From Jiangella aurantiaca (GTDB lineage: Bacteria > Actinomycetota > Actinomycetes > Jiangellales > Jiangellaceae): 64,000 nucleotides of DNA. The stretch is from positions 62,001 to 126,000 of the forward strand of contig NZ_SMLB01000006.1 in the NCBI RefSeq assembly GCF_004349105.1, given 5' to 3'. Positions 1 to 64,000 of this stretch are shown in pieces. Under the pieces are notes generated by a model, which worked only from the letters and a program-made list of their open reading frames with translations, ran no database searches and was not told the DNA's origin. Each line of letters starts with the position of its first letter. Within the stretch, counting starts at the first letter, position 1. Both the position numbers and the translations under genes were made by a program.

Positions 1-170
1 CAGAAGGACATCCGCAGCTTGTCGAGGTCGGTGTCGAGGAGCGTCACGTCGGCGCCCATGCCGAAGGCGATGTTGGCGGCGTTCTGGCCCGAGGCGCCCG
101 CACCGATGATCACGACCTTCGCCTGGGCGACGCCGCCGAGCAGGACGCCGCAGCCGCCCTGCGCTCTCAT
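1..170 (-). pseudogene. ald: alanine dehydrogenase fragment (NAD-binding part)
   Basis: Read on the minus strand, this stretch encodes MRAQGGCGVLLGG followed by a Rossmann segment with the GAGASG dinucleotide-binding glycines, then GMGADVTLLDTDLDKLR. This matches the middle of bacterial alanine dehydrogenase (L-alanine to pyruvate and ammonia, NAD-dependent). In the family about 140-160 residues precede this point. Here the preceding DNA (171-230) is open but does not resemble the Ald N-terminus, and then reaches the terminator of the next gene. The 5' half is therefore missing. The 3' end lies beyond the window edge. I infer a decayed or rearranged remnant; the ATG at 168-170 corresponds to an internal Met of intact proteins. 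Confidence 0.7.
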
Positions 171-241
171 CAGGCAGGCGCGCGGCCCGCCGGCGCCGGG
201 CGTCCGGCCGATCCTGCCAGGCCTGAGTGCGTGCGGCAGGT

Positions 242-274
242 GCGGCGCGCCAGGCGTGATGCCTGGCGCGCCGC
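242..274 (-). terminator. strong hairpin terminator
   Basis: A perfect 14-bp inverted repeat (arms 242-255 and 261-274, 5-nt loop) lies 23 bp past the stop codon of the LVIVD-repeat gene. It has no long T-tract, as is usual for actinobacterial terminators. It also separates that gene from the ald fragment. Confidence 0.75.
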
Positions 275-296
275 GTCTGCCGGTGGGTCCGGTGAT

Positions 297-2108
297 TCAG
301 CTGAGCGCGTCGATCAGATCCAGCAGCGCTTCCTTGAGCGTGGCCTGGCCGGCAGAGTCGTCGACTCGGCTGACGGCGTTGTTCAGCTGATTCAACGCCG
401 AAGCGGTCTCTCCCTTGTCGGCCAGCTTCTCGGCCTTGTCAACAGCCTGTCGGACCTTGTCGGCGGTCTTGGCATCGATGTCGGCGGCCCGGACCACCTG
501 GTCGAGGTTGGCAAGCACCACGGCGAAGCTCGGCGCCGCGACCAGCTCGGACATCAGCTGGGAGTTGAACTGGTCCAGCTGTACCTCGGAGGCCGCCTCG
601 ATTTCGTTCGCGGTCAGCTGCTCGTTCGCCAACAGCCCGTACGTGTCGAAGCCACGGGCGATCTCGGTGCCGTAGATGTAGCCGTTGTACCAGTAGGTCG
701 ACCACAAGCCACCGAGATTGAGCCCAGAAGGGTTCGGGGAATTGATCGGGCCACGGTCGAAGAAGGCGATCTCGACCGGGTTCGCGGTATCGGTGAAGTC
801 GACGACCGAGATGCCGCCCTGGTACCAGGCCTGTACGTAGATGTCGCGATTGGGGACTGGGATGACGGACGAGTTGTGCGCCACGCAGTTCTCCTGCGAC
901 GTCTGCGCCGCGGGCATCTTGTAGTAGCTCGCGAACTCCATCTTCCCGTCGACGATGTCGAACAGTGCGTCGGCACCCCACTCCGGCAGGTCGGTCACCC
1001 GGCAGCGGGCGGCGGTGCCGCCACCCCACTCGTCGGTGAACATGACCTTGGTGCCGTCGTTGCTGAACTGGGCCGAGTGCCAGTAGGAGAAGTTCGGGTC
1101 GGAGACCGCGTCCAGGCGCACCGGGTGCACTGGGTCGGAGATGTCCAGCAGGATGCCGTTGCCCTGGCAGGCGGCGGCGAGCAGCCCGACCTCCGGGAAC
1201 GCGCTGACGTCGTGGCAGGTGTTGGTGTTGGGCAGCGGTGAGTAGGGCGTACCGGACGGGTGCAGAGCGCCAGGAAGGGTGTTCTGCAGGCCGTTGAAGG
1301 CGCCCGTGGCGGGGTCGGTGAAGATCCGCGGTTGGCTGACGACCTCGGCCTCTTCGGGAGCGTCCAACGGGACCTTGATGACGTCGATGCGCCACTGCGT
1401 CGGGTTGCCGCTGGTCACCGGTGCCTGAGTGAGAGCAGCGTTCTCGCACCCCGGCAGCTCCAGCGGCGACCGCACCCCTGCGGTGCCCGAGTTGTAGATG
1501 TAGAGGTTGTGCGGGTCGTCCGGGTCGGTGACCAGCGTGTGGGTGTGCGAGCCGCGGCAGAGCTGCACGCCAGGCAGCTGGACCGGGTTGTCGAGGTCAC
1601 TGATGTCGAAGATGCGCACGCCGCGGAACCGCTCCGGGTTCACCGCGCCGGGTGCGCCCTGCGTGCCGCAGTCGATGCGCCCACGCGTCTCCTCGACCGA
1701 GATGAAGAGCAGGTCTCCGAACACCGAAGGGTCACCCTGGCCGCCCGGGCAGACGAACGAGCTGCGCAGGACCGGGTTGGTCTGGTCGGAGATGTCGTAG
1801 ATCTGGAAGCCGTTGAAGCTGCCGACGATCGCGTGGTCGCCGGTGAATGCCAGGTCGGAGTTGACGAACCCGAAGTTGCCCGGCGGGGCGTCGAACGGTG
1901 CTACCCGCGGGTCGTTGTCGAGCAGGTCAAGGTTGCTGCTGGCTTCTGACCAGGGGAAATACCCCGGCTCGAGGCCGACCCGAGGGTCGTCGTCCTGCGC
2001 GGAAGCCGCCGCGGGGAGAAGGCCGCCGAGCAGGACCATGGCCCCGATGACCATGACGCTGCGGCGGCGCCTGATGCGCGGTTTCCGTGTGGGAACTGCT
2101 GGCTTCAT
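297..2108 (-). CDS. secreted LVIVD-repeat protein with C-terminal FIMAH domain
   Basis: 603 aa. I chose the ATG at 2108 because GGAGGTGGAGAG lies just upstream; the frame is open further 5' but without a ribosome site. Residues 1-37 form a Sec-type signal peptide: a basic RIRRRRS n-region, a hydrophobic core, and an ASA cleavage site before QDDD. The mature part contains several beta-propeller-like LVIVD repeats (phrases such as 'IYDISDQTNPV', 'VRIFDISDLDNPV', 'ISVVDFTDTANPVEI') and paired Cys suggesting disulfides. The last ~85 residues (LDQVVRAADIDAKTADKVRQ and following) are helical and match the FIMAH domain found at the C-terminus of secreted actinobacterial proteins. It is extracellular, and the biochemical role is unknown. 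It is divergent from the DUF305 lipoprotein gene with about 95 bp between starts, so the two may share a regulatory region. Confidence 0.8.
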   Translation of the reverse strand: MKPAVPTRKPRIRRRRSVMVIGAMVLLGGLLPAAASAQDDDPRVGLEPGYFPWSEASSNLDLLDNDPRVAPFDAPPGNFGFVNSDLAFTGDHAIVGSFNGFQIYDISDQTNPVLRSSFVCPGGQGDPSVFGDLLFISVEETRGRIDCGTQGAPGAVNPERFRGVRIFDISDLDNPVQLPGVQLCRGSHTHTLVTDPDDPHNLYIYNSGTAGVRSPLELPGCENAALTQAPVTSGNPTQWRIDVIKVPLDAPEEAEVVSQPRIFTDPATGAFNGLQNTLPGALHPSGTPYSPLPNTNTCHDVSAFPEVGLLAAACQGNGILLDISDPVHPVRLDAVSDPNFSYWHSAQFSNDGTKVMFTDEWGGGTAARCRVTDLPEWGADALFDIVDGKMEFASYYKMPAAQTSQENCVAHNSSVIPVPNRDIYVQAWYQGGISVVDFTDTANPVEIAFFDRGPINSPNPSGLNLGGLWSTYWYNGYIYGTEIARGFDTYGLLANEQLTANEIEAASEVQLDQFNSQLMSELVAAPSFAVVLANLDQVVRAADIDAKTADKVRQAVDKAEKLADKGETASALNQLNNAVSRVDDSAGQATLKEALLDLIDALS

Positions 2109-2203
2109 TGCCACGGGCTCTCCACCTCCGAAGTACCGATCCGGGCATAAGCTGCGAAGGCCTACTATTCTCTGATTCCAGACATTTGGGGAGATCACTG
2201 TCG

Positions 2204-2890
2204 ATGTTGATCGCTCGCCGAACGCTCATCGCCGTGCTGGCGGTCGGCGTCGCCGCGGGGTGTACGTCCGACGACGAGGCGGACCCACCTCCGGTCGTCC
2301 AGCTCGGCGCGCCGGGCGAGACGGGCACACCGCTCACCGACGGCGAGGTCTCTGGGCTGGACCAGCCCGAGCACACCGATGCGGACGTCGCTTTCGTCCA
2401 TGGCATGATCCAGCATCACGCGCAGGCGTTGGTCATGACCGACCTCGTGGCAGACCGCGCCGGTAGCGACGACCTCTCCCTGATGGCCGAGCGCATGGAC
2501 GTCTCCCAGCGCGACGAGATCGCCCTGCTGGAAGAGTGGCTGGTAAACCGGGGCGAGGACGTCCCCGACGCGTCCGGCGAGCACGGTCAGCACGGTCAGC
2601 ACGGTCAGCACGGCGAGGATGGCCAGTCGATGCCCGGCATGCTCACCGACGCTGACCTGGCCCGGCTGGAGGCCGCAACCGGCCGGGACTTCGACGAGCT
2701 GTTCCTTCTGTACATGATCCGCCACCACGAGGGCGCATTGGTCATGGTCGGCGAGCTGCTCTCCGGCGGTGAAGGCGGCCAGGAGTCCGCGCTGTTCCAG
2801 CTCGCCCAGCACATCGACTCCGACCAGAGCATCGAGATCGCCCGGATGAAGAGCCTGCTGGCAGAGATAGCGGCATCCCCGGGCTCTTGA
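2204..2890 (+). CDS. DUF305 lipoprotein
   Basis: 228 aa, starting at ATG 2204 behind GGGGAG (2188-2193). The N-terminus is a lipoprotein signal peptide with lipobox VAAGC, so Cys20 would be lipidated and the protein anchored outside the membrane. It has the two diagnostic DUF305 helices, HGMIQHHAQALVM and YMIRHHEGALVM. These come from a ferritin-like four-helix fold in which the His and Met residues are thought to bind metal (copper-binding CopM is a relative). A low-complexity HGQHGQHGQHGEDG insert lies between the two halves. A plausible -10 (TACTAT, 2163-2168) precedes it. The metal role is inferred from the family. Confidence 0.85.
   Translation: MLIARRTLIAVLAVGVAAGCTSDDEADPPPVVQLGAPGETGTPLTDGEVSGLDQPEHTDADVAFVHGMIQHHAQALVMTDLVADRAGSDDLSLMAERMDVSQRDEIALLEEWLVNRGEDVPDASGEHGQHGQHGQHGEDGQSMPGMLTDADLARLEAATGRDFDELFLLYMIRHHEGALVMVGELLSGGEGGQESALFQLAQHIDSDQSIEIARMKSLLAEIAASPGS
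2582..2608 (+). repeat. three tandem 9-bp repeats (CACGGTCAG)
   Basis: Three exact copies of CACGGTCAG, followed by a diverged fourth (CACGGCGAG), encode the His-Gly-Gln linker of the DUF305 protein. Repeat number could vary by slippage and would change the number of His residues. Confidence 0.9.
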
Positions 2891-2908
2891 GCGACCGGCT
2901 ACTCAGGC

Positions 2909-3136
2909 TCAGACCTCGCGTTTCGCGCCGAGGCACTCGATCAGGTTGCAGGCCGCGGCAGAGGTCGGCAGACCCATCTGCCACGCGGGCGGCCGCTGCA
3001 TCGAGCATCGCCGGCTTCTCGGGCGTGAACAGCCAGACCTCGAGGTTCCGTCGTACCCGCCGTCGGCGCACCCGTCCGTGACCCACTTCAGCAGGTCGAA
3101 CCGCGCCACGGTCAGGTAGTCAGGTGCACGTCCCAT
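2909..3136 (-). pseudogene. possible decayed ORF, unknown
   Basis: The minus strand reads MGRAPDYLTVARFDLLKWV with protein-like composition. The better-looking continuation (EVWLFTPEKPAMLDAAAARV) is in another frame from about 3045 downward, as if a frameshift had occurred. I do not recognise the family. It may be a gene remnant or chance. Confidence 0.25.
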
Positions 3137-3390
3137 CAGTCTCCCCTGGGGTCCGTGACGGTCCGCAGGTCATCCTGACATTGATCCGTTCAAGGCATCA
3201 CGTTGCCTCCGACTTCGTGTCGAGGATCGGGCGCTGCACAGCTGGCGTCTCGCTGCGGCCGGATACGAGCGATGGGAAGGCTCGCGCGACGCGACGTCGA
3301 GAACGTACCTGAGGAATAGCCACCCTGCAGGGGTTGCCGCAGGGGCGCTCACCGGCAGAGGGCGCGCGGACCATCAGGCTAGTTGAACCA

Positions 3391-3493
3391 TCACCAACAT
3401 TTCCGCTGGTGAAGCGTATATTCCAGAGTGTCCGAGGAGGGATTTGCCCACCTGGACTCACCCTTCGGGTCACCCTTGACCTGGCTCGATGAC
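3391..3493 (+). repeat. direct repeat copy A flanking the catabolic module
   Basis: About 100 bp, clearly similar to 14001-14098 in the same orientation. Shared blocks include ACATTTCCGCTGGTGA, GTCCGAGGAGG and TTGCCCACCTGGACTCACCC, and similarity continues weakly to CTCGATGA/GCGATGA. The two copies bracket the 10.6 kb that holds the ABC-transporter operon. The block 3428-3446 also matches the 3' end of the tRNA-Leu gene at 34928-34946 in 17 of 19 positions. I infer the end of a mobile element or a degenerate attachment site. Confidence 0.7.
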
Positions 3494-3688
3494 CTCGCGG
3501 GATGCGCCTTGTGCACGTTGCCTCGTACACAGCCGTCGACGGCGAGGGGTGTCCGTGACTGGGTCAGCGGCCATGGCCCAGGCGAGGACGGGACGGCGCG
3601 CACGAACCCGCCGGCCGGCGTGCACGACCCCGGCATGCCCACAGGCCGTTGTTCACCTGGCTGGCGCCGCGCCTTGGTGCTCCGCCGG

Positions 3689-4900
3689 TCAGGGGGCGGG
3701 GCGCACCGGAGTGGACAGCGCCTGGCCGATGCGGGCCAGCACGGCTGCCGGCGCCATGCCGTAGTTGTAGAAGTCCACCGCGTCGGCGCCGCATGCGGCG
3801 GCTGCCTGCAGCTTGGCAGTGAGGTCGGCGGCGTCCGGACTGTCGGGCGGGCCGGGGCGCAGCACGACGCGTAGCGGGACGTGTGCGCCCAGCGTCCTGG
3901 CGTACGAGCGGACGTCGGCCTCGAACCGGAGTGGATCGCGGACGTAGGCGAGGACGGCGTAACCATCGACGGCGCCGGCGAGGGCGGCGGGGTCGATGCC
4001 GAGCTGCCAGGCCTGGGCGGCGGCGGCGGGGCCCTCGGGTCGTCCGTCGTCGTAGCCGAGGGCGGCACCGGTGAGGTCGAGGAAGATCAGCGATCCGCCG
4101 CCCCGCTGGACGGCGGACCGGACATGATGGACCAGGTCGGTGACGATGGCGATGCGTGCGGCGACAGCCCGTTCGAGGTCGGCGCCTACGACGTCGCAGA
4201 GTGCGTCCAGGCGGGTGGGGGAGCCCGGCCGCTCATGCGCCACCACCGCGTCCACGTGCGTGCGGACGGCGGTGGCGAGCCGGTCGGGGTCTGCCCCGGC
4301 GCTTCCCATGCCCCTGCGGCACCGGTCACAGAAGCAGATTCCGAGCAGGATCCGTTCAGCGGCGGGCAGGTCGGCGAAGTAGCGCTCGTGGTGGTCGCCG
4401 TGGGTGAACGGCAGGAAACCGAGCGCCTCGGCGACCACCGGTACGCCGGCGCCGGTGACCGTGCTGGCCAGCGCCGCGGCGTACGACGCAACGTCGGGGT
4501 GCGCCGGGCAGAGGTTGGACCGCAGCCGGTCGCCGAACGCCGTCTGCATCGTGACCTCGGGGTGGGCCGTGCCGAGCGTCGAGTTGTGCAGGAACACCGT
4601 CCAGCCGGAGACCGGGACCCCCGAGCTCAGCAGAGCCTTCACCGCAGCACGTTCCAGTTCCGGCTGCAGCGGCGGAACCAGTCGCGACGCAGCCCAGAGC
4701 TCCGGGTCCGGGTCGAGGAACACGCCGTCGTCGCGGTAGACCAGCCGGCCGTCACGACGGCGGGGGCAGAAGTCCCGGGCCCGGTGGTAGGCCAGCGCCA
4801 CCGTCAGTTCGTCGACGCCGAGCTTCGTCATTGTCTCGACGACGTGGTCCACACCCTCGTCGACCAGGTCGGACGGGAAGGTGTACAGCGATGTCCTCAC
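3689..4900 (-). CDS. TIM-barrel-like hypothetical protein beside the sugar operon
   Basis: 403 aa, starting at ATG 4900. I do not recognise a characterised family. It has the look of a glycoside-hydrolase-like (beta/alpha) barrel: alternating hydrophobic strands and helices, an ICFCDRCRRGM motif with three closely spaced Cys near the middle, and C-terminal VDFYNYGM where such barrels carry catalytic acids. There is no signal peptide, so it is probably cytoplasmic. It is transcribed divergently from the sugar-type ABC operon with only ~100 bp between the starts. A palindrome in that gap (4974-4985) could control both. By context it probably processes the imported compound; this is inference. 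Confidence 0.6.
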   Translation of the reverse strand: MRTSLYTFPSDLVDEGVDHVVETMTKLGVDELTVALAYHRARDFCPRRRDGRLVYRDDGVFLDPDPELWAASRLVPPLQPELERAAVKALLSSGVPVSGWTVFLHNSTLGTAHPEVTMQTAFGDRLRSNLCPAHPDVASYAAALASTVTGAGVPVVAEALGFLPFTHGDHHERYFADLPAAERILLGICFCDRCRRGMGSAGADPDRLATAVRTHVDAVVAHERPGSPTRLDALCDVVGADLERAVAARIAIVTDLVHHVRSAVQRGGGSLIFLDLTGAALGYDDGRPEGPAAAAQAWQLGIDPAALAGAVDGYAVLAYVRDPLRFEADVRSYARTLGAHVPLRVVLRPGPPDSPDAADLTAKLQAAAACGADAVDFYNYGMAPAAVLARIGQALSTPVRPAP

Positions 4901-4965
4901 GAATGGCCCCTCTCGACACGGATCCGCCGGTACGTTACCGGGACGTGAAACCTGGTCCGTCTATA

Positions 4966-5002
4966 TTGACAGGTTGACCGGTCAAGTTGCATCGTGTCCG
5001 GC
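4966..5002 (+). promoter_or_regulatory. promoter with embedded operator palindrome, probably leaderless
   Basis: A consensus -35 (TTGACA, 4966-4971), an 18-bp spacer and a weak -10 (CATCGT, 4990-4995) place the transcription start at about the ATG at 5003, which lacks a Shine-Dalgarno sequence. A perfect 12-bp palindrome, TTGACCGGTCAA (4974-4985), fills the spacer, an ideal position for repression. The likely ligand is the GntR/UTRA protein encoded in the operon (10190-11044). Confidence 0.5.
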
Positions 5003-6046
5003 ATGAACCGACTCCAGCGCATCGCCGCACCGATCATCGCGCTCACCGTCGCAGCGGCCGCGGCCGCCTGCGGGTCCTCCGGGGACGAGTCGTCCACGAC
5101 GGGCGGCGACGAGAGTTTCGTCATCGGGTTCGACGCCTACTGGCTGGGCAACAGCTGGTCGCAGCAGCTCCAGGCCGAATTCGAAGCCGCCGCTGAGCAG
5201 TACGACACGATCGACGACGTCATCTACACGCAGTCGGACAACGACGTGCAGCGCCAGATCTCCAACGTCGAGTCGATGATGGCGCAAGGCGTGGACGCGA
5301 TCGTCCTCACCCCGATTTCGCCGGACGCCGTCGTGCCGGTGATCAGGCGCGCCGAAGACGCCGGCATCAGGGTGGTCCTGGCCGGCAACCCGGCAGCCGA
5401 GCCCGTGTACACGGCGATGGTCAACGTCGACGACCACGAGTTCGGCCGCGCCGGCGCCGAATGGCTGGTCGAGAAGCTGGGCGGCCAAGGCAGCATCTTC
5501 GTCCTCAACGGGCTGGCCGGCAACCCGACCAGCGAGGCCCGGTTCGCCGGCGCCAAGGAGGTGTTCGACCAGAACCCGGGCATCGAGATCGTCGCGACGG
5601 CGAACGCCGACTGGGACCAGGCCGCTGCGCGGACCACTGTCGACAGCCTGCTCGCCGCGCATCCCGACGTCGACGGCGTGTGGTCGCAGGGCGGTTCCAT
5701 GACCATGGGTGCCATCGAGGCGTTCGAGGCCGCCGGTCACCAGCTCGTGCCGATGACTGGCGAGGACAGCAACGCGCTGCTGAAGAAGTGGACGGAGCTC
5801 ATCGCGGCGGGCGACGCCGGGTTCGACTCCATCGGCGTGTCCAAGCCCACGTGGCTGACGGCGCAGGCGCTGGACGTCGCGATGGAGGCGCTGGCCGGCG
5901 AGGAGGTCGAGCAGGACCAGATCATCGAGCCGTCGCTCATCACCGCCGACAACCTGGAGGAGTACGTCCGGCCCGACTTGCCCGACAGCTTCTGGTCCAA
6001 CACGCGCATGACCGACGACCAGATCATGCGGCTGTTCGAGGGCTGA
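5003..6046 (+). CDS. sugar ABC transporter substrate-binding lipoprotein
   Basis: 347 aa from ATG 5003 (an in-frame GTG lies at 4994). The lipoprotein signal has a lipobox ending in Cys23 (AAAAC-GSSG). The mature part is a periplasmic-binding-protein-1 fold of the ribose/xylose type: FVIGFDAYWLGNSW, then IDDVIYTQSDND, VDAIVLTPISPDAVVP, and a hinge near DGVWSQGGSMTMGAIEAF. It delivers a sugar-like ligand to the permeases encoded downstream. It is the first gene of the operon, 7 bp from the ATPase gene. The substrate cannot be read from sequence. Confidence 0.88.
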   Translation: MNRLQRIAAPIIALTVAAAAAACGSSGDESSTTGGDESFVIGFDAYWLGNSWSQQLQAEFEAAAEQYDTIDDVIYTQSDNDVQRQISNVESMMAQGVDAIVLTPISPDAVVPVIRRAEDAGIRVVLAGNPAAEPVYTAMVNVDDHEFGRAGAEWLVEKLGGQGSIFVLNGLAGNPTSEARFAGAKEVFDQNPGIEIVATANADWDQAAARTTVDSLLAAHPDVDGVWSQGGSMTMGAIEAFEAAGHQLVPMTGEDSNALLKKWTELIAAGDAGFDSIGVSKPTWLTAQALDVAMEALAGEEVEQDQIIEPSLITADNLEEYVRPDLPDSFWSNTRMTDDQIMRLFEG

Positions 6047-6053
6047 TCCGGTC

Positions 6054-7541
6054 GTGGACACCGTGCTGCTGGAGTGCCGCGGCCTCACCAAGGCGTTCGG
6101 CGCGACCCGTGCGATCGGCGACGTGTCGTTCACGGCACGGGCCGGCCGGGTCCTGGCGCTGGTCGGTGAGAACGGCGCCGGGAAGTCGACCTTGATGAAC
6201 ATGATCGCCGGCTCGGTCGCGCCGGACCGCGGTGAGGTCGCCGTCGGTGGCGAGCCGCTGCGGGGCGGGCCGGCCGCACACGCGGCGGCCGGCATCGCGA
6301 TGGTCCATCAGGAGCTGAGCCTCTTTCCGAACCTCACCGTCGCGGAGAACGTCCTCCTGGGCCGGGAGCCCCGTGGCTGGCTGGGCATCGACGACGGCCG
6401 GCTGGTGCGCCGAGTGGGTGCACTGCTCGACGACCTCGAGCTGGACATCGCGCCGTCCGCGCCGGTGTCCCGGCTGTCGCCGGGCCAGCGGCAGCTGGTC
6501 GAGATCGCCAAGGCGGTCGCCGTGGCGCCGCGTGTGCTCATCCTGGACGAGCCGACGTCGTCGCTGGAGAACCCGCAGGTCGATCTGTTGTATCGCATCA
6601 CCCGCAGGCTGACCGACGGCGGTGCCGCGGTGGTCCTCGTCTCCCACCGGCTCGATGAACTGTTCCGGTTCTGCGACGACGTCGTCGTGTTGCGCGGCGG
6701 CGTGAAGGTGGCGGAGAGCCGGATGAGCGACGTCACCCGCGACGGCCTGATCAGCGCGATGGTGGGCCGCGACGTCACGCAGCTGTATCCGCCGCGCGGA
6801 CGCGGCGACGGGACGCCGGTGGCCGGCCTGCGCGGTGTCAGCGGCGACGGCCTGCACGACGTGACCTTCACCGCGCGGGCGGGCGCGATCGCGGGTGTGG
6901 CCGGACTGGAAGGACACGGCCAGGCGCTCGTCGCGGAGATCCTCGCCGGGGCACGCGCGCCACGGGCCGGGACGGTGACGATCGACGGGAACCCGGTCCG
7001 GCTGCGCAGCCCGCGCGCGGCGGTCGGCCGGGGCATCGGGTACGTGCCCCCGGAGCGGCGCACCGAGGGGCTTCTGTTCGGCCTCGGCGTCGACGAGAAC
7101 GTGACGGTCGTCGCGGGGCGGGCCGTCAACGGCGGCTGGCTGCGCCGGCCGAAGCGCGAGGCCGCGGCCGTCGACCGGGTCGTCCGCCGGCTTCGCCTGA
7201 CGGCGTCATCGCAGCGCCAGCCGGTCAGTGAGCTGTCGGGCGGCAACCAGCAGAAGACGCTGTTCGGCCGGTGGATGCTGCATCCCGCGCTGCGAGTCCT
7301 CGTCCTCAACGATCCGACCCGCGGCGTCGACGTCGGCGCCCGCGCGGAGATCTACGGACTGCTGCGGGAGTTGGCCGATCGGGGCGTCGCGATCGTGCTG
7401 GTGTCCACCGACATGCAGGAACTGCTGGGGCTGGCCGACGAGATCACCGTGATGTACGACGGCCGGGTGACCGGCGTCCTCGATGGAGCGTCAGCGACGG
7501 AGGAGCAGGTCATGCGGTTGGCAGTAGGGGAGGCGGCATGA
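6054..7541 (+). CDS. sugar ABC transporter ATPase (RbsA/MglA type, two ATPase domains)
   Basis: 495 aa, GTG start. It is a tandem ATPase typical of ribose/galactose importers. The first domain has Walker A GENGAGKST (38-46), signature LSPGQRQ and Walker B LILDEPTSSL. The second has a degenerate Walker A (GLEGHGQ, normal for this family), signature LSGGNQQ and LNDPTRGVDVG. It energises import through the two permeases that follow. Its stop overlaps the next start (ATGA). Confidence 0.92.
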   Translation: MDTVLLECRGLTKAFGATRAIGDVSFTARAGRVLALVGENGAGKSTLMNMIAGSVAPDRGEVAVGGEPLRGGPAAHAAAGIAMVHQELSLFPNLTVAENVLLGREPRGWLGIDDGRLVRRVGALLDDLELDIAPSAPVSRLSPGQRQLVEIAKAVAVAPRVLILDEPTSSLENPQVDLLYRITRRLTDGGAAVVLVSHRLDELFRFCDDVVVLRGGVKVAESRMSDVTRDGLISAMVGRDVTQLYPPRGRGDGTPVAGLRGVSGDGLHDVTFTARAGAIAGVAGLEGHGQALVAEILAGARAPRAGTVTIDGNPVRLRSPRAAVGRGIGYVPPERRTEGLLFGLGVDENVTVVAGRAVNGGWLRRPKREAAAVDRVVRRLRLTASSQRQPVSELSGGNQQKTLFGRWMLHPALRVLVLNDPTRGVDVGARAEIYGLLRELADRGVAIVLVSTDMQELLGLADEITVMYDGRVTGVLDGASATEEQVMRLAVGEAA

Positions 7542-8488
7542 CGGTGATGCGGTTGCCGCTGGGCGCGAGCACCCGGTCCAGTCTGCGGGCCGGGTGGGGC
7601 CTCTGGGCGCTCGCGGTGCTGACGACCGCTGGGGCTGCCATCGCGCTCCCCGCCTTCCGGACGCCGACCAGCATGACGTCGCTGATGGCGTCGCTGGCGC
7701 CACTGCTCCTGGTGGCGACCGGGCAGGCCGTGGTCGTCCTGCTGGGTGGCATCGACCTGTCGGTCGGCGCCGTGCTGGGACTGGCGACGGTACTCGTGGC
7801 GACAACGGAGTCGGTGCCGGTGGCCGTGGCGCTCGCGCTGCTCGCCGGCTTGGCCGCGGGCGCGGCCAATGGCCTGGGCGTGCTGGCTGGCGTCAACCCA
7901 CTGATCATGACGTTCGCGGCCGGTGGCATCGTCCAGGGCATCGCGCTGTTGCGGCTCAGTGCGCCGGGCGGCGCGGTGCCTGGCGCCGTCATCGACGCAG
8001 TCACCTGGCAGGCCGGCACTGTCCCTGTCGCCTTCATGGCGGCGGTGGGGGTGCTGGCACTCGTGTGGTTCGCGACCACTCAGGCGCGTTGGGGCCGGCT
8101 GCTCCAAGCCGCCGGCTTCGCCTCTGACAACGCTCGGCGGCTGGGCCTGCCGGTCGGCCGGGTGACGCTGCTGGCGTACTCCGCGGCAGGGCTACTCGCG
8201 GCATTCGCCGGGCTGGCGGTCATCGCGCGGACCTACTCCGGCGACGCGTTGTCGGGGACGCCGTTCGTCCTGGACTCGGTGACCGCGGTGCTGGTGGCAG
8301 GCATCGCCCTGACCGGGGGCCGGGGATCGGTGCTCGCGGTGTTGCCGGCGGCGGTCCTGCTCGGCGTGGTGGACCAGGTCATCAGGCTGACCGGGACGAA
8401 CACCAACTACCAGTTCGTGCTGAAGGGACTGATCCTCATCGCCGCGATGTGGCTCTACCAGGCGGCCCGGCGACGGGAGCGCCCATGA
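7538..8488 (+). CDS. sugar ABC transporter permease 1 (RbsC-like)
   Basis: 316 aa, starting at ATG 7538 within the ATGA overlap with the ATPase gene. It has about eight to ten hydrophobic segments and the family motif GGIDLSVGAVLGL (the EAA-like loop region of ribose-type permeases), plus VLVAGIALTGGRGSV near the C-terminus. It forms the membrane channel, presumably as a heterodimer with the next gene product. Confidence 0.9.
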   Translation: MTVMRLPLGASTRSSLRAGWGLWALAVLTTAGAAIALPAFRTPTSMTSLMASLAPLLLVATGQAVVVLLGGIDLSVGAVLGLATVLVATTESVPVAVALALLAGLAAGAANGLGVLAGVNPLIMTFAAGGIVQGIALLRLSAPGGAVPGAVIDAVTWQAGTVPVAFMAAVGVLALVWFATTQARWGRLLQAAGFASDNARRLGLPVGRVTLLAYSAAGLLAAFAGLAVIARTYSGDALSGTPFVLDSVTAVLVAGIALTGGRGSVLAVLPAAVLLGVVDQVIRLTGTNTNYQFVLKGLILIAAMWLYQAARRRERP

Positions 8489-9462
8489 CGACCGCCGGCC
8501 TGCCGGCGCGACGCCACCGGCTCGACCCGCATCTCGCGGTGAGCTATGCCCTGGCCGCGGTCTGCCTGGTGCTTCTTGGAACGACGACATCGCGTGGCTT
8601 CGACCCCGACCGCATCCTCGGGCTGCTCGGCAATCAGGCCGCGCTCGGCATCGTCGCGCTCGGGCAGACGCTCGTCCTCCTGGTGCGCGGACTGGACCTG
8701 TCAGTCGGCTCCGTGATCAGCCTCTCGACGGTCGTGACGGCAGCCGTCATGGACGGCAACCCGGACCGGATCGCCGTGGCGGTGGCCGCGACGGTGGCGC
8801 TCGGCGCGGTGGTCGGGTTGGCCAACGGCCTGCTCGTGGCCTATGCGGGCATCGCCCCGCTGCTGGTCACACTGGCGGTCGGAACCATCGTGCAGGGTGC
8901 CACGTACGTGTACACCAACGGGCAGCCGCGGGGCGGTATCGCCGGCGGCTTCCGGGGGCTGGCCGACGACCGGATCGCCGGCACACCCTTGCCGTGGTCG
9001 CTCCTGTTGTGGCTGGGCGTGTGGGGAATCGTGGCGCTCACGCTGTATCGCACCGTCGCCGGGCGGAGGTACTACGCCGTCGGCGCCAATCCGCGGGCTG
9101 CCTGGCTGTCCGGGGTGCCGACGACGCGGCACAGCGTGGTCGCCTATATCGCGTCCGGCGTCCTCGCCTCGGTGGCCGGCCTGCACCTGGCCGCCTACAC
9201 CGGCTCGCCGTCGCTGACCGTCGGGACTTCCTACACTCTGATGTCGATCGCGGCGGCGGTGATCGGGGGCGTCGCCCTCACCGGAGGCGGTGGCGGACCC
9301 ACCGGCACGTTCGCCGGTGTTCTTGTCCTGGTGTTTCTCGGCACAGTGCTCGAGACGATGGACGTGCCGGCTGCGGTGCAGCTGATCGTCCAGGGTGGTG
9401 TCGTGATCGTGATGATGCTGGTGAACAGGCGGCTCGATCCCGCCCGAAGGAGCAGAGCATGA
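8485..9462 (+). CDS. sugar ABC transporter permease 2 (RbsC-like)
   Basis: 325 aa, starting at ATG 8485 overlapping the preceding stop (ATGA). It has the same family features: RGLDLSVGSVISLSTVV, VGANPRAAWLSGV and VIGGVALTGGGGGPTGT. Two non-identical permeases in one operon imply a heterodimeric channel, as in several ribose-family importers of actinobacteria. Confidence 0.9.
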   Translation: MTTAGLPARRHRLDPHLAVSYALAAVCLVLLGTTTSRGFDPDRILGLLGNQAALGIVALGQTLVLLVRGLDLSVGSVISLSTVVTAAVMDGNPDRIAVAVAATVALGAVVGLANGLLVAYAGIAPLLVTLAVGTIVQGATYVYTNGQPRGGIAGGFRGLADDRIAGTPLPWSLLLWLGVWGIVALTLYRTVAGRRYYAVGANPRAAWLSGVPTTRHSVVAYIASGVLASVAGLHLAAYTGSPSLTVGTSYTLMSIAAAVIGGVALTGGGGGPTGTFAGVLVLVFLGTVLETMDVPAAVQLIVQGGVVIVMMLVNRRLDPARRSRA

Positions 9463-10193
9463 CCGACTGGGCCGGCCTGACCTGGCCGGAGGTGGCCGAG
9501 GCCGTCGAACGGCAGCCGGTCGCGCTGCTGCCGTTCGGCGCCGTCGAGGAGCACGGGCCGCACCTGCCGCTGGGGACCGACGTCCTGGCAGCGGACGGGC
9601 TCGCGGAACGGCTGGCCAACACGGCAGGCCTGCTCCGGTTGCCCACCGTTCCGTATGGGCAGGTGTGGTCGCTGGAGCACTTCCCGGGCAGCCTGTCCGT
9701 GCGTGATGAGACACTCGTGGCGCTCGTGACGGATCTCGCCGGCGGCTTGAGCCGGGCCGGCGTCCGCGGCATCGTGCTCTTCAGCGCCCATCTCGGCAAC
9801 GCCGCCGCCCTGCGCAAGGCGGCCCGCACACTTGCGGAGACCGGTGGCCTGCCGGCCATCGCTCTGACATACCCCGGACTGGCCGAGGTGGCGAAGGAGG
9901 TGCGCGAGAGCGCCGACAGCCACCCGTCGATCATGCACGCCGACGAGATCGAGACGTCGGTCCTGCTGGCGCTCGCGCCCGACCACGTCCGGATGGACCG
10001 GGCGGTCACCGAGTACCCGGTCTACCCGCAGGACTTCGACGCGGCACCGGTTCGGTGGGACACCGTCTCGCGCAGCGGCGTCTTCGGCGACGCGACCGCG
10101 GCCACACCCGGCAAGGGTGAGCGGGTCGTGGACCACGTTGTCCGGACCGCCGCCGACCTGATCGCCGGCTGGCGGAAGCGGGTGGGCGTATGA
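9459..10193 (+). CDS. creatininase-family hydrolase
   Basis: 244 aa, starting at ATG 9459 behind GAAGGAG and overlapping the permease stop (ATGA). It is a creatininase/creatinine amidohydrolase fold with metal-ligand region FGAVEEHGPHLPLGTD (Glu30/31, His32, His35, Asp41), FSAHLGN where the family has NGHGGN, and HADEIETS. Family members open cyclic amides or hydrolyse cyclic ketones and lactones (creatininase; 3-dehydro-scyllo-inosose hydrolase IolN). In a sugar operon a ring- or lactone-opening role is more likely than creatinine metabolism. The substrate is unknown. Confidence 0.85.
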   Translation: MTDWAGLTWPEVAEAVERQPVALLPFGAVEEHGPHLPLGTDVLAADGLAERLANTAGLLRLPTVPYGQVWSLEHFPGSLSVRDETLVALVTDLAGGLSRAGVRGIVLFSAHLGNAAALRKAARTLAETGGLPAIALTYPGLAEVAKEVRESADSHPSIMHADEIETSVLLALAPDHVRMDRAVTEYPVYPQDFDAAPVRWDTVSRSGVFGDATAATPGKGERVVDHVVRTAADLIAGWRKRVGV

Positions 10194-11044
10194 GCCGAGA
10201 CGATCCTGACGCGCGCACCGGAACCGGCGCCGAGCTGCCGGTCAGCCGGCTCACACCGCTGTCACCGAGCAGCGGCGTGCCGCGTTACCGCCAGATCGCC
10301 GACCAGATCGCGGCGCTGCTGACCGAGCTCGGCGCCGGCGTGCGGCTGCCGTCGGAGCACGAGATCGCCAGCCACCTCGCCGTGAGCCGGGCGACCTCAA
10401 CGCAGGCGCTGCGTGAGTTGCAGAGCCGCGGCCTCGTGTCGCGCATCCAAGGACGCGGCACGTTCTCCTCCGGCCCGCCGGCGGTACGGACGGCGGCCGC
10501 GCAGCGGTTGCCGTCGTTCAGCGACGACCTGCGCCGGGCCGGGCACACGACGGGTGAGCGGGTGCTCCGTTGCGAGCGAGCACCGGCGTCGAGCGCCGGT
10601 GATGCGGCCCCGGTGCGGCTCGGGGTATCCGGCGACGCGCTGCTGTGGCGGGTGGAGCGGGTCATCGTGAGCGACAGTGTCCCGGTGGCGCACGTGACTT
10701 CGTGGCTGCCGGAACGCCGCTACCCGCGGATGGACGCGGACGCCGTCGGCAGTGGCTCGCTGTACGAGTATCTCGAGCGCACGTACGGGGCGGACGCCCG
10801 GCCCGACCGCGCCGACGAGGAGTGGGCGGCGGTGCAGGCACCGCGCGAAACCGCGAAGCTGCTGGAGCTACCGCGCCACGCTCCGGTCATGCGGGTGTTC
10901 CGGCTGGCGATGCTGGGTGGCGGCGAGCCGGCTGAATACGGCGTGTCGTACGTGCGCGGCGACAGCTTCGTGGTGGCGTTGCGCGTCTCCGCCGACGCCG
11001 GGCTACGGCTGTCGCCCCGGCTGCGGACGGAGCCGTCCGCGTGA
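10190..11044 (+). CDS. GntR-family regulator with UTRA domain
   Basis: 284 aa, starting at ATG 10190 (ATGA overlap). The N-terminal winged helix spans roughly residues 30-95 (YRQIADQIAALLTELGAGVRLPSEHEIASHLAVSRATSTQALRELQ region, ending with the typical IQGRGTF wing). Residues ~110-270 form a UTRA effector domain that usually binds a phosphorylated sugar or a small metabolite. It sits inside the operon it probably represses. The palindrome at 4974-4985 is the natural candidate operator. Confidence 0.9.
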   Translation: MSRDDPDARTGTGAELPVSRLTPLSPSSGVPRYRQIADQIAALLTELGAGVRLPSEHEIASHLAVSRATSTQALRELQSRGLVSRIQGRGTFSSGPPAVRTAAAQRLPSFSDDLRRAGHTTGERVLRCERAPASSAGDAAPVRLGVSGDALLWRVERVIVSDSVPVAHVTSWLPERRYPRMDADAVGSGSLYEYLERTYGADARPDRADEEWAAVQAPRETAKLLELPRHAPVMRVFRLAMLGGGEPAEYGVSYVRGDSFVVALRVSADAGLRLSPRLRTEPSA

Positions 11045-12483
11045 GCCCGCTGGCGGTGGGCATCGACGTCGGCACGACCAGCGTGAAGGTCCTGGCGCTG
11101 GACGCCGCCGGCGACGTGGTGGCCGTGGCCTCGGCTGCGCACGGCATCCTCGACCGTGCCGGTGTGGTCGAGGCGTCCCCAGCGCGATGGTGGGAGTCGA
11201 CGACAGCGGCCCTGGCGGCGTTGGCGGACCGGCTGGGCGGCCTCGAGGCCGTCGAGGTCGTCGGGCTGAGCGGCAACATGAGCTCGGTGGTCCTCGTCGA
11301 CAACAGAGGAGCGCCCGTCCGGGACGCCGTGCTGCTGGCCGACCCGCGTGGCGCCGGCCAGCTCGCCGCCCTGCCCACCGAGGTCCGTGACGCACTCACG
11401 TCGGCCACGCACAATCCGCTGACCACGGTCTTCTCCCTCGCCACGCTGTTGTGGCTGCGCGACGCGGAACCGGCGTCGCTGGACGAGGCCGCGGCCTGGC
11501 TCAGCGCGAAGGACTACGTCCGGCTCCGCCTGACCGGCGAGCTCGCGACAGAGATCACCGACGCCGCCAACAGCCTCCTGGTGCGCGCCGGCACGGGTGG
11601 CTGGGACGGCGACCTGATCGCGGCCGTGGGCCTCGACAACGGGATGTTCCCGCCCATCGTCGACAGCTCGGCCGTCGCCGGGCGCGTTCGGCCCGGGACG
11701 GCGCTGCGGACTGGAACACCCGTGGTCGCTGGGACGGGGGACATGGCCGCGGCCGCCCTGGGCGCTGGCGACCCGTCGCCCGGGCAGCTGCTGGTGTCAC
11801 TCGGCACGTCGGTGACGGCGATCGCCCACCTCGGTGCCGAGCCGTTCGCGCCGGAGTGGTCGGGCCGGCTGACCTACCATCCGCTGCCGGCCGGCGACGG
11901 CGCATTCGCTCTCGCGTCGCTGCTGACCGGCGGGTTGGCCGTCAACTGGCTGCGCTCGCTTGCCGGAACCGCTGCGCTGTCCGCAGCCGCCGGGCGGCCC
12001 GATCCGGAGGACCCGCTCGTGTTCCTTCCGCAGCTCGCGGGCGGTGGCACGCCGGATTTCGTCGGCGCGCTGCGCGGCACGTTGTTCGGCGTCCGGCCGT
12101 CGACCACCGGTGCTGACATCGCCCAGGCCGTGTACGAGGCGGTCGCCTTCGAGCTGGCCGCCGTGGCCGACCTGCTGGGCGAGGCACACGTCCGCCAACT
12201 GCTGCTCACCGGTGGCGGCGCGAATCTGCCTGCGTGGACGTCGGTCATCACCGACGTCCTCAACCGGCCCTCGCGCACCCTGGCCACGCCCGACGCGTCG
12301 GCCATCGGCGCCGCCCGGCTGGCCTGGCGGGCGCTCGGGCACGACTGCCCGGCCGGGCTCGCGGCGGTGCGGCAGGACCCCCGGCCGGAACACGCCGCGG
12401 CTTGGGCGCACCGGCGGGCCCACTACGAGCGGGCGCGCCGGGCCGCTGTCTCGTACTACCTGTCCGACGAACAGAGAAGGTGA
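11041..12483 (+). CDS. FGGY-family carbohydrate kinase
   Basis: 480 aa, GTG start in a GTGA overlap with the regulator. It is an actin-like ATPase fold with N-terminal phosphate-1 loop GIDVGTTSVKVLALD, LSGNMSSVVLVD, SAKDYVRLRLTGE, the catalytic-base region GTGDMAAAALGAG, and the adenosine motif LLTGGGANLPAW. Members phosphorylate xylulose, ribulose, erythritol, glycerol and related compounds, and it is closest in feel to xylulokinase. It would trap the imported sugar or polyol as its phosphate. Specificity cannot be assigned. Confidence 0.88.
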   Translation: MSPLAVGIDVGTTSVKVLALDAAGDVVAVASAAHGILDRAGVVEASPARWWESTTAALAALADRLGGLEAVEVVGLSGNMSSVVLVDNRGAPVRDAVLLADPRGAGQLAALPTEVRDALTSATHNPLTTVFSLATLLWLRDAEPASLDEAAAWLSAKDYVRLRLTGELATEITDAANSLLVRAGTGGWDGDLIAAVGLDNGMFPPIVDSSAVAGRVRPGTALRTGTPVVAGTGDMAAAALGAGDPSPGQLLVSLGTSVTAIAHLGAEPFAPEWSGRLTYHPLPAGDGAFALASLLTGGLAVNWLRSLAGTAALSAAAGRPDPEDPLVFLPQLAGGGTPDFVGALRGTLFGVRPSTTGADIAQAVYEAVAFELAAVADLLGEAHVRQLLLTGGGANLPAWTSVITDVLNRPSRTLATPDASAIGAARLAWRALGHDCPAGLAAVRQDPRPEHAAAWAHRRAHYERARRAAVSYYLSDEQRR

Positions 12484-12489
12484 TCCCTC

Positions 12490-13437
12490 ATCATCCGCAC
12501 GGTTACCGGTGACATCCGTCCCGACCAGCTGGGCTTCACGTACGCGCACGAGCACCTCGTGGCGTCGCCGCCGGCATGGATGGCCGAACGCGATCCCGAC
12601 CTCGTCATCCTCGACGAGGAGAAGGCGGTCGCGGAGACCCTGCTCGCCCGCGACGTCGGCGTCGAGGCGATGTACGAGGCGTCGGCCTGGGACTACGGAC
12701 GCGACCCGCTGGCGCTGCGGCGGATCTCCGAACGTACCGGGGTGCGGATCATCGGCTGCGCCGGGTTCAACAAGGGCCGCTGGTTCGACGACCTGCTGGC
12801 CGACTGGTCCGTGGACCGGCTCGAGGAGCAGATCGTCGCTGACATCACGACCGGCATGGATGGTACCGACGTGCGTGCGGGCGTCATCAAGTTCGGCACC
12901 GGCTACAACCACATCTCGCCGGTGGAGGAGCGCGTGCTCCGGGCCGCCGCACGTGCGCATCGCCGCACCGGCGCGCCGCTGCACGGGCACACGGAGACCG
13001 GGACGATGGTGCCAGAGCAGCTGGCGCTGCTGCGCGAGGAGGGCGTGGACACCCGCCGGGTCGGCTTCGTCCACGTCACCCGCAACCCGGACCCGTGGCT
13101 GCACCGGGAGATCGCCAAGACCGGTGCCTACCTGTGCTACGACGGCTTCTCGAAGATCAAATATCTCCCGGAGAGCGTCCGCATCGACCTGCTGATCCAC
13201 CTGATCGAGGCCGGCTACGAGCGGCAGGTGGTGATCGGCGGCGACCTGGCCCGGCGAACCGACCTGACGACGTATACCGGCGGCCCGGGACTCGGCTACA
13301 TCGCCGGCCCCTGGCTGCGCCGCTTCCGCACCGAGTTGGCTGAGCGGGGTTACGAGGAGGCGCGGGTGAAGGAGATCGTCCAACGGCTGTTCATCGACAA
13401 CCCCGCCACCTATTTCGACATGGTCCCGTCCTACTAG
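12490..13437 (+). CDS. phosphotriesterase-family hydrolase with apparent AUC start
   Basis: 315 aa if translation starts at ATC 12490. The family N-terminus (IRTVTGDIRPDQLGFTYAHEHL) must be included because it carries the HxH metal pair (His20, His22). The frame is closed by the kinase stop at 12481-12483, and no ATG, GTG or TTG lies between that stop and the HxH. The next canonical start (GTG 12559) would delete the metal site. AGAAGGTGAT (12475-12484) gives an excellent Shine-Dalgarno at normal spacing to 12490. Other ligands are in place: Lys134 (AGVIKFG, carbamylated in the family), His167, His195 and Asp252. Relatives hydrolyse lactones and phosphoesters; here a sugar-lactone or acyl-sugar step is likely. 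It is the last gene of the operon. Confidence 0.85.
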   Translation: MIRTVTGDIRPDQLGFTYAHEHLVASPPAWMAERDPDLVILDEEKAVAETLLARDVGVEAMYEASAWDYGRDPLALRRISERTGVRIIGCAGFNKGRWFDDLLADWSVDRLEEQIVADITTGMDGTDVRAGVIKFGTGYNHISPVEERVLRAAARAHRRTGAPLHGHTETGTMVPEQLALLREEGVDTRRVGFVHVTRNPDPWLHREIAKTGAYLCYDGFSKIKYLPESVRIDLLIHLIEAGYERQVVIGGDLARRTDLTTYTGGPGLGYIAGPWLRRFRTELAERGYEEARVKEIVQRLFIDNPATYFDMVPSY

Positions 13438-14000
13438 CCGATTGGGCAGGCGAAATGATCACGTTACCTATGGGTCCGTTCGCTTGCCCAGGCATGCATG
13501 CGTGGTGGAGCGGGAGTACGCCTGGTGATGTGGCGTCGTCGCGCTGACGGTGCCTGGTCCTCGACGGCCGGTCCAGGTGTCGTTCGGGGAGCATGCCGGG
13601 CCACTCCGGGCCAGGGCGGCCGGTGATCAGGTGGCGTTCCGTCGCGAATCGGCGGGCCTGATGCACCTGATCGTTTCGTGTCCGCATGGTGGAGGGTTTT
13701 CAGGTGCACCCCTGGCGCTGTCGTCGTGTACGTCACCTGATCGTCCCGGGCGCGGGGATCAGGTGACAGTGACATGGGGACGGTGGAATGCCCGATTTCG
13801 CCGACGCGAACCGGGTGTCGCGCGCCCCGGACGGTGATCGGGCCGCCCGGCTCCGGGCAGGCCGCCGGCAGGTCCCGGACTCGCGCTCGTGAGATGCGTG
13901 CTCGACGAGGTACCTGAGGCTCAGGGCTCGGCGGGCGATTCCGCGTCGGCACCACGCGCTCAGGGAGCGGCACACGAGGACCAGATGACCTGCCCCTCAC
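13438..14000. other. intergenic region with four CACCTGATC motifs
   Basis: No gene recognised. The 9-mer CACCTGATC occurs at 13664-13672 and 13734-13742, and its reverse complement at 13625-13633 and 13757-13765. The last pair forms a 10-bp-stem hairpin (13733-13766). The arrangement suggests an old mobile-element end or clustered protein-binding sites. Direct repeat copy B follows at 14001. Confidence 0.6.
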
Positions 14001-14098
14001 TCACATTTCCGCTGGTGAGAGGGATACTTCTGAGCGTCCGAGGAGGACTTGCCCACCTGGACTCACCCTCCACACCACGCTTGAACTGGAGCGATGAG
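14001..14098 (+). repeat. direct repeat copy B flanking the catabolic module
   Basis: Partner of 3391-3493 in the same orientation, with small indels and substitutions (for example GTGAGAGGGATACTTC against GTGAAGCGTATATTCC). It lies just downstream of the operon, between it and the monooxygenase gene. Confidence 0.7.
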
Positions 14099-14181
14099 CC
14101 GCCGCATCAGCTGATCCTCGGCACCGCGTGCGCGGTCTACGTCGTCGGGCGCGTGTGAGGCAGCAGGGCCGGCCGGAGCAG

Positions 14182-15432
14182 TTAGGAGGTCTCGTAGGCG
14201 AGGTAGTGGCGCTGCGTGATGATGTGGTCGGCCACGTACTTGGCGTCGTGCCAGACCCCCCAGATGAAGCTCGAACCGCGGCGCGAGAGCCACGGTAGCC
14301 CGAGGTAGTACACGCCGGGCTCGGACGAGACGCCACGTCGGTGCGCCGGCTTGCCGTCGTCGTCGAACGCGTCCACCTGCAGCCAGCTGTAGTCGAGCGC
14401 GAAGCCGGTGGCCCAGATGATCGACGTGATGCCCGCGGCGGCGAGGTCGAGGTCGCGAACGGGGTCGATCAGGCAGTCCGGGTCGGGCCCCAGCACTCGT
14501 GCCTCAGGCTCCTCGGGGAGATCGAGGCCGTTGCGCGCGACGTAGGCATCGGCCGCGTCGAGCAGCGACAGGTAGTTCGCATCGCCGTCGGCGATGTTGT
14601 CGGCGAGGTCCGGGGCGAAGCGCAGAACGCCATCATCGAAGGACGTCGTGCGGCCGACGAGGGTGACGCCGCGCGCGGCGAGGGCTCGGAAGTCGACGGT
14701 GTGACCCCCGTGTGCGCCGCTGACGGCGATCGTGACGTGTTCCGCGCCCAGGGGAGGGGTCTGGGCGTCCCACATGCCCAGCACGCCGAGCCACCAGACG
14801 AAGTCGCGTCCGCGATACCTGCGCGGGGGGCGGTCGTGCGGGCCGACGGAGAGGTAGACGCGCCGCCCGGACCGCTGGAGCTCGTCGACGATCTGCGCCC
14901 CTGACGATCCCGCTCCGACGACCAGGACGGCACCGTCGGGCAGCTGCGCCGGGTTGCGGTAGCCGCTGGAGTGGAGCTGCAGCAGTCCCGCGCCGTCGGG
15001 AACCAGTGGCGGGAAGACCGGGCGCTGGAACGGCCCGGTCGCGGCGACGACGAAGCGTGCGTCAACGACGCCGTCCGACGTCTCGGCGCGGAAACCGGCC
15101 CGGCCTGCGATCCTGCGTACGGACGTCACCTCCACTCCGCATCGGATCGGCGCGGCGATCTTCTCCGCGTATGCGACGAAGTAGTCGGCGACCTGCTCTT
15201 TCGAGGCGAAGGCGTTCGGATCGAGGTCGAGGAACTCCAGCCCGGGAAAGCGGTCGTGCCAAGCGGGTCCGTTCGCGACGAGGGAGTCCCACCGTTCCGA
15301 GCGCCACCGCTCAGCGATGCGGTGCCGCTCCAGGACGAGGTGGGGTACGCCACCTTCGCGCAGGTGCTCGCTCATCGCCAGCCCGGCCTGGCCGCCCCCG
15401 ACGACGAGGACTTCGACCTCTTCGCTCGACAT
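14182..15432 (-). CDS. flavin-containing monooxygenase (CzcO/Baeyer-Villiger-like NAD(P)-binding oxidoreductase)
   Basis: 416 aa, starting at ATG 15432 behind GGAGGTTGAT. The FAD-binding GxGxxG is VVGGGQAGLAMSEHL at residues 10-24, followed by LERHRIAERWRSERWDSLVANGP. A second, NADP-type Rossmann motif is VLVVGAGSSGAQIVDEL, and the ATGF motif (IIWATGFALDYSWL) lies near the C-terminus. It probably hydroxylates or oxygenates a small organic substrate using NAD(P)H and O2. It stands alone between the direct repeat and the amine-oxidase gene, and the substrate is unknown. Confidence 0.85.
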   Translation of the reverse strand: MSSEEVEVLVVGGGQAGLAMSEHLREGGVPHLVLERHRIAERWRSERWDSLVANGPAWHDRFPGLEFLDLDPNAFASKEQVADYFVAYAEKIAAPIRCGVEVTSVRRIAGRAGFRAETSDGVVDARFVVAATGPFQRPVFPPLVPDGAGLLQLHSSGYRNPAQLPDGAVLVVGAGSSGAQIVDELQRSGRRVYLSVGPHDRPPRRYRGRDFVWWLGVLGMWDAQTPPLGAEHVTIAVSGAHGGHTVDFRALAARGVTLVGRTTSFDDGVLRFAPDLADNIADGDANYLSLLDAADAYVARNGLDLPEEPEARVLGPDPDCLIDPVRDLDLAAAGITSIIWATGFALDYSWLQVDAFDDDGKPAHRRGVSSEPGVYYLGLPWLSRRGSSFIWGVWHDAKYVADHIITQRHYLAYETS

Positions 15433-15542
15433 ATCAACCTCCGCACCGAACGGCGATGTTCCTGTGTCGTGACGGTCACGCTTGCGTCACATGAATCCTC
15501 ATCGGGTGGCAGTACACCTGTCCAACAGATGTTCCAGGCCTT

Positions 15543-15565
15543 CTGCATCTGATGTACTGATGCAG
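15543..15565. promoter_or_regulatory. inverted repeat CTGCATC-N9-GATGCAG
   Basis: Perfect 7-bp arms (15543-15549 and 15559-15565) lie between the amine-oxidase stop and the monooxygenase start. It may be a weak terminator for the amine-oxidase operon or an operator for the monooxygenase gene; the sequence does not decide. Confidence 0.4.
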
Positions 15566-15587
15566 TGGCCTGCGAGGCGCCCATGGG

Positions 15588-17546
15588 TCAGTGACATGAG
15601 CAGGCGTCCGCGGCGGCCGTCGACTCGGTGGTGTGGCAGTGCGACGACCGTGGCGCCGGCACGTCGAGGGCCGGGTTCTGGTCGAAGAACCCGACCGGCT
15701 TCATCACGAACCCCGTGTGGTCGACCGGCATGATCGGCCAGTCCTCGGGCCGCGGGAAGTGGGTGAGCCCGAAGGTGTGCCACAACACCAGGTCCTGGCC
15801 GTCCAGGTCTCGGTCGGCCCGGATCCACGTGTCGATGCCGGTGGTGCCGGGGTTCTGGTTGACGTACTGCCCGGACGGGTAGCGCTCGGCGTCGTGCTGC
15901 GCCGTGACCCACAGATGCCGGGTGGTGAACGCCGCCCGCTTGGCGATCGACGACGACGGGTCGGCGAGCAGCGTGGGCTGCCCCTCCGGGATGAGCGCGT
16001 AGCCGACCGGCTGCCCCATCCGGTTCCGGCGCTCGGGGTTCACCACGTGCCAGGTCCGCCCGACGCTGCCGTCGGCCGTCCGGGCGCCTTCGGACTCACG
16101 GCGGATGCGCGTGGCTCTGCGGGTGAAGGCGTTGCCGTACGGGTTCTCCGGCCCGACCGGCACCCGGACGGCGTCGACCTCGTCGACGGCGTTCCCCACG
16201 CCGTCGACCATCATGTCCAGCCGCGCGGAGAACAGGTGCTGGTGGAACGGCGCTCCCACGCCCGGGGCGATCTCCGAGGCCCACGGGTACAGCGAGCCGT
16301 CGGCGCGCGGCCCGGGGTAGGCCGACGCGAACACGACGCCGGTGGCCTTGCAGTCCAGTTCGATGGTGCCGTCGAGGTAGAGGTACCAGTAGAACCCGTA
16401 GTCGTAGTTGCCCACGGTGATGAAGAACGAGATCACCAGCCGGCGCTGCCGGCGCGTGGAGCTGGAGCCGTTGTACATGTCTGTGTGCTTCCACAGCACG
16501 CCGACGTCCTCCTCGTGCATGCAGATCGCGTTGCGGATCGTCCTGGGGTTGCCGTCGTCGTCGGCGATGACGGCGTCGAAGTAGTGGATCTCGCCCAGGC
16601 AGTCGCAGCCGAGCTCGAGCGAGTTGGCCTCCTTGCCGAGCGAGTACTCCCCGGCGTCGAAGTAGTTCTGCCAGAACCGGACGGGGGAGGGGTCGCCGTA
16701 GGGGACCACCATCTCGGCCACCGAGGCGCGGTAGACGATCGGGCGCAGCCGGCCGCCGTCCTCGAAGCCGATCTGATGGAGGGTGAGCCCCTCGACCTGG
16801 TCGAACCCGATCCGGAACTGCCAGTTCTCCCAGCGCACGATGTTGCCGTCGACCGTGAACGACGGGCCCTCGGGCTGGCTGATCTCGATCGGCTTCTGGG
16901 TGTCGCGCACCGGGCGGTTCTCGGCGCGCAGTTCGAAGTCGGCCCGCTCAGCCGGCAGCGGGAAGATGCCGTCGTCGATCAGCTCGACCACGTCGCCGGT
17001 GATCAGGTCGACATAGGCGACGACGCCGTCGATGGGGTGCGCCCACACGTTGTCGCTGCCGTCGAGCTGCAGGAAGGACAGACACCGCACCAGCCGGCGG
17101 CCGTCCTCGCCCGGGATGTCGAAGCAGCCGGCGCTGAGCGCTGAGACGCGGATCCGCTCCGGCTCGTCGAGTCCTCGGCGGGCCATCGCCGCACGCCAGC
17201 CCGGGTCCTGCCAGAGGATCTTCTCGACGAGCTGGAACTCCTCACCCATGATCGGCGGCTGGCCCTCGGCGGTGACGTCGACGTCGCGCCGCGAGACGAC
17301 CTTGTCATGGGTGAGTGAGGCGACCACCTCCGAGACGGCGCCGGTGTCGCGGTCCAGCAGGGTGGTGCGGACGCACCGGTTCCAGGGGTCGTCCTCCTGC
17401 CACGAGAGCACCTCGTGTTTCGGCGGCTCCACGAGCATGACCAGCGGGAAGCGCGTGGCGGGACCGATCAGGCCGGCTCGGTCGAGGATGTCGCGGTTGT
17501 GGGCGATCTCCTCGGCGGTGAGGCGGTCGAGCGGGTGAGCGGTCAC
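15588..17546 (-). CDS. copper-containing primary amine oxidase
   Basis: 652 aa. The GTG at 17546 overlaps the transporter stop (GTGA) and has GAAGGGA upstream. It matches copper amine oxidases (RCH2NH2 + O2 to aldehyde, ammonia and H2O2) in length and motifs. The self-processing topaquinone site is NYDY with Tyr381. The cofactor-copper barrel shows FHQHLFSARLDMMVDG and GQPVGYALIP. The family's two N-terminal alpha/beta domains are recognisable before it. The C-terminal tail is unusually His- and Cys-rich (SSHCHTTES, ACSCH). There is no signal peptide. It is co-transcribed with an APC transporter, so the pair imports and oxidises an amine such as tyramine, phenethylamine or putrescine. Confidence 0.92.
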   Translation of the reverse strand: MTAHPLDRLTAEEIAHNRDILDRAGLIGPATRFPLVMLVEPPKHEVLSWQEDDPWNRCVRTTLLDRDTGAVSEVVASLTHDKVVSRRDVDVTAEGQPPIMGEEFQLVEKILWQDPGWRAAMARRGLDEPERIRVSALSAGCFDIPGEDGRRLVRCLSFLQLDGSDNVWAHPIDGVVAYVDLITGDVVELIDDGIFPLPAERADFELRAENRPVRDTQKPIEISQPEGPSFTVDGNIVRWENWQFRIGFDQVEGLTLHQIGFEDGGRLRPIVYRASVAEMVVPYGDPSPVRFWQNYFDAGEYSLGKEANSLELGCDCLGEIHYFDAVIADDDGNPRTIRNAICMHEEDVGVLWKHTDMYNGSSSTRRQRRLVISFFITVGNYDYGFYWYLYLDGTIELDCKATGVVFASAYPGPRADGSLYPWASEIAPGVGAPFHQHLFSARLDMMVDGVGNAVDEVDAVRVPVGPENPYGNAFTRRATRIRRESEGARTADGSVGRTWHVVNPERRNRMGQPVGYALIPEGQPTLLADPSSSIAKRAAFTTRHLWVTAQHDAERYPSGQYVNQNPGTTGIDTWIRADRDLDGQDLVLWHTFGLTHFPRPEDWPIMPVDHTGFVMKPVGFFDQNPALDVPAPRSSHCHTTESTAAADACSCH

Positions 17547-19066
17547 GAAACGGTCCCTTCTGGAGTGACGGACGGTGTGGCGGGGACCGCCGCGGCGGTC
17601 ACGGCGCGGCGGACCAGGGCGCCGCGGACGTAGCCGGCGACGCCGAGGACGAGCAGACCGGCGAGCGTGCCCAGCGTGAGTACCTGGAACTGCAGGTGGC
17701 TGACGCCCCAGATCTCCTGGAAGTCGTAGTCGAGGCCGAAGAGGGCTTCCAGCGTGCCGGGGAAGACGGCGACCCAGGAGCCGAGCAGCACCCAGGCGAA
17801 GGCGACGGCACCCAGCGCCGCGTACCCGCGGTCGGACACCGGCACCTTGAACGGCCGCTTCACGTGGGGGTACGCCGTGCGGAGCCGGACCGCGGCCGGG
17901 ATCACGATCAGGTAGCTGAGCAGGAACGTCGAGATCGAGATGATGAGGACGACGGTGAACAGCGCCGCGCTGCTGCCTGTCACCTGCATCGCGGCCACCA
18001 TGAAGGTCGTCGAGACGACGCCGGACAGCAGGTTGACGCGGACCGGGGTGCCGAGACGGGGGTGGAAACGGCCGAAGAAGCCGCCGAAGAAGGCGCCGTC
18101 CGCCGCGGCGATGGCCTGCATGCGGTCGGAGATGATCATCCACGCGGCGCCCTGGCTCATCAGGATGTACACGAACCCGATCGCGGTGACGGTGCCGAGC
18201 GCGTCCGCGGCCGGACCGTACACCGTGAACACCACGCCGACGGCCTCGAGCAGCCCGGAGATGCCGGTGATGTCGTCCTTCGGCACCACCAGCAGGATGG
18301 CCAGCACGGGCAGGATGTAGCAGAGCGCTGCGGCCGTCGAGGAGCGCGCGATCGAGATCGGCACGTCGCGGGCCGGGTTCTCCATCTCCTCCGCGGCGCT
18401 GTTGGACGACTCGAAGCCGAGGAAGGCGAACAACAGGACCGGGGCGAGGCCGAGCAGTCCCGCCAGGGTGGGGCTGAAGTCGCCGGCGTGGAGGCCCTCG
18501 ACGCCGTGCTGGGCCGCGTAGACGACGGTGGTGAGCACGAAGAAGGCGAGCAGCGCGAGCTTGAGGATCGCGCCGCTGGTCGGCAGCCACTTGCCCTTGC
18601 GCAGGCTCACCACGGCGGCGAGCACTGTGCACCAGATGAAGACGATCTTGAAGATGTAGTCGGCCGCGGAGCCGTGGGGCAGGCCGACGAGATAGGTGTT
18701 CACCGTCTCCGCGGCGAGGAAGGCCATCGAGCCGCCGACCCAGATCGGCTGGGTGACCCAGGTGAGGAGCGCGGCGATCGCGCCCGCGACGCGGCCGAAC
18801 GCGTTGCGGACCCAGGTGTAGGCGCCGCCCTCCTCGCTGAAGGCCGCGCCCACCTCGGCGAAGAGCAGCGCGTATGGGATGACGAAGGCGACGGCGAGGA
18901 TCGCCGACCAGGTGAGCGCCTCGGCACCGAAGACGGAGACCTGGCCGAGGGTCTCGAGGCTGATGACCGCGGCGATGATCAGGAACAGGATGTCGAACCG
19001 CTTGAGTGCCTTCTGCAGATGACCCGTCTGCTCGTCGAGCAGCTCAGTGCGCTGGTGATCACTCAT
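17543..19066 (-). CDS. APC-superfamily amino acid/amine permease
   Basis: 507 aa, starting at ATG 19066 behind GGAAGG. About twelve membrane segments are visible, beginning LFLIIAAVISLETLGQVSVFG. The APC features FSEEGGAYTWVRNAFGR and LGFESSNSAAEEMENPARDVP are clear. As the first gene of a two-gene operon with the amine oxidase, it is predicted to import the amine substrate. The divergent TetR and LysR genes are its likely regulators. Confidence 0.88.
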   Translation of the reverse strand: MSDHQRTELLDEQTGHLQKALKRFDILFLIIAAVISLETLGQVSVFGAEALTWSAILAVAFVIPYALLFAEVGAAFSEEGGAYTWVRNAFGRVAGAIAALLTWVTQPIWVGGSMAFLAAETVNTYLVGLPHGSAADYIFKIVFIWCTVLAAVVSLRKGKWLPTSGAILKLALLAFFVLTTVVYAAQHGVEGLHAGDFSPTLAGLLGLAPVLLFAFLGFESSNSAAEEMENPARDVPISIARSSTAAALCYILPVLAILLVVPKDDITGISGLLEAVGVVFTVYGPAADALGTVTAIGFVYILMSQGAAWMIISDRMQAIAAADGAFFGGFFGRFHPRLGTPVRVNLLSGVVSTTFMVAAMQVTGSSAALFTVVLIISISTFLLSYLIVIPAAVRLRTAYPHVKRPFKVPVSDRGYAALGAVAFAWVLLGSWVAVFPGTLEALFGLDYDFQEIWGVSHLQFQVLTLGTLAGLLVLGVAGYVRGALVRRAVTAAAVPATPSVTPEGTVS

Positions 19067-19112
19067 GGTCCCGGTGCCTTCCGGTAGCGGGCGGGGCGGC
19101 CCCCGACTATTC

Positions 19113-19130
19113 TTTGAGATTGGCATCAAA
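19113..19130. promoter_or_regulatory. TTTGA-N8-TCAAA inverted repeat, candidate operator
   Basis: It lies in the 140-bp divergent gap between the APC permease and the TetR gene, 46 bp upstream of the permease start. This is the usual position for a TetR-family operator. Sites of this size fit a dimeric regulator, but the assignment is inferred. Confidence 0.4.
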
Positions 19131-19206
19131 TAATGGTGTGGTGTGCAGCACATGACCAGAGGCGGCTTCATGGCTTTTCTTGATGACCTGCATTGAAATC
19201 GCTGAC

Positions 19207-19824
19207 ATGGCCAGACCCCGTAACCAGACCGCACGCCGCCGCCAGCTCGTCGAGGCCGCGGCTCGGGTCATCGCCGAACGCGGCCTCACCGGCCTGCGGA
19301 TCAAGGACGTCGCCGACGCGGCCGGGCTGTCGGCGGGCTCGGTGTCCTACTACTTCCCCGACCTGGACGACCTGCTGCTGGACGTCCATCACCATGCCGT
19401 GGACCGGTACTACTGGTTGCGGATGAAGGCCATCGAGGATGCCGCGGACGCACGCGACAAGCTGGTCCGGCTCGTCGAACAGGGAATCCCCGACGACGCC
19501 GCGGACGTGATGGGCCTGGTGCTCTACGAGCTGCACCTCAACGCGTCGCGCGACAAGGCGCATTCGGTGCTGATGTCCGGCCTGTACGACCGCGAGGTCT
19601 CGCTCTACGCGACGGTTCTCGCGCTCGGCGTGACCAGCGGTGTCTTCGCCCCCATCGACGATCTGCGCGGCGTCGCGATGAACGCGGTGGCCCTCGAGGA
19701 CGCCTACGGCCTGCACATCGTCGGGCGCAACCAGTCGGTGGCGCCCAAGGAGGCGAGGAGGCTCGTGCGGGCGTATCTGTCCACGGTCACCGGCTGCGAC
19801 CTCGAAGCCCGGCTGATCGAGTGA
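19207..19824 (+). CDS. TetR-family transcriptional regulator
   Basis: 205 aa from ATG 19207 (MARPRNQTARR); an in-frame ATG at 19180 is less likely. The N-terminal HTH, RQLVEAAARVIAERGLTGLR and onward to SAGSVSYYFPDLDDLLLDV, is classic TetR. The C-terminal ligand-binding helices are divergent. It is divergent from the amine permease-oxidase operon and translationally coupled to a LysR gene, so probably an amine-responsive repressor of the operon. Confidence 0.88.
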   Translation: MARPRNQTARRRQLVEAAARVIAERGLTGLRIKDVADAAGLSAGSVSYYFPDLDDLLLDVHHHAVDRYYWLRMKAIEDAADARDKLVRLVEQGIPDDAADVMGLVLYELHLNASRDKAHSVLMSGLYDREVSLYATVLALGVTSGVFAPIDDLRGVAMNAVALEDAYGLHIVGRNQSVAPKEARRLVRAYLSTVTGCDLEARLIE

Positions 19825-20780
19825 GCACGAAACGCTCGACGCCCCCGAGCGGGTTGGGCGACGATGCTCGGGTGTCCGACCTGGGCTTCACATTGGTGCA
19901 GCTGCGCTACTTCGCCGCTGCCGCCGAGCTCGGCAGCATGACCAGCGCCGCCCGCGAGCTGATGGTGTCGCAGTCCGCGGTGTCGACCGCCGTGGCTCAG
20001 CTGGAGAAGGAGCTCGGCGTCCAGCTGCTGCTGCGCCATCACGCGCGCGGGTTGAGTCTCACCGCGGCGGGGGAGGAGTTCCTGCGCGAACTGCGCGGCT
20101 ACCTCGCCCACACCGAGGAGCTGGCCGAGGTGGCCCGGACGGCCGGCCAGACCCTGGTCGGCCGGCTGGCCATCGGGTGCTTCGCGACGCTCGGGCCGTT
20201 CCAGCTGCCTCGCCTGCTGCGGGCGTGCGAGCGGGACCACCCCAACGTCCAGGTGTCCGTGCTCGAGGCGGAGCACGCCGCGCTCAAGCAGGCGCTGCGG
20301 GCGGGCCGGTGCGAGCTGGCGCTGATGTACGGCTACGACCTCGACGACGACATCGAGTCGGTGCGTGTGGGCACGGCTCCAGCCTACGTGCTGGTCGCAC
20401 AGGACCACGCCCTCGCCCGCCGGAAGAAGGTCCGGCTCGCCGAGCTCGCGGACGAGCCGATGGTGCTGCTGGACCTGCCACATAGCGGCGACTACCTCGC
20501 ACACCTCGTGGAGTCGGCCGGGGTCACCCCGCAGGTGCGGCACCGCACGGCCGGGTTCGAGACGGTGCGGGCGCTGGTGGCCAACGGGCTGGGCTGGTCG
20601 GTGCTCAACCAGCGGCCGGCGTCGTCCATGACCTACGACGGCAAGAAGGTCGTCGAGCTGGAGATCCGCGACCAGCTGGAGCCGCTGGAGGTCGTGCTTG
20701 CCTGGATGAGAGGCGTTCGCCTGACCCGGCGTGCGCAGGCCTTCATCAGGTCCGCCGGTCGCGTGGCGCGCGAGCGCTGA
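19821..20780 (+). CDS. LysR-family transcriptional regulator
   Basis: 319 aa, GTG start in a GTGA overlap with the TetR gene. The winged HTH is at residues ~22-80 (FTLVQLRYFAAAAELGSMTSAARELMVSQSAVSTAVAQLEKELG region). It is followed by a periplasmic-binding-like effector domain (GRLAIGCFATLGPFQLPRLL and on). Coupled TetR-LysR pairs are uncommon. Both lie between the amine genes and the amidase gene and could control either. Confidence 0.88.
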   Translation: MSTKRSTPPSGLGDDARVSDLGFTLVQLRYFAAAAELGSMTSAARELMVSQSAVSTAVAQLEKELGVQLLLRHHARGLSLTAAGEEFLRELRGYLAHTEELAEVARTAGQTLVGRLAIGCFATLGPFQLPRLLRACERDHPNVQVSVLEAEHAALKQALRAGRCELALMYGYDLDDDIESVRVGTAPAYVLVAQDHALARRKKVRLAELADEPMVLLDLPHSGDYLAHLVESAGVTPQVRHRTAGFETVRALVANGLGWSVLNQRPASSMTYDGKKVVELEIRDQLEPLEVVLAWMRGVRLTRRAQAFIRSAGRVARER

Positions 20781-20901
20781 CGTCGCCGGTCGAGCCGCTG
20801 CATCGATCCAGCCGATGCCTTGCGCCGGCTTTCTGTCGTTGTCGCGCCGACGGGACGACGACAGACTGCGGGCAGCAGCCCGCACCCTGGAGGGACCCGC
20901 C

Positions 20902-21758
20902 ATGACCGTGACCGTCGCGCTGACGCAGATGGCCTGCACCGATCGGCAGGCCGAGAACCTGCGCCGTGCCGAGCGACTGGTCCGCGCCGCGGCTGCCCAG
21001 GGCGCGGAGCTGGTGCTCCTGCAGGAGCTGTTCGCGGGGCCGCACTTCTGCCAGGAGAAGGACACCGTCCACTTCCGGCGGGGCTGCGAGCTGGATCGGT
21101 CGCCCGTGGTCGCGAGGATGGAGTCGCTGGCCCGCGAGCTCGGCGTGGTGCTTCCCGTCAGCTTCTATGAGCGCACGCCGGGCGGTCTGTTCAACTCCGT
21201 CGTGGTCATCGACGCCGACGGAAGCCGGCTCGGGGTCCACCGCAAGTCGCACGTGCCGAACGACCCGGGGTACTTCGAGAAGTTCTACTTCGCCGACGGC
21301 GACACCGGCTTCCGCGTCTGGGACACCGCGGTCGGCCGCATCGGCGTGGGGATCTGCTGGGACCAGTGGTTCCCGGAGGCGGCCCGGGTGATGACACTCC
21401 AGGGTGCCCAGCTGCTGCTCTACCCGACGGCGATCGGTAGCGACCCGCTGTATCGCGGTGGCAGTCCGATGGCGCAGTGGCAGCGCTGCATGCAAGGCCA
21501 CGCCGCTGCCAACTTCGTCCCCGTGGTGGCCAGCAACCGGGTCGGTGAGGAGCACACCCGTGGCGGAGGGCGCTGGAGTTTCTCGGCCGCTCCTTCGTCG
21601 CCGACCACCACGGCGAGGTGCTGGTCCAGGCCGACGAGCGGAGCGAAGCCGTGCTGATCGCCCGGCTCGACCTGGAGCAGGCGGACCGCGAGCGCCGGAT
21701 GTGGGGTCTTCTGGGCGACCGGCGGCCGGACCTGTACGAGTCGCTGACCGCGGGCTGA
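20902..21758 (+). pseudogene. aguB: N-carbamoylputrescine-amidase-like carbon-nitrogen hydrolase, frameshifted
   Basis: The ATG at 20902 opens a nitrilase-superfamily protein with the full catalytic triad, Glu42 (LLQELF), Lys115 (HRKSHV) and Cys152 (GICWDQW). It also has the AguB-type phrase NDPGYFEKFYFADGDTGF. At about 21568-21570 (GGAGGGCG) the frame changes. The expected C-terminus (LEFLGRSFVADHHGEVLVQADE ... WGLLGDRRPDLYESL) is in the -1 frame from 21570 to the stop at 21758. The original frame instead ends at 21657 with unrelated residues. One missing G in a G-run explains it. The joined length (~285 aa) equals the family norm. It is either a recent mutation or a sequencing error. AguB converts N-carbamoylputrescine to putrescine, which fits the amine theme. 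Confidence 0.8.
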
Positions 21759-21775
21759 CCCCTCGAGCCTGAGGG

Positions 21776-23431
21776 CTACCAGGCCTCGTGTACCGGGACG
21801 CCGTCGACGAACGTGGCCCGGACCCGCAGGGACGACAGGTCTCGCGCGTCGACGGCGAAGGGGTCGCCGTCCAGCACCACCAGGTCTGCGGCCTTGCCGA
21901 TGGTGAGCGTGCCGCTCTCGTGTTCCAGCCGGTTCGCGCGCGCCGCTCCGGCGGTGTAGCCGTGGACGGCGGCCCGGACGCCGACCGCCTCGGCGGCCAG
22001 CAGCGGCACCGTCTGGGCGTGCTCGTCGGCGGCGTGCACGTCGGCCAGGGGAGCGGTCCGGTTGACCGCGACGTGGATGCCCCACACCGGGTCCGGGCTG
22101 GAGACCGGCCAGTCCGATCCCATCGCCAGCGGCACACCCGCCCGGGCCAGGCTACCGAAGGCGAAGTGCCGCGCCCGCTGATCCTCGGTGAGGAAGGGCA
22201 GCTTGGTCGCCACCAGCACCGTGTCCTGACGCGCCCACAGCGGCTGGACGTTGGCGATCACGCCGAGCCGCGTCATCCGCGCGATGTCGCCGCGGTCGAT
22301 GAGGTCGATGTGCGCGATCTGATGCCGTGGGTCCCAACCCGCCGGGACCGTACCGGCCGCCTCGAGGGCATCGAGGCACTCGCGGACGGCGCGGTCGCCG
22401 ACGGCGTGCAGGTGCAGGTCGAACCGCTCCGCGACCAGCGCCGCGACGACGGCCTCGAGCTCCTCGGGCGGGATGAAGCTCAGACCCGTCTCGCCGTCCA
22501 GGCCGCGGTACGGCGAGAGCAGCGCGGCGGTGTGGTTCTCGCAGACCCCGTCCTGCATGATCTTGACCGCCGTGGCCGTGAACCGCCCGGCGGACACGCG
22601 TCGCCGGCGGTCGCGCAGCAGCTCGAGCTGGCCCGGCCCGCCGTCGCGCCGCCACCACAGGGCACCGGTCACCTTGGCGGTGAGCCGGCCGGACTCCGCG
22701 GCGGACACGTAGGTGTCGTACGAGTCGTCGAACACCTCGGCGGTCCCGACGGCGGCGTCCTGCCACGCGGTGATGCCGAGCCGATGCAGCTCGGCCTGGG
22801 CCGTCATCAGCGCCTCGCTCAGACGTCGCGCATCCGGGCCGGGCAGGAGCGAGGTCACCAGACCGGCCGCGGCCTCGAACAACACGCCCGTCGGCTCGCC
22901 ACCGGGCCCGCGCTGGATCCGGCCGCCCACGGGGTCGGGGGTGGTGGCGGTGATGCCGGCTCGGCGCAGCGCTTCGGAGTTCACCCACACGCTGTGGACG
23001 TCGTGGCTGGTCAGCACGGCGGGCCGGTCGGGGACCAGCTGGTCGAGGACGTCGCGGTGCGGGAAGCCGCCGGCGAAGACGTCGCCGTACCAGCCGGACC
23101 CCTGGATCCAAGTCGGCTCCGGATGGTCCGCGACGTACGACGCGATGAGCGTCCGGTACTCCGCTGCACCGTGCACCCCGGACAGGTCGCACCCGAGCAG
23201 CTGCAGACCGGCCGCGACGGCATGGACGTGCGCGTCCTGGAAGCCGGGAAGCAGGGCGGCGCCCTCGAGGTCGACGACCTCCGTGCCGGGACCTCGCAGC
23301 TCGTGCGCAGCGGCGCCCACCGCGACGATCCGCCCGGACCGGACCGCCAAGGCCGACGCCGGGTCGGTGCCGTCCATCGGGTGCACGGCCCCGCCATGGA
23401 AGATCCAGTCCGCATGCTCAGCGTCGACCAC
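21776..23431 (-). CDS. amidohydrolase family 3 (YtcJ-like)
   Basis: 551 aa from GTG 23431. An upstream in-frame ATG (23449) sits on the Shine-Dalgarno (GAAGGAG) and is less likely. It is a metal-dependent amidohydrolase of the YtcJ type with N-terminal VDLEGAALLPGFQDAHVHA (HxH pair), central VKIMQDGVCENHTAALLSPY, LHLHAVGD and HQIAHIDLID, and the Asp ligand in MGSDWPVSSPDP. The C-terminal beta sandwich ends IGKAADLVVLDGDPF. It hydrolyses an amide or ester of unknown identity and has no signal peptide. It converges on the frameshifted amidase gene (17 bp apart). Confidence 0.88.
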   Translation of the reverse strand: MVDAEHADWIFHGGAVHPMDGTDPASALAVRSGRIVAVGAAAHELRGPGTEVVDLEGAALLPGFQDAHVHAVAAGLQLLGCDLSGVHGAAEYRTLIASYVADHPEPTWIQGSGWYGDVFAGGFPHRDVLDQLVPDRPAVLTSHDVHSVWVNSEALRRAGITATTPDPVGGRIQRGPGGEPTGVLFEAAAGLVTSLLPGPDARRLSEALMTAQAELHRLGITAWQDAAVGTAEVFDDSYDTYVSAAESGRLTAKVTGALWWRRDGGPGQLELLRDRRRRVSAGRFTATAVKIMQDGVCENHTAALLSPYRGLDGETGLSFIPPEELEAVVAALVAERFDLHLHAVGDRAVRECLDALEAAGTVPAGWDPRHQIAHIDLIDRGDIARMTRLGVIANVQPLWARQDTVLVATKLPFLTEDQRARHFAFGSLARAGVPLAMGSDWPVSSPDPVWGIHVAVNRTAPLADVHAADEHAQTVPLLAAEAVGVRAAVHGYTAGAARANRLEHESGTLTIGKAADLVVLDGDPFAVDARDLSSLRVRATFVDGVPVHEAW

Positions 23432-23554
23432 GCCGCGTCTCCTTCGCATCCGATGCTCGCAGGTACGGTCAGGCCACTATCGGGCTGGTCGTCGTGCCGA
23501 GGAAGGGCTCACGGCATGCCGATCGTCGATGCGCTGTATCGCCTCGGCGCATCG

Positions 23555-24409
23555 CTACCCGGCGACGTCGGCAGCCGGCGGATCGTACAGCTCGGGACGC
23601 ACTCCTTCCCACAGCGGCGCCGAGCTCCGGTCCGCCGCCGCGATCCCGGCGGCCAGGTCCAGGTCGGCGAGGAGCAGGTGCTCGTCGCCGGCGCCGTCGC
23701 CACTGCGCGGTGCCGCCGCGACGACCCGGCCGCCGGGATCGAGCACCCGGCTCCCCCCGAGGGGGTCGGAGCCGCGGGTGCCGCCGGACTGGTTGGCCAT
23801 CAGCCACCACTGCCCGCTGGCGAGTGCCTGGGCCGGGTGCAGCAGGTCCCACCAGTGCGCGGCGTCGGTCTCGTAGGCCGACACCGAGACCACGATCCGG
23901 GCGCCGCGGTCGCGCAGCGCCCGGGAGTAGCCGGGGTGGTCACCGTCGAAGCAGACGCTCATCCCGACACGTCCCCACGGCGTGCCGACGACGGTCACGG
24001 TCCCTCCCGCGGCGAAGAGCTTCGCCTCCCCGGTCGTGGGGTAGAGGTGCACCTTCCGGTGCGTCGCCACCCGGTCCCCGTCCGGGGAGTAGACCGGCGA
24101 GGTGTTGTAGACGGCGTCGGCCGCCTGCTCCGGGACGCTGCCGGCGAAGAGCCAGAGACGGTGCCGGGACGCGAGGTCGCGCAGCCGCGCGTCGCGGGGC
24201 CCGTCGAGCGGCTCCGCGGCCGCCTCGACGTCGGCCGCGAGCGTGCGGACGTCGTACCCGGACGGCCACAGCTCCGGCAGGATCACGAGCTGCGCACCTT
24301 GCTCGGCCAGGGCGGCGACGAGGCGCGTCGCGGTGCGCAGATTCTCGGTCGGCCGGCCGGGCGCCGGGTGCCATTGAGCGATGCCGACCCGCGCGCGAGG
24401 GAGGAGCAT
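23555..24409 (-). CDS. nitrilase-superfamily carbon-nitrogen hydrolase
   Basis: 284 aa from ATG 24409. The triad is complete: Glu46 (LPELWPSG), Lys119 (HRKVHLY) and Cys153 (SVCFDGDHPG). The length is that of a single-domain omega-amidase or carbamoyl-amidase. It differs from the neighbouring AguB-like gene, so two distinct amidases of this superfamily lie within 3 kb. It is divergent from the NCS1 operon, sharing a 164-bp intergenic region, which suggests participation in the same pathway. The substrate is unknown. Confidence 0.85.
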   Translation of the reverse strand: MLLPRARVGIAQWHPAPGRPTENLRTATRLVAALAEQGAQLVILPELWPSGYDVRTLAADVEAAAEPLDGPRDARLRDLASRHRLWLFAGSVPEQAADAVYNTSPVYSPDGDRVATHRKVHLYPTTGEAKLFAAGGTVTVVGTPWGRVGMSVCFDGDHPGYSRALRDRGARIVVSVSAYETDAAHWWDLLHPAQALASGQWWLMANQSGGTRGSDPLGGSRVLDPGGRVVAAAPRSGDGAGDEHLLLADLDLAAGIAAADRSSAPLWEGVRPELYDPPAADVAG

Positions 24410-24573
24410 GACGCGAGCATGGCATGAACAACAGCGGGGGCCTCCGCCTGCAGCATCTGTTTTGTTGATGACTGGTGCCAAGATTCTGCGCTTTCGTGTC
24501 GTTCCAAACGCCGCCACACTGCTGCGAACGGCATGCGCCGCATCACGTGCACGTTCCCGAGGAGGCCGCTTCC

Positions 24574-26004
24574 ATGGCTGAGCCCAGCAGCGTCGACTCG
24601 TTCGAGGTCGAGCGACGGACGATCGACCACATCCCGGAGACCGAGCGACACGGCAAGGCGCGGAACCTGTTCACCATCTGGTTCGGCTCCAACATCATGC
24701 TGTTGACCGTCGCGACCGGCACCGTCGCGACCGCGGTGTACGGGCTCCCGGTGTGGGCTGCCCTGCTCTCCCTGGTGCTCGGCAACGTGGCCGGTGGCGT
24801 GGTGATGGCGCTGCACGCGGCCCAGGGGCCGCAGATGGGCGTGCCGCAGATGTTGCAGACGCGGGCCCAGTTCGGCTCCTTCGGCAGCCTGCTGGTGGTC
24901 GTGCTGGTGGTCTTCATGTACGTGGGGTTCTTCGCCTCGAACATGGTGCTCGGCGGCCAGGCGGTCGCCAGCCTCTTCGACGCGCCCGAGACGCTGTCCA
25001 TCGTCGCGATCGGCCTGTTGAGCGTGGCGGGCGCCGCCGTCGGCTACCGGCTGATCCACGGTTTGGCGTCAATCATGAGCCTGGTCGCGGGCGTGACCCT
25101 GGCACTGGCGTTCGTCTGGGGCCTCGTGGTCAACGGCCACCCGGCCGGCACGCTCTCGGCCGGTGAGTTCACCTGGCTGGGATTCATGGGCACGCTGTCG
25201 CTCGCGGCCCTGTGGCAGATCGCCTACGCCCCGTACGTCTCCGACTACACCCGCTACATGCCGCGTGACACCGGCGTCCGCCCGGCGTTCTGGGCCACCT
25301 ACGGTGGTGCCGTGCTCGGTTCGCTGTTCCCGATGGTGCTCGGGGCGCTGGTCGGTGCGGCCTTCCCGCTCGCCGACACCGTCGCCGGCCTCGGCTCGTT
25401 CACCTCCGGCATCGGCACCCTGGTGATCGCCGTGTTCGCCGTCGGCATCGCCTGTACCAACTCGATGAACCTCTACTGCGGCGCGTTGTCGGCGATCACG
25501 GTGGGCCAGACGATCTTCCCGCGGTGGGTCCCACGTGCCGGCGTCCGGGCGCTGGTCGCGACGGTGTTGTTCCTCAGCGCGCTGGTGATGGCCCTGGCCG
25601 GGAAGGACAACTTCCTGGTCAACTTCACCAACTTCATGCTGCTCCTGCTGTGTGTGCTGGTGCCGTGGACGGCGGTCAACCTGGTCGACTACTACGCCAT
25701 CCGGCACGGCGACTACGACATCGACTCGCTGTTCCGTCGCGACGGCGGCGTGTACGGCACCTACAACCCGATCGCCATCGCCTGCTACTTCCTCGGCATC
25801 GCCGTGCAGATCCCGTTCCTGAGCACCACGCTCTACACCGGCCCGCTCGCCGAGCGGATCGGCGGCGTCGACATCTCCTGGATCGTCGGGCTCGCCGTGA
25901 TCTGCCCGCTGTACTACCTGTGGATGCGCAGAGCGGGACGGCTCCAGGTCCGCACCCCGGTGCCCGTGACCGAGCCGGCTCTCGGCGGAGGTGAGGTGGC
26001 GTGA
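24574..26004 (+). CDS. NCS1-family nucleobase/cation symporter
   Basis: 476 aa, starting at ATG 24574 behind GAGGAGG. It has about twelve membrane segments and NCS1 hallmarks: NLFTIWFGSNIMLLTVATG (helix 1), APYVSDYTRYMP, and LVPWTAVNLVDYYAIRHGDYD near the C-terminus. Members import cytosine, allantoin, hydantoins, pyridoxine, thiamine precursors or nicotinate-type compounds. It is the first gene of a seven-gene operon whose other members are oxidoreductases and C-N hydrolases, so the cargo is probably a nitrogen heterocycle or ureide that is then degraded. Confidence 0.9.
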   Translation: MAEPSSVDSFEVERRTIDHIPETERHGKARNLFTIWFGSNIMLLTVATGTVATAVYGLPVWAALLSLVLGNVAGGVVMALHAAQGPQMGVPQMLQTRAQFGSFGSLLVVVLVVFMYVGFFASNMVLGGQAVASLFDAPETLSIVAIGLLSVAGAAVGYRLIHGLASIMSLVAGVTLALAFVWGLVVNGHPAGTLSAGEFTWLGFMGTLSLAALWQIAYAPYVSDYTRYMPRDTGVRPAFWATYGGAVLGSLFPMVLGALVGAAFPLADTVAGLGSFTSGIGTLVIAVFAVGIACTNSMNLYCGALSAITVGQTIFPRWVPRAGVRALVATVLFLSALVMALAGKDNFLVNFTNFMLLLLCVLVPWTAVNLVDYYAIRHGDYDIDSLFRRDGGVYGTYNPIAIACYFLGIAVQIPFLSTTLYTGPLAERIGGVDISWIVGLAVICPLYYLWMRRAGRLQVRTPVPVTEPALGGGEVA

Positions 26005-27500
26005 CGTCCACGGGGCACACGGCCGAGCAGTGGCACAAGATCGCGGCGGCGACGACGTTCCGCGACCGGCTGTGGATCGGCGGCGAGTTCGTCGACGCGC
26101 GTTCGGAACGGCGGCGGCCCACGGTCGACCCCGCCACCGGCCGGGTGCTGGCCGAAGTGGCCGACGGCGACGAGCAGGACGTCGACCGCGCGGTGGCCGC
26201 GGCGCGAGCGGCCTTCGCCGACCGCCGCTGGGCCGGACGGGCGCCGGCCGCCCGCAAGAAAGTGCTGCTCCGCCTGGCCGACCTGATCCGCGCGAACGCC
26301 GACGAGCTCGCGGTCCTGGACAGCCTCGACGCCGGCAAGCTGATCGCCGACACCTCCGCCGTCGACGTCCCCGGCACCGCGGCGATCCTGCAGTGGTACG
26401 CCGAGACCGCCGACAAGACCTACGGCGAGATCGCACCCACGGGCTCCGGCGACCTCGCCCTGGTCAGCCGCGAGCCGCTGGGTGTGGTGGCGGCGGTCGT
26501 GCCGTGGAACTACCCGCTCGAGATGGCGATGTGGAAACTCGCGCCCGCCCTCGTCACGGGGAACGCGGTCGTCCTCAAACCGGCCGAGGAGTCGCCGCTC
26601 TCCGCGCTGCGGCTGGCCGAACTCGCCGACCAGGCCGGGCTACCGCCGGGCGTGCTCAACGTCGTCACCGGCGACGGGCCGGTCGCCGGGAAGGCGCTCG
26701 GCCTGCACCCTGACGTCGACGCCGTCACCTTCACCGGCTCCACCCCTGTCGGCAAGCTGTTCCTCGAGTACGCCGGCCGGTCCAACATGAAGCAGGTCTG
26801 GCTCGAGTGCGGCGGCAAGAGCGCCAACGTGGTGCTGGACTGCAACGCCGACCTCGACGCCGTCGCCAACGGCGTGTGCTTCGGCATCTTCACCAACGCC
26901 GGGCAGGTCTGCTCAGCCAACTCCCGGCTCGTCGTGCACCGGTCGGTGAAGGACGAGCTCCTGGCCGAGGTCGTGAAGCGCGCCGCGAAGATCCGGCCCG
27001 GCGACCCGCTCGACCCGGCCACCGTCATGGGACCGCTGGTCAGCGAGCGGCAGGCCGACCGCGTCCGGGAGTACATCGAGATCGGCCGCGGCGAGGGGCT
27101 GTTGCGCCTCGGCGACGACGCCGTCGACGGCGCACCGACCACGGCGTACGTCGGCCCCGCCGTCTTCGACGACGTGCCGCCGACCGCTCGCATCGCCCGT
27201 GAGGAGATCTTCGGCCCGGTCCTCGCCGTGATCGGCGTGGACTCCGAGGAGGAGGCCGTCGCCGTGGCGAACGACTCCCCGTTCGGCCTGGCCGCCTCGG
27301 TGTGGAGCGACGACCTGCGCCAGGCACACCGGGTCGCGGGCCTGCTGCGGGCCGGGACCGTCTCGGTGAACACCGTCGACGCGCTGGACGTGACCACGCC
27401 GTTCGGCGGATTCGGCCAGTCCGGGTTCGGCCGGGACCTGTCGTTGCACGCCATGGAGAAGTTCACCGCACTGAAGACCACCTGGGTGAAGTACGGATGA
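26001..27500 (+). CDS. aldehyde dehydrogenase (betaine-aldehyde/aminobutyraldehyde type)
   Basis: 499 aa, GTG start in a GTGA overlap with the permease gene. It is NAD(P)-dependent with the catalytic nucleophile Cys304 (TNAGQVCSANSRL), general base Glu269 (LECGGKSA), cofactor lysine Lys193 (LKPAEESPLSA) and VPWNYPLEMAMWKLAPAL. It resembles the PuuC/BADH group acting on amino-aldehydes. In this operon it should oxidise the aldehyde made by the GMC oxidoreductase encoded next. Confidence 0.9.
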   Translation: MTSTGHTAEQWHKIAAATTFRDRLWIGGEFVDARSERRRPTVDPATGRVLAEVADGDEQDVDRAVAAARAAFADRRWAGRAPAARKKVLLRLADLIRANADELAVLDSLDAGKLIADTSAVDVPGTAAILQWYAETADKTYGEIAPTGSGDLALVSREPLGVVAAVVPWNYPLEMAMWKLAPALVTGNAVVLKPAEESPLSALRLAELADQAGLPPGVLNVVTGDGPVAGKALGLHPDVDAVTFTGSTPVGKLFLEYAGRSNMKQVWLECGGKSANVVLDCNADLDAVANGVCFGIFTNAGQVCSANSRLVVHRSVKDELLAEVVKRAAKIRPGDPLDPATVMGPLVSERQADRVREYIEIGRGEGLLRLGDDAVDGAPTTAYVGPAVFDDVPPTARIAREEIFGPVLAVIGVDSEEEAVAVANDSPFGLAASVWSDDLRQAHRVAGLLRAGTVSVNTVDALDVTTPFGGFGQSGFGRDLSLHAMEKFTALKTTWVKYG

Positions 27501-29023
27501 CCGAGCACTACGACTACGTCGTCGTCGGCGGCGGCACCGCCGGCTCGCTGCTGGCCGCCCGGCTCTCCGAGGACCCCGGCCGCACGGTCGCCCTCGTGGA
27601 GTGGGGTCCCGACGACCGCGGCGAGCCCCGCGCACGGGCGCTGCGCCGGTGGGCGGAGATGCTCGAGGGCGAGCACGACCTCGACTACCGCAGCGTCCCC
27701 CAGGAGCGCGGCAACTCCGCCATCCGCCACGCCCGCCTACGCATCCTCGGCGGTTGCTCCACCGCGAACACCATGATCTCCTGGCGGCCGCTGCCGGCCG
27801 ACCTGGAGGAATGGGTCACGCTCGGTGCACAGGGGTGGGACCCCGCGACGGTGCTGCCCTACTACGACAAGCTCGAGGTGCCGATCCAGCCGGTCGCGCC
27901 CCGCGACCGCAACCCCTACGTCGCCGACGTCGTCGCCACGGCCGCCGCGGCCCTCGGCCTGCCGGTCCAGGACCGCTGGAACGACGGCCGGCTCGACGAG
28001 GTGGCGCACGGCGCCGGGTTCTTCGAGGTCGGCTACACCCCGGAGACCAACCAGCGCGGGGCGACGTCGATCCACTACCTGCATCCGGCGTGGGACCGCC
28101 CCAACCTGTCCGTGCTCACCGGCCTGCGCGCGGTCCGGGTCGTGGTCGAGGCCGGCCGCGCGGCGGGCGTCGAGTGCCGCGACGACGGTGGCGCGACGTC
28201 GGTCATCCGCTGCGGTCGCGAGATCGTTGTCAGCTGCGGGGGCATCGACTCACCGCGGCTGCTGCAACTGTCCGGTATCGGGCCCAAGCGGATCCTCGAC
28301 GACGCCGGCGTCGAGGTCGTCGTCGACCTGCCCGGCGTGGGGGAGAACCTGCAGGACCACGCCGAGGGCCTGGTCGTGTGGGAGTCGGTCGAGCCCCCAC
28401 CGGACATCTGCGCGAGCGGCTGGGACGCGGGCGCCATGCTGAGCGTCGAAGGCGACCCCCGCCAGCCGGACGTGCTCATGCACTTCCCGGTCCAGGCGTG
28501 GGCCGTCCACGCCGAGAACTACGGCGTCCGGCTGCCGGAGAACATCGTCTCGATCGCTCCGAACGTCGCCAAGCCGGCCAGCCGTGGCCGGGTCGCGATC
28601 GTCTCGGCCGACCCCGACGACCCGCCGCTGCTGGACCCGCGCTACTTCACCGACGCCGACGGCCACGACGAGCGGATCCTGCTCGCCGGGGTCCGGGCGG
28701 CCCGCCGGATCGCCGAGCAGGAGCCGTTCCGCTCTCATCTCGTCCGCGAGGTGTTCCCCGGACCGGAGGTCGTCACCGACGAACAGCTCTCCGCGATCGC
28801 GCGCGCGACCCACCAGACCGTCTACCACGTCAGCGGCACGTGCCGGATGGGCGCCGACGACGACCCCATGGCCGTCCTCGACCCGCAGCTGCGGGTGCGG
28901 GGTGTCGAGGGTCTGCGCGTCGCCGACGCCTCGGTGTTCCCCACCATCCCGTCGGTGAACCCGGTGGTCACGGTGATGCTGGTCGCCGAACGGGCGGCCG
29001 ACCTGATCCGCGGTGCCAGCTGA
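27497..29023 (+). CDS. GMC-family flavoprotein oxidoreductase (choline-dehydrogenase-like)
   Basis: 508 aa, starting at ATG 27497 (ATGA overlap). The FAD-binding motif is YVVVGGGTAGSLLAARLSED at residues ~7-26. GMC signature 1 is near HARLRILGGCSTANTMI and signature 2 is SCGGIDSPRLLQLSGIGP. The catalytic His is in HVSGTCRMG and a second conserved His/Asn in PSVNPVVTVM. It oxidises an alcohol to an aldehyde. Relatives include choline dehydrogenase and pyridoxine 4-oxidase. The pair with the preceding ALDH gives an alcohol-to-acid conversion. Confidence 0.9.
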   Translation: MTEHYDYVVVGGGTAGSLLAARLSEDPGRTVALVEWGPDDRGEPRARALRRWAEMLEGEHDLDYRSVPQERGNSAIRHARLRILGGCSTANTMISWRPLPADLEEWVTLGAQGWDPATVLPYYDKLEVPIQPVAPRDRNPYVADVVATAAAALGLPVQDRWNDGRLDEVAHGAGFFEVGYTPETNQRGATSIHYLHPAWDRPNLSVLTGLRAVRVVVEAGRAAGVECRDDGGATSVIRCGREIVVSCGGIDSPRLLQLSGIGPKRILDDAGVEVVVDLPGVGENLQDHAEGLVVWESVEPPPDICASGWDAGAMLSVEGDPRQPDVLMHFPVQAWAVHAENYGVRLPENIVSIAPNVAKPASRGRVAIVSADPDDPPLLDPRYFTDADGHDERILLAGVRAARRIAEQEPFRSHLVREVFPGPEVVTDEQLSAIARATHQTVYHVSGTCRMGADDDPMAVLDPQLRVRGVEGLRVADASVFPTIPSVNPVVTVMLVAERAADLIRGAS

Positions 29024-29048
29024 GCCCGGCGAAGAGGAGGACGATTCG

Positions 29049-29489
29049 ATGAGCCAGCGGATCACGACGGGCGGGCACGTCCGCATCCGGCCGTTCAACA
29101 CCAGGGTCACCTATCCCGAGCAGAACCTGGACAACGACCTGTGCCAGGCCGTCGTGGCCGGCAACACCGTGTACGTCCGGGGCCAGATCGGGCAGGACCT
29201 CGACACCAGCGAGTCGGTCGGAATCGGCGACGTGGAGGCGCAGACAGAACGGGCGATGGCCAACATCGACCTGCTCCTGACCGAGGCCGGGAGCCGGATG
29301 GAGCACCTGGTCAAGCTCACCGTCTACATCGTCGACCCCCGCTACCGCGAGACCGTCTACCGCACCATCGGCCGGTGGACGAAGGACGTCCACCCGATCT
29401 CGACCGGCCTGGTCGTCTCGGCGCTCGCCAGGCCCGAGTGGCTGGTCGAGGTCGACGCCGTCGCCGTGATCCCGGAGGGGGAGCGGTGA
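29049..29489 (+). CDS. RidA-family (YjgF/UK114) enamine/imine deaminase
   Basis: 146 aa, starting at ATG 29049 behind GAAGAGGAGG. It has the RidA chorismate-mutase-like fold: VAGNTVYVRGQIGQDLD, EAQTERAMANIDLLLTEAG, LVKLTVYIVDPRYR, and the C-terminal PEWLVEVDAVAVIP where the substrate Arg region is replaced by a Pro-Glu-Trp-Leu variant. Members hydrolyse reactive enamines or imines, and some are 2-aminomuconate deaminases. Operon placement suggests a dedicated catabolic step rather than housekeeping. Confidence 0.88.
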   Translation: MSQRITTGGHVRIRPFNTRVTYPEQNLDNDLCQAVVAGNTVYVRGQIGQDLDTSESVGIGDVEAQTERAMANIDLLLTEAGSRMEHLVKLTVYIVDPRYRETVYRTIGRWTKDVHPISTGLVVSALARPEWLVEVDAVAVIPEGER

Positions 29490-30151
29490 CGTTCTCCGTG
29501 CTCGGAACCGACGGCGTCGCCGTCGGCATCGCGATCAGCTCGTCCAGCCCCGCGGTGGCGGCGCGCTGCGTCCATCTCCGGGCCGGGGTCGGCGGAGCCG
29601 CATCCCAGAACGTCACCGACCCTCGCCTCGGCACCCAACTGCTCGACGCCCTCGAAAGCGGCCTGGCGCCGGAGCAGGCGCTGGTCGAGGTGGTCGCCGG
29701 CACACCCGAGGCCGATCACCGCCAGCTCACCGTGCTGGACCTCACCGGCGCCTCCGCGGTGTTCTCCGGCGCGCACGCGCTCGGCGTGGTGGGGGAGCGG
29801 CGCGGCCGGTCGGTCGTCTCGGCGGGCAACCTGCTGGCGGCGCCGAAGGTCATCGACGCCGCGGTGCAGGGCTTCGAGTCCGCGGAGGGCGACCTGGAAC
29901 TGCGGCTGCTCGCCGCGCTCGAGGCCGGTCTCGCGGCCGGTGGGGAGGCCGGCCCGTTGCACTCCGCGGGACTGTCCGTGGTCCGCAAGGTGCCGTGGCG
30001 GGAGACCGACCTGCGGGTCGACTGGAGCGACGAACCGATCCGTGAGCTGCGGCGTCTGGTGGAGCTCTGGCTTCCCCAACGCGACGACTACGTGATTCGG
30101 GCGCTGCGGCCGTCGGACGCCCCCAGCTACGGGGTGCCGGGGGACGAGTGA
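29486..30151 (+). CDS. DUF1028-family (Ntn-hydrolase-like) protein
   Basis: 221 aa, GTG start (GTGA overlap). It begins MTFSVLGTDGVAVGIAISSSSPAVAARC, contains RAGVGGAASQNVTDPRLG, and SAGNLLAAPKVIDAA, as DUF1028 proteins do. Their fold is Ntn-hydrolase-like but no reaction is firmly assigned. They recur beside RidA and amidohydrolases in nitrogen-compound operons. A hydrolytic role on a C-N bond is the best inference. Confidence 0.85.
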   Translation: MTFSVLGTDGVAVGIAISSSSPAVAARCVHLRAGVGGAASQNVTDPRLGTQLLDALESGLAPEQALVEVVAGTPEADHRQLTVLDLTGASAVFSGAHALGVVGERRGRSVVSAGNLLAAPKVIDAAVQGFESAEGDLELRLLAALEAGLAAGGEAGPLHSAGLSVVRKVPWRETDLRVDWSDEPIRELRRLVELWLPQRDDYVIRALRPSDAPSYGVPGDE

Positions 30152-31283
30152 TGGTCAAGCAGGTGGTCGCCGACGCCGTCGCCGGCCGGCACGACCGGCT
30201 CGTCGCGCTGTCCGAGCGGCTCCACGCCCATCCGGAGACGGCGTGGGAGGAGCGCGACGCGGCCCGCTGGGTCGGTGCGGCACTCGCCGAGGCCGGGTTC
30301 GACGTGGCGACGGAGTACCTCGGGTTCGAGACCGCGTTCCTGGCCACCGCGGGCTCCGGCCCGTTCCGGCTCGGGATCTGCGCGGAGTACGACGCCCTGC
30401 CGGGGCTCGGACACGCCTGCGGGCACAACCTGATCGCCGCCACCTCGGTGGGCGCCGCCGCCGCGCTGGCCCCGTACGCCGACGAGCTGGGGCTGAGGAT
30501 CGAGGTCTACGGAACCCCGGCCGAGGAGGGCGGCGGCGGCAAGATCGAGCTGCTCGACCGCGGCGCCTTCGCCGGCCTCGACCTGGCCATGATGGCGCAT
30601 CCGGCTCCGGTGGACGTCGCCGAGGCGCGCCCGTTCGCGGTGTCGCACAGTCACGTCTCGTACCACGGCAAGGCGGCCCACGCCGCGGCGTACCCGGAGC
30701 AGGGCGTGAACGCGGCCGACGCCTTCACCGTCGCCCAGGTGGCGATCGGGCTGCTGCGTCAGCAGCTCCCGAACACCGTGCGGGTGCACGGGGTCGTGAC
30801 CCGTGGCGGCGAGGCTCCCAACGCGATCCCGGAGCGCACCGAGGGCCGCTGGTACGTCCGCGCCGAGTCGCTGGCCGAGCTCGCCGAGGTGGAGCCGAGC
30901 GTGCGGCGGTGCTTCGAGGCGGGCGCGCTGGCGACCGGCTGCGAGCTCGAAATCGTCCCGGAGAGCCAGCCCTACGCCGAGTTCCGTGCGGACGAGGCGG
31001 CGCTGGCTGCGTACCGGCGCAACGCCGAGGCCCTCGGGCGGCGGTTCGCGACCGGTGGCATGGCGGCGCGGATGAACAGGGCCTCGACCGACATGGGCAA
31101 CGTCTCGCAGGTCGTGCCGGCGATCCACCCCTACGTCGGCATCGACTCGCTGCCGGCGCTGAACCACCAGAAGGAGTTCGCCGCCCAGTGCGTGGGCGCC
31201 GCGGCGGAGCGGGCCATCCGCGACGCCGCCACCGCACTGGCGTGGACGGCGATCGACGTCGTGAGCGCGCGGGGAGCGGACCG

Positions 31284-31287
<4 letters not shown>
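30151..31287 (+). CDS. M20-family amidohydrolase/peptidase
   Basis: 378 aa from ATG 30151 (GTG 30148 immediately before is also possible; the preceding stop overlaps both). It is an M20D-type metal hydrolase with metal ligands in EYDALPGLGHACGHNLIAA, the catalytic Glu in YGTPAEEGGGGK and SHVSYHGKAAHAAAYPE. It hydrolyses an N-acyl, N-carbamoyl or aminoacyl bond. Immediately before aspartase, a role in releasing aspartate or a similar amino acid is attractive but unproven. Confidence 0.88.
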
Positions 31288-32702
<1,415 letters not shown>

Positions 32703-32883
32703 GTCTCGCCGCCCTGTCGTCACGGCGCTCGACGAATTCCGATCTGCGCCTGCGATCGACCCAGTTCATCGGCGGTGGAGATCTTCCTACCGCGGGAGTG
32801 GTGCCACAGGCCGGTGTGGCTGATGCGGGCGCGATGAAACGAACTCGGCCATCAGTGCTCCATGGAATACCGATGCGCCGAAG

Positions 32884-34068
32884 GTGAGCAGACAGGCGTC
32901 GAGGACGCCTCGGCGTAGCCTGACCGGCTACATCGAGTTCTACAACGAGCCCGACTGGCTGCACCACATCCAGCAAGTGATCTCCGGCCGGGAACCCCGA
33001 GTGCAGCCGGAGGAGCTGTATCAGTGGTACGTGCCGTACTACGAGGCAGCGAACGTGGTCAACGCGGAACTTGACGCAAGCGCTCGTATCAAGGTCGGTG
33101 GCCCGACGCTGGCGAGCTTCGACAATGAACCGTGGATCGCGACGTTCCTCGATGGCTACGCGGCTGATATCAACCCCGACAAGCGCCTCGACTTCGTCTC
33201 CTGGCACGCGTACGGGTTCTTCGACAGGGACAACGGCTACCGCTTCGAGCAATACAAGGAAAACCCGAGCGTGGTAGCCACGCAGCGCGCCCGGCTCTAC
33301 GCAATGCTGAAGGAGCGGGACATCACCGAGCACATCCCGGCCTTTGTCACCGAGACGGGGATCTACCCGGGCGGGCTCGTCGACGAGCGGAACAACATGA
33401 ACGACTGGCTCCGACAGGCCGCCGGTGTCGCTTCTCTCCACTACTGGTATGCCGACCAGCCGATGACGATTCCGTTCCACTGGACGGTGCGCCACGGAAC
33501 CGCACGGCGCAAGGATCAGCTCGTCACGCTCCGCGGTGAGGGTGAGACCACCCCGCCCGACACGTTCACGCCGTACGGCAACCTGATGGTGATGCAGTCG
33601 ATGATGAAGGACACGCGGGTGTCGGCCACGTCCGACAGCCTTGTGAACGGTCAGGGCGTGTACGCGATGGCCAGCAAGGACGCCTCGGGAGCGTCGGTGA
33701 TGGTGTGGAACTACCAGACGTTCCGGGGCGGCGAGACCGCCTTCGAGGCCACGCTGGACATGACGAACCTCCCCGCAGACCTCCGGGACGGCGCCGTTCG
33801 CAAGCAGGTGTTCCTCATCGACTCGCAGACGAGCAACTACTGGGCGAATCCCGCGACCGCGAACCTGCAGCGGGTGGACGACCAGCTGCTGGACCTCGGC
33901 GCCTCGTACAGCAAGGTCCTCCAGCTCGACCCGAACGCGATCCACCTGATCCTCTTGGAGCCGGCGACCAAGGACCACTGCAAGGACGGCGGCTGGCGCG
34001 ACTTCGAGTTCAGGAACCAGGGCCAGTGCGTTCGCTTCGTGACCACAGGCCAGGACAGCAGGGGCTGA
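32884..34068 (+). pseudogene. N-terminally truncated secreted glycoside hydrolase (GH39-like)
   Basis: The open frame (394 aa from GTG 32884) becomes recognisable only from YIEFYNEPDW, where the Asn-Glu-Pro holds the acid/base Glu of clan-A hydrolases. It continues through LDFVSWHAYGFFDRDNGYR, with a second likely catalytic Glu in AFVTETGIYPG, and ends in the Cys-rich tail CKDGGWRDFEFRNQGQCV seen in secreted actinobacterial proteins. The signal peptide and the first half of the barrel are absent; the first ~13 residues (MSRQASRTPRRSL) are unrelated. The 182 bp between aspA and here contain no gene. I infer a rearrangement that removed the 5' part. Confidence 0.7.
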
Positions 34069-34100
34069 AACACCGAGCCGGGCGCGACCGCGCCTCCCGT

Positions 34101-34146
34101 CGAGGCTCCTCACCCTCCGCTTCGGCGGATCGGGTGGGGAGCCTCG
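34101..34146 (+). terminator. long hairpin terminator with UUCG loop
   Basis: An outer stem CGAGGCTCC/GGAGCCTCG and CACCC/GGGTG enclose an inner TCCGC-TTCG-GCGGA stem, 32 bp past the glycoside-hydrolase stop. It is a well-preserved terminator on a truncated gene. Confidence 0.8.
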
Positions 34147-34287
34147 CCGCGTTCCGGGATCAGGTACATCGAGAAACGTGCGGCCGGCGGTGTCGTCGAC
34201 GAGCCAGCGGGCAGCGAGCCGTCCGACGGCGGCGCCTCGCCCTCGGCCAGCGCCGGCCTCACCGGACCGCCCCTGACTGCGGGGCGG

Positions 34288-34389
34288 TCACTTGCGCGCC
34301 TTCTCCTTGCCGTCCTTGCCGCCCGCCTTCGTCAAGAGCGCCGCGATGGCGGACTCCTGCGGCACGTCGATCTGGCCGATCGTCCTCAT
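34288..34389 (-). CDS. small basic ORF (33 aa), unknown, possibly a gene 3' end
   Basis: ATG 34389 follows GAGAAGGAGGGCAGAAGG and encodes [20 protein letters not shown] followed by a Gly/Lys-rich tail. The same frame is open and protein-like upstream to about 34440 ([13 protein letters not shown]), where it meets the recombinase fragment on the other strand. It could therefore be the 3' end of a truncated gene. The family is not recognised. Confidence 0.3.
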
Positions 34390-34430
34390 GCGCCTTCTGC
34401 CCTCCTTCTCGAGGAGCTTGCGCTCGCTAG

Positions 34431-34973
34431 CGGGTCCCAGCCAGGTGGGCGAATTGTGGGTTCGTCGTGCGCGAGGACGCGATCCTCGAGCGCCTGGATG
34501 AGTGGATCGCGTCCTTCACCAACGCTGAGTGGCTGGCGGCCGGTCAGGAGGCGGCGCGCGGCGAGAACCCGGCCGCCGCAGCGTTGCATGAGCGGATCAA
34601 GGAGCTGGACCGCAAGATCGAGAACCTCCTCGGCGCGATCGAAAACGCCCCGGAGAGCGCCGCCCTCCTCGCCAAGAAGCTCTCGCAGCGCACCAGTGAA
34701 CGGGACGAAGCAGGTGCAAAGCTCAAGCGCCTGACAACGGCCACTCAGCTCACTGTGGCCGACATCACGACGATCCTCGACCAGCTCGGCGGCATCGTGA
34801 AGGCCCTGAAGGGTGCGACAGCCGAGGAACGCGCCGAGATCTACGAGGCGTTGGCCTTGAAAGTGACCTACGAACCAGAACCGCGCCTGGTCACAGTAGA
34901 AGTTGACCAAGCGCGGGGGGTTTGGATGTGTCCGAGGGGGGACTTGAACCCCCACCCCCTTGACGGGGACTAG
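34431..34973 (+). pseudogene. large serine recombinase, C-terminal fragment
   Basis: The frame is open from 34431, and recognisable sequence starts near [20 protein letters not shown]. It continues through a coiled coil (AALHERIKELDRKIENLLGA, ... SERDEAGAKLKRLTTATQ) to LKVTYEPEPRLVTVEV, the C-terminal region of large serine integrases. The catalytic N-terminal domain with the Ser nucleophile and the zinc-ribbon domain are missing, so it is inactive. The last residues (CPRGDLNPHPL) are read from the antisense 3' half of tRNA-Leu, the usual layout when an integrase gene abuts its tRNA attachment site. Confidence 0.8.
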
Positions 34974-35013
34974 CACCTCAAGCTAGCGCGTCTGCCTATT
35001 CCGCCACCCGGAC
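34929..35013 (-). tRNA. tRNA-Leu (anticodon GAG)
   Basis: An 85-nt class II tRNA. The acceptor stem is GTCCGGG/CTCGGAC with one G-T pair. The anticodon stem is CTAGC/GCTAG around the loop TTGAGGT (anticodon GAG). It has a long variable arm (TCCCCGTCAAGGGGG region) and the T arm GGGGGTTCAAGTCCCCC; discriminator A. CCA is not encoded. A possible promoter is upstream (-10 TATGGT as the complement of 35048-35053). Its 3' end appears to have been the integration site of the element whose recombinase stub lies beside it, and the gene itself is intact. Confidence 0.92.
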
Positions 35014-35222
35014 TTGCGGCGCTTCGTGGAGCGCCAGCGGCTGCGTAACCATACCAAACTCGCGGGGTCCTCTGTCCAACCAGGGGCCGCCCGGCTCGCC
35101 GACACGTCCGGGAAGGAGTTCGGCGGGATCACCCTCCGGCCGTCATGATCATGTCTATGCTCGATCCCAACGCCTCGCGCAGGGGAGGGCGGGGCTGCGA
35201 CCACGAGGAATCGAGGTGGCAG

Positions 35223-38200
35223 ATGGCCGCGCCGGCGCCGGGACCAGGGGTAGACGGACCGGCGTCGGCCGCCTTGCTGAAGGCGGGCCGTTTCTTCAGC
35301 CGCTGGGACGAGTCCGACGACGGCCGGGTCGTGTTCCGGGAGGGCGGCCGGCAGGGCGACGTGTTCTATCGGGACCGGTGGAGCCACGACAAGGTCGTCC
35401 GGTCGACCCACGGAGTCAACTGCACGGGGTCGTGCTCGTGGAAGGTGTACGTCAAGGACGGCATCATCACGTGGGAGACCCAGCAGACCGATTATCCGTC
35501 GGTCGGCCCGGACCGGCCCGAGTACGAGCCGCGGGGCTGCCCGCGGGGCGCGGCGTTCTCCTGGTACACCTACTCGCCGACCCGCGTGCGGTACCCGTAC
35601 GTGCGCGGCGTCCTGCTCGAGATGTATCGCGAGGCCCGCCGGCGCCTCGGCGACCCCGTCCTGGCCTGGGCCGAGATCACCGGCGACGACGAGAAGCGCC
35701 GGCGCTACCAGCGGGCACGGGGCAAGGGCGGGCTGGTCCGCGCCAGCTGGGACGAGGCGATCGAGATCGCCGCCGCGGCGCACGTGCACACGATCAAGGA
35801 GTACGGGCCGGACCGCTGCGCCGGCTTCTCGCCCATCCCGGCGATGTCGATGGTGTCGCACGCCGTCGGGACGCGGTTCATGCAGCTCATCGGCGGCGTG
35901 ATGACGTCCTTCTACGATTGGTACGCCGACCTCCCGGTGGCCAGCCCGCAGGTCTTCGGCGACCAGACGGACGTGCCGGAGTCGGGGGACTGGTGGGACG
36001 CGACGTACCTGATGATGTGGGGCTCGAACGTCCCGGTCACGCGGACGCCCGACGCGCACTGGATGGCCGAGGTCCGCTACCGCGGCACGAAGGTCGTCAC
36101 CGTCAGCCCCGACTACGCCGACAACACGAAGTTCGCCGACGAGTGGCTGCCGGCCCAGGCGGGCACCGATGCCGCACTGGCGATGGCCATGGGCCACGTC
36201 GTGCTCAAGGAGCACTTCGTCGACAAGACCACACCGTTCTTCGCCGACTACATTCGCACCTACACCGACCTGCCGATGCTCATCCGGCTCGAGCCGCACG
36301 ACGGCGACGGCGACAGCGGCGGGCTCGTGCCGGGCAAGTTCTTGACGGCGGCGGACCTCGGACACGCCGCCGACGAAGACGCATGGAAGACCGTCGTCCT
36401 GGACGAGGGCACCGGTGAGCCGGTCGTCCCGAACGGCTCGATCGGCTTCCGGTACGCCGAGTCCGGTAAGGGCCGCTGGAACCTCGACCTCGACGGGGTG
36501 ACCCCCGCGCTCACCATGGCCGGCGCCCCGGGCGCCGAAGACGAGGTGGTCGAGGTGCTGCTGCCGGCCTTCACCGCACCGGACGGTTCCGGCGACGTGC
36601 TGCGCCGCGGCGTGCCGGTTCGCCGGGTCGGCGGCCACCTGGTGACGACGGTGCTCGACCTCATGCTCGCCCAGTACGGCGTGCAGAGAGCAGGCCTGCC
36701 GGGGGAGTGGCCGACCGGCTACGACGACGCCGCGACGCCGTACACGCCGGCGTGGCAGGCGGAGATCACCAGCGTCCCGGCGGAGCAGTGCATCCGCATC
36801 GCCCGCGAGTTCGCCACCAACGCCGAGGAGTCCGGCGGCCGCTCGGTGATCATCCTCGGCGCCGGCGTCTGCCAGTGGTTCCACGGCGACGCGACGTACC
36901 GCGCCATCCTCGCGTTGCTGATCCTCACCGGCTGCATGGGCCGCAACGGCGGCGGCTGGGCGCACTACGTCGGCCAGGAGAAGTGCCGCCCCGTCACCGG
37001 TTGGATCTCGCTGGCCAACGCGCTGGACTGGTCCCGCCCACCGCGCACCATGATCGGGACGGCGTACTGGTACATGCACACCGGCCAGTGGCGGAACGAC
37101 GGCTACTCGACGGCGTCGCTCGCCTCACCGCTGAGTACGACCCGGGCCGACGAGAACGGACAGCACACCGCCGACGCCATCGCCCTGTCCGCGCGGATCG
37201 GCTGGATGCCGTTCTACCCCCAGTTCGACGTCAACCCCCTGCAGGTCGCCGAGGACGCCGTCGCCGCCGTCAACGCCGGCACGGCCCCTGACGCCGCGAC
37301 CTACGTCGCCGAAGCGCTCCACGACGGCCGCCTCACGGCCGCCATCGAGGACGTCGACGCGCCGCGGAACTGGCCGCGGACGCTGGTGCTGTGGCGGTCG
37401 AACCTCATGGGGTCGTCGGCGAAGGGCAACGAGTACTTCCTCAAGCACCTGCTCGGCACCCACTCGAACGTCATGGGTACGGAGAACCCAGCTGCGCCGC
37501 GTCCCGAACACGTCCGCTGGCACGACGAGGCGCCGGAGGGCAAGCTCGACCTGCTGCTGTCGGCGGACTTCCGCATGACGTCGACGACGCTGCTCTCCGA
37601 CGTCGTGCTGCCGGCCGCCACCTGGTACGAGAAGCACGACCTCTCGTCGACGGACATGCACCCGTTCGTGCACGCGTTCACCCCGGCCATCGACCCGCCG
37701 TGGGAGGCGAAGACCGACTTCGACGCGTTCCACCTGCTGGCCCGCAAGCTCTCCGACCTGGCACGAACCCACCTGGGAACACGTCGCGACCTCGTCAGCG
37801 TCCCGCTCCAGCACGACACCCCGGGCGAGACGGCCCAGCCCGGCGGCCGTGTCACCGACTGGCGCTCCAGCGGCCGACCCGGCACACCCGGCCGCACCAT
37901 GCCGGTCTTCACCGTCGTCGAGCGCGACTACACCGCCATCGCGGACAAGCTGGCCGCCGTCGGCCCGCTCGCCGACACCCTCGGTTTCACCGTCAAGAAC
38001 GTCACCTACCGGCTGGAGGAGCAGACCATCCGGCTCGCACGAAGCAACGGCGTCATGCTCGGCGGGGCGGCGGACGGGCGCCCGGCCATCGACACCGACG
38101 AGAAGCTGGCCCAGGCGATCCTCACCTACTCGGGGACGACGAACGGCGAGCTGGCCGTCCAGGGCTTCCGCACGCTGGAGGAACGCGTCGGCAAGCCGCT

Positions 38201-38957
38201 GGCCGACCTCGCCGAGGGCTCGGAAGAACGCAGGATCAGCTTCGCCGACACTCAGACCGCGCCGGTCCCCGTCATCACCTCGCCGGAGTGGTCCGGCTCG
38301 GAGACCGGCGGTCGCCGGTACGCGCCGTTCACCGTCAACATCGAGCGGCTCAAGCCGTTCCACACGCTCACTGGCCGCATGCACTTCTACCTCGACCACG
38401 ACTGGATGCTGGAATACGGCGAGGCGCTGCCGATCTACCGTCCGCCGCTGGACCTGCACCGCCTCTTCGGCGAGCCGAGGCTGGGCCCCGACGGCTCCAG
38501 CCAGGTCACCGTCCGCTACCTGACCCCGCACTCGAAGTGGTCGATCCACTCCGAGTACCAGGACAACCTGCTGATGCTGTCGCTGTCGCGCGGCGGCCCG
38601 GTGGTGTGGATGAGCCCGGCCGACGCCGGTGCCATCGACGTCAGCGACAACGACTGGGTCGAGTGCGTCAACGCCAACGGCGTCTTCGTCGGGCGGGCCA
38701 TCGTCTCGCACCGGATGCCGGCCGGCGTCGTCTACGTGTACCACGCGCAGGAGCGCACCATCGACGTCCCGAAGTCCGAGGCGACCGGGCGGCGCGGCGG
38801 CATCCACAACTCCGTCACCCGGCTGCTGGTGAAGCCGACTCACCTGATCGGCGGCTACGCCCAATTGTCGTACACGTTCAACTACTTCGGCCCGACGGGG
38901 AACCAGCGCGACATGGTCTCGACCATTCGCAAGCGGTCCCAGGAGGTGACGTACTGA
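35223..38957 (+). CDS. narG: respiratory nitrate reductase, alpha (molybdenum) subunit
   Basis: 1244 aa from ATG 35223 (GAGGTGGC upstream; an in-frame ATG at 35145 would add 26 unconserved residues). The FS0 [4Fe-4S] ligands are His63, Cys67, Cys71 and Cys106 (STHGVNCTGSCSW ... PRGCPRGA). Asp232 in FYDWYADLP corresponds to the Mo-coordinating Asp. The molybdopterin-binding domains and the C-terminal beta barrel are complete. There is no Tat signal, so the active site faces the cytoplasm as in NarGHI. It reduces nitrate to nitrite with quinol electrons. First gene of narGHJI. Confidence 0.96.
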   Translation: MAAPAPGPGVDGPASAALLKAGRFFSRWDESDDGRVVFREGGRQGDVFYRDRWSHDKVVRSTHGVNCTGSCSWKVYVKDGIITWETQQTDYPSVGPDRPEYEPRGCPRGAAFSWYTYSPTRVRYPYVRGVLLEMYREARRRLGDPVLAWAEITGDDEKRRRYQRARGKGGLVRASWDEAIEIAAAAHVHTIKEYGPDRCAGFSPIPAMSMVSHAVGTRFMQLIGGVMTSFYDWYADLPVASPQVFGDQTDVPESGDWWDATYLMMWGSNVPVTRTPDAHWMAEVRYRGTKVVTVSPDYADNTKFADEWLPAQAGTDAALAMAMGHVVLKEHFVDKTTPFFADYIRTYTDLPMLIRLEPHDGDGDSGGLVPGKFLTAADLGHAADEDAWKTVVLDEGTGEPVVPNGSIGFRYAESGKGRWNLDLDGVTPALTMAGAPGAEDEVVEVLLPAFTAPDGSGDVLRRGVPVRRVGGHLVTTVLDLMLAQYGVQRAGLPGEWPTGYDDAATPYTPAWQAEITSVPAEQCIRIAREFATNAEESGGRSVIILGAGVCQWFHGDATYRAILALLILTGCMGRNGGGWAHYVGQEKCRPVTGWISLANALDWSRPPRTMIGTAYWYMHTGQWRNDGYSTASLASPLSTTRADENGQHTADAIALSARIGWMPFYPQFDVNPLQVAEDAVAAVNAGTAPDAATYVAEALHDGRLTAAIEDVDAPRNWPRTLVLWRSNLMGSSAKGNEYFLKHLLGTHSNVMGTENPAAPRPEHVRWHDEAPEGKLDLLLSADFRMTSTTLLSDVVLPAATWYEKHDLSSTDMHPFVHAFTPAIDPPWEAKTDFDAFHLLARKLSDLARTHLGTRRDLVSVPLQHDTPGETAQPGGRVTDWRSSGRPGTPGRTMPVFTVVERDYTAIADKLAAVGPLADTLGFTVKNVTYRLEEQTIRLARSNGVMLGGAADGRPAIDTDEKLAQAILTYSGTTNGELAVQGFRTLEERVGKPLADLAEGSEERRISFADTQTAPVPVITSPEWSGSETGGRRYAPFTVNIERLKPFHTLTGRMHFYLDHDWMLEYGEALPIYRPPLDLHRLFGEPRLGPDGSSQVTVRYLTPHSKWSIHSEYQDNLLMLSLSRGGPVVWMSPADAGAIDVSDNDWVECVNANGVFVGRAIVSHRMPAGVVYVYHAQERTIDVPKSEATGRRGGIHNSVTRLLVKPTHLIGGYAQLSYTFNYFGPTGNQRDMVSTIRKRSQEVTY

Positions 38958-40618
38958 TGCGGGTGCTGGCGCAGCTGGCGATGGTGATGAACCTCGACAA
39001 GTGCATCGGGTGCCACACCTGCTCGGTCACCTGCAAGCAGGCGTGGACCAATCGGGCCGGCACGGAGTACGTCTGGTTCAACAACGTCGAGACCCGGCCG
39101 GGCCAGGGCTACCCCCGACGCTACGAGGACCAGGACCGCTGGCGCGGCGGCTGGACGCTGAACAAGCGGGGCAACCTCGAGCTGCGCACCGGTGGGCGGC
39201 TGCGGCGGCTGCTCGGCATCTTCGCCAGCCCGGTGCAGCCGGAGCTGGCCGACTACTACGAGCCGTGGACCTACGACTACCGCACGCTCACCGAGGCCCC
39301 GCTGGGCGACGACTTCCCGGTCGCGCGGCCGAAGTCGCTGATCACCGGCGAGGACACCAAGGTCACGTGGTCGGCGAACTGGGACGACAACCTCGGCGGC
39401 ACCAGCCAGCTCGGCCACCTCGACCCCGTCGTCGAGAAGGTGCGGCGCGAGTCGGAGGAGAAGATCCGCTTCGAGTTCGAGCGGACGTTCATGTTCTACC
39501 TGCCGCGCATCTGCGAGCACTGCCTGAACCCGTCGTGTATGGCCTCGTGCCCGTCCGGCGCCATCTACAAGCGCAGCGAGGACGGCATTGTGCTGGTCGA
39601 CCAGGACCGCTGCCGCGGCTGGCGGCAGTGCGTCACCGGCTGCCCGTACAAGAAGATCTACTTCAACCACCGCTCCGGCAAGGCGGAGAAGTGCACGTTC
39701 TGCTACCCGCGGGTCGAGGTCGGGCTGCCGACGGTGTGCTCGGAGACCTGCGTGGGGCGGCTGCGCTACCTCGGCCTGTTCCTGTACGACGCCGACGCCG
39801 TCACCGCGGCCGCGTCGACGCCCGATCCGCAGGACCTCTACGAGGCGCAGCTGGACCTCATGCTCGACCCGTCGGACCCCGCGGTGGTCGCGGCGGCGCG
39901 GGCGGACGGGATCCCGGACGACTGGATCGACGCGGCCCGGCGCTCGCCCGTCTATGCGCTGGCCAAGACGTACCGCGTCGCGCTGCCGCTGCACCCGGAG
40001 TATCGGACGATGCCGATGGTCTGGTACGTGCCGCCACTGTCGCCGGTGGTCGACCTGCTGTCGTCGCAGGGCCACGACGCCGAGGACCGCGCGACGCTGT
40101 TCGGCGCGATCGAGGCGCTGCGGATCCCGGTCGAGTACCTCGCCGAGCTGTTCACCGCCGGCCGGACGTCGACGGTGACGGCGGTGCTGCGCAAGCTCGC
40201 CGCCATGCGGGCCTACATGCGCGACGTGACGCTCGGCCGCGACCCCGACCCGTCCATCCCGGCGTCGGTCGGGATGACCGAGGAGTCGCTGTACGAGATG
40301 TACCGGCTGATGGCGATCGCCAAGTACGACGAGCGCTACGTCATCCCGACCGCTCACGCCGAGCAGGCACACGACCTCGAGGAGATCGGCTGTGCGCTCG
40401 ACGTCGAGGATGGCCCCGGCATGTACGAGTCCGGCCCGTTCGGCGAGGCCAGCGGGCGGCCGGTGCCGGTCGCCGTCGAGACGTTCCACGCATTGCGGCA
40501 GCGGCAGACCAGCGACGCGCCGCCGGGCGACCTGCACGGCAGGGTCAACCTGCTCAACTGGGACGGCAACGGCCGGCCGGAGGGCCTGTTTCCGCCGCCG
40601 AAGGACGCTGCGTCGTGA
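38957..40618 (+). CDS. narH: respiratory nitrate reductase, beta (iron-sulfur) subunit
   Basis: 553 aa, with ATG 38957 overlapping the narG stop by one base. It has four Cys clusters: CIGCHTCSVTC, CEHCLNPSCMASCP, CRGWRQCVTGCP (Trp in place of one Cys marks the [3Fe-4S] site) and CTFCYPRVEVGLPTVCSETC. It carries electrons from NarI haems to NarG. Confidence 0.96.
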   Translation: MRVLAQLAMVMNLDKCIGCHTCSVTCKQAWTNRAGTEYVWFNNVETRPGQGYPRRYEDQDRWRGGWTLNKRGNLELRTGGRLRRLLGIFASPVQPELADYYEPWTYDYRTLTEAPLGDDFPVARPKSLITGEDTKVTWSANWDDNLGGTSQLGHLDPVVEKVRRESEEKIRFEFERTFMFYLPRICEHCLNPSCMASCPSGAIYKRSEDGIVLVDQDRCRGWRQCVTGCPYKKIYFNHRSGKAEKCTFCYPRVEVGLPTVCSETCVGRLRYLGLFLYDADAVTAAASTPDPQDLYEAQLDLMLDPSDPAVVAAARADGIPDDWIDAARRSPVYALAKTYRVALPLHPEYRTMPMVWYVPPLSPVVDLLSSQGHDAEDRATLFGAIEALRIPVEYLAELFTAGRTSTVTAVLRKLAAMRAYMRDVTLGRDPDPSIPASVGMTEESLYEMYRLMAIAKYDERYVIPTAHAEQAHDLEEIGCALDVEDGPGMYESGPFGEASGRPVPVAVETFHALRQRQTSDAPPGDLHGRVNLLNWDGNGRPEGLFPPPKDAAS

Positions 40619-41256
40619 TCGGCCGCCGACGGGACCGCGCCGCCGACCATCGGGTCGTGCACCAGGTCGCCTCGTGGTGCCTGGACTACCCGGAAGCCAC
40701 GCTGAGGAAGCGGCTCCCGCTTCTGGGCCGGGCTTTGGCCGAGCAGCCGCAGTCGGACGCCGTCGCGCACCTCGGGGTGCTGGTCGAGCACCTGGCCGGG
40801 CGGCCGCTCGCGGACCTGCAGCGCGACTACGTCGACGTCTTCGACCTGAGCCGGGACCGGGCGCTGCACCTGTCGTACTGGACCGACGGCGACACCCGGC
40901 GGCGCGGCGAGGTGCTGGCTCGGTTCAAGGCCGCCTACCGGGCCAGCGGGTTCGTCGTCGACCTGCACGGGGAACTGCCCGACCACCTGCCGACCGTGCT
41001 GGAGTTCGCCGCGATCGCCGACCCCGCCGCCGGCGCCGCGCTGCTCCAGGAGTACCGGCCGAGCCTCGAGCTGCTCCGGTTCGCGCTGCTCGACCTCGGC
41101 ACGCCGTACGCCGACGGGGTCGCCGCCGTCTGCGCGACGTTGCCGGGGGAGTCGCCGCCGGACCGCGCCGCCGTCCACGCCCAGGCCGGTCCGCCGCCGG
41201 TCGAGACCGTCGGTCTGGAGACGGTGCAGCTGGAGCCGTACAGGAGCCGGCCGTGA
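40615..41256 (+). CDS. narJ: nitrate reductase assembly chaperone
   Basis: 213 aa, GTG start (GTGA overlap with narH). It is a helical TorD/NarJ-type chaperone with VASWCLDYPEATLRKRLPLL and YVDVFDLSRDRALHLSYWTDGDTRRRG, the conserved NarJ core. It assists cofactor insertion into NarG and is not part of the final enzyme. Confidence 0.93.
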   Translation: MIGRRRDRAADHRVVHQVASWCLDYPEATLRKRLPLLGRALAEQPQSDAVAHLGVLVEHLAGRPLADLQRDYVDVFDLSRDRALHLSYWTDGDTRRRGEVLARFKAAYRASGFVVDLHGELPDHLPTVLEFAAIADPAAGAALLQEYRPSLELLRFALLDLGTPYADGVAAVCATLPGESPPDRAAVHAQAGPPPVETVGLETVQLEPYRSRP

Positions 41257-41999
41257 ACACCGTCCTGTGGGGTGTGCTGCCGTACCTCATGGTGGTCGTG
41301 CTGGTCGCCGGGTCCATCTGGCGCTACCGGTACGACAAGTTCGGCTGGACGACGCGGTCGTCGCAGCTCTACGAGTCGAGGCTGCTGCGCATCGGGTCGC
41401 CGCTGTTCCATTTCGGCATCCTGGTCGTGATCATCGGGCACGTCGGCGGGCTGGTGGTCCCGGAGTCGTGGACCGAGGCGGCAGGCGTCAGCGAGGGGCT
41501 GTACCACTTCAACGCGCTGCTGTTCGGCGGGATCGCCGGCGTCTGCACGCTGGCCGGCATCGCGATCCTGATCTACCGACGACGACGGACCGGGCCGGTC
41601 TTCATGGCCACCACCCGCAACGACAAGGCGATGTACGTCGTACTTGGAGCCGCGATCGCGCTGGGCCTGTGGACGACGCTGGTCAGCGTCGGCGCCGGGT
41701 CGGAGGCGCATGACTACCGTGAGTCGGTGTCGCCGTGGTTCCGGTCGCTGTTCGTGCTGCAGCCCGACGTCGACTCGATGGCCGCCGCGCCGGTGGAGTT
41801 CCACGTCCACACGCTGGTCGGCATGCTGCTGTTCGCGATCTGGCCGTTCACCCGGCTGGTGCACGCGTTCACCGCGCCCGTCCACTACCTGTTCCGGCCG
41901 TACATCGTCTACCGCAGCCGCGACGCCGGGCGGCGGCCGACCGCCGGTCCGCGGCGCCGCGGCTGGGAGCCCGTCGGCAGCCGCGACCGGGACCGCTGA
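41253..41999 (+). CDS. narI: respiratory nitrate reductase, gamma (cytochrome b) subunit
   Basis: 248 aa, GTG start (GTGA overlap). It has five membrane helices with haem-ligand His in SPLFHFGILVVIIGHVGGL and in EFHVHTLVGMLLFAIWPFTRLVHAF. It anchors NarGH and oxidises quinol at the outer face. Confidence 0.95.
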   Translation: MNTVLWGVLPYLMVVVLVAGSIWRYRYDKFGWTTRSSQLYESRLLRIGSPLFHFGILVVIIGHVGGLVVPESWTEAAGVSEGLYHFNALLFGGIAGVCTLAGIAILIYRRRRTGPVFMATTRNDKAMYVVLGAAIALGLWTTLVSVGAGSEAHDYRESVSPWFRSLFVLQPDVDSMAAAPVEFHVHTLVGMLLFAIWPFTRLVHAFTAPVHYLFRPYIVYRSRDAGRRPTAGPRRRGWEPVGSRDRDR

Positions 42000-42010
42000 G
42001 GGAGGCGCCG

Positions 42011-43210
42011 ATGACCACCGACGACGTCCGGCGGGGCCAGACCCGCAACCTGGTGCTGGCGACCGTCGCGTTCGCCGTCAGCTTCTGGGCGTGGAACATG
42101 GTGGCGCCGCTCGGTGTGCGCTACACCGGCGAGCTCGACCTATCGGCCGGGCAGAAGTCGCTGCTGGTGGCGACGCCCGTGCTGGTGGGGTCGGTCGGCC
42201 GGATCCTGGCCGGCGCGCTCACCGACCGGGTCGGCGGCCGGCTGATGTTCCCCGTTCTCATGGTGGCGTCGGCGCCGTTCGTGCTGCTCGTGGCGGCGGC
42301 CGGCGAGGCGGAGTCGTACGCGCTACTGCTGGTGTTCGGGTTCTTCCTCGGCCTCGCCGGCACGACGTTCGCCGTCGGCATCCCGTTCGTCAACGCCTGG
42401 TACGAGCAGTCGCGGCGGGGCTTCGCGACCGGCGTGTTCGGCGCCGGGATGGGCGGGACGGCGTTGTCAGCGTTCTTCACGCCACGGTTCGTCGACTGGT
42501 TCGGCTACGTCGCGACGCACGTCATCGTGGCGGCCGCGCTGGTGGCGATGGCGGCGGTGTGCTGGGCGCTCATGCGGGACGCGCCGACGTGGGCGCCGAA
42601 CGCCGCGCCCGTGGTGCCGAAGCTGGCGGCGGCGGTCCGGCTGCCGGTGACGTGGCAGATGTCGTTCCTGTACGCGGTCGCGTTCGGCGGGTTCGTCGCG
42701 TTCTCGACCTACCTGCCGACCTACCTCAATGACATCTACGACTTCGACCTGACGGCGGCCGGGACCCGTACCGCCGGCTTCGCGCTGGCCGCCGTCGTCG
42801 CGCGGCCGGTCGGCGGAGTGCTGTCCGACCGTATCGGCCCGCGGTCGGTCGTCGCGATCTCGCTGGCCGGCACCGTCGTGCTGGCGATCGTCGTCGCGTT
42901 CCAGCCGCCGGTCGAGGTGCCGGCCGGGATCGCGTTCGTCGCGCTCGCGTTCTTCCTCGGCCTCGGCACCGGCGGCGTGTTCGCCTGGGTCGCCACGCTG
43001 GCGCCGCCGGAGCGGGTCGGCACCGTCACCGGCGTCGTCGGCGCGGCGGGCGGGCTCGGCGGGTTCTTCCCGCCACTGGTCATGGGCGCCACGTACGAGC
43101 TGCTGCTGGCCGGCTACGGGGTGGGGCTGACGCTGCTGGCGATCACGGCCGCCGGTGCGCTGGCGTTCACGCTGCTCGGGGTGCGGGCGCGGACCCCGGC
43201 GCGGTCCTGA
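42011..43210 (+). CDS. narK: NarK-type MFS nitrate/nitrite transporter
   Basis: 399 aa, starting at ATG 42011 behind GAGGGAGG, 11 bp after narI. It has twelve predicted helices with nitrate-signature-like glycine-rich segments (FATGVFGAGMGGTALSAFF and VTGVVGAAGGLGGFFPPLVMGATYE). Last gene of the nar operon, exchanging nitrate and nitrite. Confidence 0.92.
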   Translation: MTTDDVRRGQTRNLVLATVAFAVSFWAWNMVAPLGVRYTGELDLSAGQKSLLVATPVLVGSVGRILAGALTDRVGGRLMFPVLMVASAPFVLLVAAAGEAESYALLLVFGFFLGLAGTTFAVGIPFVNAWYEQSRRGFATGVFGAGMGGTALSAFFTPRFVDWFGYVATHVIVAAALVAMAAVCWALMRDAPTWAPNAAPVVPKLAAAVRLPVTWQMSFLYAVAFGGFVAFSTYLPTYLNDIYDFDLTAAGTRTAGFALAAVVARPVGGVLSDRIGPRSVVAISLAGTVVLAIVVAFQPPVEVPAGIAFVALAFFLGLGTGGVFAWVATLAPPERVGTVTGVVGAAGGLGGFFPPLVMGATYELLLAGYGVGLTLLAITAAGALAFTLLGVRARTPARS

Positions 43211-43216
43211 GCGCGG

Positions 43217-43252
43217 GACGGCGCCGCCCGGTTCGTCGTGGGCGGCGCCGTC
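43217..43252 (+). terminator. terminator of the nar operon
   Basis: A perfect 13-bp stem (43217-43229 with 43240-43252) with a 10-nt loop, 7 bp after the narK stop and followed by GTCTTCCC. Confidence 0.8.
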
Positions 43253-43393
43253 GTCTTCCCTAGGGGGGCCGGGCAGACCGGCGATGAGAGGGGGCCGGAG
43301 GCCTCCTCGACATCGTCGGTGCAAGGCGTCGAGCTAGGGCGACCGTGGCTGCGGCCATGCCCGGGCCGACGACGCTCGAGGGCCTGGGAGAGC

Positions 43394-43966
43394 TCAGCAG
43401 TACGGCGGAGCGGAGCCGACGTTCGTCACGTAACGGGCCGACACCCACTGGCCGCCGCCGTCGCCGGTCAGCTGGTACCAGCGCCGGTTGCCGTCGATGC
43501 TCTGCGAGTCGACCTTGCAGACGATCGACAGGGTCGCGCCGCGCGGGGCGGAGCTGACCTTGGTGTTGGACGTGTGCGGGCCACTGCGCACGGCGAGCGA
43601 CGTCGACGACGACACCCGGCCGGTGTACTCGTGGCCGTCGCCACAGAAGCGCGGCGCGGCGCCGATGTTGGCGACGTAGCGGGCACTCACCCAGCGGCCG
43701 TTCGCCAGCTTGTACCAGAGGCTGTTCCCGCTGACCGTCGGGCCGTACACCTTGCACTGGATGGTGATGGTGGCGCCCTTGGCGTAAGAGCCGACCTTCG
43801 GGGCGTACGAGGTGGGCGCGCTGCGGACGTTCACGCCCGTGGTGACGCGGCCCTTGTAGGTCGTGGCGGCCTCAGCGGGCGTAGTGGTGGCGAGCAGGGC
43901 GAGCGGAACGATGGTGGCCGTGGCGAGCGCGATCGCCGCCCGCCGGAGCCGGTGCCGGATGATCAT
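43394..43966 (-). CDS. secreted protein with two bacterial SH3 domains
   Basis: 190 aa from ATG 43966, preceded by TCAGGAGGTCC. The signal peptide has basic RHRLRR, a hydrophobic core and cleavage after AEA (~33). Two similar SH3b units follow, roughly residues 37-105 and 115-190. Each has GVNVRSAP or SLAVRSGP, a Cys and WVSARYV. Paired Cys suggest disulfides. Such proteins bind cell wall or act as small secreted adaptors; no catalytic domain is present. Confidence 0.82.
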   Translation of the reverse strand: MIIRHRLRRAAIALATATIVPLALLATTTPAEAATTYKGRVTTGVNVRSAPTSYAPKVGSYAKGATITIQCKVYGPTVSGNSLWYKLANGRWVSARYVANIGAAPRFCGDGHEYTGRVSSSTSLAVRSGPHTSNTKVSSAPRGATLSIVCKVDSQSIDGNRRWYQLTGDGGGQWVSARYVTNVGSAPPYC

Positions 43967-44152
43967 GGTGGACCTCCTGACGTCGCCGCACGCGGCCCCC
44001 GTGGCCGGGTATCGGCTCTCACCATCAATCACTCCTCAGCGTGGCGATCGGTTGCACGCGGCGGGAAGAATCTGCGTGATTTGCCTTGTCGCGTCGGCGC
44101 AGGTCAGTGGACGTACCGTTACTTAGTGCGACAAGGCGGTCACGGACGCGGC

Positions 44153-44213
44153 GTTGATCATGGAGAAATCGGGCTTCCCAGCCGCTGGGAAGCCCGATTT
44201 CTCCATGATCAAC
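44153..44213. repeat. perfect 61-bp palindrome (30-bp arms, 1-nt centre)
   Basis: Arms 44153-44182 and 44184-44213 are exact reverse complements beginning GTTGATCATGGAG. It lies in the gap between the SH3-protein gene's 5' side and the 3' end of an ECF sigma gene. It is too long and too perfect for an ordinary terminator. It may be a REP/MITE-type mobile palindrome that also terminates transcription. Confidence 0.9.
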
Positions 44214-44250
44214 TCGGGTGGCCGGTCGCGTGGACGGTGAGCCGGCGCGG

Positions 44251-45276
44251 TCAGGGTGGGTCGGCGGGTAGGCCGAGAAGGGGCAGCAGTTCGGGGTCGA
44301 TGAACGAGCTGAGGTGCGTGACCAGCCCGTCCCGGATGCTCAGCACATTCACCGCGCTCAGCCGGAACATGCCGTCCGAAGGATCGCGCCGGTAGCAGGC
44401 GAACCCGGGCTGGCCGTTGAACCAGGCCGGCCGCAGCTTCCACGGCGTCTCGAACACCCGCTCGGCGAGGAACCGGCCGACATCGGCGCGGCCGTCGAAC
44501 CAGGCGGGCAGCGGCGGCATGGTGAACCGGGCGTCCTCGGCCAGCAGTGCGAGCAGCGCCGGCACGTCGGCCCGCTCCCAGGCGGCGACGAACGCGTCGA
44601 CAAGCTCCCGCCGGCCCTCCGCTCCGAGCGCGGACAGCTCGTCACGCTGGCTGACGGCGGGCAGGCGGTCGCCGACGGAGGCACGGGCGCGCTGCAGCGC
44701 GCTGTTCACCGACGCGGGCGTGGTGTCGAGCAGGTCGGCCACCTCCGCCGCGGAGTACCGCAGCACGTCGCGCAGGATCAGGACGGCCCGCTGCGTCGCC
44801 GGCAGGTGCTGCAGCGCCGCGACGAACGCCAGCTCGACGCCCTCGCGCTCGACGTACGCCTCGGCGGGATCCCACCCGCCGGCCGGAACGTCGCCGGCGG
44901 TCGGGAAGGGCTCCAGCCAGACCGGTCCGAGCACCGGCTCGCCCAGGTCTGAGGTGTCGCGGCGGGCCGGGCCGTGGTCAGGGGAGACCAGCCGTCGTGG
45001 CCGTTTCGAGTGCAGCCGCAGACTCGCGTGCGTCGCGATGCGGTACAGCCAGGTGCGCAGCGAGCTGCGGCCGGCGAACCCGCCCAGCCCGCGCCACGCG
45101 CTGAGCAGCGACTCCTGCACGGCGTCCTCGGCGTCCTGCACGGAGCCGAGCATCCGGTAGCAGTGCGCCGTCAGCTCCCGCCGGTACGGCCCGACCAGCT
45201 GGTCGAACGCCGTCGAGTCGCCGTCGCGGGCGGCCGCCAGCAGTCCGGCCTCGTCCAGCCGGTCCGGCACCTCCAT
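44251..45276 (-). CDS. ECF sigma factor with C-terminal SnoaL-like domain
   Basis: 341 aa from ATG 45276. Sigma region 2 is YRRELTAHCYRMLGSVQDAEDAVQESLLSAWRGL, and region 4 is LPATQRAVLILRDVLRYSAAEVADLLDTTPASVNSALQRAR. The last ~120 residues are SnoaL-like with TMPPLPAWFDGRADV. In such sigma factors the extra domain regulates activity in place of an anti-sigma factor. It is related in layout to 61865-62839. Confidence 0.88.
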   Translation of the reverse strand: MEVPDRLDEAGLLAAARDGDSTAFDQLVGPYRRELTAHCYRMLGSVQDAEDAVQESLLSAWRGLGGFAGRSSLRTWLYRIATHASLRLHSKRPRRLVSPDHGPARRDTSDLGEPVLGPVWLEPFPTAGDVPAGGWDPAEAYVEREGVELAFVAALQHLPATQRAVLILRDVLRYSAAEVADLLDTTPASVNSALQRARASVGDRLPAVSQRDELSALGAEGRRELVDAFVAAWERADVPALLALLAEDARFTMPPLPAWFDGRADVGRFLAERVFETPWKLRPAWFNGQPGFACYRRDPSDGMFRLSAVNVLSIRDGLVTHLSSFIDPELLPLLGLPADPP

Positions 45277-45582
45277 GCTCCGGAGGGTAGCGGGACGGCA
45301 GGCGGCGTCGCAGTGCTGGCCGGGCCGGACGGCGGAGGCGTGACCGTGGTGACCGGCGCCGCACAGGCGGTCACTCGTGTGCTGCCAACGATCGCTGAGC
45401 CCGCAGCCGCCCAGCGTCGGGAGCATCGTCACGGTCACGGGACCTCGCATGGGTCGGCAACCCTCCGCCGATCCGGCCCGTGCCCCTATGACGCGCGCCG
45501 GTGCCGTCCGGTTCACACGATCGCTTGACATTTTGTGGCGCAGCCCATACTTTCCTGTATAGTTAATTAACTGGAGGGGAAA
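45277..45582. promoter_or_regulatory. intergenic promoter region of arsR-SRPBCC operon
   Basis: A clear -35 (TTGACA, 45525-45530) is followed at 17 bp by TACTTT (45548-45553). A 12-bp palindrome, AGTTAATTAACT (45561-45572), follows at the expected transcription start, and GGAGGGG lies just before the ATG. The AT-rich palindrome is the likely ArsR operator. Upstream of 45520 I see nothing specific. Confidence 0.7.
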
Positions 45583-45924
45583 ATGACGGTCGACGCCGAT
45601 CCGCTCACCGCCACGTTCGCCGCGCTCGCCGATCCGACCCGCCGCGCCATCCTGGCCCGGCTGACCAGGGGCGAGGCCACCGTCGGCCAGCTGGCGGAGC
45701 CGTTCGACGTGTCGCTGCCGGCCATCTCCAAGCACGTGAAGGTGCTGCAGAAGGCCGGTTTGATCGAGCAGACGCGACGGGCGCAGTGGCGGTCCTGCCG
45801 GTTGCGGCCGGAGCCGCTGCGCGACCTCGCCACGTGGATGGAGCAGTACCGCGACTTCTTGGGCGACAGCCTCGACCGGCTGGACCAGTACCTGACGGAC
45901 CTGCAGAAGGGAGATCGGTCATGA
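45583..45924 (+). CDS. ArsR-family transcriptional regulator
   Basis: 113 aa, starting at ATG 45583. Winged HTH: FAALADPTRRAILARLTRGEATVGQLAEPFDVSLPAISKHVKVLQKAGLIEQTR. No metal-binding Cys is present, so it is of the non-metal type that pairs with SRPBCC proteins. It overlaps the next gene (ATGA) and probably represses its own operon through 45561-45572. Confidence 0.92.
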   Translation: MTVDADPLTATFAALADPTRRAILARLTRGEATVGQLAEPFDVSLPAISKHVKVLQKAGLIEQTRRAQWRSCRLRPEPLRDLATWMEQYRDFLGDSLDRLDQYLTDLQKGDRS

Positions 45925-46448
45925 CCCGACGCGAGCTGGGCGACGCCGCCACCACCGTCGTCGCCGAGGGATCGGAACTGCTCATCGAGCGCGTGTTCGC
46001 CGCGCCGCGCGAGCTGGTCTGGGCCGCCATGACGACGGCGGAGCATCTGGCGCAGTGGATCGGCCCGCACGGCACCACCACCGAGGTCGTCGAGCTGGAC
46101 GTCCGGCCCGGCGGCCGGTGGAAGTGGATCAACCGGTACGACGGCGGCGAGATCGCGTTCCTGGGGGAGTTCCTCGAGGTCGACCCGCCGAAACGGCTGG
46201 TGCGGACGACGGCGCCGGACATGGAGCCGGCCGGCGGGCCGCCCGCCGTCGAGACCATCACGTTCGAGGAGGTCGACGGCGGCACCCGGGTGTACTGGCT
46301 GACGAGGTTCCCGTCGCCGGAGGTGCTCGACTACGCCGTCGACTCCGGCATGATCAAGGGCATCCTCGAGCAGTTCGACCGGCTGGCGGGGCTGCTGGCT
46401 CCGGGCAGTTGGTCGCCGGCCGCGAGGTCTGACGTCAGTCCCCGATGA
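45921..46448 (+). CDS. SRPBCC (AHSA1-like) domain protein
   Basis: 175 aa, starting at ATG 45921. START/Bet v 1 fold: ERVFAAPRELVWAAMTTAEHLAQWIGPHG, LDVRPGGRWKW, FLGEFLEVDPPKRLVRT. It probably binds a hydrophobic ligand. Standard partner of the preceding ArsR type. Its 3' end overlaps the convergent MFS gene by 14 bp. Confidence 0.9.
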   Translation: MTRRELGDAATTVVAEGSELLIERVFAAPRELVWAAMTTAEHLAQWIGPHGTTTEVVELDVRPGGRWKWINRYDGGEIAFLGEFLEVDPPKRLVRTTAPDMEPAGGPPAVETITFEEVDGGTRVYWLTRFPSPEVLDYAVDSGMIKGILEQFDRLAGLLAPGSWSPAARSDVSPR

Positions 46449-47673
46449 ATTGACGGCGCCGCAGCGCGCGGGGGAGCGTGGCGGCGACGGCGACGGTGGC
46501 CAGCGTGCCGCCCGCTCCGGCGACGACCAACGTCACCGGCGCCGACGTCGCGTCCAGCAGCAGGCCGCCGGCCACGTACGACAGGCCGGCGGACAGGCCG
46601 ATCGCGCCGTAGAGGTTGCCGAACACCCGGCCGAGCATCGCGTCCGGCACCAGCCGGGGCAGCAGCGTGTTGGTCGCGACGTCCATCGCGGCGATGCCGA
46701 GGCCGCGCACCGTCTGCAGCACGAACGCCGCCGCGACCGCCCACGCCAGCCCCGTCAGCAGGTTCCCGACGCTGCTGACGGCGAAGCCGGCGACCAGCAG
46801 CCACAGCATCGATGCCTGCGCCGACCATCGGGCGAGCAGTGCGTAGCCGGCGAACAGCCCGATGCCGACGGCGGCCAGCAGCGCCGCGCTCGCGGAGTCG
46901 CCGGCGGCGAAGGTGTCCTTGGACAGCACGACCAGCGCGACGTCGTCGATGCCGTTGAACGCCACGACCGCGCAGAAGCCGAGCCCGATGATCCGCAGCG
47001 CCGGCTCCCGCCACAGGTGGGCCACACCGTCGCGGGCGCCGCGCAGCAGGCCGCCGGCGGGCACCTCGGAACCGGCTGACGGCGACGGTGGCAGTGCCGG
47101 CAACCGGACCAGCAGCAGCGCCGACAGCAGGAACGTCGCCGCGTCGACCAGCAGCACACCACGCACGCCGACGAGCGGGAACAGCGCCGCCGCGACCAGC
47201 GGGCCGGCCGCCTCGCCGCCGTTCGTCGCCAGCCCGAGTGCGGAGTTCGCGGCCGCCTGATCGCGCGGCGACACGAGCGTCGCGACCGCGGCCCGCGACG
47301 CCGGCAGGAAGACGTGCCCCGCCACCGCCCGCACGCCGACCAGCGCCAGCAACAGCGGCAACGGCGGCAGCGACAGTGCGATCGCGGCCAGCAGCCCGGC
47401 CTGCACCAGCTCGCAGCCGATCATCACCCGGCGCCGGTCCCACCGGTCGCTCACCGCGCCGGCCAGCGGGCTGAGCAGTGCCGGCGCGAGGTCGCCGACG
47501 AGCAGGAGCAGCGCGACGGCGAGCGCCTGGCCCGCGGTATCCGCGACGTGCAGCATCAGCGCGACCAGGCTGAGCGAGTCGCCGAGGAAGGAGATCGTGC
47601 GCGCGGCGAACAGCGACCGGAACGCCGGGTCGCGCCGCAGCGGGCTCCCGGCGTCCATTCGCGTCACGACCAT
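46435..47673 (-). CDS. MFS transporter (MFS_3/enterobactin-exporter-like)
   Basis: 412 aa; ATG 47673 (an alternative Met lies five codons later). It has twelve hydrophobic helices, with FAARTISFLGDSLSLVALMLHVAD at the N-terminus and DRWDRRRVMIGCE in loop 2-3. Probably a drug or small-molecule exporter. Confidence 0.85.
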   Translation of the reverse strand: MVVTRMDAGSPLRRDPAFRSLFAARTISFLGDSLSLVALMLHVADTAGQALAVALLLLVGDLAPALLSPLAGAVSDRWDRRRVMIGCELVQAGLLAAIALSLPPLPLLLALVGVRAVAGHVFLPASRAAVATLVSPRDQAAANSALGLATNGGEAAGPLVAAALFPLVGVRGVLLVDAATFLLSALLLVRLPALPPSPSAGSEVPAGGLLRGARDGVAHLWREPALRIIGLGFCAVVAFNGIDDVALVVLSKDTFAAGDSASAALLAAVGIGLFAGYALLARWSAQASMLWLLVAGFAVSSVGNLLTGLAWAVAAAFVLQTVRGLGIAAMDVATNTLLPRLVPDAMLGRVFGNLYGAIGLSAGLSYVAGGLLLDATSAPVTLVVAGAGGTLATVAVAATLPRALRRRQFIGD

Positions 47674-47709
47674 GAGGATGGTCCATCGCGCGACGCCCGC
47701 TCAAGGCGG

Positions 47710-49110
47710 TTACCGGCGGCGGGCGAAACCGACCAGGGTGGCGACCAGACCGAGCACGGCAAGGACGGCGACGAGCGCGAACGCGGTGTGGAAGCCGTCG
47801 AGACCGGATCCGGCGACGAGCACGGCCGACACCGTCGCGACGCCCGCCGCGCCGCCGATCTCGCGCATGGTCTCGACCAGACCGGACGCCAGCCCGGACG
47901 CCGCCCGCGACACGCCGGACAGCGCGCCGATCTGCACCGCCGGCCCGCAGAGCCCGAAGCCGACACCGGCCAGCAGGAACGCCGGCAGCACGTCGGTCGC
48001 ATAGGTGGCGTCCGCGGGCACCCGCGCCAACCAGAGCGCGCCGACGGTGAGCAGCGACAGGCCGATGACCAGCGGCGCCCGCACGCCGGCCCGCGCGACC
48101 AGCCGCTCACCGGCCATGGCCGCGACGACGATGGTGACCGTCGTGGCCAGCCAGGCCAGCCCGGTCGTCGCCGGCGAATAGCCCAGGACCTGCTGCATCA
48201 ACAGCGATCCGATGAAGATGAACGCCAGCAGCGCGCCGAACGCCAGGAACCCGGTGATGTTCGCGGCGACGAGCGGCCGGTTCCGCAGCGTCGACGGCGG
48301 CACGAGCGGGTCGGCGCTCCGGCGCTCGATCTGGACGAACGCCGCCAGCAGCGCGGCGGCGGCCGCGAACAGCGCCAGCGTCGACCCGGCCAGCCAGCCG
48401 TGGCCGGCGGCGTGGTGCAGCGCGTAGACGAACAGCAGCAGGGCGCCGGTCACCGTGGCCGCGCCGGCGACGTCGAGCCGGCCGGTACGCTCGCCGGCCC
48501 GGTCGGTGGTGAGGAACACCGTGGCCAGCGCGATGAGTACCACCCCGACCGGGACGTTGAGCAGGAACGCCCAGCGCCAGCCCGGGCCGGCGGTCAGCAG
48601 GCCGCTCAGCACCACGCCGAGCGCCCCGGCCGCGCCGTCCACGGCACCGACCAGCGCGAGCGCGCGGTGCCGGTCGCGTCCCTCGGGGAACGTGACGGCC
48701 AACAGCGAGAGGGCGGCCGGCACAGTGAGCGCGGCGCCGAGCCCTTGCGCGCCGCGAGCCGCGATCAGCAGGCCGGCGCCGTGGGCGGCGCCGGCAGCCA
48801 GCGACGCCCCGGCGAACACGGCGAGTCCGGCGACGAGGACCCGCCGGCGGCCCAGCCGGTCCGCCAGCCGGCCGCCGAGCAGCAGGAAGCCGCCGAGCAG
48901 CAGGCCGTATGCGACGACGACCCACTGCAGGGTGCCGTAGCCGGCGCCGAGGTCGCGCTGGATGGACGGCAGCGCCACGTTCACGATGGCGGTGTCCAGA
49001 CCCACCATCGCCGTGGCGGCGCAGGTCAGCGCGAGTACGAGCGCCGGCCTGCTCCGCCGGGTGGTCGCGGTGTCGGTGGAGGTCCTGGGCAGGGTCTCGG
49101 TGTGCGACAT
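47710..49110 (-). CDS. MFS transporter, DHA2 (14-helix) drug exporter family
   Basis: 466 aa, with ATG 49110 preceded by GAAGGAACG. Fourteen-helix architecture with motif A GGRLADRLGRRRVLVAG and motif C-like GAVDGAAGALGVVLSGLLTAGPGWRWAFLLNVPVG. Predicted proton-driven export of toxic compounds. It lies 36 bp upstream of the other MFS gene and may be co-transcribed with it. Confidence 0.88.
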   Translation of the reverse strand: MSHTETLPRTSTDTATTRRSRPALVLALTCAATAMVGLDTAIVNVALPSIQRDLGAGYGTLQWVVVAYGLLLGGFLLLGGRLADRLGRRRVLVAGLAVFAGASLAAGAAHGAGLLIAARGAQGLGAALTVPAALSLLAVTFPEGRDRHRALALVGAVDGAAGALGVVLSGLLTAGPGWRWAFLLNVPVGVVLIALATVFLTTDRAGERTGRLDVAGAATVTGALLLFVYALHHAAGHGWLAGSTLALFAAAAALLAAFVQIERRSADPLVPPSTLRNRPLVAANITGFLAFGALLAFIFIGSLLMQQVLGYSPATTGLAWLATTVTIVVAAMAGERLVARAGVRAPLVIGLSLLTVGALWLARVPADATYATDVLPAFLLAGVGFGLCGPAVQIGALSGVSRAASGLASGLVETMREIGGAAGVATVSAVLVAGSGLDGFHTAFALVAVLAVLGLVATLVGFARRR

Positions 49111-49213
49111 CGTCGTTCCTTCGTTCAGGGGGTCCGTCGCCCCACCGACGAAGAAGCCGGCCGCGGATCGACATTCGCGGAGAAGAAATTCGAAGAACTT
49201 GCGTTCCCGCAGG

Positions 49214-50434
49214 TCAGAGCTCGTCCAACCGACCGGCCAGATAGCGGCGGTCGGCCTCGGACGGCGCCAGCCGCAGCGCGTCCTCGTACGCCTCGCGGGC
49301 CTCGGCAGTGCGGCCGTCCCGCCGGAGCAGGTCGGCGCGGGTCGCGGGCAGCAGGTGGTACCCGTCCAGCCGCCCGGAGCCCGCGAGCTCGTCCACCAGC
49401 GCGAGGCCGGCCGCGATGCCGTCGGCCATCGCGACCGCCACGGCCCGGTTGAGCTCCACCACCGGCGACGGCGCCAGTCGGCCGAGCTCCGCGTAGAGTG
49501 CCGCGATCTGCGGCCAGTCGGTGCCGGCCGGGTCAGTGGCGGTGGCGTGGCAGGCGGCGATCGCGGCCTGCACCTGGTATGGCCCGCGGCGGCGCATCGC
49601 CAGCGCCTGGTCGAGGACGGCGACGCCCTCGTCGATCAGCCCGCCGTCCCACCGGGACCGGTCCTGCCGCTCCAGCGGGACGAGGACGCCGTCGTCGATC
49701 CGCGTCGCCCGGCGAGCCTCGTGCAGCAGCATGAGCGCGAGCAGGCCGCGCGGCTCCGGCTCGTCCGGCAGCAGCCGGGCCAGGACCCGGGCGAGGTGGA
49801 TCGCCTCCGCGGCCAGCGCGCGGCGCCCGTCCTGCTCGTCGTACCCCTCGTTGAAGATCAGGTACAGCACCGCCAGGACCGCGGCGAGCCGTTCGGGCAG
49901 CAGCTCGGCCGGCGGAACGCGGTATGGGATGCCGGCGTCGGCGATCTTGCGCTTCGCCCGGACGATGCGCTGCGCCATCGCCGGCTCGGCGGTGAGGAAC
50001 GCCCGGGCGATCTCGGCGGTGCTCAGCCCGGCGAGTGTCCGCAGCGTCAGGGCGACCCTGGCCTCGAACGGCAGGGCCGGGTGGCAGCAGGTGAAGATCA
50101 GCCGGAGCCGCTCGTCCGGGATCTCCTCTGCCGTCGGCTCGTCCGGCTCCCGCGCCAGCACGGCCAGCTGGCGCAGCTTCGCCCGTCCGGCGGTGTCGCG
50201 GCGCAGCCGGTCGGTCGCGCGGTGCCGCGCGGTCGTGGTGAGCCAGGCACCCGGCCGGCTCGGGATGCCGTCGCGCGGCCACGCCGTCAGCGCGGTCGCG
50301 AACGCCTCCTGCGCGCAGTCCTCCGCCAGGTCCCAGTCGCGGGTCAGGCCGATCAGGGTGGCGACGACCTGTCCCCACTCCTCCCGATATGCCGCGTCGA
50401 CCGCGGCGCGCACGGCGTCGAGGTCCGCGGTCAT
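49214..50434 (-). CDS. ECF sigma factor with TPR-like C-terminal extension (ECF42 type)
   Basis: 406 aa, with ATG 50434 overlapping the YCII gene stop (ATGA). The sigma domains occupy the first ~170 residues (LTRDWDLAEDCAQEAFATALTAW; LAGLSTAEIARAFLTAEPAMAQRIVRAKRKI). The long helical C-terminus (LYLIFNEGYD..., LMLLHEARRATR..., VVELNRAVAVAM...) is TPR-like. This layout plus a DGPF neighbour defines ECF42. Confidence 0.9.
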   Translation of the reverse strand: MTADLDAVRAAVDAAYREEWGQVVATLIGLTRDWDLAEDCAQEAFATALTAWPRDGIPSRPGAWLTTTARHRATDRLRRDTAGRAKLRQLAVLAREPDEPTAEEIPDERLRLIFTCCHPALPFEARVALTLRTLAGLSTAEIARAFLTAEPAMAQRIVRAKRKIADAGIPYRVPPAELLPERLAAVLAVLYLIFNEGYDEQDGRRALAAEAIHLARVLARLLPDEPEPRGLLALMLLHEARRATRIDDGVLVPLERQDRSRWDGGLIDEGVAVLDQALAMRRRGPYQVQAAIAACHATATDPAGTDWPQIAALYAELGRLAPSPVVELNRAVAVAMADGIAAGLALVDELAGSGRLDGYHLLPATRADLLRRDGRTAEAREAYEDALRLAPSEADRRYLAGRLDEL

Positions 50435-50766
50435 TCCCAGACCGGGCGGATCTCGACGCTGCCCCATTGGGCGTACGGGTGGCCGGCGGCGATGGCGATC
50501 GCCTCGTCGAGGTCGGCGCAGTCGACGACCACGACGCCGCCGACGAAGTCCTTGGTCTCGGCGAACGGCCCGTCCGACACCAGCGTCTCGCCGTTCCGGA
50601 ACCGCACCGTCGTGGCGCTGGCGGTCGGCCGCAACCGGGCGCCGAACACCTCGGCGCCGCGGCGCGCCAGGTCGGCTTCCCACGCCTGGTGCACCGGGTC
50701 GGCGTCCATCTCCTCGGTGCTCGGCGATCTCGTTTCGTCGTCGCAGATCAGCAGCATGTACTTCAT
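50431..50766 (-). CDS. YCII/DGPF-domain protein
   Basis: 111 aa, starting at ATG 50766. It has MKYMLLICDDE and the signature DGPFAETKDFVGG. A small ferredoxin-like fold whose function is unclear; the usual partner and probable target of the ECF42 sigma factor encoded directly downstream. Confidence 0.9.
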   Translation of the reverse strand: MKYMLLICDDETRSPSTEEMDADPVHQAWEADLARRGAEVFGARLRPTASATTVRFRNGETLVSDGPFAETKDFVGGVVVVDCADLDEAIAIAAGHPYAQWGSVEIRPVWE

Positions 50767-50805
50767 GGTGGAGAGTCTGGCACCGCGCGCCGACAGTACA
50801 GAGGG

Positions 50806-51273
50806 TCAGCGCTCGGTGAGTCGGACGACCGGGTACTGGCGCTCGCTCTTGGCCTGGTACTTCGCGAACCGCGGGTTGGCGGCGACGATGCGCTGCCACG
50901 CCTCGTCCCGGTCGGCGCCGTCGAGCGTATGCGGCGTGACCGGCCGCGGCTGCTCGCCGGGCAGCTCCACCGCCGCGCGGTCCGGGTGCGCCGTCAGGTT
51001 GAGGTACCAGTTCGGGTCCGCGCTCCCGCCGCCCGAGGCGACGACCAGTCGTGCCCCCTCGCCGTCGGCGTACCACGCGATCGGCGTCTGGTACGGCTGC
51101 CCGCTCCGGCGCCCGTCGGTGTGCAGGATGAGGACGTCCATGCCCATCATCCGGCCGTGGCCCTTGCGGCGGATCTTGTCGACCGTCCTGGTGTTCATCC
51201 GCCGCTGGAACCACAGCGACAGGCGGCCGGGGGTGCCCTTCGGGCGGGTCTGCTTGGCGGTCTCGTTGTCCAT
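50806..51273 (-). CDS. deazaflavin (F420)-dependent nitroreductase-family protein
   Basis: 155 aa from ATG 51273 (GTG three codons earlier possible). Split-barrel fold of the Ddn type: VLILHTDGRRSGQPYQTPIAWYADG, VASGGGSADPNWYLNLTAHPD. Predicted F420H2-dependent reductase of unknown substrate. Confidence 0.85.
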   Translation of the reverse strand: MDNETAKQTRPKGTPGRLSLWFQRRMNTRTVDKIRRKGHGRMMGMDVLILHTDGRRSGQPYQTPIAWYADGEGARLVVASGGGSADPNWYLNLTAHPDRAAVELPGEQPRPVTPHTLDGADRDEAWQRIVAANPRFAKYQAKSERQYPVVRLTER

Positions 51274-51376
51274 GGCGATCACGCTAGAAGCGCGAGCACC
51301 TGGGCCGCTTCTCGATTCCTGACCGATCTCGGCGGCATGCTGGGAACGTACGCATCATGCCTTATCCGGTTGCCCG

Positions 51377-51405
51377 ATAGGGAAGTGTGCGGAACTATAG
51401 GGACG
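51377..51405 (+). promoter_or_regulatory. leaderless promoter with two ATAGGGA direct repeats
   Basis: ATAGGGA occurs at 51377-51383 and 51397-51403, 20 bp apart (two helical turns). A TATAGG element (51396-51401) ends 4 bp before the GTG start at 51406, and no Shine-Dalgarno is present. This suggests a leaderless mRNA and possible autoregulation by the HTH protein. Confidence 0.4.
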
Positions 51406-51864
51406 GTGACCACCGGAACGCTCTACTCCGCCGACGAGGTCGCCGCCATGCTCGGCCTGCACGTCCGCACCGTCCGCGGCTACGTGCGCGACGGCCGGCT
51501 GCCCGCGGTGCGCATCGGCAAGCAGTACCGCATCGCCGCCGAGGACGTCGACGCGCTCACCGGCGGCCGCACGGCCGCGGGACACGCCCGCCCGCGGGCC
51601 GTGGCGCCGCGGGTGGAGGTGTCGGCCGTCGTGCAGGTCGACGGCGTCGACCGGCCGGCGATGGACCGCCTGACCACCCTCGTGACGGCCGCGGCCGCCA
51701 GCCGGCCCGGCGACTCCGCCCGCCTGCACGTCCAGACCGTCTACGACCCGCGGCGCCAGAGCCTGAAGATCGTGGCCATCGGCAGCGCCGACGACACCGC
51801 AGCGCTGCTCGGCCTCGTCGGCACGTTCACGGAGTCGGAACTGACGAACGGAGACCCTCGATGA
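51406..51864 (+). CDS. MerR/excisionase-type HTH DNA-binding protein
   Basis: 152 aa, GTG start. The HTH_17 domain is LYSADEVAAMLGLHVRTVRGYVRDGRLPAVRIGKQYRI. The C-terminal half (VEVSAVVQVDGVDRPAMDRLTTLV ... LKIVAIGSADDTAALLGLV) looks like a small alpha/beta sensory domain that I do not recognise. It is coupled to the next gene (ATGA). Confidence 0.82.
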   Translation: MTTGTLYSADEVAAMLGLHVRTVRGYVRDGRLPAVRIGKQYRIAAEDVDALTGGRTAAGHARPRAVAPRVEVSAVVQVDGVDRPAMDRLTTLVTAAAASRPGDSARLHVQTVYDPRRQSLKIVAIGSADDTAALLGLVGTFTESELTNGDPR

Positions 51865-52229
51865 CCACCGACGTGCAGGCGCTGCGGACCAGGCTCCGCA
51901 CGGACCTCGCCGCCGCGATGAAAGCCCGCCGGCCCGAGGTGGTCACGGCGTTGCGGACCGCGCTCGCCGCCGTCGACAACGCCGAGGCCGTCGACCTCCC
52001 CCAGGACCTGGCGGCGGCGAACAGCGAACACGTCGCCGGCGCCAACGCCGGGCTCGGCGCGGCCGAGGCGGAGCGCCGCGAGCTGTCCGTCGGCGACGTG
52101 CGGGCGATCCTGCGATCGCAGGTGGCGGAGCGGCGCACCGAGGCCGACCGCTACGACGCCCACGGGCGGCACGACGCCGCGGACCGGCTCCGCCGCGAGG
52201 CGGACGCGCTGGGCCTGTACCTGGCCTGA
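51861..52229 (+). CDS. GatB/YqeY-like protein
   Basis: 122 aa, starting at ATG 51861. YqeY-like: LRTRLRTDLAAAMKARRPEVVTALRTALAAVDNAEAV and SVGDVRAILRSQVAERRTEADRYDAHGRHDAADRLRREADAL. YqeY resembles the C-terminal tail of amidotransferase GatB and may bind tRNA. This one is shorter than typical (~148 aa). Pairing with an HTH gene is unusual. Confidence 0.75.
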   Translation: MTTDVQALRTRLRTDLAAAMKARRPEVVTALRTALAAVDNAEAVDLPQDLAAANSEHVAGANAGLGAAEAERRELSVGDVRAILRSQVAERRTEADRYDAHGRHDAADRLRREADALGLYLA

Positions 52230-52294
52230 CGATCGGCCGGCCGGCCGCTCGCGAGCCGGAGCGCTGATCGATCGAGACCGCGTAACGTGGGGTC

Positions 52295-53182
52295 ATGGCG
52301 GACAGCGAGAGCGCCGTGACGACGCCCGGCGACCTGGCCGGGCGGCTCGACGCCGCGGGATATCTGGCCGACGAAGGGCTGGCGACGGCCGCGTTCCTGG
52401 CGCTGCGGATGGGCCGGCCGCTGTTCCTCGAGGGCGAGGCCGGAGTGGGCAAGACCTCGCTCGCCCAAGCGCTGGCCGAGGTGCTCGGCGCGCCGCTCAT
52501 CCGGCTGCAGTGCTACGAGGGAGTCGACGCCGCGCAGGCGCTGTACGACTGGGACTTCCCGCGCCAGCTGCTCCACCTGCGCGCCGCCGAGGCGGCCGGC
52601 GTCACCGACGTCGACCGGCTGGAGCACGAGCTGTACGACCGCCGGTTCCTGCTGGCCCGGCCGCTGCTGCGGGCGCTGGAGACGACGCCGTCGGTGCTGC
52701 TGGTCGACGAGGTCGACCGCGCCGACGACGAGTTCGAGGCGTTCCTGCTGGAGGTGCTGTCCGACTTCACCATCTCGATCCCGGAGCTGGGCACCGTCCG
52801 CGCCGAGACGCCGCCGGTCGTCGTCGTGACCAGCAACCGCACCCGCGAGGTGCACGACGCGCTCAAGCGGCGCTGCCTGTACCACTGGCTGGCGCACCCG
52901 ACGTTCGAGCGCGAGGTCGCGGTCATCCGGCGGCGGCTGCCCGGCGTGAGCGAACGGCTGGCCGAAGACGTCGCCCACGCGGTGCAGCGGCTGCGCACCG
53001 CCGACCTGCTGAAACCGCCCGGGCTGGCGGAGTCGATCGACTGGGTGACGGCGCTGACGGCGCTCGGCGCGACGGAACTGTCGCCCGACCTCGCCACCCG
53101 CACGCTCGGCGCCGTCCTCAAGTACCAGGAGGACACCGAGCGGATCATGGGCGAGGTCGCGGAGCTGGTCGGCCGGCCATGA
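52295..53182 (+). CDS. MoxR-family AAA+ ATPase (CoxD-like)
   Basis: 295 aa, starting at ATG 52295. Walker A GEAGVGKT (47-54), IRLQCYEGVDAAQALYDWDFPRQLL (typical of MoxR proteins beside CO-dehydrogenase-type enzymes), Walker B VLLVDEVDRAD. It remodels or inserts the metal cofactor of a molybdenum hydroxylase together with the VWA protein. Overlaps the next gene (ATGA). Confidence 0.9.
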   Translation: MADSESAVTTPGDLAGRLDAAGYLADEGLATAAFLALRMGRPLFLEGEAGVGKTSLAQALAEVLGAPLIRLQCYEGVDAAQALYDWDFPRQLLHLRAAEAAGVTDVDRLEHELYDRRFLLARPLLRALETTPSVLLVDEVDRADDEFEAFLLEVLSDFTISIPELGTVRAETPPVVVVTSNRTREVHDALKRRCLYHWLAHPTFEREVAVIRRRLPGVSERLAEDVAHAVQRLRTADLLKPPGLAESIDWVTALTALGATELSPDLATRTLGAVLKYQEDTERIMGEVAELVGRP

Positions 53183-54384
53183 CCATCGATCCGGCCCGTG
53201 ACGTCCTCGGGTTCGCCCGGCGGCTCGCGGCGGACGGCGTCGACGTCCCGCCGACGCGGGTGCACGCGATGTTCGAGGCGCTCGACGTGCTGGGCGCCGG
53301 CTCGCTGCGATCGGTCTACTGGGCCGGGCGGGTGACGCTGTGCGGGTCGCCGGAGGACGTCGAGCGGTACGACCGCGTGTTCGCCGCCTACTTCGGCCGC
53401 CGGCCCGGCCGCCCGGCGCGGCGGGTCACCGTCCCGCCGGTCACCCGGCTGGTCGCCCTGCCGGTCGACGCGGGCGACGGCGCCCGCGACGGCGACGAGG
53501 CCGATCCGGACCGGCAGTGGGTCGCCACCTCCAGCCGCGTCGAGGTGCTCCGGCACCGCGACGTGTCAACGCTCGGCCCGGCGGACCGCGCCGAGGTCGG
53601 CCGCTACGTCAGCGCGCTGCTGCCGGCCGCCCCCGACCGCACCACCCGCCGGCTGCGCCCGTCGCCGTCGGGGCCGGTCGACGCCCGCCGCACGGTCCGC
53701 AGCATGCTGCGCCACGGCGGCGAGCCGGTCGACCTTCGGCGGCACCGGCACGGACGGCGGCAGCGGCGGCTGGTCTTCCTCATCGACGTCAGTGGATCGA
53801 TGGCGCCGTACGCCGAGACCCTGCTGCGCTTCGCCCACGCCGCCTGCCGGGTCCGTCCCGGGACGGAGGTGTTCACCGTCGGGACCCGGCTCACGCGGGT
53901 CACGCGTGAGCTGCGCCGACGCGAGCCGGCGGCGGCGCTGGCGGCGGCATCGTCGGCCATCGACGACTGGAGCGGCGGTACCCGGCTGGGCGACGAGCTG
54001 AAGGAGTTCCTCGACCGCTGGGGGCAGCGCGGGACCGCCCGTGGCGCCGTCGTCGTCATCGGCAGCGACGGCTGGGAGCGCGGCGACCCGGCGTTGCTCG
54101 CCACCCAGATGGCCCGGCTGGCGCGGCTGGCCCGGCGCATCGTCTGGGTGAATCCGCACCGGGGATATCACGGATACAGTCCTAGTACCGGCGGCATGCG
54201 GGCCGCGCTCCCGTACGTCGACCGGCTCGTGGCCGGCCACTCGCTCGGCGCGATGGAGGAGCTGGCCGGGCTGCTCGGCGGACGCGACCCGCGGGAGCGG
54301 GTACGACTCGTCTGGGGGATCGCCGGGCGCCGACCGCGAGGTCCCAGCCGGGGGCGGGTCCCGCAAGGAAAAGGGGAGGCGTGA
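53179..54384 (+). CDS. VWA-domain protein (CoxE-like)
   Basis: 401 aa, starting at ATG 53179. The C-terminal half is a von Willebrand A domain with MIDAS motif DVSGS (203-207). The N-terminal half is the helical CoxE-type region. Family partner of the MoxR ATPase in maturation of CO-dehydrogenase-like enzymes. Confidence 0.88.
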   Translation: MTIDPARDVLGFARRLAADGVDVPPTRVHAMFEALDVLGAGSLRSVYWAGRVTLCGSPEDVERYDRVFAAYFGRRPGRPARRVTVPPVTRLVALPVDAGDGARDGDEADPDRQWVATSSRVEVLRHRDVSTLGPADRAEVGRYVSALLPAAPDRTTRRLRPSPSGPVDARRTVRSMLRHGGEPVDLRRHRHGRRQRRLVFLIDVSGSMAPYAETLLRFAHAACRVRPGTEVFTVGTRLTRVTRELRRREPAAALAAASSAIDDWSGGTRLGDELKEFLDRWGQRGTARGAVVVIGSDGWERGDPALLATQMARLARLARRIVWVNPHRGYHGYSPSTGGMRAALPYVDRLVAGHSLGAMEELAGLLGGRDPRERVRLVWGIAGRRPRGPSRGRVPQGKGEA

Positions 54385-55505
54385 CGGTGCAAGACGTCAT
54401 GCGGGAGCTGGTGACCGCCGTCCGCGACGGCGAGCGGACCGGGCTGGTCACCGTCGTCAGCACGTTCCAGTCCGCGCCCCGCCAGCCCGGCGCGTCGATG
54501 GCCGTCACCCACGCCGGCGAGGCGGTCGGCAGCGTCTCCGGCGGCTGCATCGAGGGCGCCGTGTACGAGCTGGCGCAGGAGGTCATGGCCGGCCGGCCGC
54601 CGGTGCTGCAGCGCTACGGCGTCAGCGACGACGACGCGTTCGCGGTCGGGCTGACCTGCGGCGGGATCATTGACGTGTTCGTCGAGGCGGTGGACCGCGA
54701 GACGTTCCCGTCGCTCGTGGAGGTCGCGGAGAGTGTCGAGGCGTCCTCGCCGGTCGCGGTCGCGACCGTGGTCGCCGGGCCGGGGCAGATCGGCGCGCAC
54801 CTGGTCGTCTGGCCCGACCACACGGCCGGGACCCTCGGCGGGCAGCGGCTCGACGACGCCGTCGCCGACGACGCCCGCGGCATGCTCGACCAGGGCATGA
54901 CCGGTATCCGCCGCTACGGCGCCTCCGGCGAACGGCGGCTGGACGACCTCCAGGTGTTCGTGCAGTCGTTCGCGCCGCGGCCGCGGATGCTGGTCTTCGG
55001 GGCCATCGACTTCGCCGCGGCGCTGGTCCGGGTCGGCCGGTTCCTCGGTTACCACGTGACGGTGTGCGATGCCAGGCCGGTGTTCGCGACGTCGCGCCGG
55101 TTCCCCGACGCCGACGAGGTCGTGGTCCAGTGGCCGCACGACTACCTCGCATCGACGACCGTCGATTCGCGGACCGTGATCTGCGTGCTCACCCACGACC
55201 CCAAGTTCGACGTGCCGCTGCTGGCCGCCGCGGTCCGCACGCCGGCCGCGTACATCGGGGTCATGGGCTCGCGGCGCACTCACGACGACCGGCTGGCCCG
55301 GCTGCGGTCGGAGGGTTTGACCGATGCGGAGCTGGCGCGGCTGGCGTCGCCGCTGGGCCTGGACATCGGCGCCCGGACGCCGGAGGAGACGGCGGTGTCG
55401 ATCGCCGCCGAGATCATCGCGTCGCGGTGGGGCGGTTCGGGCCGTCGGCTGCGCGACACCAACGGGCCGATCCACCGTGAACCGCTCGCGGCGGATGTCG
55501 GCTGA
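54381..55505 (+). CDS. XdhC/CoxI-family Mo-cofactor maturation protein
   Basis: 374 aa, GTG start (GTGA overlap). XdhC N-terminal domain: STFQSAPRQPGASMAVTHAGEAVGSVSGGCIEG with the conserved Cys in SGGCIEG and LTCGG. C-terminal Rossmann domain: MLVFGAIDFAAALVRVGRFLGYHVTVCDARPVFAT, YIGVMGSRRTHDDR. It binds and sulfurates Moco for insertion into xanthine-dehydrogenase-type enzymes. Confidence 0.92.
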   Translation: MTVQDVMRELVTAVRDGERTGLVTVVSTFQSAPRQPGASMAVTHAGEAVGSVSGGCIEGAVYELAQEVMAGRPPVLQRYGVSDDDAFAVGLTCGGIIDVFVEAVDRETFPSLVEVAESVEASSPVAVATVVAGPGQIGAHLVVWPDHTAGTLGGQRLDDAVADDARGMLDQGMTGIRRYGASGERRLDDLQVFVQSFAPRPRMLVFGAIDFAAALVRVGRFLGYHVTVCDARPVFATSRRFPDADEVVVQWPHDYLASTTVDSRTVICVLTHDPKFDVPLLAAAVRTPAAYIGVMGSRRTHDDRLARLRSEGLTDAELARLASPLGLDIGARTPEETAVSIAAEIIASRWGGSGRRLRDTNGPIHREPLAADVG

Positions 55506-56073
55506 GGCCGCGGGCCACGTCGCCGGGCTCATCCTCGCGGCGGGCTCCGGCTCCCGGTACGGCGCGCCGAAGGCGCTGGTCGAGTACGAGGGGGAGCGGC
55601 TGGTCGACCGCGCGGCGCGGCTGCTGTCCGGTGGCGGCTGCTCGCCGGTGGTCGTGGTGTCCGGCGCGGTTCCCCTGACCGTGCCCGGCACGATCGTCGT
55701 GCACAACCCCGACTGGGCGACCGGGATGGGGTCGTCGCTGCGCGCCGGGCTGCGGGCACTGAGCTGGTCGGCGGCGGAGGCGGTGGTCGTCGCCCTGGTC
55801 GACCAGCCCTGGGTTGGGGTGGAGGCGGTGACGCGGCTCCGTGCGGCGTGGTCGTCGTCGGCTGGCGGGGTGTCGGTCGCGGTGGCGACCTACGACGGTG
55901 TGCGTGGCAACCCCGTCCTGCTGTCCCGAGGCGTCTGGGACGAGGTCGCGGCGCTGGCCGAGGGCGACGTCGGCGCTCGTCCATTCCTGGCGGCCCACCC
56001 CGACCTGGTGATCCCCGTCGACTGCACCGGCACCGGCACCCCATTCGACGTCGACACTCCCGCCGACCTCTAG
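55495..56073 (+). CDS. MobA/MocA-like nucleotidyltransferase
   Basis: 192 aa from ATG 55495, overlapping xdhC by 11 bp. NTP-transferase motif GLILAAGSGSRYGAPKAL, then MGSSLRAGL, LVDQPWVG, GNPVLL and DVDTPADL. It attaches CMP or GMP to molybdopterin. Last of the four maturation genes. Confidence 0.88.
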   Translation: MSAEAAGHVAGLILAAGSGSRYGAPKALVEYEGERLVDRAARLLSGGGCSPVVVVSGAVPLTVPGTIVVHNPDWATGMGSSLRAGLRALSWSAAEAVVVALVDQPWVGVEAVTRLRAAWSSSAGGVSVAVATYDGVRGNPVLLSRGVWDEVAALAEGDVGARPFLAAHPDLVIPVDCTGTGTPFDVDTPADL

Positions 56074-56175
56074 CCGTGAAGCTGCGGTCGGGCCATCACC
56101 ACGCTTCCTCGAGCGTCAACACGATTGCAGGCGTGGTGCGCTCCAGAGAACGTGGTGACATGCCCCGGATCGTCG

Positions 56176-57660
56176 TCACCCATCACGGCGGCTCACGTGA
56201 GAAGCGCCCGCGGACCGGATCGGAGAGCCCGGAACTTCCGGAGCGGGACGTGGGGCGAGTGGGGGAGCGGCGGCGGCCAGGGCGGAGAGGGCCGACGTGA
56301 AGCACTCCATCGGGGGCTGGACGAGGCCGGCGCCGACCTGGCCCGTCCCGGCGACCCGGCCGGCGATCCCGGTGTTGATCTGTGGCAACACGCCGGTCCG
56401 GGTCACCAGCGTGACGTCGATGCCGGTCGGTGCGCCGCGGAACTCCAGGATCGGGATCGCGTACGCCGGGTTCTCGCCGATGGTGATCTCGTACATCAGC
56501 CGGCTGGTCGCCAACGCGTCCGGCACCGACCCGCCGACGAACCGGACGATCGCCGGCGCGGCGGCCATCGCGAACCCGCCCAGCCCGATCGTCTCGGTGA
56601 TCGCGGAGTCGCCGATGTCCGGGTTCGCGTCGTCGGGGCCGAACGCGCCCAGGTAGAGGCCCTCAGGCGTACTCGCCGGCGCCGTGAACCACCGCCCGCC
56701 GGTCCCGGACACCTGGATGCCGAAGTCGGTGCCGTTGCGGGCCATCGTGGTGACGACGGTGCAACCGGGGAGGTCCGCGGCCGCCGAGGTCTGCAGCTTC
56801 CCGGCCGGCATGACGAGGTTGAGGAAGAAGTGGTCGTTCCCGCCGACGAACTCCGCCACCGCCGCGACGTCCGACGACGGCGCGCCGCCATCGACCAGCG
56901 CGGGCAGCAGGTCGCGCAGCAGCATCAGCGTGCCGGCGCGGTTGCGGTTGTGGCCCTCGTCGCCCATCTGGACCATCTGCGCGATGATCCCTTTGACGTC
57001 GATCCGCTCGCGCCGGCGGACGGCCGCCTGCAGCAGCGGCCCCAGGACGGACGCCATCCAGCGCAGCCGGTCGACGACGTCCGGCCCATACGCGCCGTAG
57101 CGCAGCACCGTCCCGAGGCCCTCGTTCAGCGAGCACCACGCCGTGCGCCCGGTGGCCTCGTCGCGCAGTTCGAACAGCCACATCGACGGCGACACGACCC
57201 CGGCCATCGGGCCGACACCGCCGCTGTCGTGACACGGCGCCCATTCCACCCCGTCGCCCGCGGCCAGCAGAGCTTCAGCCGAGGACGGCGTCGCGGCCAG
57301 GCCCTCGAACAGTGCCGCACCGATCAGCGCGCCACGCAGCGGCCCGGACGCCCGCTCCCACGTGATCGGTGGCCCGGCGTGCAGGAACTGCCCGGACTCG
57401 AGCCCGAGCACCTCGCGGGCCGGACGGACGTCGACGAGGTCGGCGCCCGCGGCGAGCATCCGGGACAGCGCCAGCGCGTTCGCGTCCGGCCGCCGCGGGT
57501 CGGCGAGCACCCTGGCGAGGTGGTCCTCCGTCCCGGCCACCGGCGGCCGCCAGTCGACCGTCGTCACCGGCACCGCCTGGGCAGCCAGCGCGTTCGCGAA
57601 CAGGTCGACGCCGGCGCTGACGACGCGCGGCTCCTCACGCAGCAGATCAGTCACCGCCAC
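56176..57660 (-). CDS. allG: DUF1116 protein, predicted oxamate carbamoyltransferase subunit AllG (YlbE)
   Basis: 494 aa; ATG 57660 overlaps the fdrA 3' end by 14 bp. DUF1116 features: WAPCHDSGGVGPMAGVVSPSMW, CSLNEGLGTVLRYGAYG, FEGLAATPSSAEALLAAGDGV, GNDHFFLNLVMPAGK, TVVTTMARNGTDFGIQVSG. In E. coli FdrA/AllF, YlbE/AllG and YlbF/AllH together form the oxamate carbamoyltransferase that converts oxalurate and phosphate to oxamate and carbamoyl phosphate. Only one DUF1116 copy is present here. The function is assigned by family and context. Confidence 0.82.
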   Translation of the reverse strand: MAVTDLLREEPRVVSAGVDLFANALAAQAVPVTTVDWRPPVAGTEDHLARVLADPRRPDANALALSRMLAAGADLVDVRPAREVLGLESGQFLHAGPPITWERASGPLRGALIGAALFEGLAATPSSAEALLAAGDGVEWAPCHDSGGVGPMAGVVSPSMWLFELRDEATGRTAWCSLNEGLGTVLRYGAYGPDVVDRLRWMASVLGPLLQAAVRRRERIDVKGIIAQMVQMGDEGHNRNRAGTLMLLRDLLPALVDGGAPSSDVAAVAEFVGGNDHFFLNLVMPAGKLQTSAAADLPGCTVVTTMARNGTDFGIQVSGTGGRWFTAPASTPEGLYLGAFGPDDANPDIGDSAITETIGLGGFAMAAAPAIVRFVGGSVPDALATSRLMYEITIGENPAYAIPILEFRGAPTGIDVTLVTRTGVLPQINTGIAGRVAGTGQVGAGLVQPPMECFTSALSALAAAAPPLAPRPAPEVPGSPIRSAGASHVSRRDG

Positions 57661-59143
57661 CCCCGTTCACCAGCGCGATCGCCGCCCGGGCGGCCGCGGC
57701 GTTGGACAGGTGCACTGACGCCCCGGCGTCGCGCAGCGCCCGCGCCTGCTCCTCCAGCCCCTGCGGGTCGTCGGCGGAGCCGATCAGCGCGACGACGACG
57801 GCGAGGTCACGGCCGCGCGCCCCGGCGACGTTGCGGGCCCGGACAATCGCCTGCGCCAGCTCGGCGGCCGGATCCGGGTGCGCGCCATGGCCCAGCACGA
57901 CGTCGAGCAGGACGACGCCACACGATGGGTCGCGGGCCTCGGCCAGCAGCCGCTCGATCCGCAGCGAGTTGTCGATCATCGGGTGCGGCCGGCCGCGGGT
58001 CATCTCGTCGTCGCCGAAGTCGATCATCGTGTGCCCCTTGGACGGCAGCCCCGGCTCGAGCGCCCACGACGGCTCCAGCGGGATGTTCGAGAGCACCGGC
58101 CCGAGCGCCGCGCTGACCAGCAGCATCGCCTCGTCGCAGAGCGTGCCGCCGGCGAACAGGCCGCGGACGTGCGGGTACGGACCGGCGACCGGCGCCGTCG
58201 ACGGCCACGACCGCGGCGCGCGCCACTCGGCGCCGGCGGTGGTCACGACGGTCTGCGCGACGGCGGTGAGGTCTGGCCGGCCAGGTCCGAGCAGCGCGAG
58301 GACGACCGGTTTGCCGAGCTTCTCGGCCCGCTCCCGGACGGAGTCGGCCACCTCCGGCGCGGGCGGTTTGCTCACCACGACCACGACCTCGGTCGCGTCG
58401 TCGTCGGCCAGCAGGTCCAACGCCGCCAGGGTCGACGCGCCGCCGACCGCGGCGGACAGGTCGCGCCCGCCGACGCCGAGGCAGTGGCTGATGCCGACGC
58501 CCGCGCCGTCGAGCAGGCCGAGCAGTTGCTGTGCGCCGGTCCCGGACGCCGCGACGATGCCGACCGGCCCCGGCCGCACGACGTTCGCGAACCCGAAGCC
58601 GACGCCGCCGACCACTGCCGTCCCGCAGTCCGGCCCCATGACCAGCAGACCGCGCTCGTGAGCCTCCTGCTTGAGCCGGACCTCCTGCTCGACCGGCACG
58701 TTGTCGGAGAACACGACGACGTGCAGGCCGTGCTGCAGCGCGTCCATCGCGTCGGAGAACGCGTACGGCCCCGGCGTGGAGACGAACGCGACGGTGGCGC
58801 CGTCGCGGCGGGCGGCCGAGCCGACGGTGCGCGGCGCGGCCGCGGCGCCGAAACCACCCGCCCCGGAGTCCTCGGACGAGCGGGCGGCCAGCGCCGACTC
58901 CACGCGGGCCAGCGCCCGGCCGAGTGCGGCGTCGTCGTCCGCCGTCACGCCGATGACCAGGTCGTTCGGGCTCGCCGTGGGCACGTCGAAGCCCATGCCG
59001 CCGAGCAGGTCGAGGTTGAGCTGGGTGGCCATCGCGACGAGCGCGCCGCCGACCCCCTCCTCGCCCTGGACCGCCTGGCTGACCTGCATCAATGTCACTG
59101 AGTCGTGGTAGGTGCCGGCGCGCACCTCGACGTGTCTGATCAC
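57647..59143 (-). CDS. fdrA: FdrA-family protein, predicted oxamate carbamoyltransferase subunit AllF
   Basis: 498 aa, GTG start in a GTGA overlap with allH. Succinyl-CoA-synthetase-like CoA-ligase domains: VVFSDNVPVEQEVRLKQEA, GPDCGTAVVGGVGFGFANVV, GIVAASGTGAQQLLGLLDG, and ATP-citrate-lyase-like ALLGPGRPDLTAVAQ. It begins with RAGTYHDSVTLMQVSQAVQ as FdrA proteins do. Middle gene of the predicted allHFG transcript. Confidence 0.88.
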   Translation of the reverse strand: MIRHVEVRAGTYHDSVTLMQVSQAVQGEEGVGGALVAMATQLNLDLLGGMGFDVPTASPNDLVIGVTADDDAALGRALARVESALAARSSEDSGAGGFGAAAAPRTVGSAARRDGATVAFVSTPGPYAFSDAMDALQHGLHVVVFSDNVPVEQEVRLKQEAHERGLLVMGPDCGTAVVGGVGFGFANVVRPGPVGIVAASGTGAQQLLGLLDGAGVGISHCLGVGGRDLSAAVGGASTLAALDLLADDDATEVVVVVSKPPAPEVADSVRERAEKLGKPVVLALLGPGRPDLTAVAQTVVTTAGAEWRAPRSWPSTAPVAGPYPHVRGLFAGGTLCDEAMLLVSAALGPVLSNIPLEPSWALEPGLPSKGHTMIDFGDDEMTRGRPHPMIDNSLRIERLLAEARDPSCGVVLLDVVLGHGAHPDPAAELAQAIVRARNVAGARGRDLAVVVALIGSADDPQGLEEQARALRDAGASVHLSNAAAARAAIALVNGGGGD

Positions 59144-60012
59144 CGCGCGGTCCCCGCGAGCGCAGCCAGCGCGACCCGCGCGCCCAGCCGCAGCGCCGCC
59201 CCTGACGTGTGGCCGACGGCGAGCAGCCGCCGCTCGGCCACGCCGACGTCGCCGCGGTCCGCGCCGAGCGCGGCCAGGTACGCGGTGAGCTGCGGGACGG
59301 CCAGCCCGCGGGCCGCGTAGTGCAGCAGACCGGCGGAGACGGCGGTGGTCCGGTGCAGTGGCCCGGCGGCCTCGACGGCGGCGGCCAGCCGTTTCGCGGC
59401 GCGCGGTCCGGCGGCGGTGGCGACCACCAGCGCGCCGGCGAGCACGTCGTCGCCGGCCGGGGTCAGGCCGGGGCCGAGCCCCAGCAGCCCGCCGACCGCG
59501 TCGGCGAGCTCGTCGTCGTCACCGCAGAGCAGCGCCAGGCCGAGCCGCCCGGCGGCAGCGACGACCCCACCGTCGAGCCCGGGCCGGTCCACCTGTCCGG
59601 CGGTGCGCTGACGGGCCAGCGCCACGTCGCCGATGACGGCCGGCCGCGTCCGCCACCAGCGCCCGACGGTGACGACGGCGCCGTCGGACTCGTCGCCGAT
59701 GCGCACCTCGCCCTCGCCCACCAGCGCCGGGTGACCGGGCCGGAGCCCGGACACCGGCCACGGCGTGACGACGGCGCACGGCAGACGCACGGCGGCCGGG
59801 CCGGTGAGGCACAGCAGCACCGGCCCGGCGCCGTGGTCGACCAGGACGGCGGTCAGCGTGCGGGTGGCGGCCACGACCTCCCCGGTGAGCCGTGGACCCC
59901 CCACGAGGGCGGCGACGGCGGTGCTCGCGGCGCCCGGCAGGACCTGCCGTGACGCGTCACCCGGCCACGGCCGGATGGCCCGGACCCCGGTCGGGACCGT
60001 CGGTGCCGGCAC
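59140..60012 (-). CDS. allH: DUF2877 protein, predicted oxamate carbamoyltransferase subunit AllH
   Basis: 290 aa; likely GTG 60012. DUF2877 signature LGLGPGLTPAGDDVLAGALVVATA near residues 180-205. First gene of the operon, reading away from the pucR-type gene with 76 bp between the starts. Small, required third component in E. coli. Confidence 0.82.
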   Translation of the reverse strand: MPAPTVPTGVRAIRPWPGDASRQVLPGAASTAVAALVGGPRLTGEVVAATRTLTAVLVDHGAGPVLLCLTGPAAVRLPCAVVTPWPVSGLRPGHPALVGEGEVRIGDESDGAVVTVGRWWRTRPAVIGDVALARQRTAGQVDRPGLDGGVVAAAGRLGLALLCGDDDELADAVGGLLGLGPGLTPAGDDVLAGALVVATAAGPRAAKRLAAAVEAAGPLHRTTAVSAGLLHYAARGLAVPQLTAYLAALGADRGDVGVAERRLLAVGHTSGAALRLGARVALAALAGTAR

Positions 60013-60062
60013 TCGCGACCTCCGTTCCGTCCAAGATCACCTGAACTGGGACTGCCACGAAC

Positions 60063-60079
60063 GTAGCGGGGACCGCTAC
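60063..60079. promoter_or_regulatory. GTAGCGG-N3-CCGCTAC inverted repeat, candidate PucR-type operator
   Basis: Perfect 7-bp arms in the 76-bp divergent gap between allH and the PucR-type gene, 9 bp before the latter's ATG. It is ideally placed to autoregulate and to control allHFG. Confidence 0.5.
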
Positions 60080-60088
60080 CGTCATCGC

Positions 60089-61804
60089 ATGGGCAAACTT
60101 GCCAACGATCCGGCCCCGGGTTCGCCGGAGTTGCCAGCGGCCGGCGGCAAGTGGTCGTCGCGCGCCGTGGCAGGGTTGACGGTGCGCAAGGCGATGGAGA
60201 TCCCCGCGTTGGCCGGCGCGCGGCTGCTGGCGGGGGAGGACGGCCTGGACCGCGTCGTCCAGCGCGCCAACATCATGGAGGTGCCGGACATCCTGCCGTG
60301 GGTGAAGCCGCACGAGCTGCTGCTCACGACCGGATACCCCCTGCGCAACACCCCGCAGGGCCTGCCCGGCCTCGTCGCCGAGCTGGACGCGCGCGGGCTG
60401 GCCGCGCTCGGCGTCAAGCTGCATCGCTACCTCGACGCGCTGCCGGAGGAGATGGTCCACGAGGCTGATCGGCTCGGCCTGCCGCTGTTGCTGCTGCCCG
60501 ACGCCGTCGGGTTCGACGACATCCTCAACCAGGTGCTCACCGGCGTGCTGAACAAGCAGGCGGCGGCGCTGGAACGGTCCTGGGAGGTGCACCACGCGCT
60601 GCTGTCGGTGGTGCTCGAGGGGGGCGGGCTGACCGAGCTGGTCACGAAGACGGCCGCGGTGCTCGGGGTGCCGGTCATGGTGACGACGGCTGACGGGCGG
60701 GTGCTGGCCGAGGGCGGCAACGTCGACGACCTCGGGTCATGGCGGCACACGCCGTGCTTCGACACGTCCGGCCGGTTCCGCACCGAGTATGAGCCCGGCG
60801 GCGTCCATTCCCATGTGGACGTGCCCGGCTGGCACGCCGTCGTGTCGATCGTCGCCGGCCGGGTCGACCACGGGCGCATCGTCGCGTTCGCCCGGCACCG
60901 CGCCCTCGACGACGCCGACGTCAACGTGCTGGAGCGGGCCGCGACGGTCGCCGCGCTGGCGGTGAACAAGCAACTCGCCGTCACCGCCGTCGAGAGCAAG
61001 TACCGCGGCGACTTCCTGCGCGACGTGCTGTCCGGCCGGGCCGGCGATCGGGAGCGGATCGTGGCGCACTGCGAGTCGCTCGGCTGGGACGTCGGCCGCG
61101 ACCTCGTCGTCGTCGTGGCCGAACTGGACCCGGAGAGCGGGCCGGCCGCGTCGTCGGGGCTGCAGCTGCGGCCGGTGCAGGAGCGGTTCACCGTGGCGTG
61201 GCAGTCGGTCGTGCAGCGGCGGGACCCGAAGGCCGCCGTCGTGGGCTTCGCGCAGGAGGTGGTCGCGCTGCTGCCGGTGGGGCCCCGGGCAGCCGACCCG
61301 GAATCCGCCGTCCGCGACGTCGTCCGCCAGGTCGCCGGCGACGGTGGCGGCGGCCGGCGCTCGTTCTCCACCGGCGTCAGCCGCGTCGTCGACGACCCCT
61401 CGCGCCTGCCGGTCGGGTACGAGCAGGCCCGCCGCGCTGTCGACGTCGGGCGGCAGATGAACGGCCGCGGGTCGTTGGCACATTTCGACAGCCTGGGCTC
61501 GTTCCGGCTGCTCAGCCAGATCGAGGACCGCGAGGAGCTGCGCGGCTTCGTCCGCGAGACCCTGCACGGCCTCGCCGCCGAGGACGACCCCGAGATGGAG
61601 GACCTGCGGCACACGCTCAAGGTGCTGCTCGACACCAACCTCAACGTCGCCGAGGCGGCCCGGCAGCTGCACTTCCACTACAACACGCTGCGCTACCGCA
61701 TCAGCAAGCTGGAACGCATGCTCGGCCCGTTCACCACCGACCCCGAGCTGCGGCTGGACCTCGCGCTGGCGCTCAAGGTGCTGCAGATGCGCGGGCTCAG
61801 CTGA
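60089..61804 (+). CDS. PucR-family transcriptional regulator
   Basis: 571 aa, starting at ATG 60089. The N-terminal PucR domain spans ~30-150 (LTVRKAMEIPALAGARLLAGEDGLDR, VPDILPWVKPHELLLTTGYPL). The middle GAF/GGDEF-like region is VHHALLSVVLEGGGLTELV through SYEQARRAVDV-like sequence. The C-terminal HTH is LRHTLKVLLDTNLNVAEAARQLHFHYNTLRYRISKLERMLG. The family includes activators of purine and allantoin catabolism. Adjacent allFGH genes support a purine-derived effector. Confidence 0.9.
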   Translation: MGKLANDPAPGSPELPAAGGKWSSRAVAGLTVRKAMEIPALAGARLLAGEDGLDRVVQRANIMEVPDILPWVKPHELLLTTGYPLRNTPQGLPGLVAELDARGLAALGVKLHRYLDALPEEMVHEADRLGLPLLLLPDAVGFDDILNQVLTGVLNKQAAALERSWEVHHALLSVVLEGGGLTELVTKTAAVLGVPVMVTTADGRVLAEGGNVDDLGSWRHTPCFDTSGRFRTEYEPGGVHSHVDVPGWHAVVSIVAGRVDHGRIVAFARHRALDDADVNVLERAATVAALAVNKQLAVTAVESKYRGDFLRDVLSGRAGDRERIVAHCESLGWDVGRDLVVVVAELDPESGPAASSGLQLRPVQERFTVAWQSVVQRRDPKAAVVGFAQEVVALLPVGPRAADPESAVRDVVRQVAGDGGGGRRSFSTGVSRVVDDPSRLPVGYEQARRAVDVGRQMNGRGSLAHFDSLGSFRLLSQIEDREELRGFVRETLHGLAAEDDPEMEDLRHTLKVLLDTNLNVAEAARQLHFHYNTLRYRISKLERMLGPFTTDPELRLDLALALKVLQMRGLS

Positions 61805-61864
61805 GCGCAGACGCGCACCACCCGCACGTCCGGAAGGTGGTCGCGCGCGCCGGCCGAAGCCGGG

Positions 61865-62839
61865 TCAGCCGAGTGCGCCTGCGTCGACGCTCGCCGGCAG
61901 GCCGAACCGGGGGTAGAGGGTGTCGTCCATGAAACGCGTGACGCGGGCGACGCGGTCGCCGTCGAGGGTGAGGACCACCAGGCCGGCGGGTGCGGCGTCG
62001 AGGTAGAGGCCGAACGCGGGCTGGCCGTTCGCCCTGGTCGGCAGGCACGTGTACCGCCGGCCGGCCCGCCAGTCCGCGCTGGCGCGGAGGAACCCGGCGA
62101 TCGCCGCCGCCCCGAGGTACTGGTGCGGCGCCGGCGGCATGGCCAGCCAGGCGTCGTCGGTGAGCAGGGCAATGACGGCCTCGACGTCGTCGGCGACGAA
62201 GGCGGCCGTGAACCGCCCCGTGAGGTCGCGTTCGGCCGCCGAGCCCGCGGGCGGCGCCGGTCGGCGCGGGCCCGGCGTCGTCGTCCGCAGCGTCGAGCGG
62301 GCCCGCTGCAGCGTCCCCTTCACCGCCGTCGTCGTCGTGTCCAGCATGTCCGCCGCCTCCGCGAGCGGGAAGCCGAGCACGTCGCACAGCACCAGCGCGG
62401 CGGTCTGCCGCGGCGGCAGCTGCTGCAGCGCCTCGACGAAGGCCAGCTCGACCTGCTCGCGCCGCAGGTAGGCCGGCTCGGGGAGCATCGCGTCCGGGCA
62501 CGGCTGCACCCAGGGGACCTCGTGGTGACGGCTCGGCTCGGGTGCCTCGAACGGCGGGACCGGGGCGAGCGGCGGCCGACGCCCGGCGTCGCGGATCGCG
62601 TTGAGGCAGCGGTGTGTCGCGATGCGGTACAGCCAGCCGCGCACCGACGCTCGCTCCTCGAACTCCGGCAGCCCACGCCACGCCGCCAGCAGCGTCTCCT
62701 GCACCGCGTCCTCGGCATCGGGGAGCCGGCCGAGCAGCCGGTAGCAATGCAGCTGCAGCTCCCGCCGGTACGGGTCGACGAGCTCGGCGAACGCGTCGTG
62801 GTCGCCTGTCCGCGCGCGGGTGAGGAGCACCGAGGTCAC
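61865..62839 (-). CDS. ECF sigma factor with C-terminal SnoaL-like domain
   Basis: 324 aa, GTG start. Regions 2 and 4: YRRELQLHCYRLLGRLPDAEDAVQETLLAAWRGL and LPPRQTAALVLCDVLGFPLAEAADMLDTTTTAVKGTLQRAR. SnoaL-like tail with AMPPAPHQYLG. Similar in layout to 44251-45276. It is divergent from a stand-alone SnoaL-like gene. Confidence 0.88.
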   Translation of the reverse strand: MTSVLLTRARTGDHDAFAELVDPYRRELQLHCYRLLGRLPDAEDAVQETLLAAWRGLPEFEERASVRGWLYRIATHRCLNAIRDAGRRPPLAPVPPFEAPEPSRHHEVPWVQPCPDAMLPEPAYLRREQVELAFVEALQQLPPRQTAALVLCDVLGFPLAEAADMLDTTTTAVKGTLQRARSTLRTTTPGPRRPAPPAGSAAERDLTGRFTAAFVADDVEAVIALLTDDAWLAMPPAPHQYLGAAAIAGFLRASADWRAGRRYTCLPTRANGQPAFGLYLDAAPAGLVVLTLDGDRVARVTRFMDDTLYPRFGLPASVDAGALG

Positions 62840-62922
62840 CGTCGCATCGTCGCACGACCGTTCCGATCCAGGCGGCGCCGGTGTCAGTACGTCGGAAAGG
62901 ATCCATCGAGAAGGGAACGATC

Positions 62923-63315
62923 ATGACTCGTGCCGCCCTGGACGTCGCGCTCGCCTACCACCACGCGTGGGCGGGCGGCGACTTGGACGCCGCGCTGCGC
63001 TACATCGCCGACGACGTCGTCTGCGAGGCCCCGCCCGGCGTGCTGGAGGGGATCGACGCCTACCGGGCGTTCCTCGAGCCGTACGTGTCGCAGCTGGTCA
63101 GCGCCTCGCTGATCGCCGCGTTCGGCGACGACGAGACGGCCCTCGTCATGTACGACTCGGTGACGCAGTTGGTGGCGCGGGCGCCCGGCGCGGAGTGCGT
63201 CCGCGTCGCCGATGGCCGCATCGTCCGCAGCTGGTTCGTCTTCGATCGGGCGCCGTTCATGGCCGCCCGGGCGGCCATGGTCGGATCACGGGATGCCCAA
63301 GGCTCCGCTCCCTGA
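62923..63315 (+). CDS. SnoaL-like (nuclear transport factor 2 fold) protein
   Basis: 130 aa, with ATG 62923 behind GAGAAGGGA. NTF2-like: ALAYHHAWAGGDLDAALRYIADDVVCEAPPGVLEGIDAYRAFLEPYV, ending with RVADGRIVRSWFVFDRAPF. Possibly a target of the divergent sigma factor. Its end overlaps the next frame. Confidence 0.85.
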   Translation: MTRAALDVALAYHHAWAGGDLDAALRYIADDVVCEAPPGVLEGIDAYRAFLEPYVSQLVSASLIAAFGDDETALVMYDSVTQLVARAPGAECVRVADGRIVRSWFVFDRAPFMAARAAMVGSRDAQGSAP

Positions 63316-63454
63316 CGACGTCAGCGCATTCCTCACCCGGCCCAACCCGGCCGTCATGGCGACGCTAGGACCGGCCGGGCCGGTCAGCGTCGCGACCTGG
63401 TACCTGTGGGAGGACGGCCGGGTGCTGGTCAACCTCGACGAGGGCCGCCGCTGA
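63293..63454 (+). pseudogene. truncated flavin/F420 split-barrel (PPOX-class) N-terminus
   Basis: ATG 63293 gives MPKAPLPDDVSAFLTRPNPAV followed by ATWYLWEDGRVLVNLDEGRR and a stop at 63452. This is the first ~50 residues of a PPOX-class F420-dependent enzyme normally ~130 aa long. The stop coincides with a terminator hairpin and the end of a GNAT gene, so a deletion probably removed the rest. Confidence 0.65.
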
Positions 63455-63473
63455 GCTCCGCATCGCTCAGCGG
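63448..63473. terminator. bidirectional hairpin terminator
   Basis: CCGCTGAGC (63448-63456) and GCTCAGCGG (63465-63473) form a perfect 9-bp stem with an 8-nt loop. It overlaps the stops of the two convergent genes. Confidence 0.6.
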
Positions 63474-64000
63474 AGGCCGACGGCGTCGTGGCGCCAGAAG
63501 ATCTCCGGATAGACGAGGGTGCCGGTCATCCACGGCTCGTACGTGCTGAGCGTCCGGACCTGGAACGCGGCGTCGGGGATTCGCAACGACGGCTTGCGGA
63601 ACCCGAGCGGCTCGCCGGGCCGGAACCCGAACCTCGGGTAGTAGCCCGGCGAGCCCTCCAGGAACACCGCCGGCGCGCCCTGTTCGTCGGCCAGCGCGAG
63701 GCCGCGGGCGATCAGGGCGCTGCCGATGCCGTTCTTCTGATGCTCCGGCAGCACCCCGATGGGGCTCAGCACCAGCACGTCGACCAGCCGCTCGGGTGCA
63801 TCGAGGATGCCGCGGGTGAACAGCACGTGCCCGACGATGTCGCCGTCCTCGACGGCCACGAGTGAGAGGCCGCTGGTGGGCGTGAGGAGGCCGCGGAGGT
63901 CGTCGGCGAGGGTGGCGACATGCTCGCCGTCGTCGCCGAACGCCTCGCGGTGCACGTGGTGGACGGCTGCGTGGTCGGCGGGTTCCTCCGGGCGCAGCTC
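63467..64000 (-). CDS. GNAT-family N-acetyltransferase, 5' end beyond window
   Basis: At least 177 aa; the frame is open to the edge (ELRPEEPADHAAVHHVHREAF), so the start lies past 64000. GNAT acetyl-CoA motif A: VLPEHQKNGIGSALIARGLALADEQGAPAVFLEG, then SPGYYPRFGFRP. Predicted acetyltransferase of the YhbS-like group. Confidence 0.85.
   Translation of the reverse strand, partial: ELRPEEPADHAAVHHVHREAFGDDGEHVATLADDLRGLLTPTSGLSLVAVEDGDIVGHVLFTRGILDAPERLVDVLVLSPIGVLPEHQKNGIGSALIARGLALADEQGAPAVFLEGSPGYYPRFGFRPGEPLGFRKPSLRIPDAAFQVRTLSTYEPWMTGTLVYPEIFWRHDAVGLR

Follow-up and report, generated by a model that had tools for sequence, protein, structure and literature searches.

A perfect 61-bp palindrome of Jiangella aurantiaca belongs to a genus-restricted repeat family and is probably a solo terminal palindrome from a mobile unit encoding a nuclease

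Among the mobile palindromic repeats of bacteria, the best understood are the REP/REPIN sequences with their RAYT (TnpA_REP) partners, in which short dispersed palindromes lie mostly in intergenic DNA near 3' ends, the partner gene is bracketed by the same palindromes and a short conserved GTAG or GGAG stands beside the foot of the stem. Pairs of insertion sequences and MITEs combine a coding unit carrying inverted terminal repeats with non-coding relatives, and the EDxHD homing endonuclease I-Bth0305I is known for its nuclease fold with conserved acidic and histidine residues. Two further repeats deserve mention. SPRITE of Streptococcus pneumoniae is AT-rich and terminator-like, contains a long U-rich tract and is located near 3' ends (PMC3049150). 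The Rickettsia palindromic elements, of about 150 bp, often lie within genes and have been inserted in frame into unrelated protein genes (PMC10969869).

Here we analyse a palindrome of Jiangella aurantiaca that resembles each of these systems in part. It was found in a 64-kb window, by which we mean the whole stretch of 64,000 nucleotides that was studied (contig NZ_SMLB01000006.1, positions 62,001 to 126,000), and the coordinates below are those of the window. The Jiangella family shares with REP/RAYT the short dispersed palindromes near 3' ends and a gene bracketed by them, but its putative partner is a nuclease of PD-(D/E)XK/EDxHD type and its element is a symmetric palindrome of about 61 bp with conserved sequence inside the stem. 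A REP-associated transposase, which the initial annotation had suggested, did not appear: the Y1 model PF01797 was without a match in 12 Jiangella genomes, while the control genomes were positive. GTAG or GGAG was not seen at the stem foot of the Jiangella copies, GGAG lying within the paired arm, and membership in the REP/RAYT group fails. Like SPRITE, the family consists of terminator-like dispersed repeats near gene 3' ends, but it is GC-rich, symmetric, devoid of a U tract and linked to a nuclease. Protein genes can receive the element in frame here as in Rickettsia, although the Jiangella element measures 61 bp and is mostly intergenic, and the two are likened by features, no relation of sequence being expected. 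In contrast to I-Bth0305I, with which it shares the fold and the conserved acidic and histidine residues, the Jiangella nuclease is encoded by a free-standing gene between palindromes, is fused to an AbiEi-like region and lies in neither an intron nor an intein. IS/MITE pairs differ as well, since no known transposase is present and the terminal repeat is a full palindrome that is itself the non-coding form. The features of the locus are as follows.

44153 to 44213 (no strand): standalone member of the family, a perfect 61-bp palindrome (inverted-repeat scan, genome search)
44153 to 44167 (+ strand): left outer arm, GTTGATCATGGAGAA, near-invariant in the family and a putative nuclease recognition site (alignment, pair table)
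44199 to 44213 (- strand): right outer arm, the 15-mer GTTGATCATGGAGAA again (alignment, pair table)
44168 to 44198 (no strand): inner stem and centre, subtype ATCGGGCTTCCC, differing among copies with pairing mostly retained
44251 to 45276 (- strand): gene of a sigma-70-family sigma factor with a SnoaL_2 tail (Sigma70_r2, r4_2), its stop 37 bp from the palindrome
43394 to 43966 (- strand): SH3-domain gene, downstream of the palindrome, with 186 bp between the two

The arms at 44153-44182 and 44184-44213 are 30 nt long, 100% complementary and separated by 1 nt, exactly as initially described (a perfect 61-bp palindrome with 30-bp arms and a single central base). No other inverted repeat of the window is nearly as good, the runner-up having 73% over 33 nt, and the window has two occurrences of the 12-mer TTGATCATGGAG, each within the palindrome (shuffle mean 0.09). 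Folded as RNA, the region gives -74.6 kcal/mol (z = -8.6). Full 30/30 pairing is a property of the window copy alone among the 76 copies found in the genome, the next best having 28 and 27 pairs.

The palindrome is a copy of a dispersed repeat family restricted to Jiangella. An arm search with the 13-mer GTTGATCATGGAG gave 72 matches in the 6.62-Mb genome and none with the reversed control, and a covariance model found at least 76 copies, a lower bound with 54 standalone and 22 MITE-borne copies among the matches listed. The suspicion of a mobile palindromic repeat family was thus borne out; a unique palindrome coinciding with transcript termination only, the outcome that the initial annotation had set against it, is not what was found, as the family is multicopy. 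Exact two-arm copies are present in 9 of 12 Jiangella genomes and in 0 of 28 genomes outside the genus, the exact two-arm pattern was met in Jiangella alone across 84,980 species, and the viral contigs searched held no exact two-arm match. Each Jiangella genome has between 1 and 107 single-arm matches, against 0 to 2 for the order's other genera, and copy number differs about 100-fold among Jiangella species. Alignment of the copies revealed a near-invariant outer 15 bp and a variable inner stem, the total length being exactly 61 bp in 50 of the 54 standalone copies among the matches listed. At inner pairs 16-22 and 25 pairing exceeds that of column shuffles, with G-C to C-G swaps; this covariation is supportive and not decisive because much of it reflects two subtypes inherited by descent. 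The consensus of the flanks of standalone copies is weak, and flanks vary over the full copy set. Rfam matches to microRNA and sRNA models, all below gathering scores, were taken as chance fits to a perfect hairpin.

Standalone copies and those carried by a MITE differ in their placement. Among the matches listed, none of the 54 standalone copies lies inside a gene, while random placements in the window fall within a gene in 93% of cases; the median distance to a stop codon is 37 bp, with 44 of 51 copies at 100 bp or less, and 20 sites are convergent against 2 divergent. The same 3'-end preference is visible in 46 copies from other species, 29 of the 37 with an adjoining 3' end lying within 100 bp of it. 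Gene calls came from an in-house codon-usage script, and single cases may be wrong. The other 22 copies (subfamily C, among the matches listed) travel inside a repeat of 386-512 bp, a MITE, and are without this preference, 7 of the 22 being divergent and the median distance to the nearest 3' end reaching 338 bp. Target duplications of 7-8 bp are legible at several MITE copies and not at standalone ones. The MITE ends read TGTTRGCCGCC...GGCGGCTAACA (loci L092-L098, L110, L112, L144, L153 and other G000 loci). Sharing of flanks was judged by strict blastn, permissive settings being found to overstate it.

At ten element-bearing 3' ends of this genome the element was present in 0 of 96 orthologous flanks from 11 species; many of these flanks are bare, and in several the position is taken by unrelated long palindromes. 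Such other palindromes were noted at L196/L202, L197, L200, L230, L239, L277 and L280, one example from the relatives being CTCGGGGGTGTGTCTGACGG TTTTT CCGTCAGACACACCCCCGAG.

At the window site, the sigma-factor stop 37 bp away puts the palindrome in a 3'-end position. The SH3 leader in 9 of 11 relatives has another hairpin, GGCCGCTCCGCC-loop-GGCGGAGCGGCC, at the position occupied here by the window copy; this copy replaces that hairpin, after which the subsequent sequence GTGACCGCCTTGTCGCAC resumes, and G002 has the same sigma-SH3 order with the other hairpin retained. The arrangement fits the exchange of one predicted transcript-end structure for another. A stable GC-rich hairpin is found at a gene 3' end here, as in intrinsic terminators. 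No U tract follows it, so that a classical intrinsic terminator is not established at the window site, and a terminator scan of 40000-48000, which is of limited value for actinobacteria, returned nothing. The terminator role predicted for the window copy is nevertheless likely. Three side observations concern the same neighbourhood. The hairpin GGCCGCTCCGCC AGTTGGGGGGCAAG GGCGGAGCGGCC is conserved in nine relatives, loop included, despite a differing upstream neighbour (L180-L187, L190), and may belong to an unannotated small RNA. The sigma factor at 44251-45276 is accessory, with close matches beside the SH3 gene in some Jiangella species only. Upstream of the SH3/sigma locus, most Jiangella share a strongly conserved segment of about 100 nt (45339-45440, minus strand; single-copy in this genome), which is without an Rfam match and could encode a small peptide (MLPTLGGCGLSDRWQ...LCGAGHHGH) or represent a non-coding RNA.

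The family has also inserted into genes, such copies being a minority. In three species (G005, G008 and G011) an element lies in frame within the variable linker of tilS, 13 codons ahead of a conserved motif that is the same in each, and is translated as VDHGE...LHD(Q/R)Q; the linker of other Jiangella species is shorter or different. Two further genes (L046, L300) have copies inserted in frame as well, translated in the same frame as in tilS. Between the tilS copies of G005 and G008, identity is complete over the outer 30 bases, amounts to 17 of the 31 inner ones and is about 85% in the downstream flank. Since the arms are constant even within coding tilS, termination is unlikely to be the reason for their conservation there. 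The tilS linker is hypervariable in the genus, from 16 to about 190 codons (L292-L299), and four species have another in-frame insert in it, GQTPPGPGG(A/T)(P/Q)PYG.

At some loci two palindromes stand about 1 kb apart and enclose one gene of about 300 aa. The C-terminal part of its product matches REase_MTES_1575 (PF18741) and DUF559 (PF04480), and the N-terminal part matches AbiEi models (PADLOC, E 6e-10, one member). A search of the genus gave a close clade of 12 genes with at least 67% identity, of which 10 have the palindrome on both sides and 2 on one side, one of the latter at a contig end; by our estimate from 76 copies and several thousand genes, chance would place a palindrome beside a gene at about 1% per side. 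The unit of palindrome, gene and palindrome measures 1.07-1.10 kb in 9 of 10 cases, the two palindromes of a unit, compared as inverted copies, are as a rule the more similar to each other (identity up to 0.97), and the units occupy several distinct sites in different species. The nearest unit palindrome to the window copy brackets a nuclease gene in the same genome and is identical to it at 56 of 61 positions. The near-perfect symmetry of the window copy fits a young or constrained one, in line with the recent origin or selection that had been proposed for it.

The AlphaFold model of the nuclease has a mean pLDDT of 94. Its best structural matches in the PDB are Rv2827c (1zel), a match along most of the chain, and the homing-endonuclease domain of I-Bth0305I (3r3p_B; TM 0.76 by target), TnsA being a weaker one; a search of the PDB by sequence gave no match. 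Across 40 sequences E193, D226 and D253 never vary and H243 hardly does, a pattern consistent with the EDxHD signature of I-Bth0305I, the residues presumably corresponding one to one. Viral matches are mostly DUF559 and very-short-patch-repair proteins. Phages gave no homologue of the nuclease at E 1e-10, and plasmids yielded one partial homologue.

Enzyme and palindrome are matched clade by clade. A second Jiangella nuclease clade, with 41-46% identity to the first and separated from it in the tree with full support, is bracketed on both sides by another palindrome, GTTGATCTTGGAGT...ACTCCAAGATCAAC, at 6 loci. This second palindrome has about 72 bp with the centre often AAATGTCCGATAGAT (L328-L332, L335; L229, L232, L201), and its family too occurs as solo copies after genes. 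A profile search detected the nuclease family in 56 of 89 sampled genomes of the class (actinobacterial). When the arms had to agree by an exact 9-mer, matched palindromes flanked 14 of the 16 Jiangella loci whose flanks are complete and 8 of 25 others; the same test was positive at 0 of 135 control genes and for 4 of 650 mismatched pairs of flanks. A tolerant test gave 13 of 26 non-Jiangella homologues against 0 of 81 controls, about half of these 26 homologues having no matched pair within 300 bp. The arms differ by clade, for instance CACGAAAGCGCAGTTGCGTACG, CCCGAGTGTGTAGTTG, CTTGACGCTTGT, GTAACGCCACGGCG and GTTGATCATCGG, and amount to about ten arm sequences.

In our view, the palindrome at 44153-44213 probably corresponds to the palindromic terminus of a mobile unit encoding a nuclease and stands here as a solo copy; the complete unit would consist of a palindrome, the gene of about 300 aa and a second palindrome. 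That the nuclease spreads the palindrome we infer from the sequences compared here. The N-terminal region, similar to AbiEi and Rv2827c, would bind the conserved 15-bp arms, the constant spacing of which within 61 bp would set the geometry and position a dimer; the C-terminal domain of the EDxHD/Vsr homing-endonuclease type would nick or cut at the palindrome, and repair or copying would then carry either the entire unit or just the palindrome to new sites. Surviving copies would be those in harmless places, either directly behind stop codons or in frame within flexible linkers of proteins, and behind stop codons the long hairpin could act as the end of a transcript. The chief difficulty is G008, the genome with the most palindromes in the genus (107 single-arm matches), in which no close-clade nuclease was found; loss of the gene or the action of another enzyme must be assumed.

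Three other explanations have to be weighed against this one. If the palindromes were plain bidirectional terminators, the hairpin would be kept for ending the flanking transcripts and the nuclease gene would use palindromes as insulators. The placement of the copies listed (a median of 37 bp after stops, with 20 convergent and 2 divergent sites of 54) agrees with this, as do the great stability of the hairpin and the other hairpins that relatives have at the same places. Termination, however, needs no shared 15-bp sequence, the in-frame copies in tilS and two other genes retain the arms, most orthologous 3' ends are without any such hairpin, there is no U tract, and mispairs reveal no RNA strand bias (46 G-U and 40 A-C), all of which makes this account quite improbable.

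Operator sites are unlikely too. The AbiEi-like N-terminal region of the enzyme and its structural match to Rv2827c would suit an autorepressor that binds palindromes at its own gene, with passive spread through MITEs or recombination, and 22 of the copies listed do travel in a MITE whose target duplications measure 7-8 bp. Against it stand the 54 standalone copies listed outside the MITE, a palindrome at both gene ends, which exceeds what an operator needs, and a nuclease signature kept intact. Movement of REP-like elements by a Y1 (RAYT) transposase, since lost or too divergent for detection, would account for short dispersed intergenic palindromes of uneven copy number; such an origin is strongly disfavoured and in our view very improbable, given PF01797 in 0 of the 12 Jiangella genomes and the fact that the bracketed gene encodes a different, well-conserved enzyme.

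Taken more broadly, the data suggest an undescribed kind of mobile palindrome with a partner enzyme across actinobacteria; no text in the literature that we searched, outside which such work may exist, ties DUF559 or MTES_1575 to palindromes. We give about even chances to a distinct, Actinomycetes-wide class of mobile elements, in which an AbiEi-like/homing-endonuclease-like enzyme would recognise a clade-specific palindrome of ~45-65 bp bracketing its own gene and would spread solo copies to 3' ends, there to be used as terminators. If true, this would be a partnership of the REP/RAYT type that arose independently from a different enzyme, an unrelated nuclease family being the one paired with palindromes, and should the nuclease be shown to move them, the elements would form a class of their own. 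A function that can be tested would then be at hand for a large group of proteins so far annotated just as DUF559 or AbiEi-like, and the natural series of enzymes and sites, with about ten arm sequences, would serve for studying the evolution of DNA recognition. For the GC-rich genomes of actinobacteria, it would offer a source of the long hairpins that stand behind genes.
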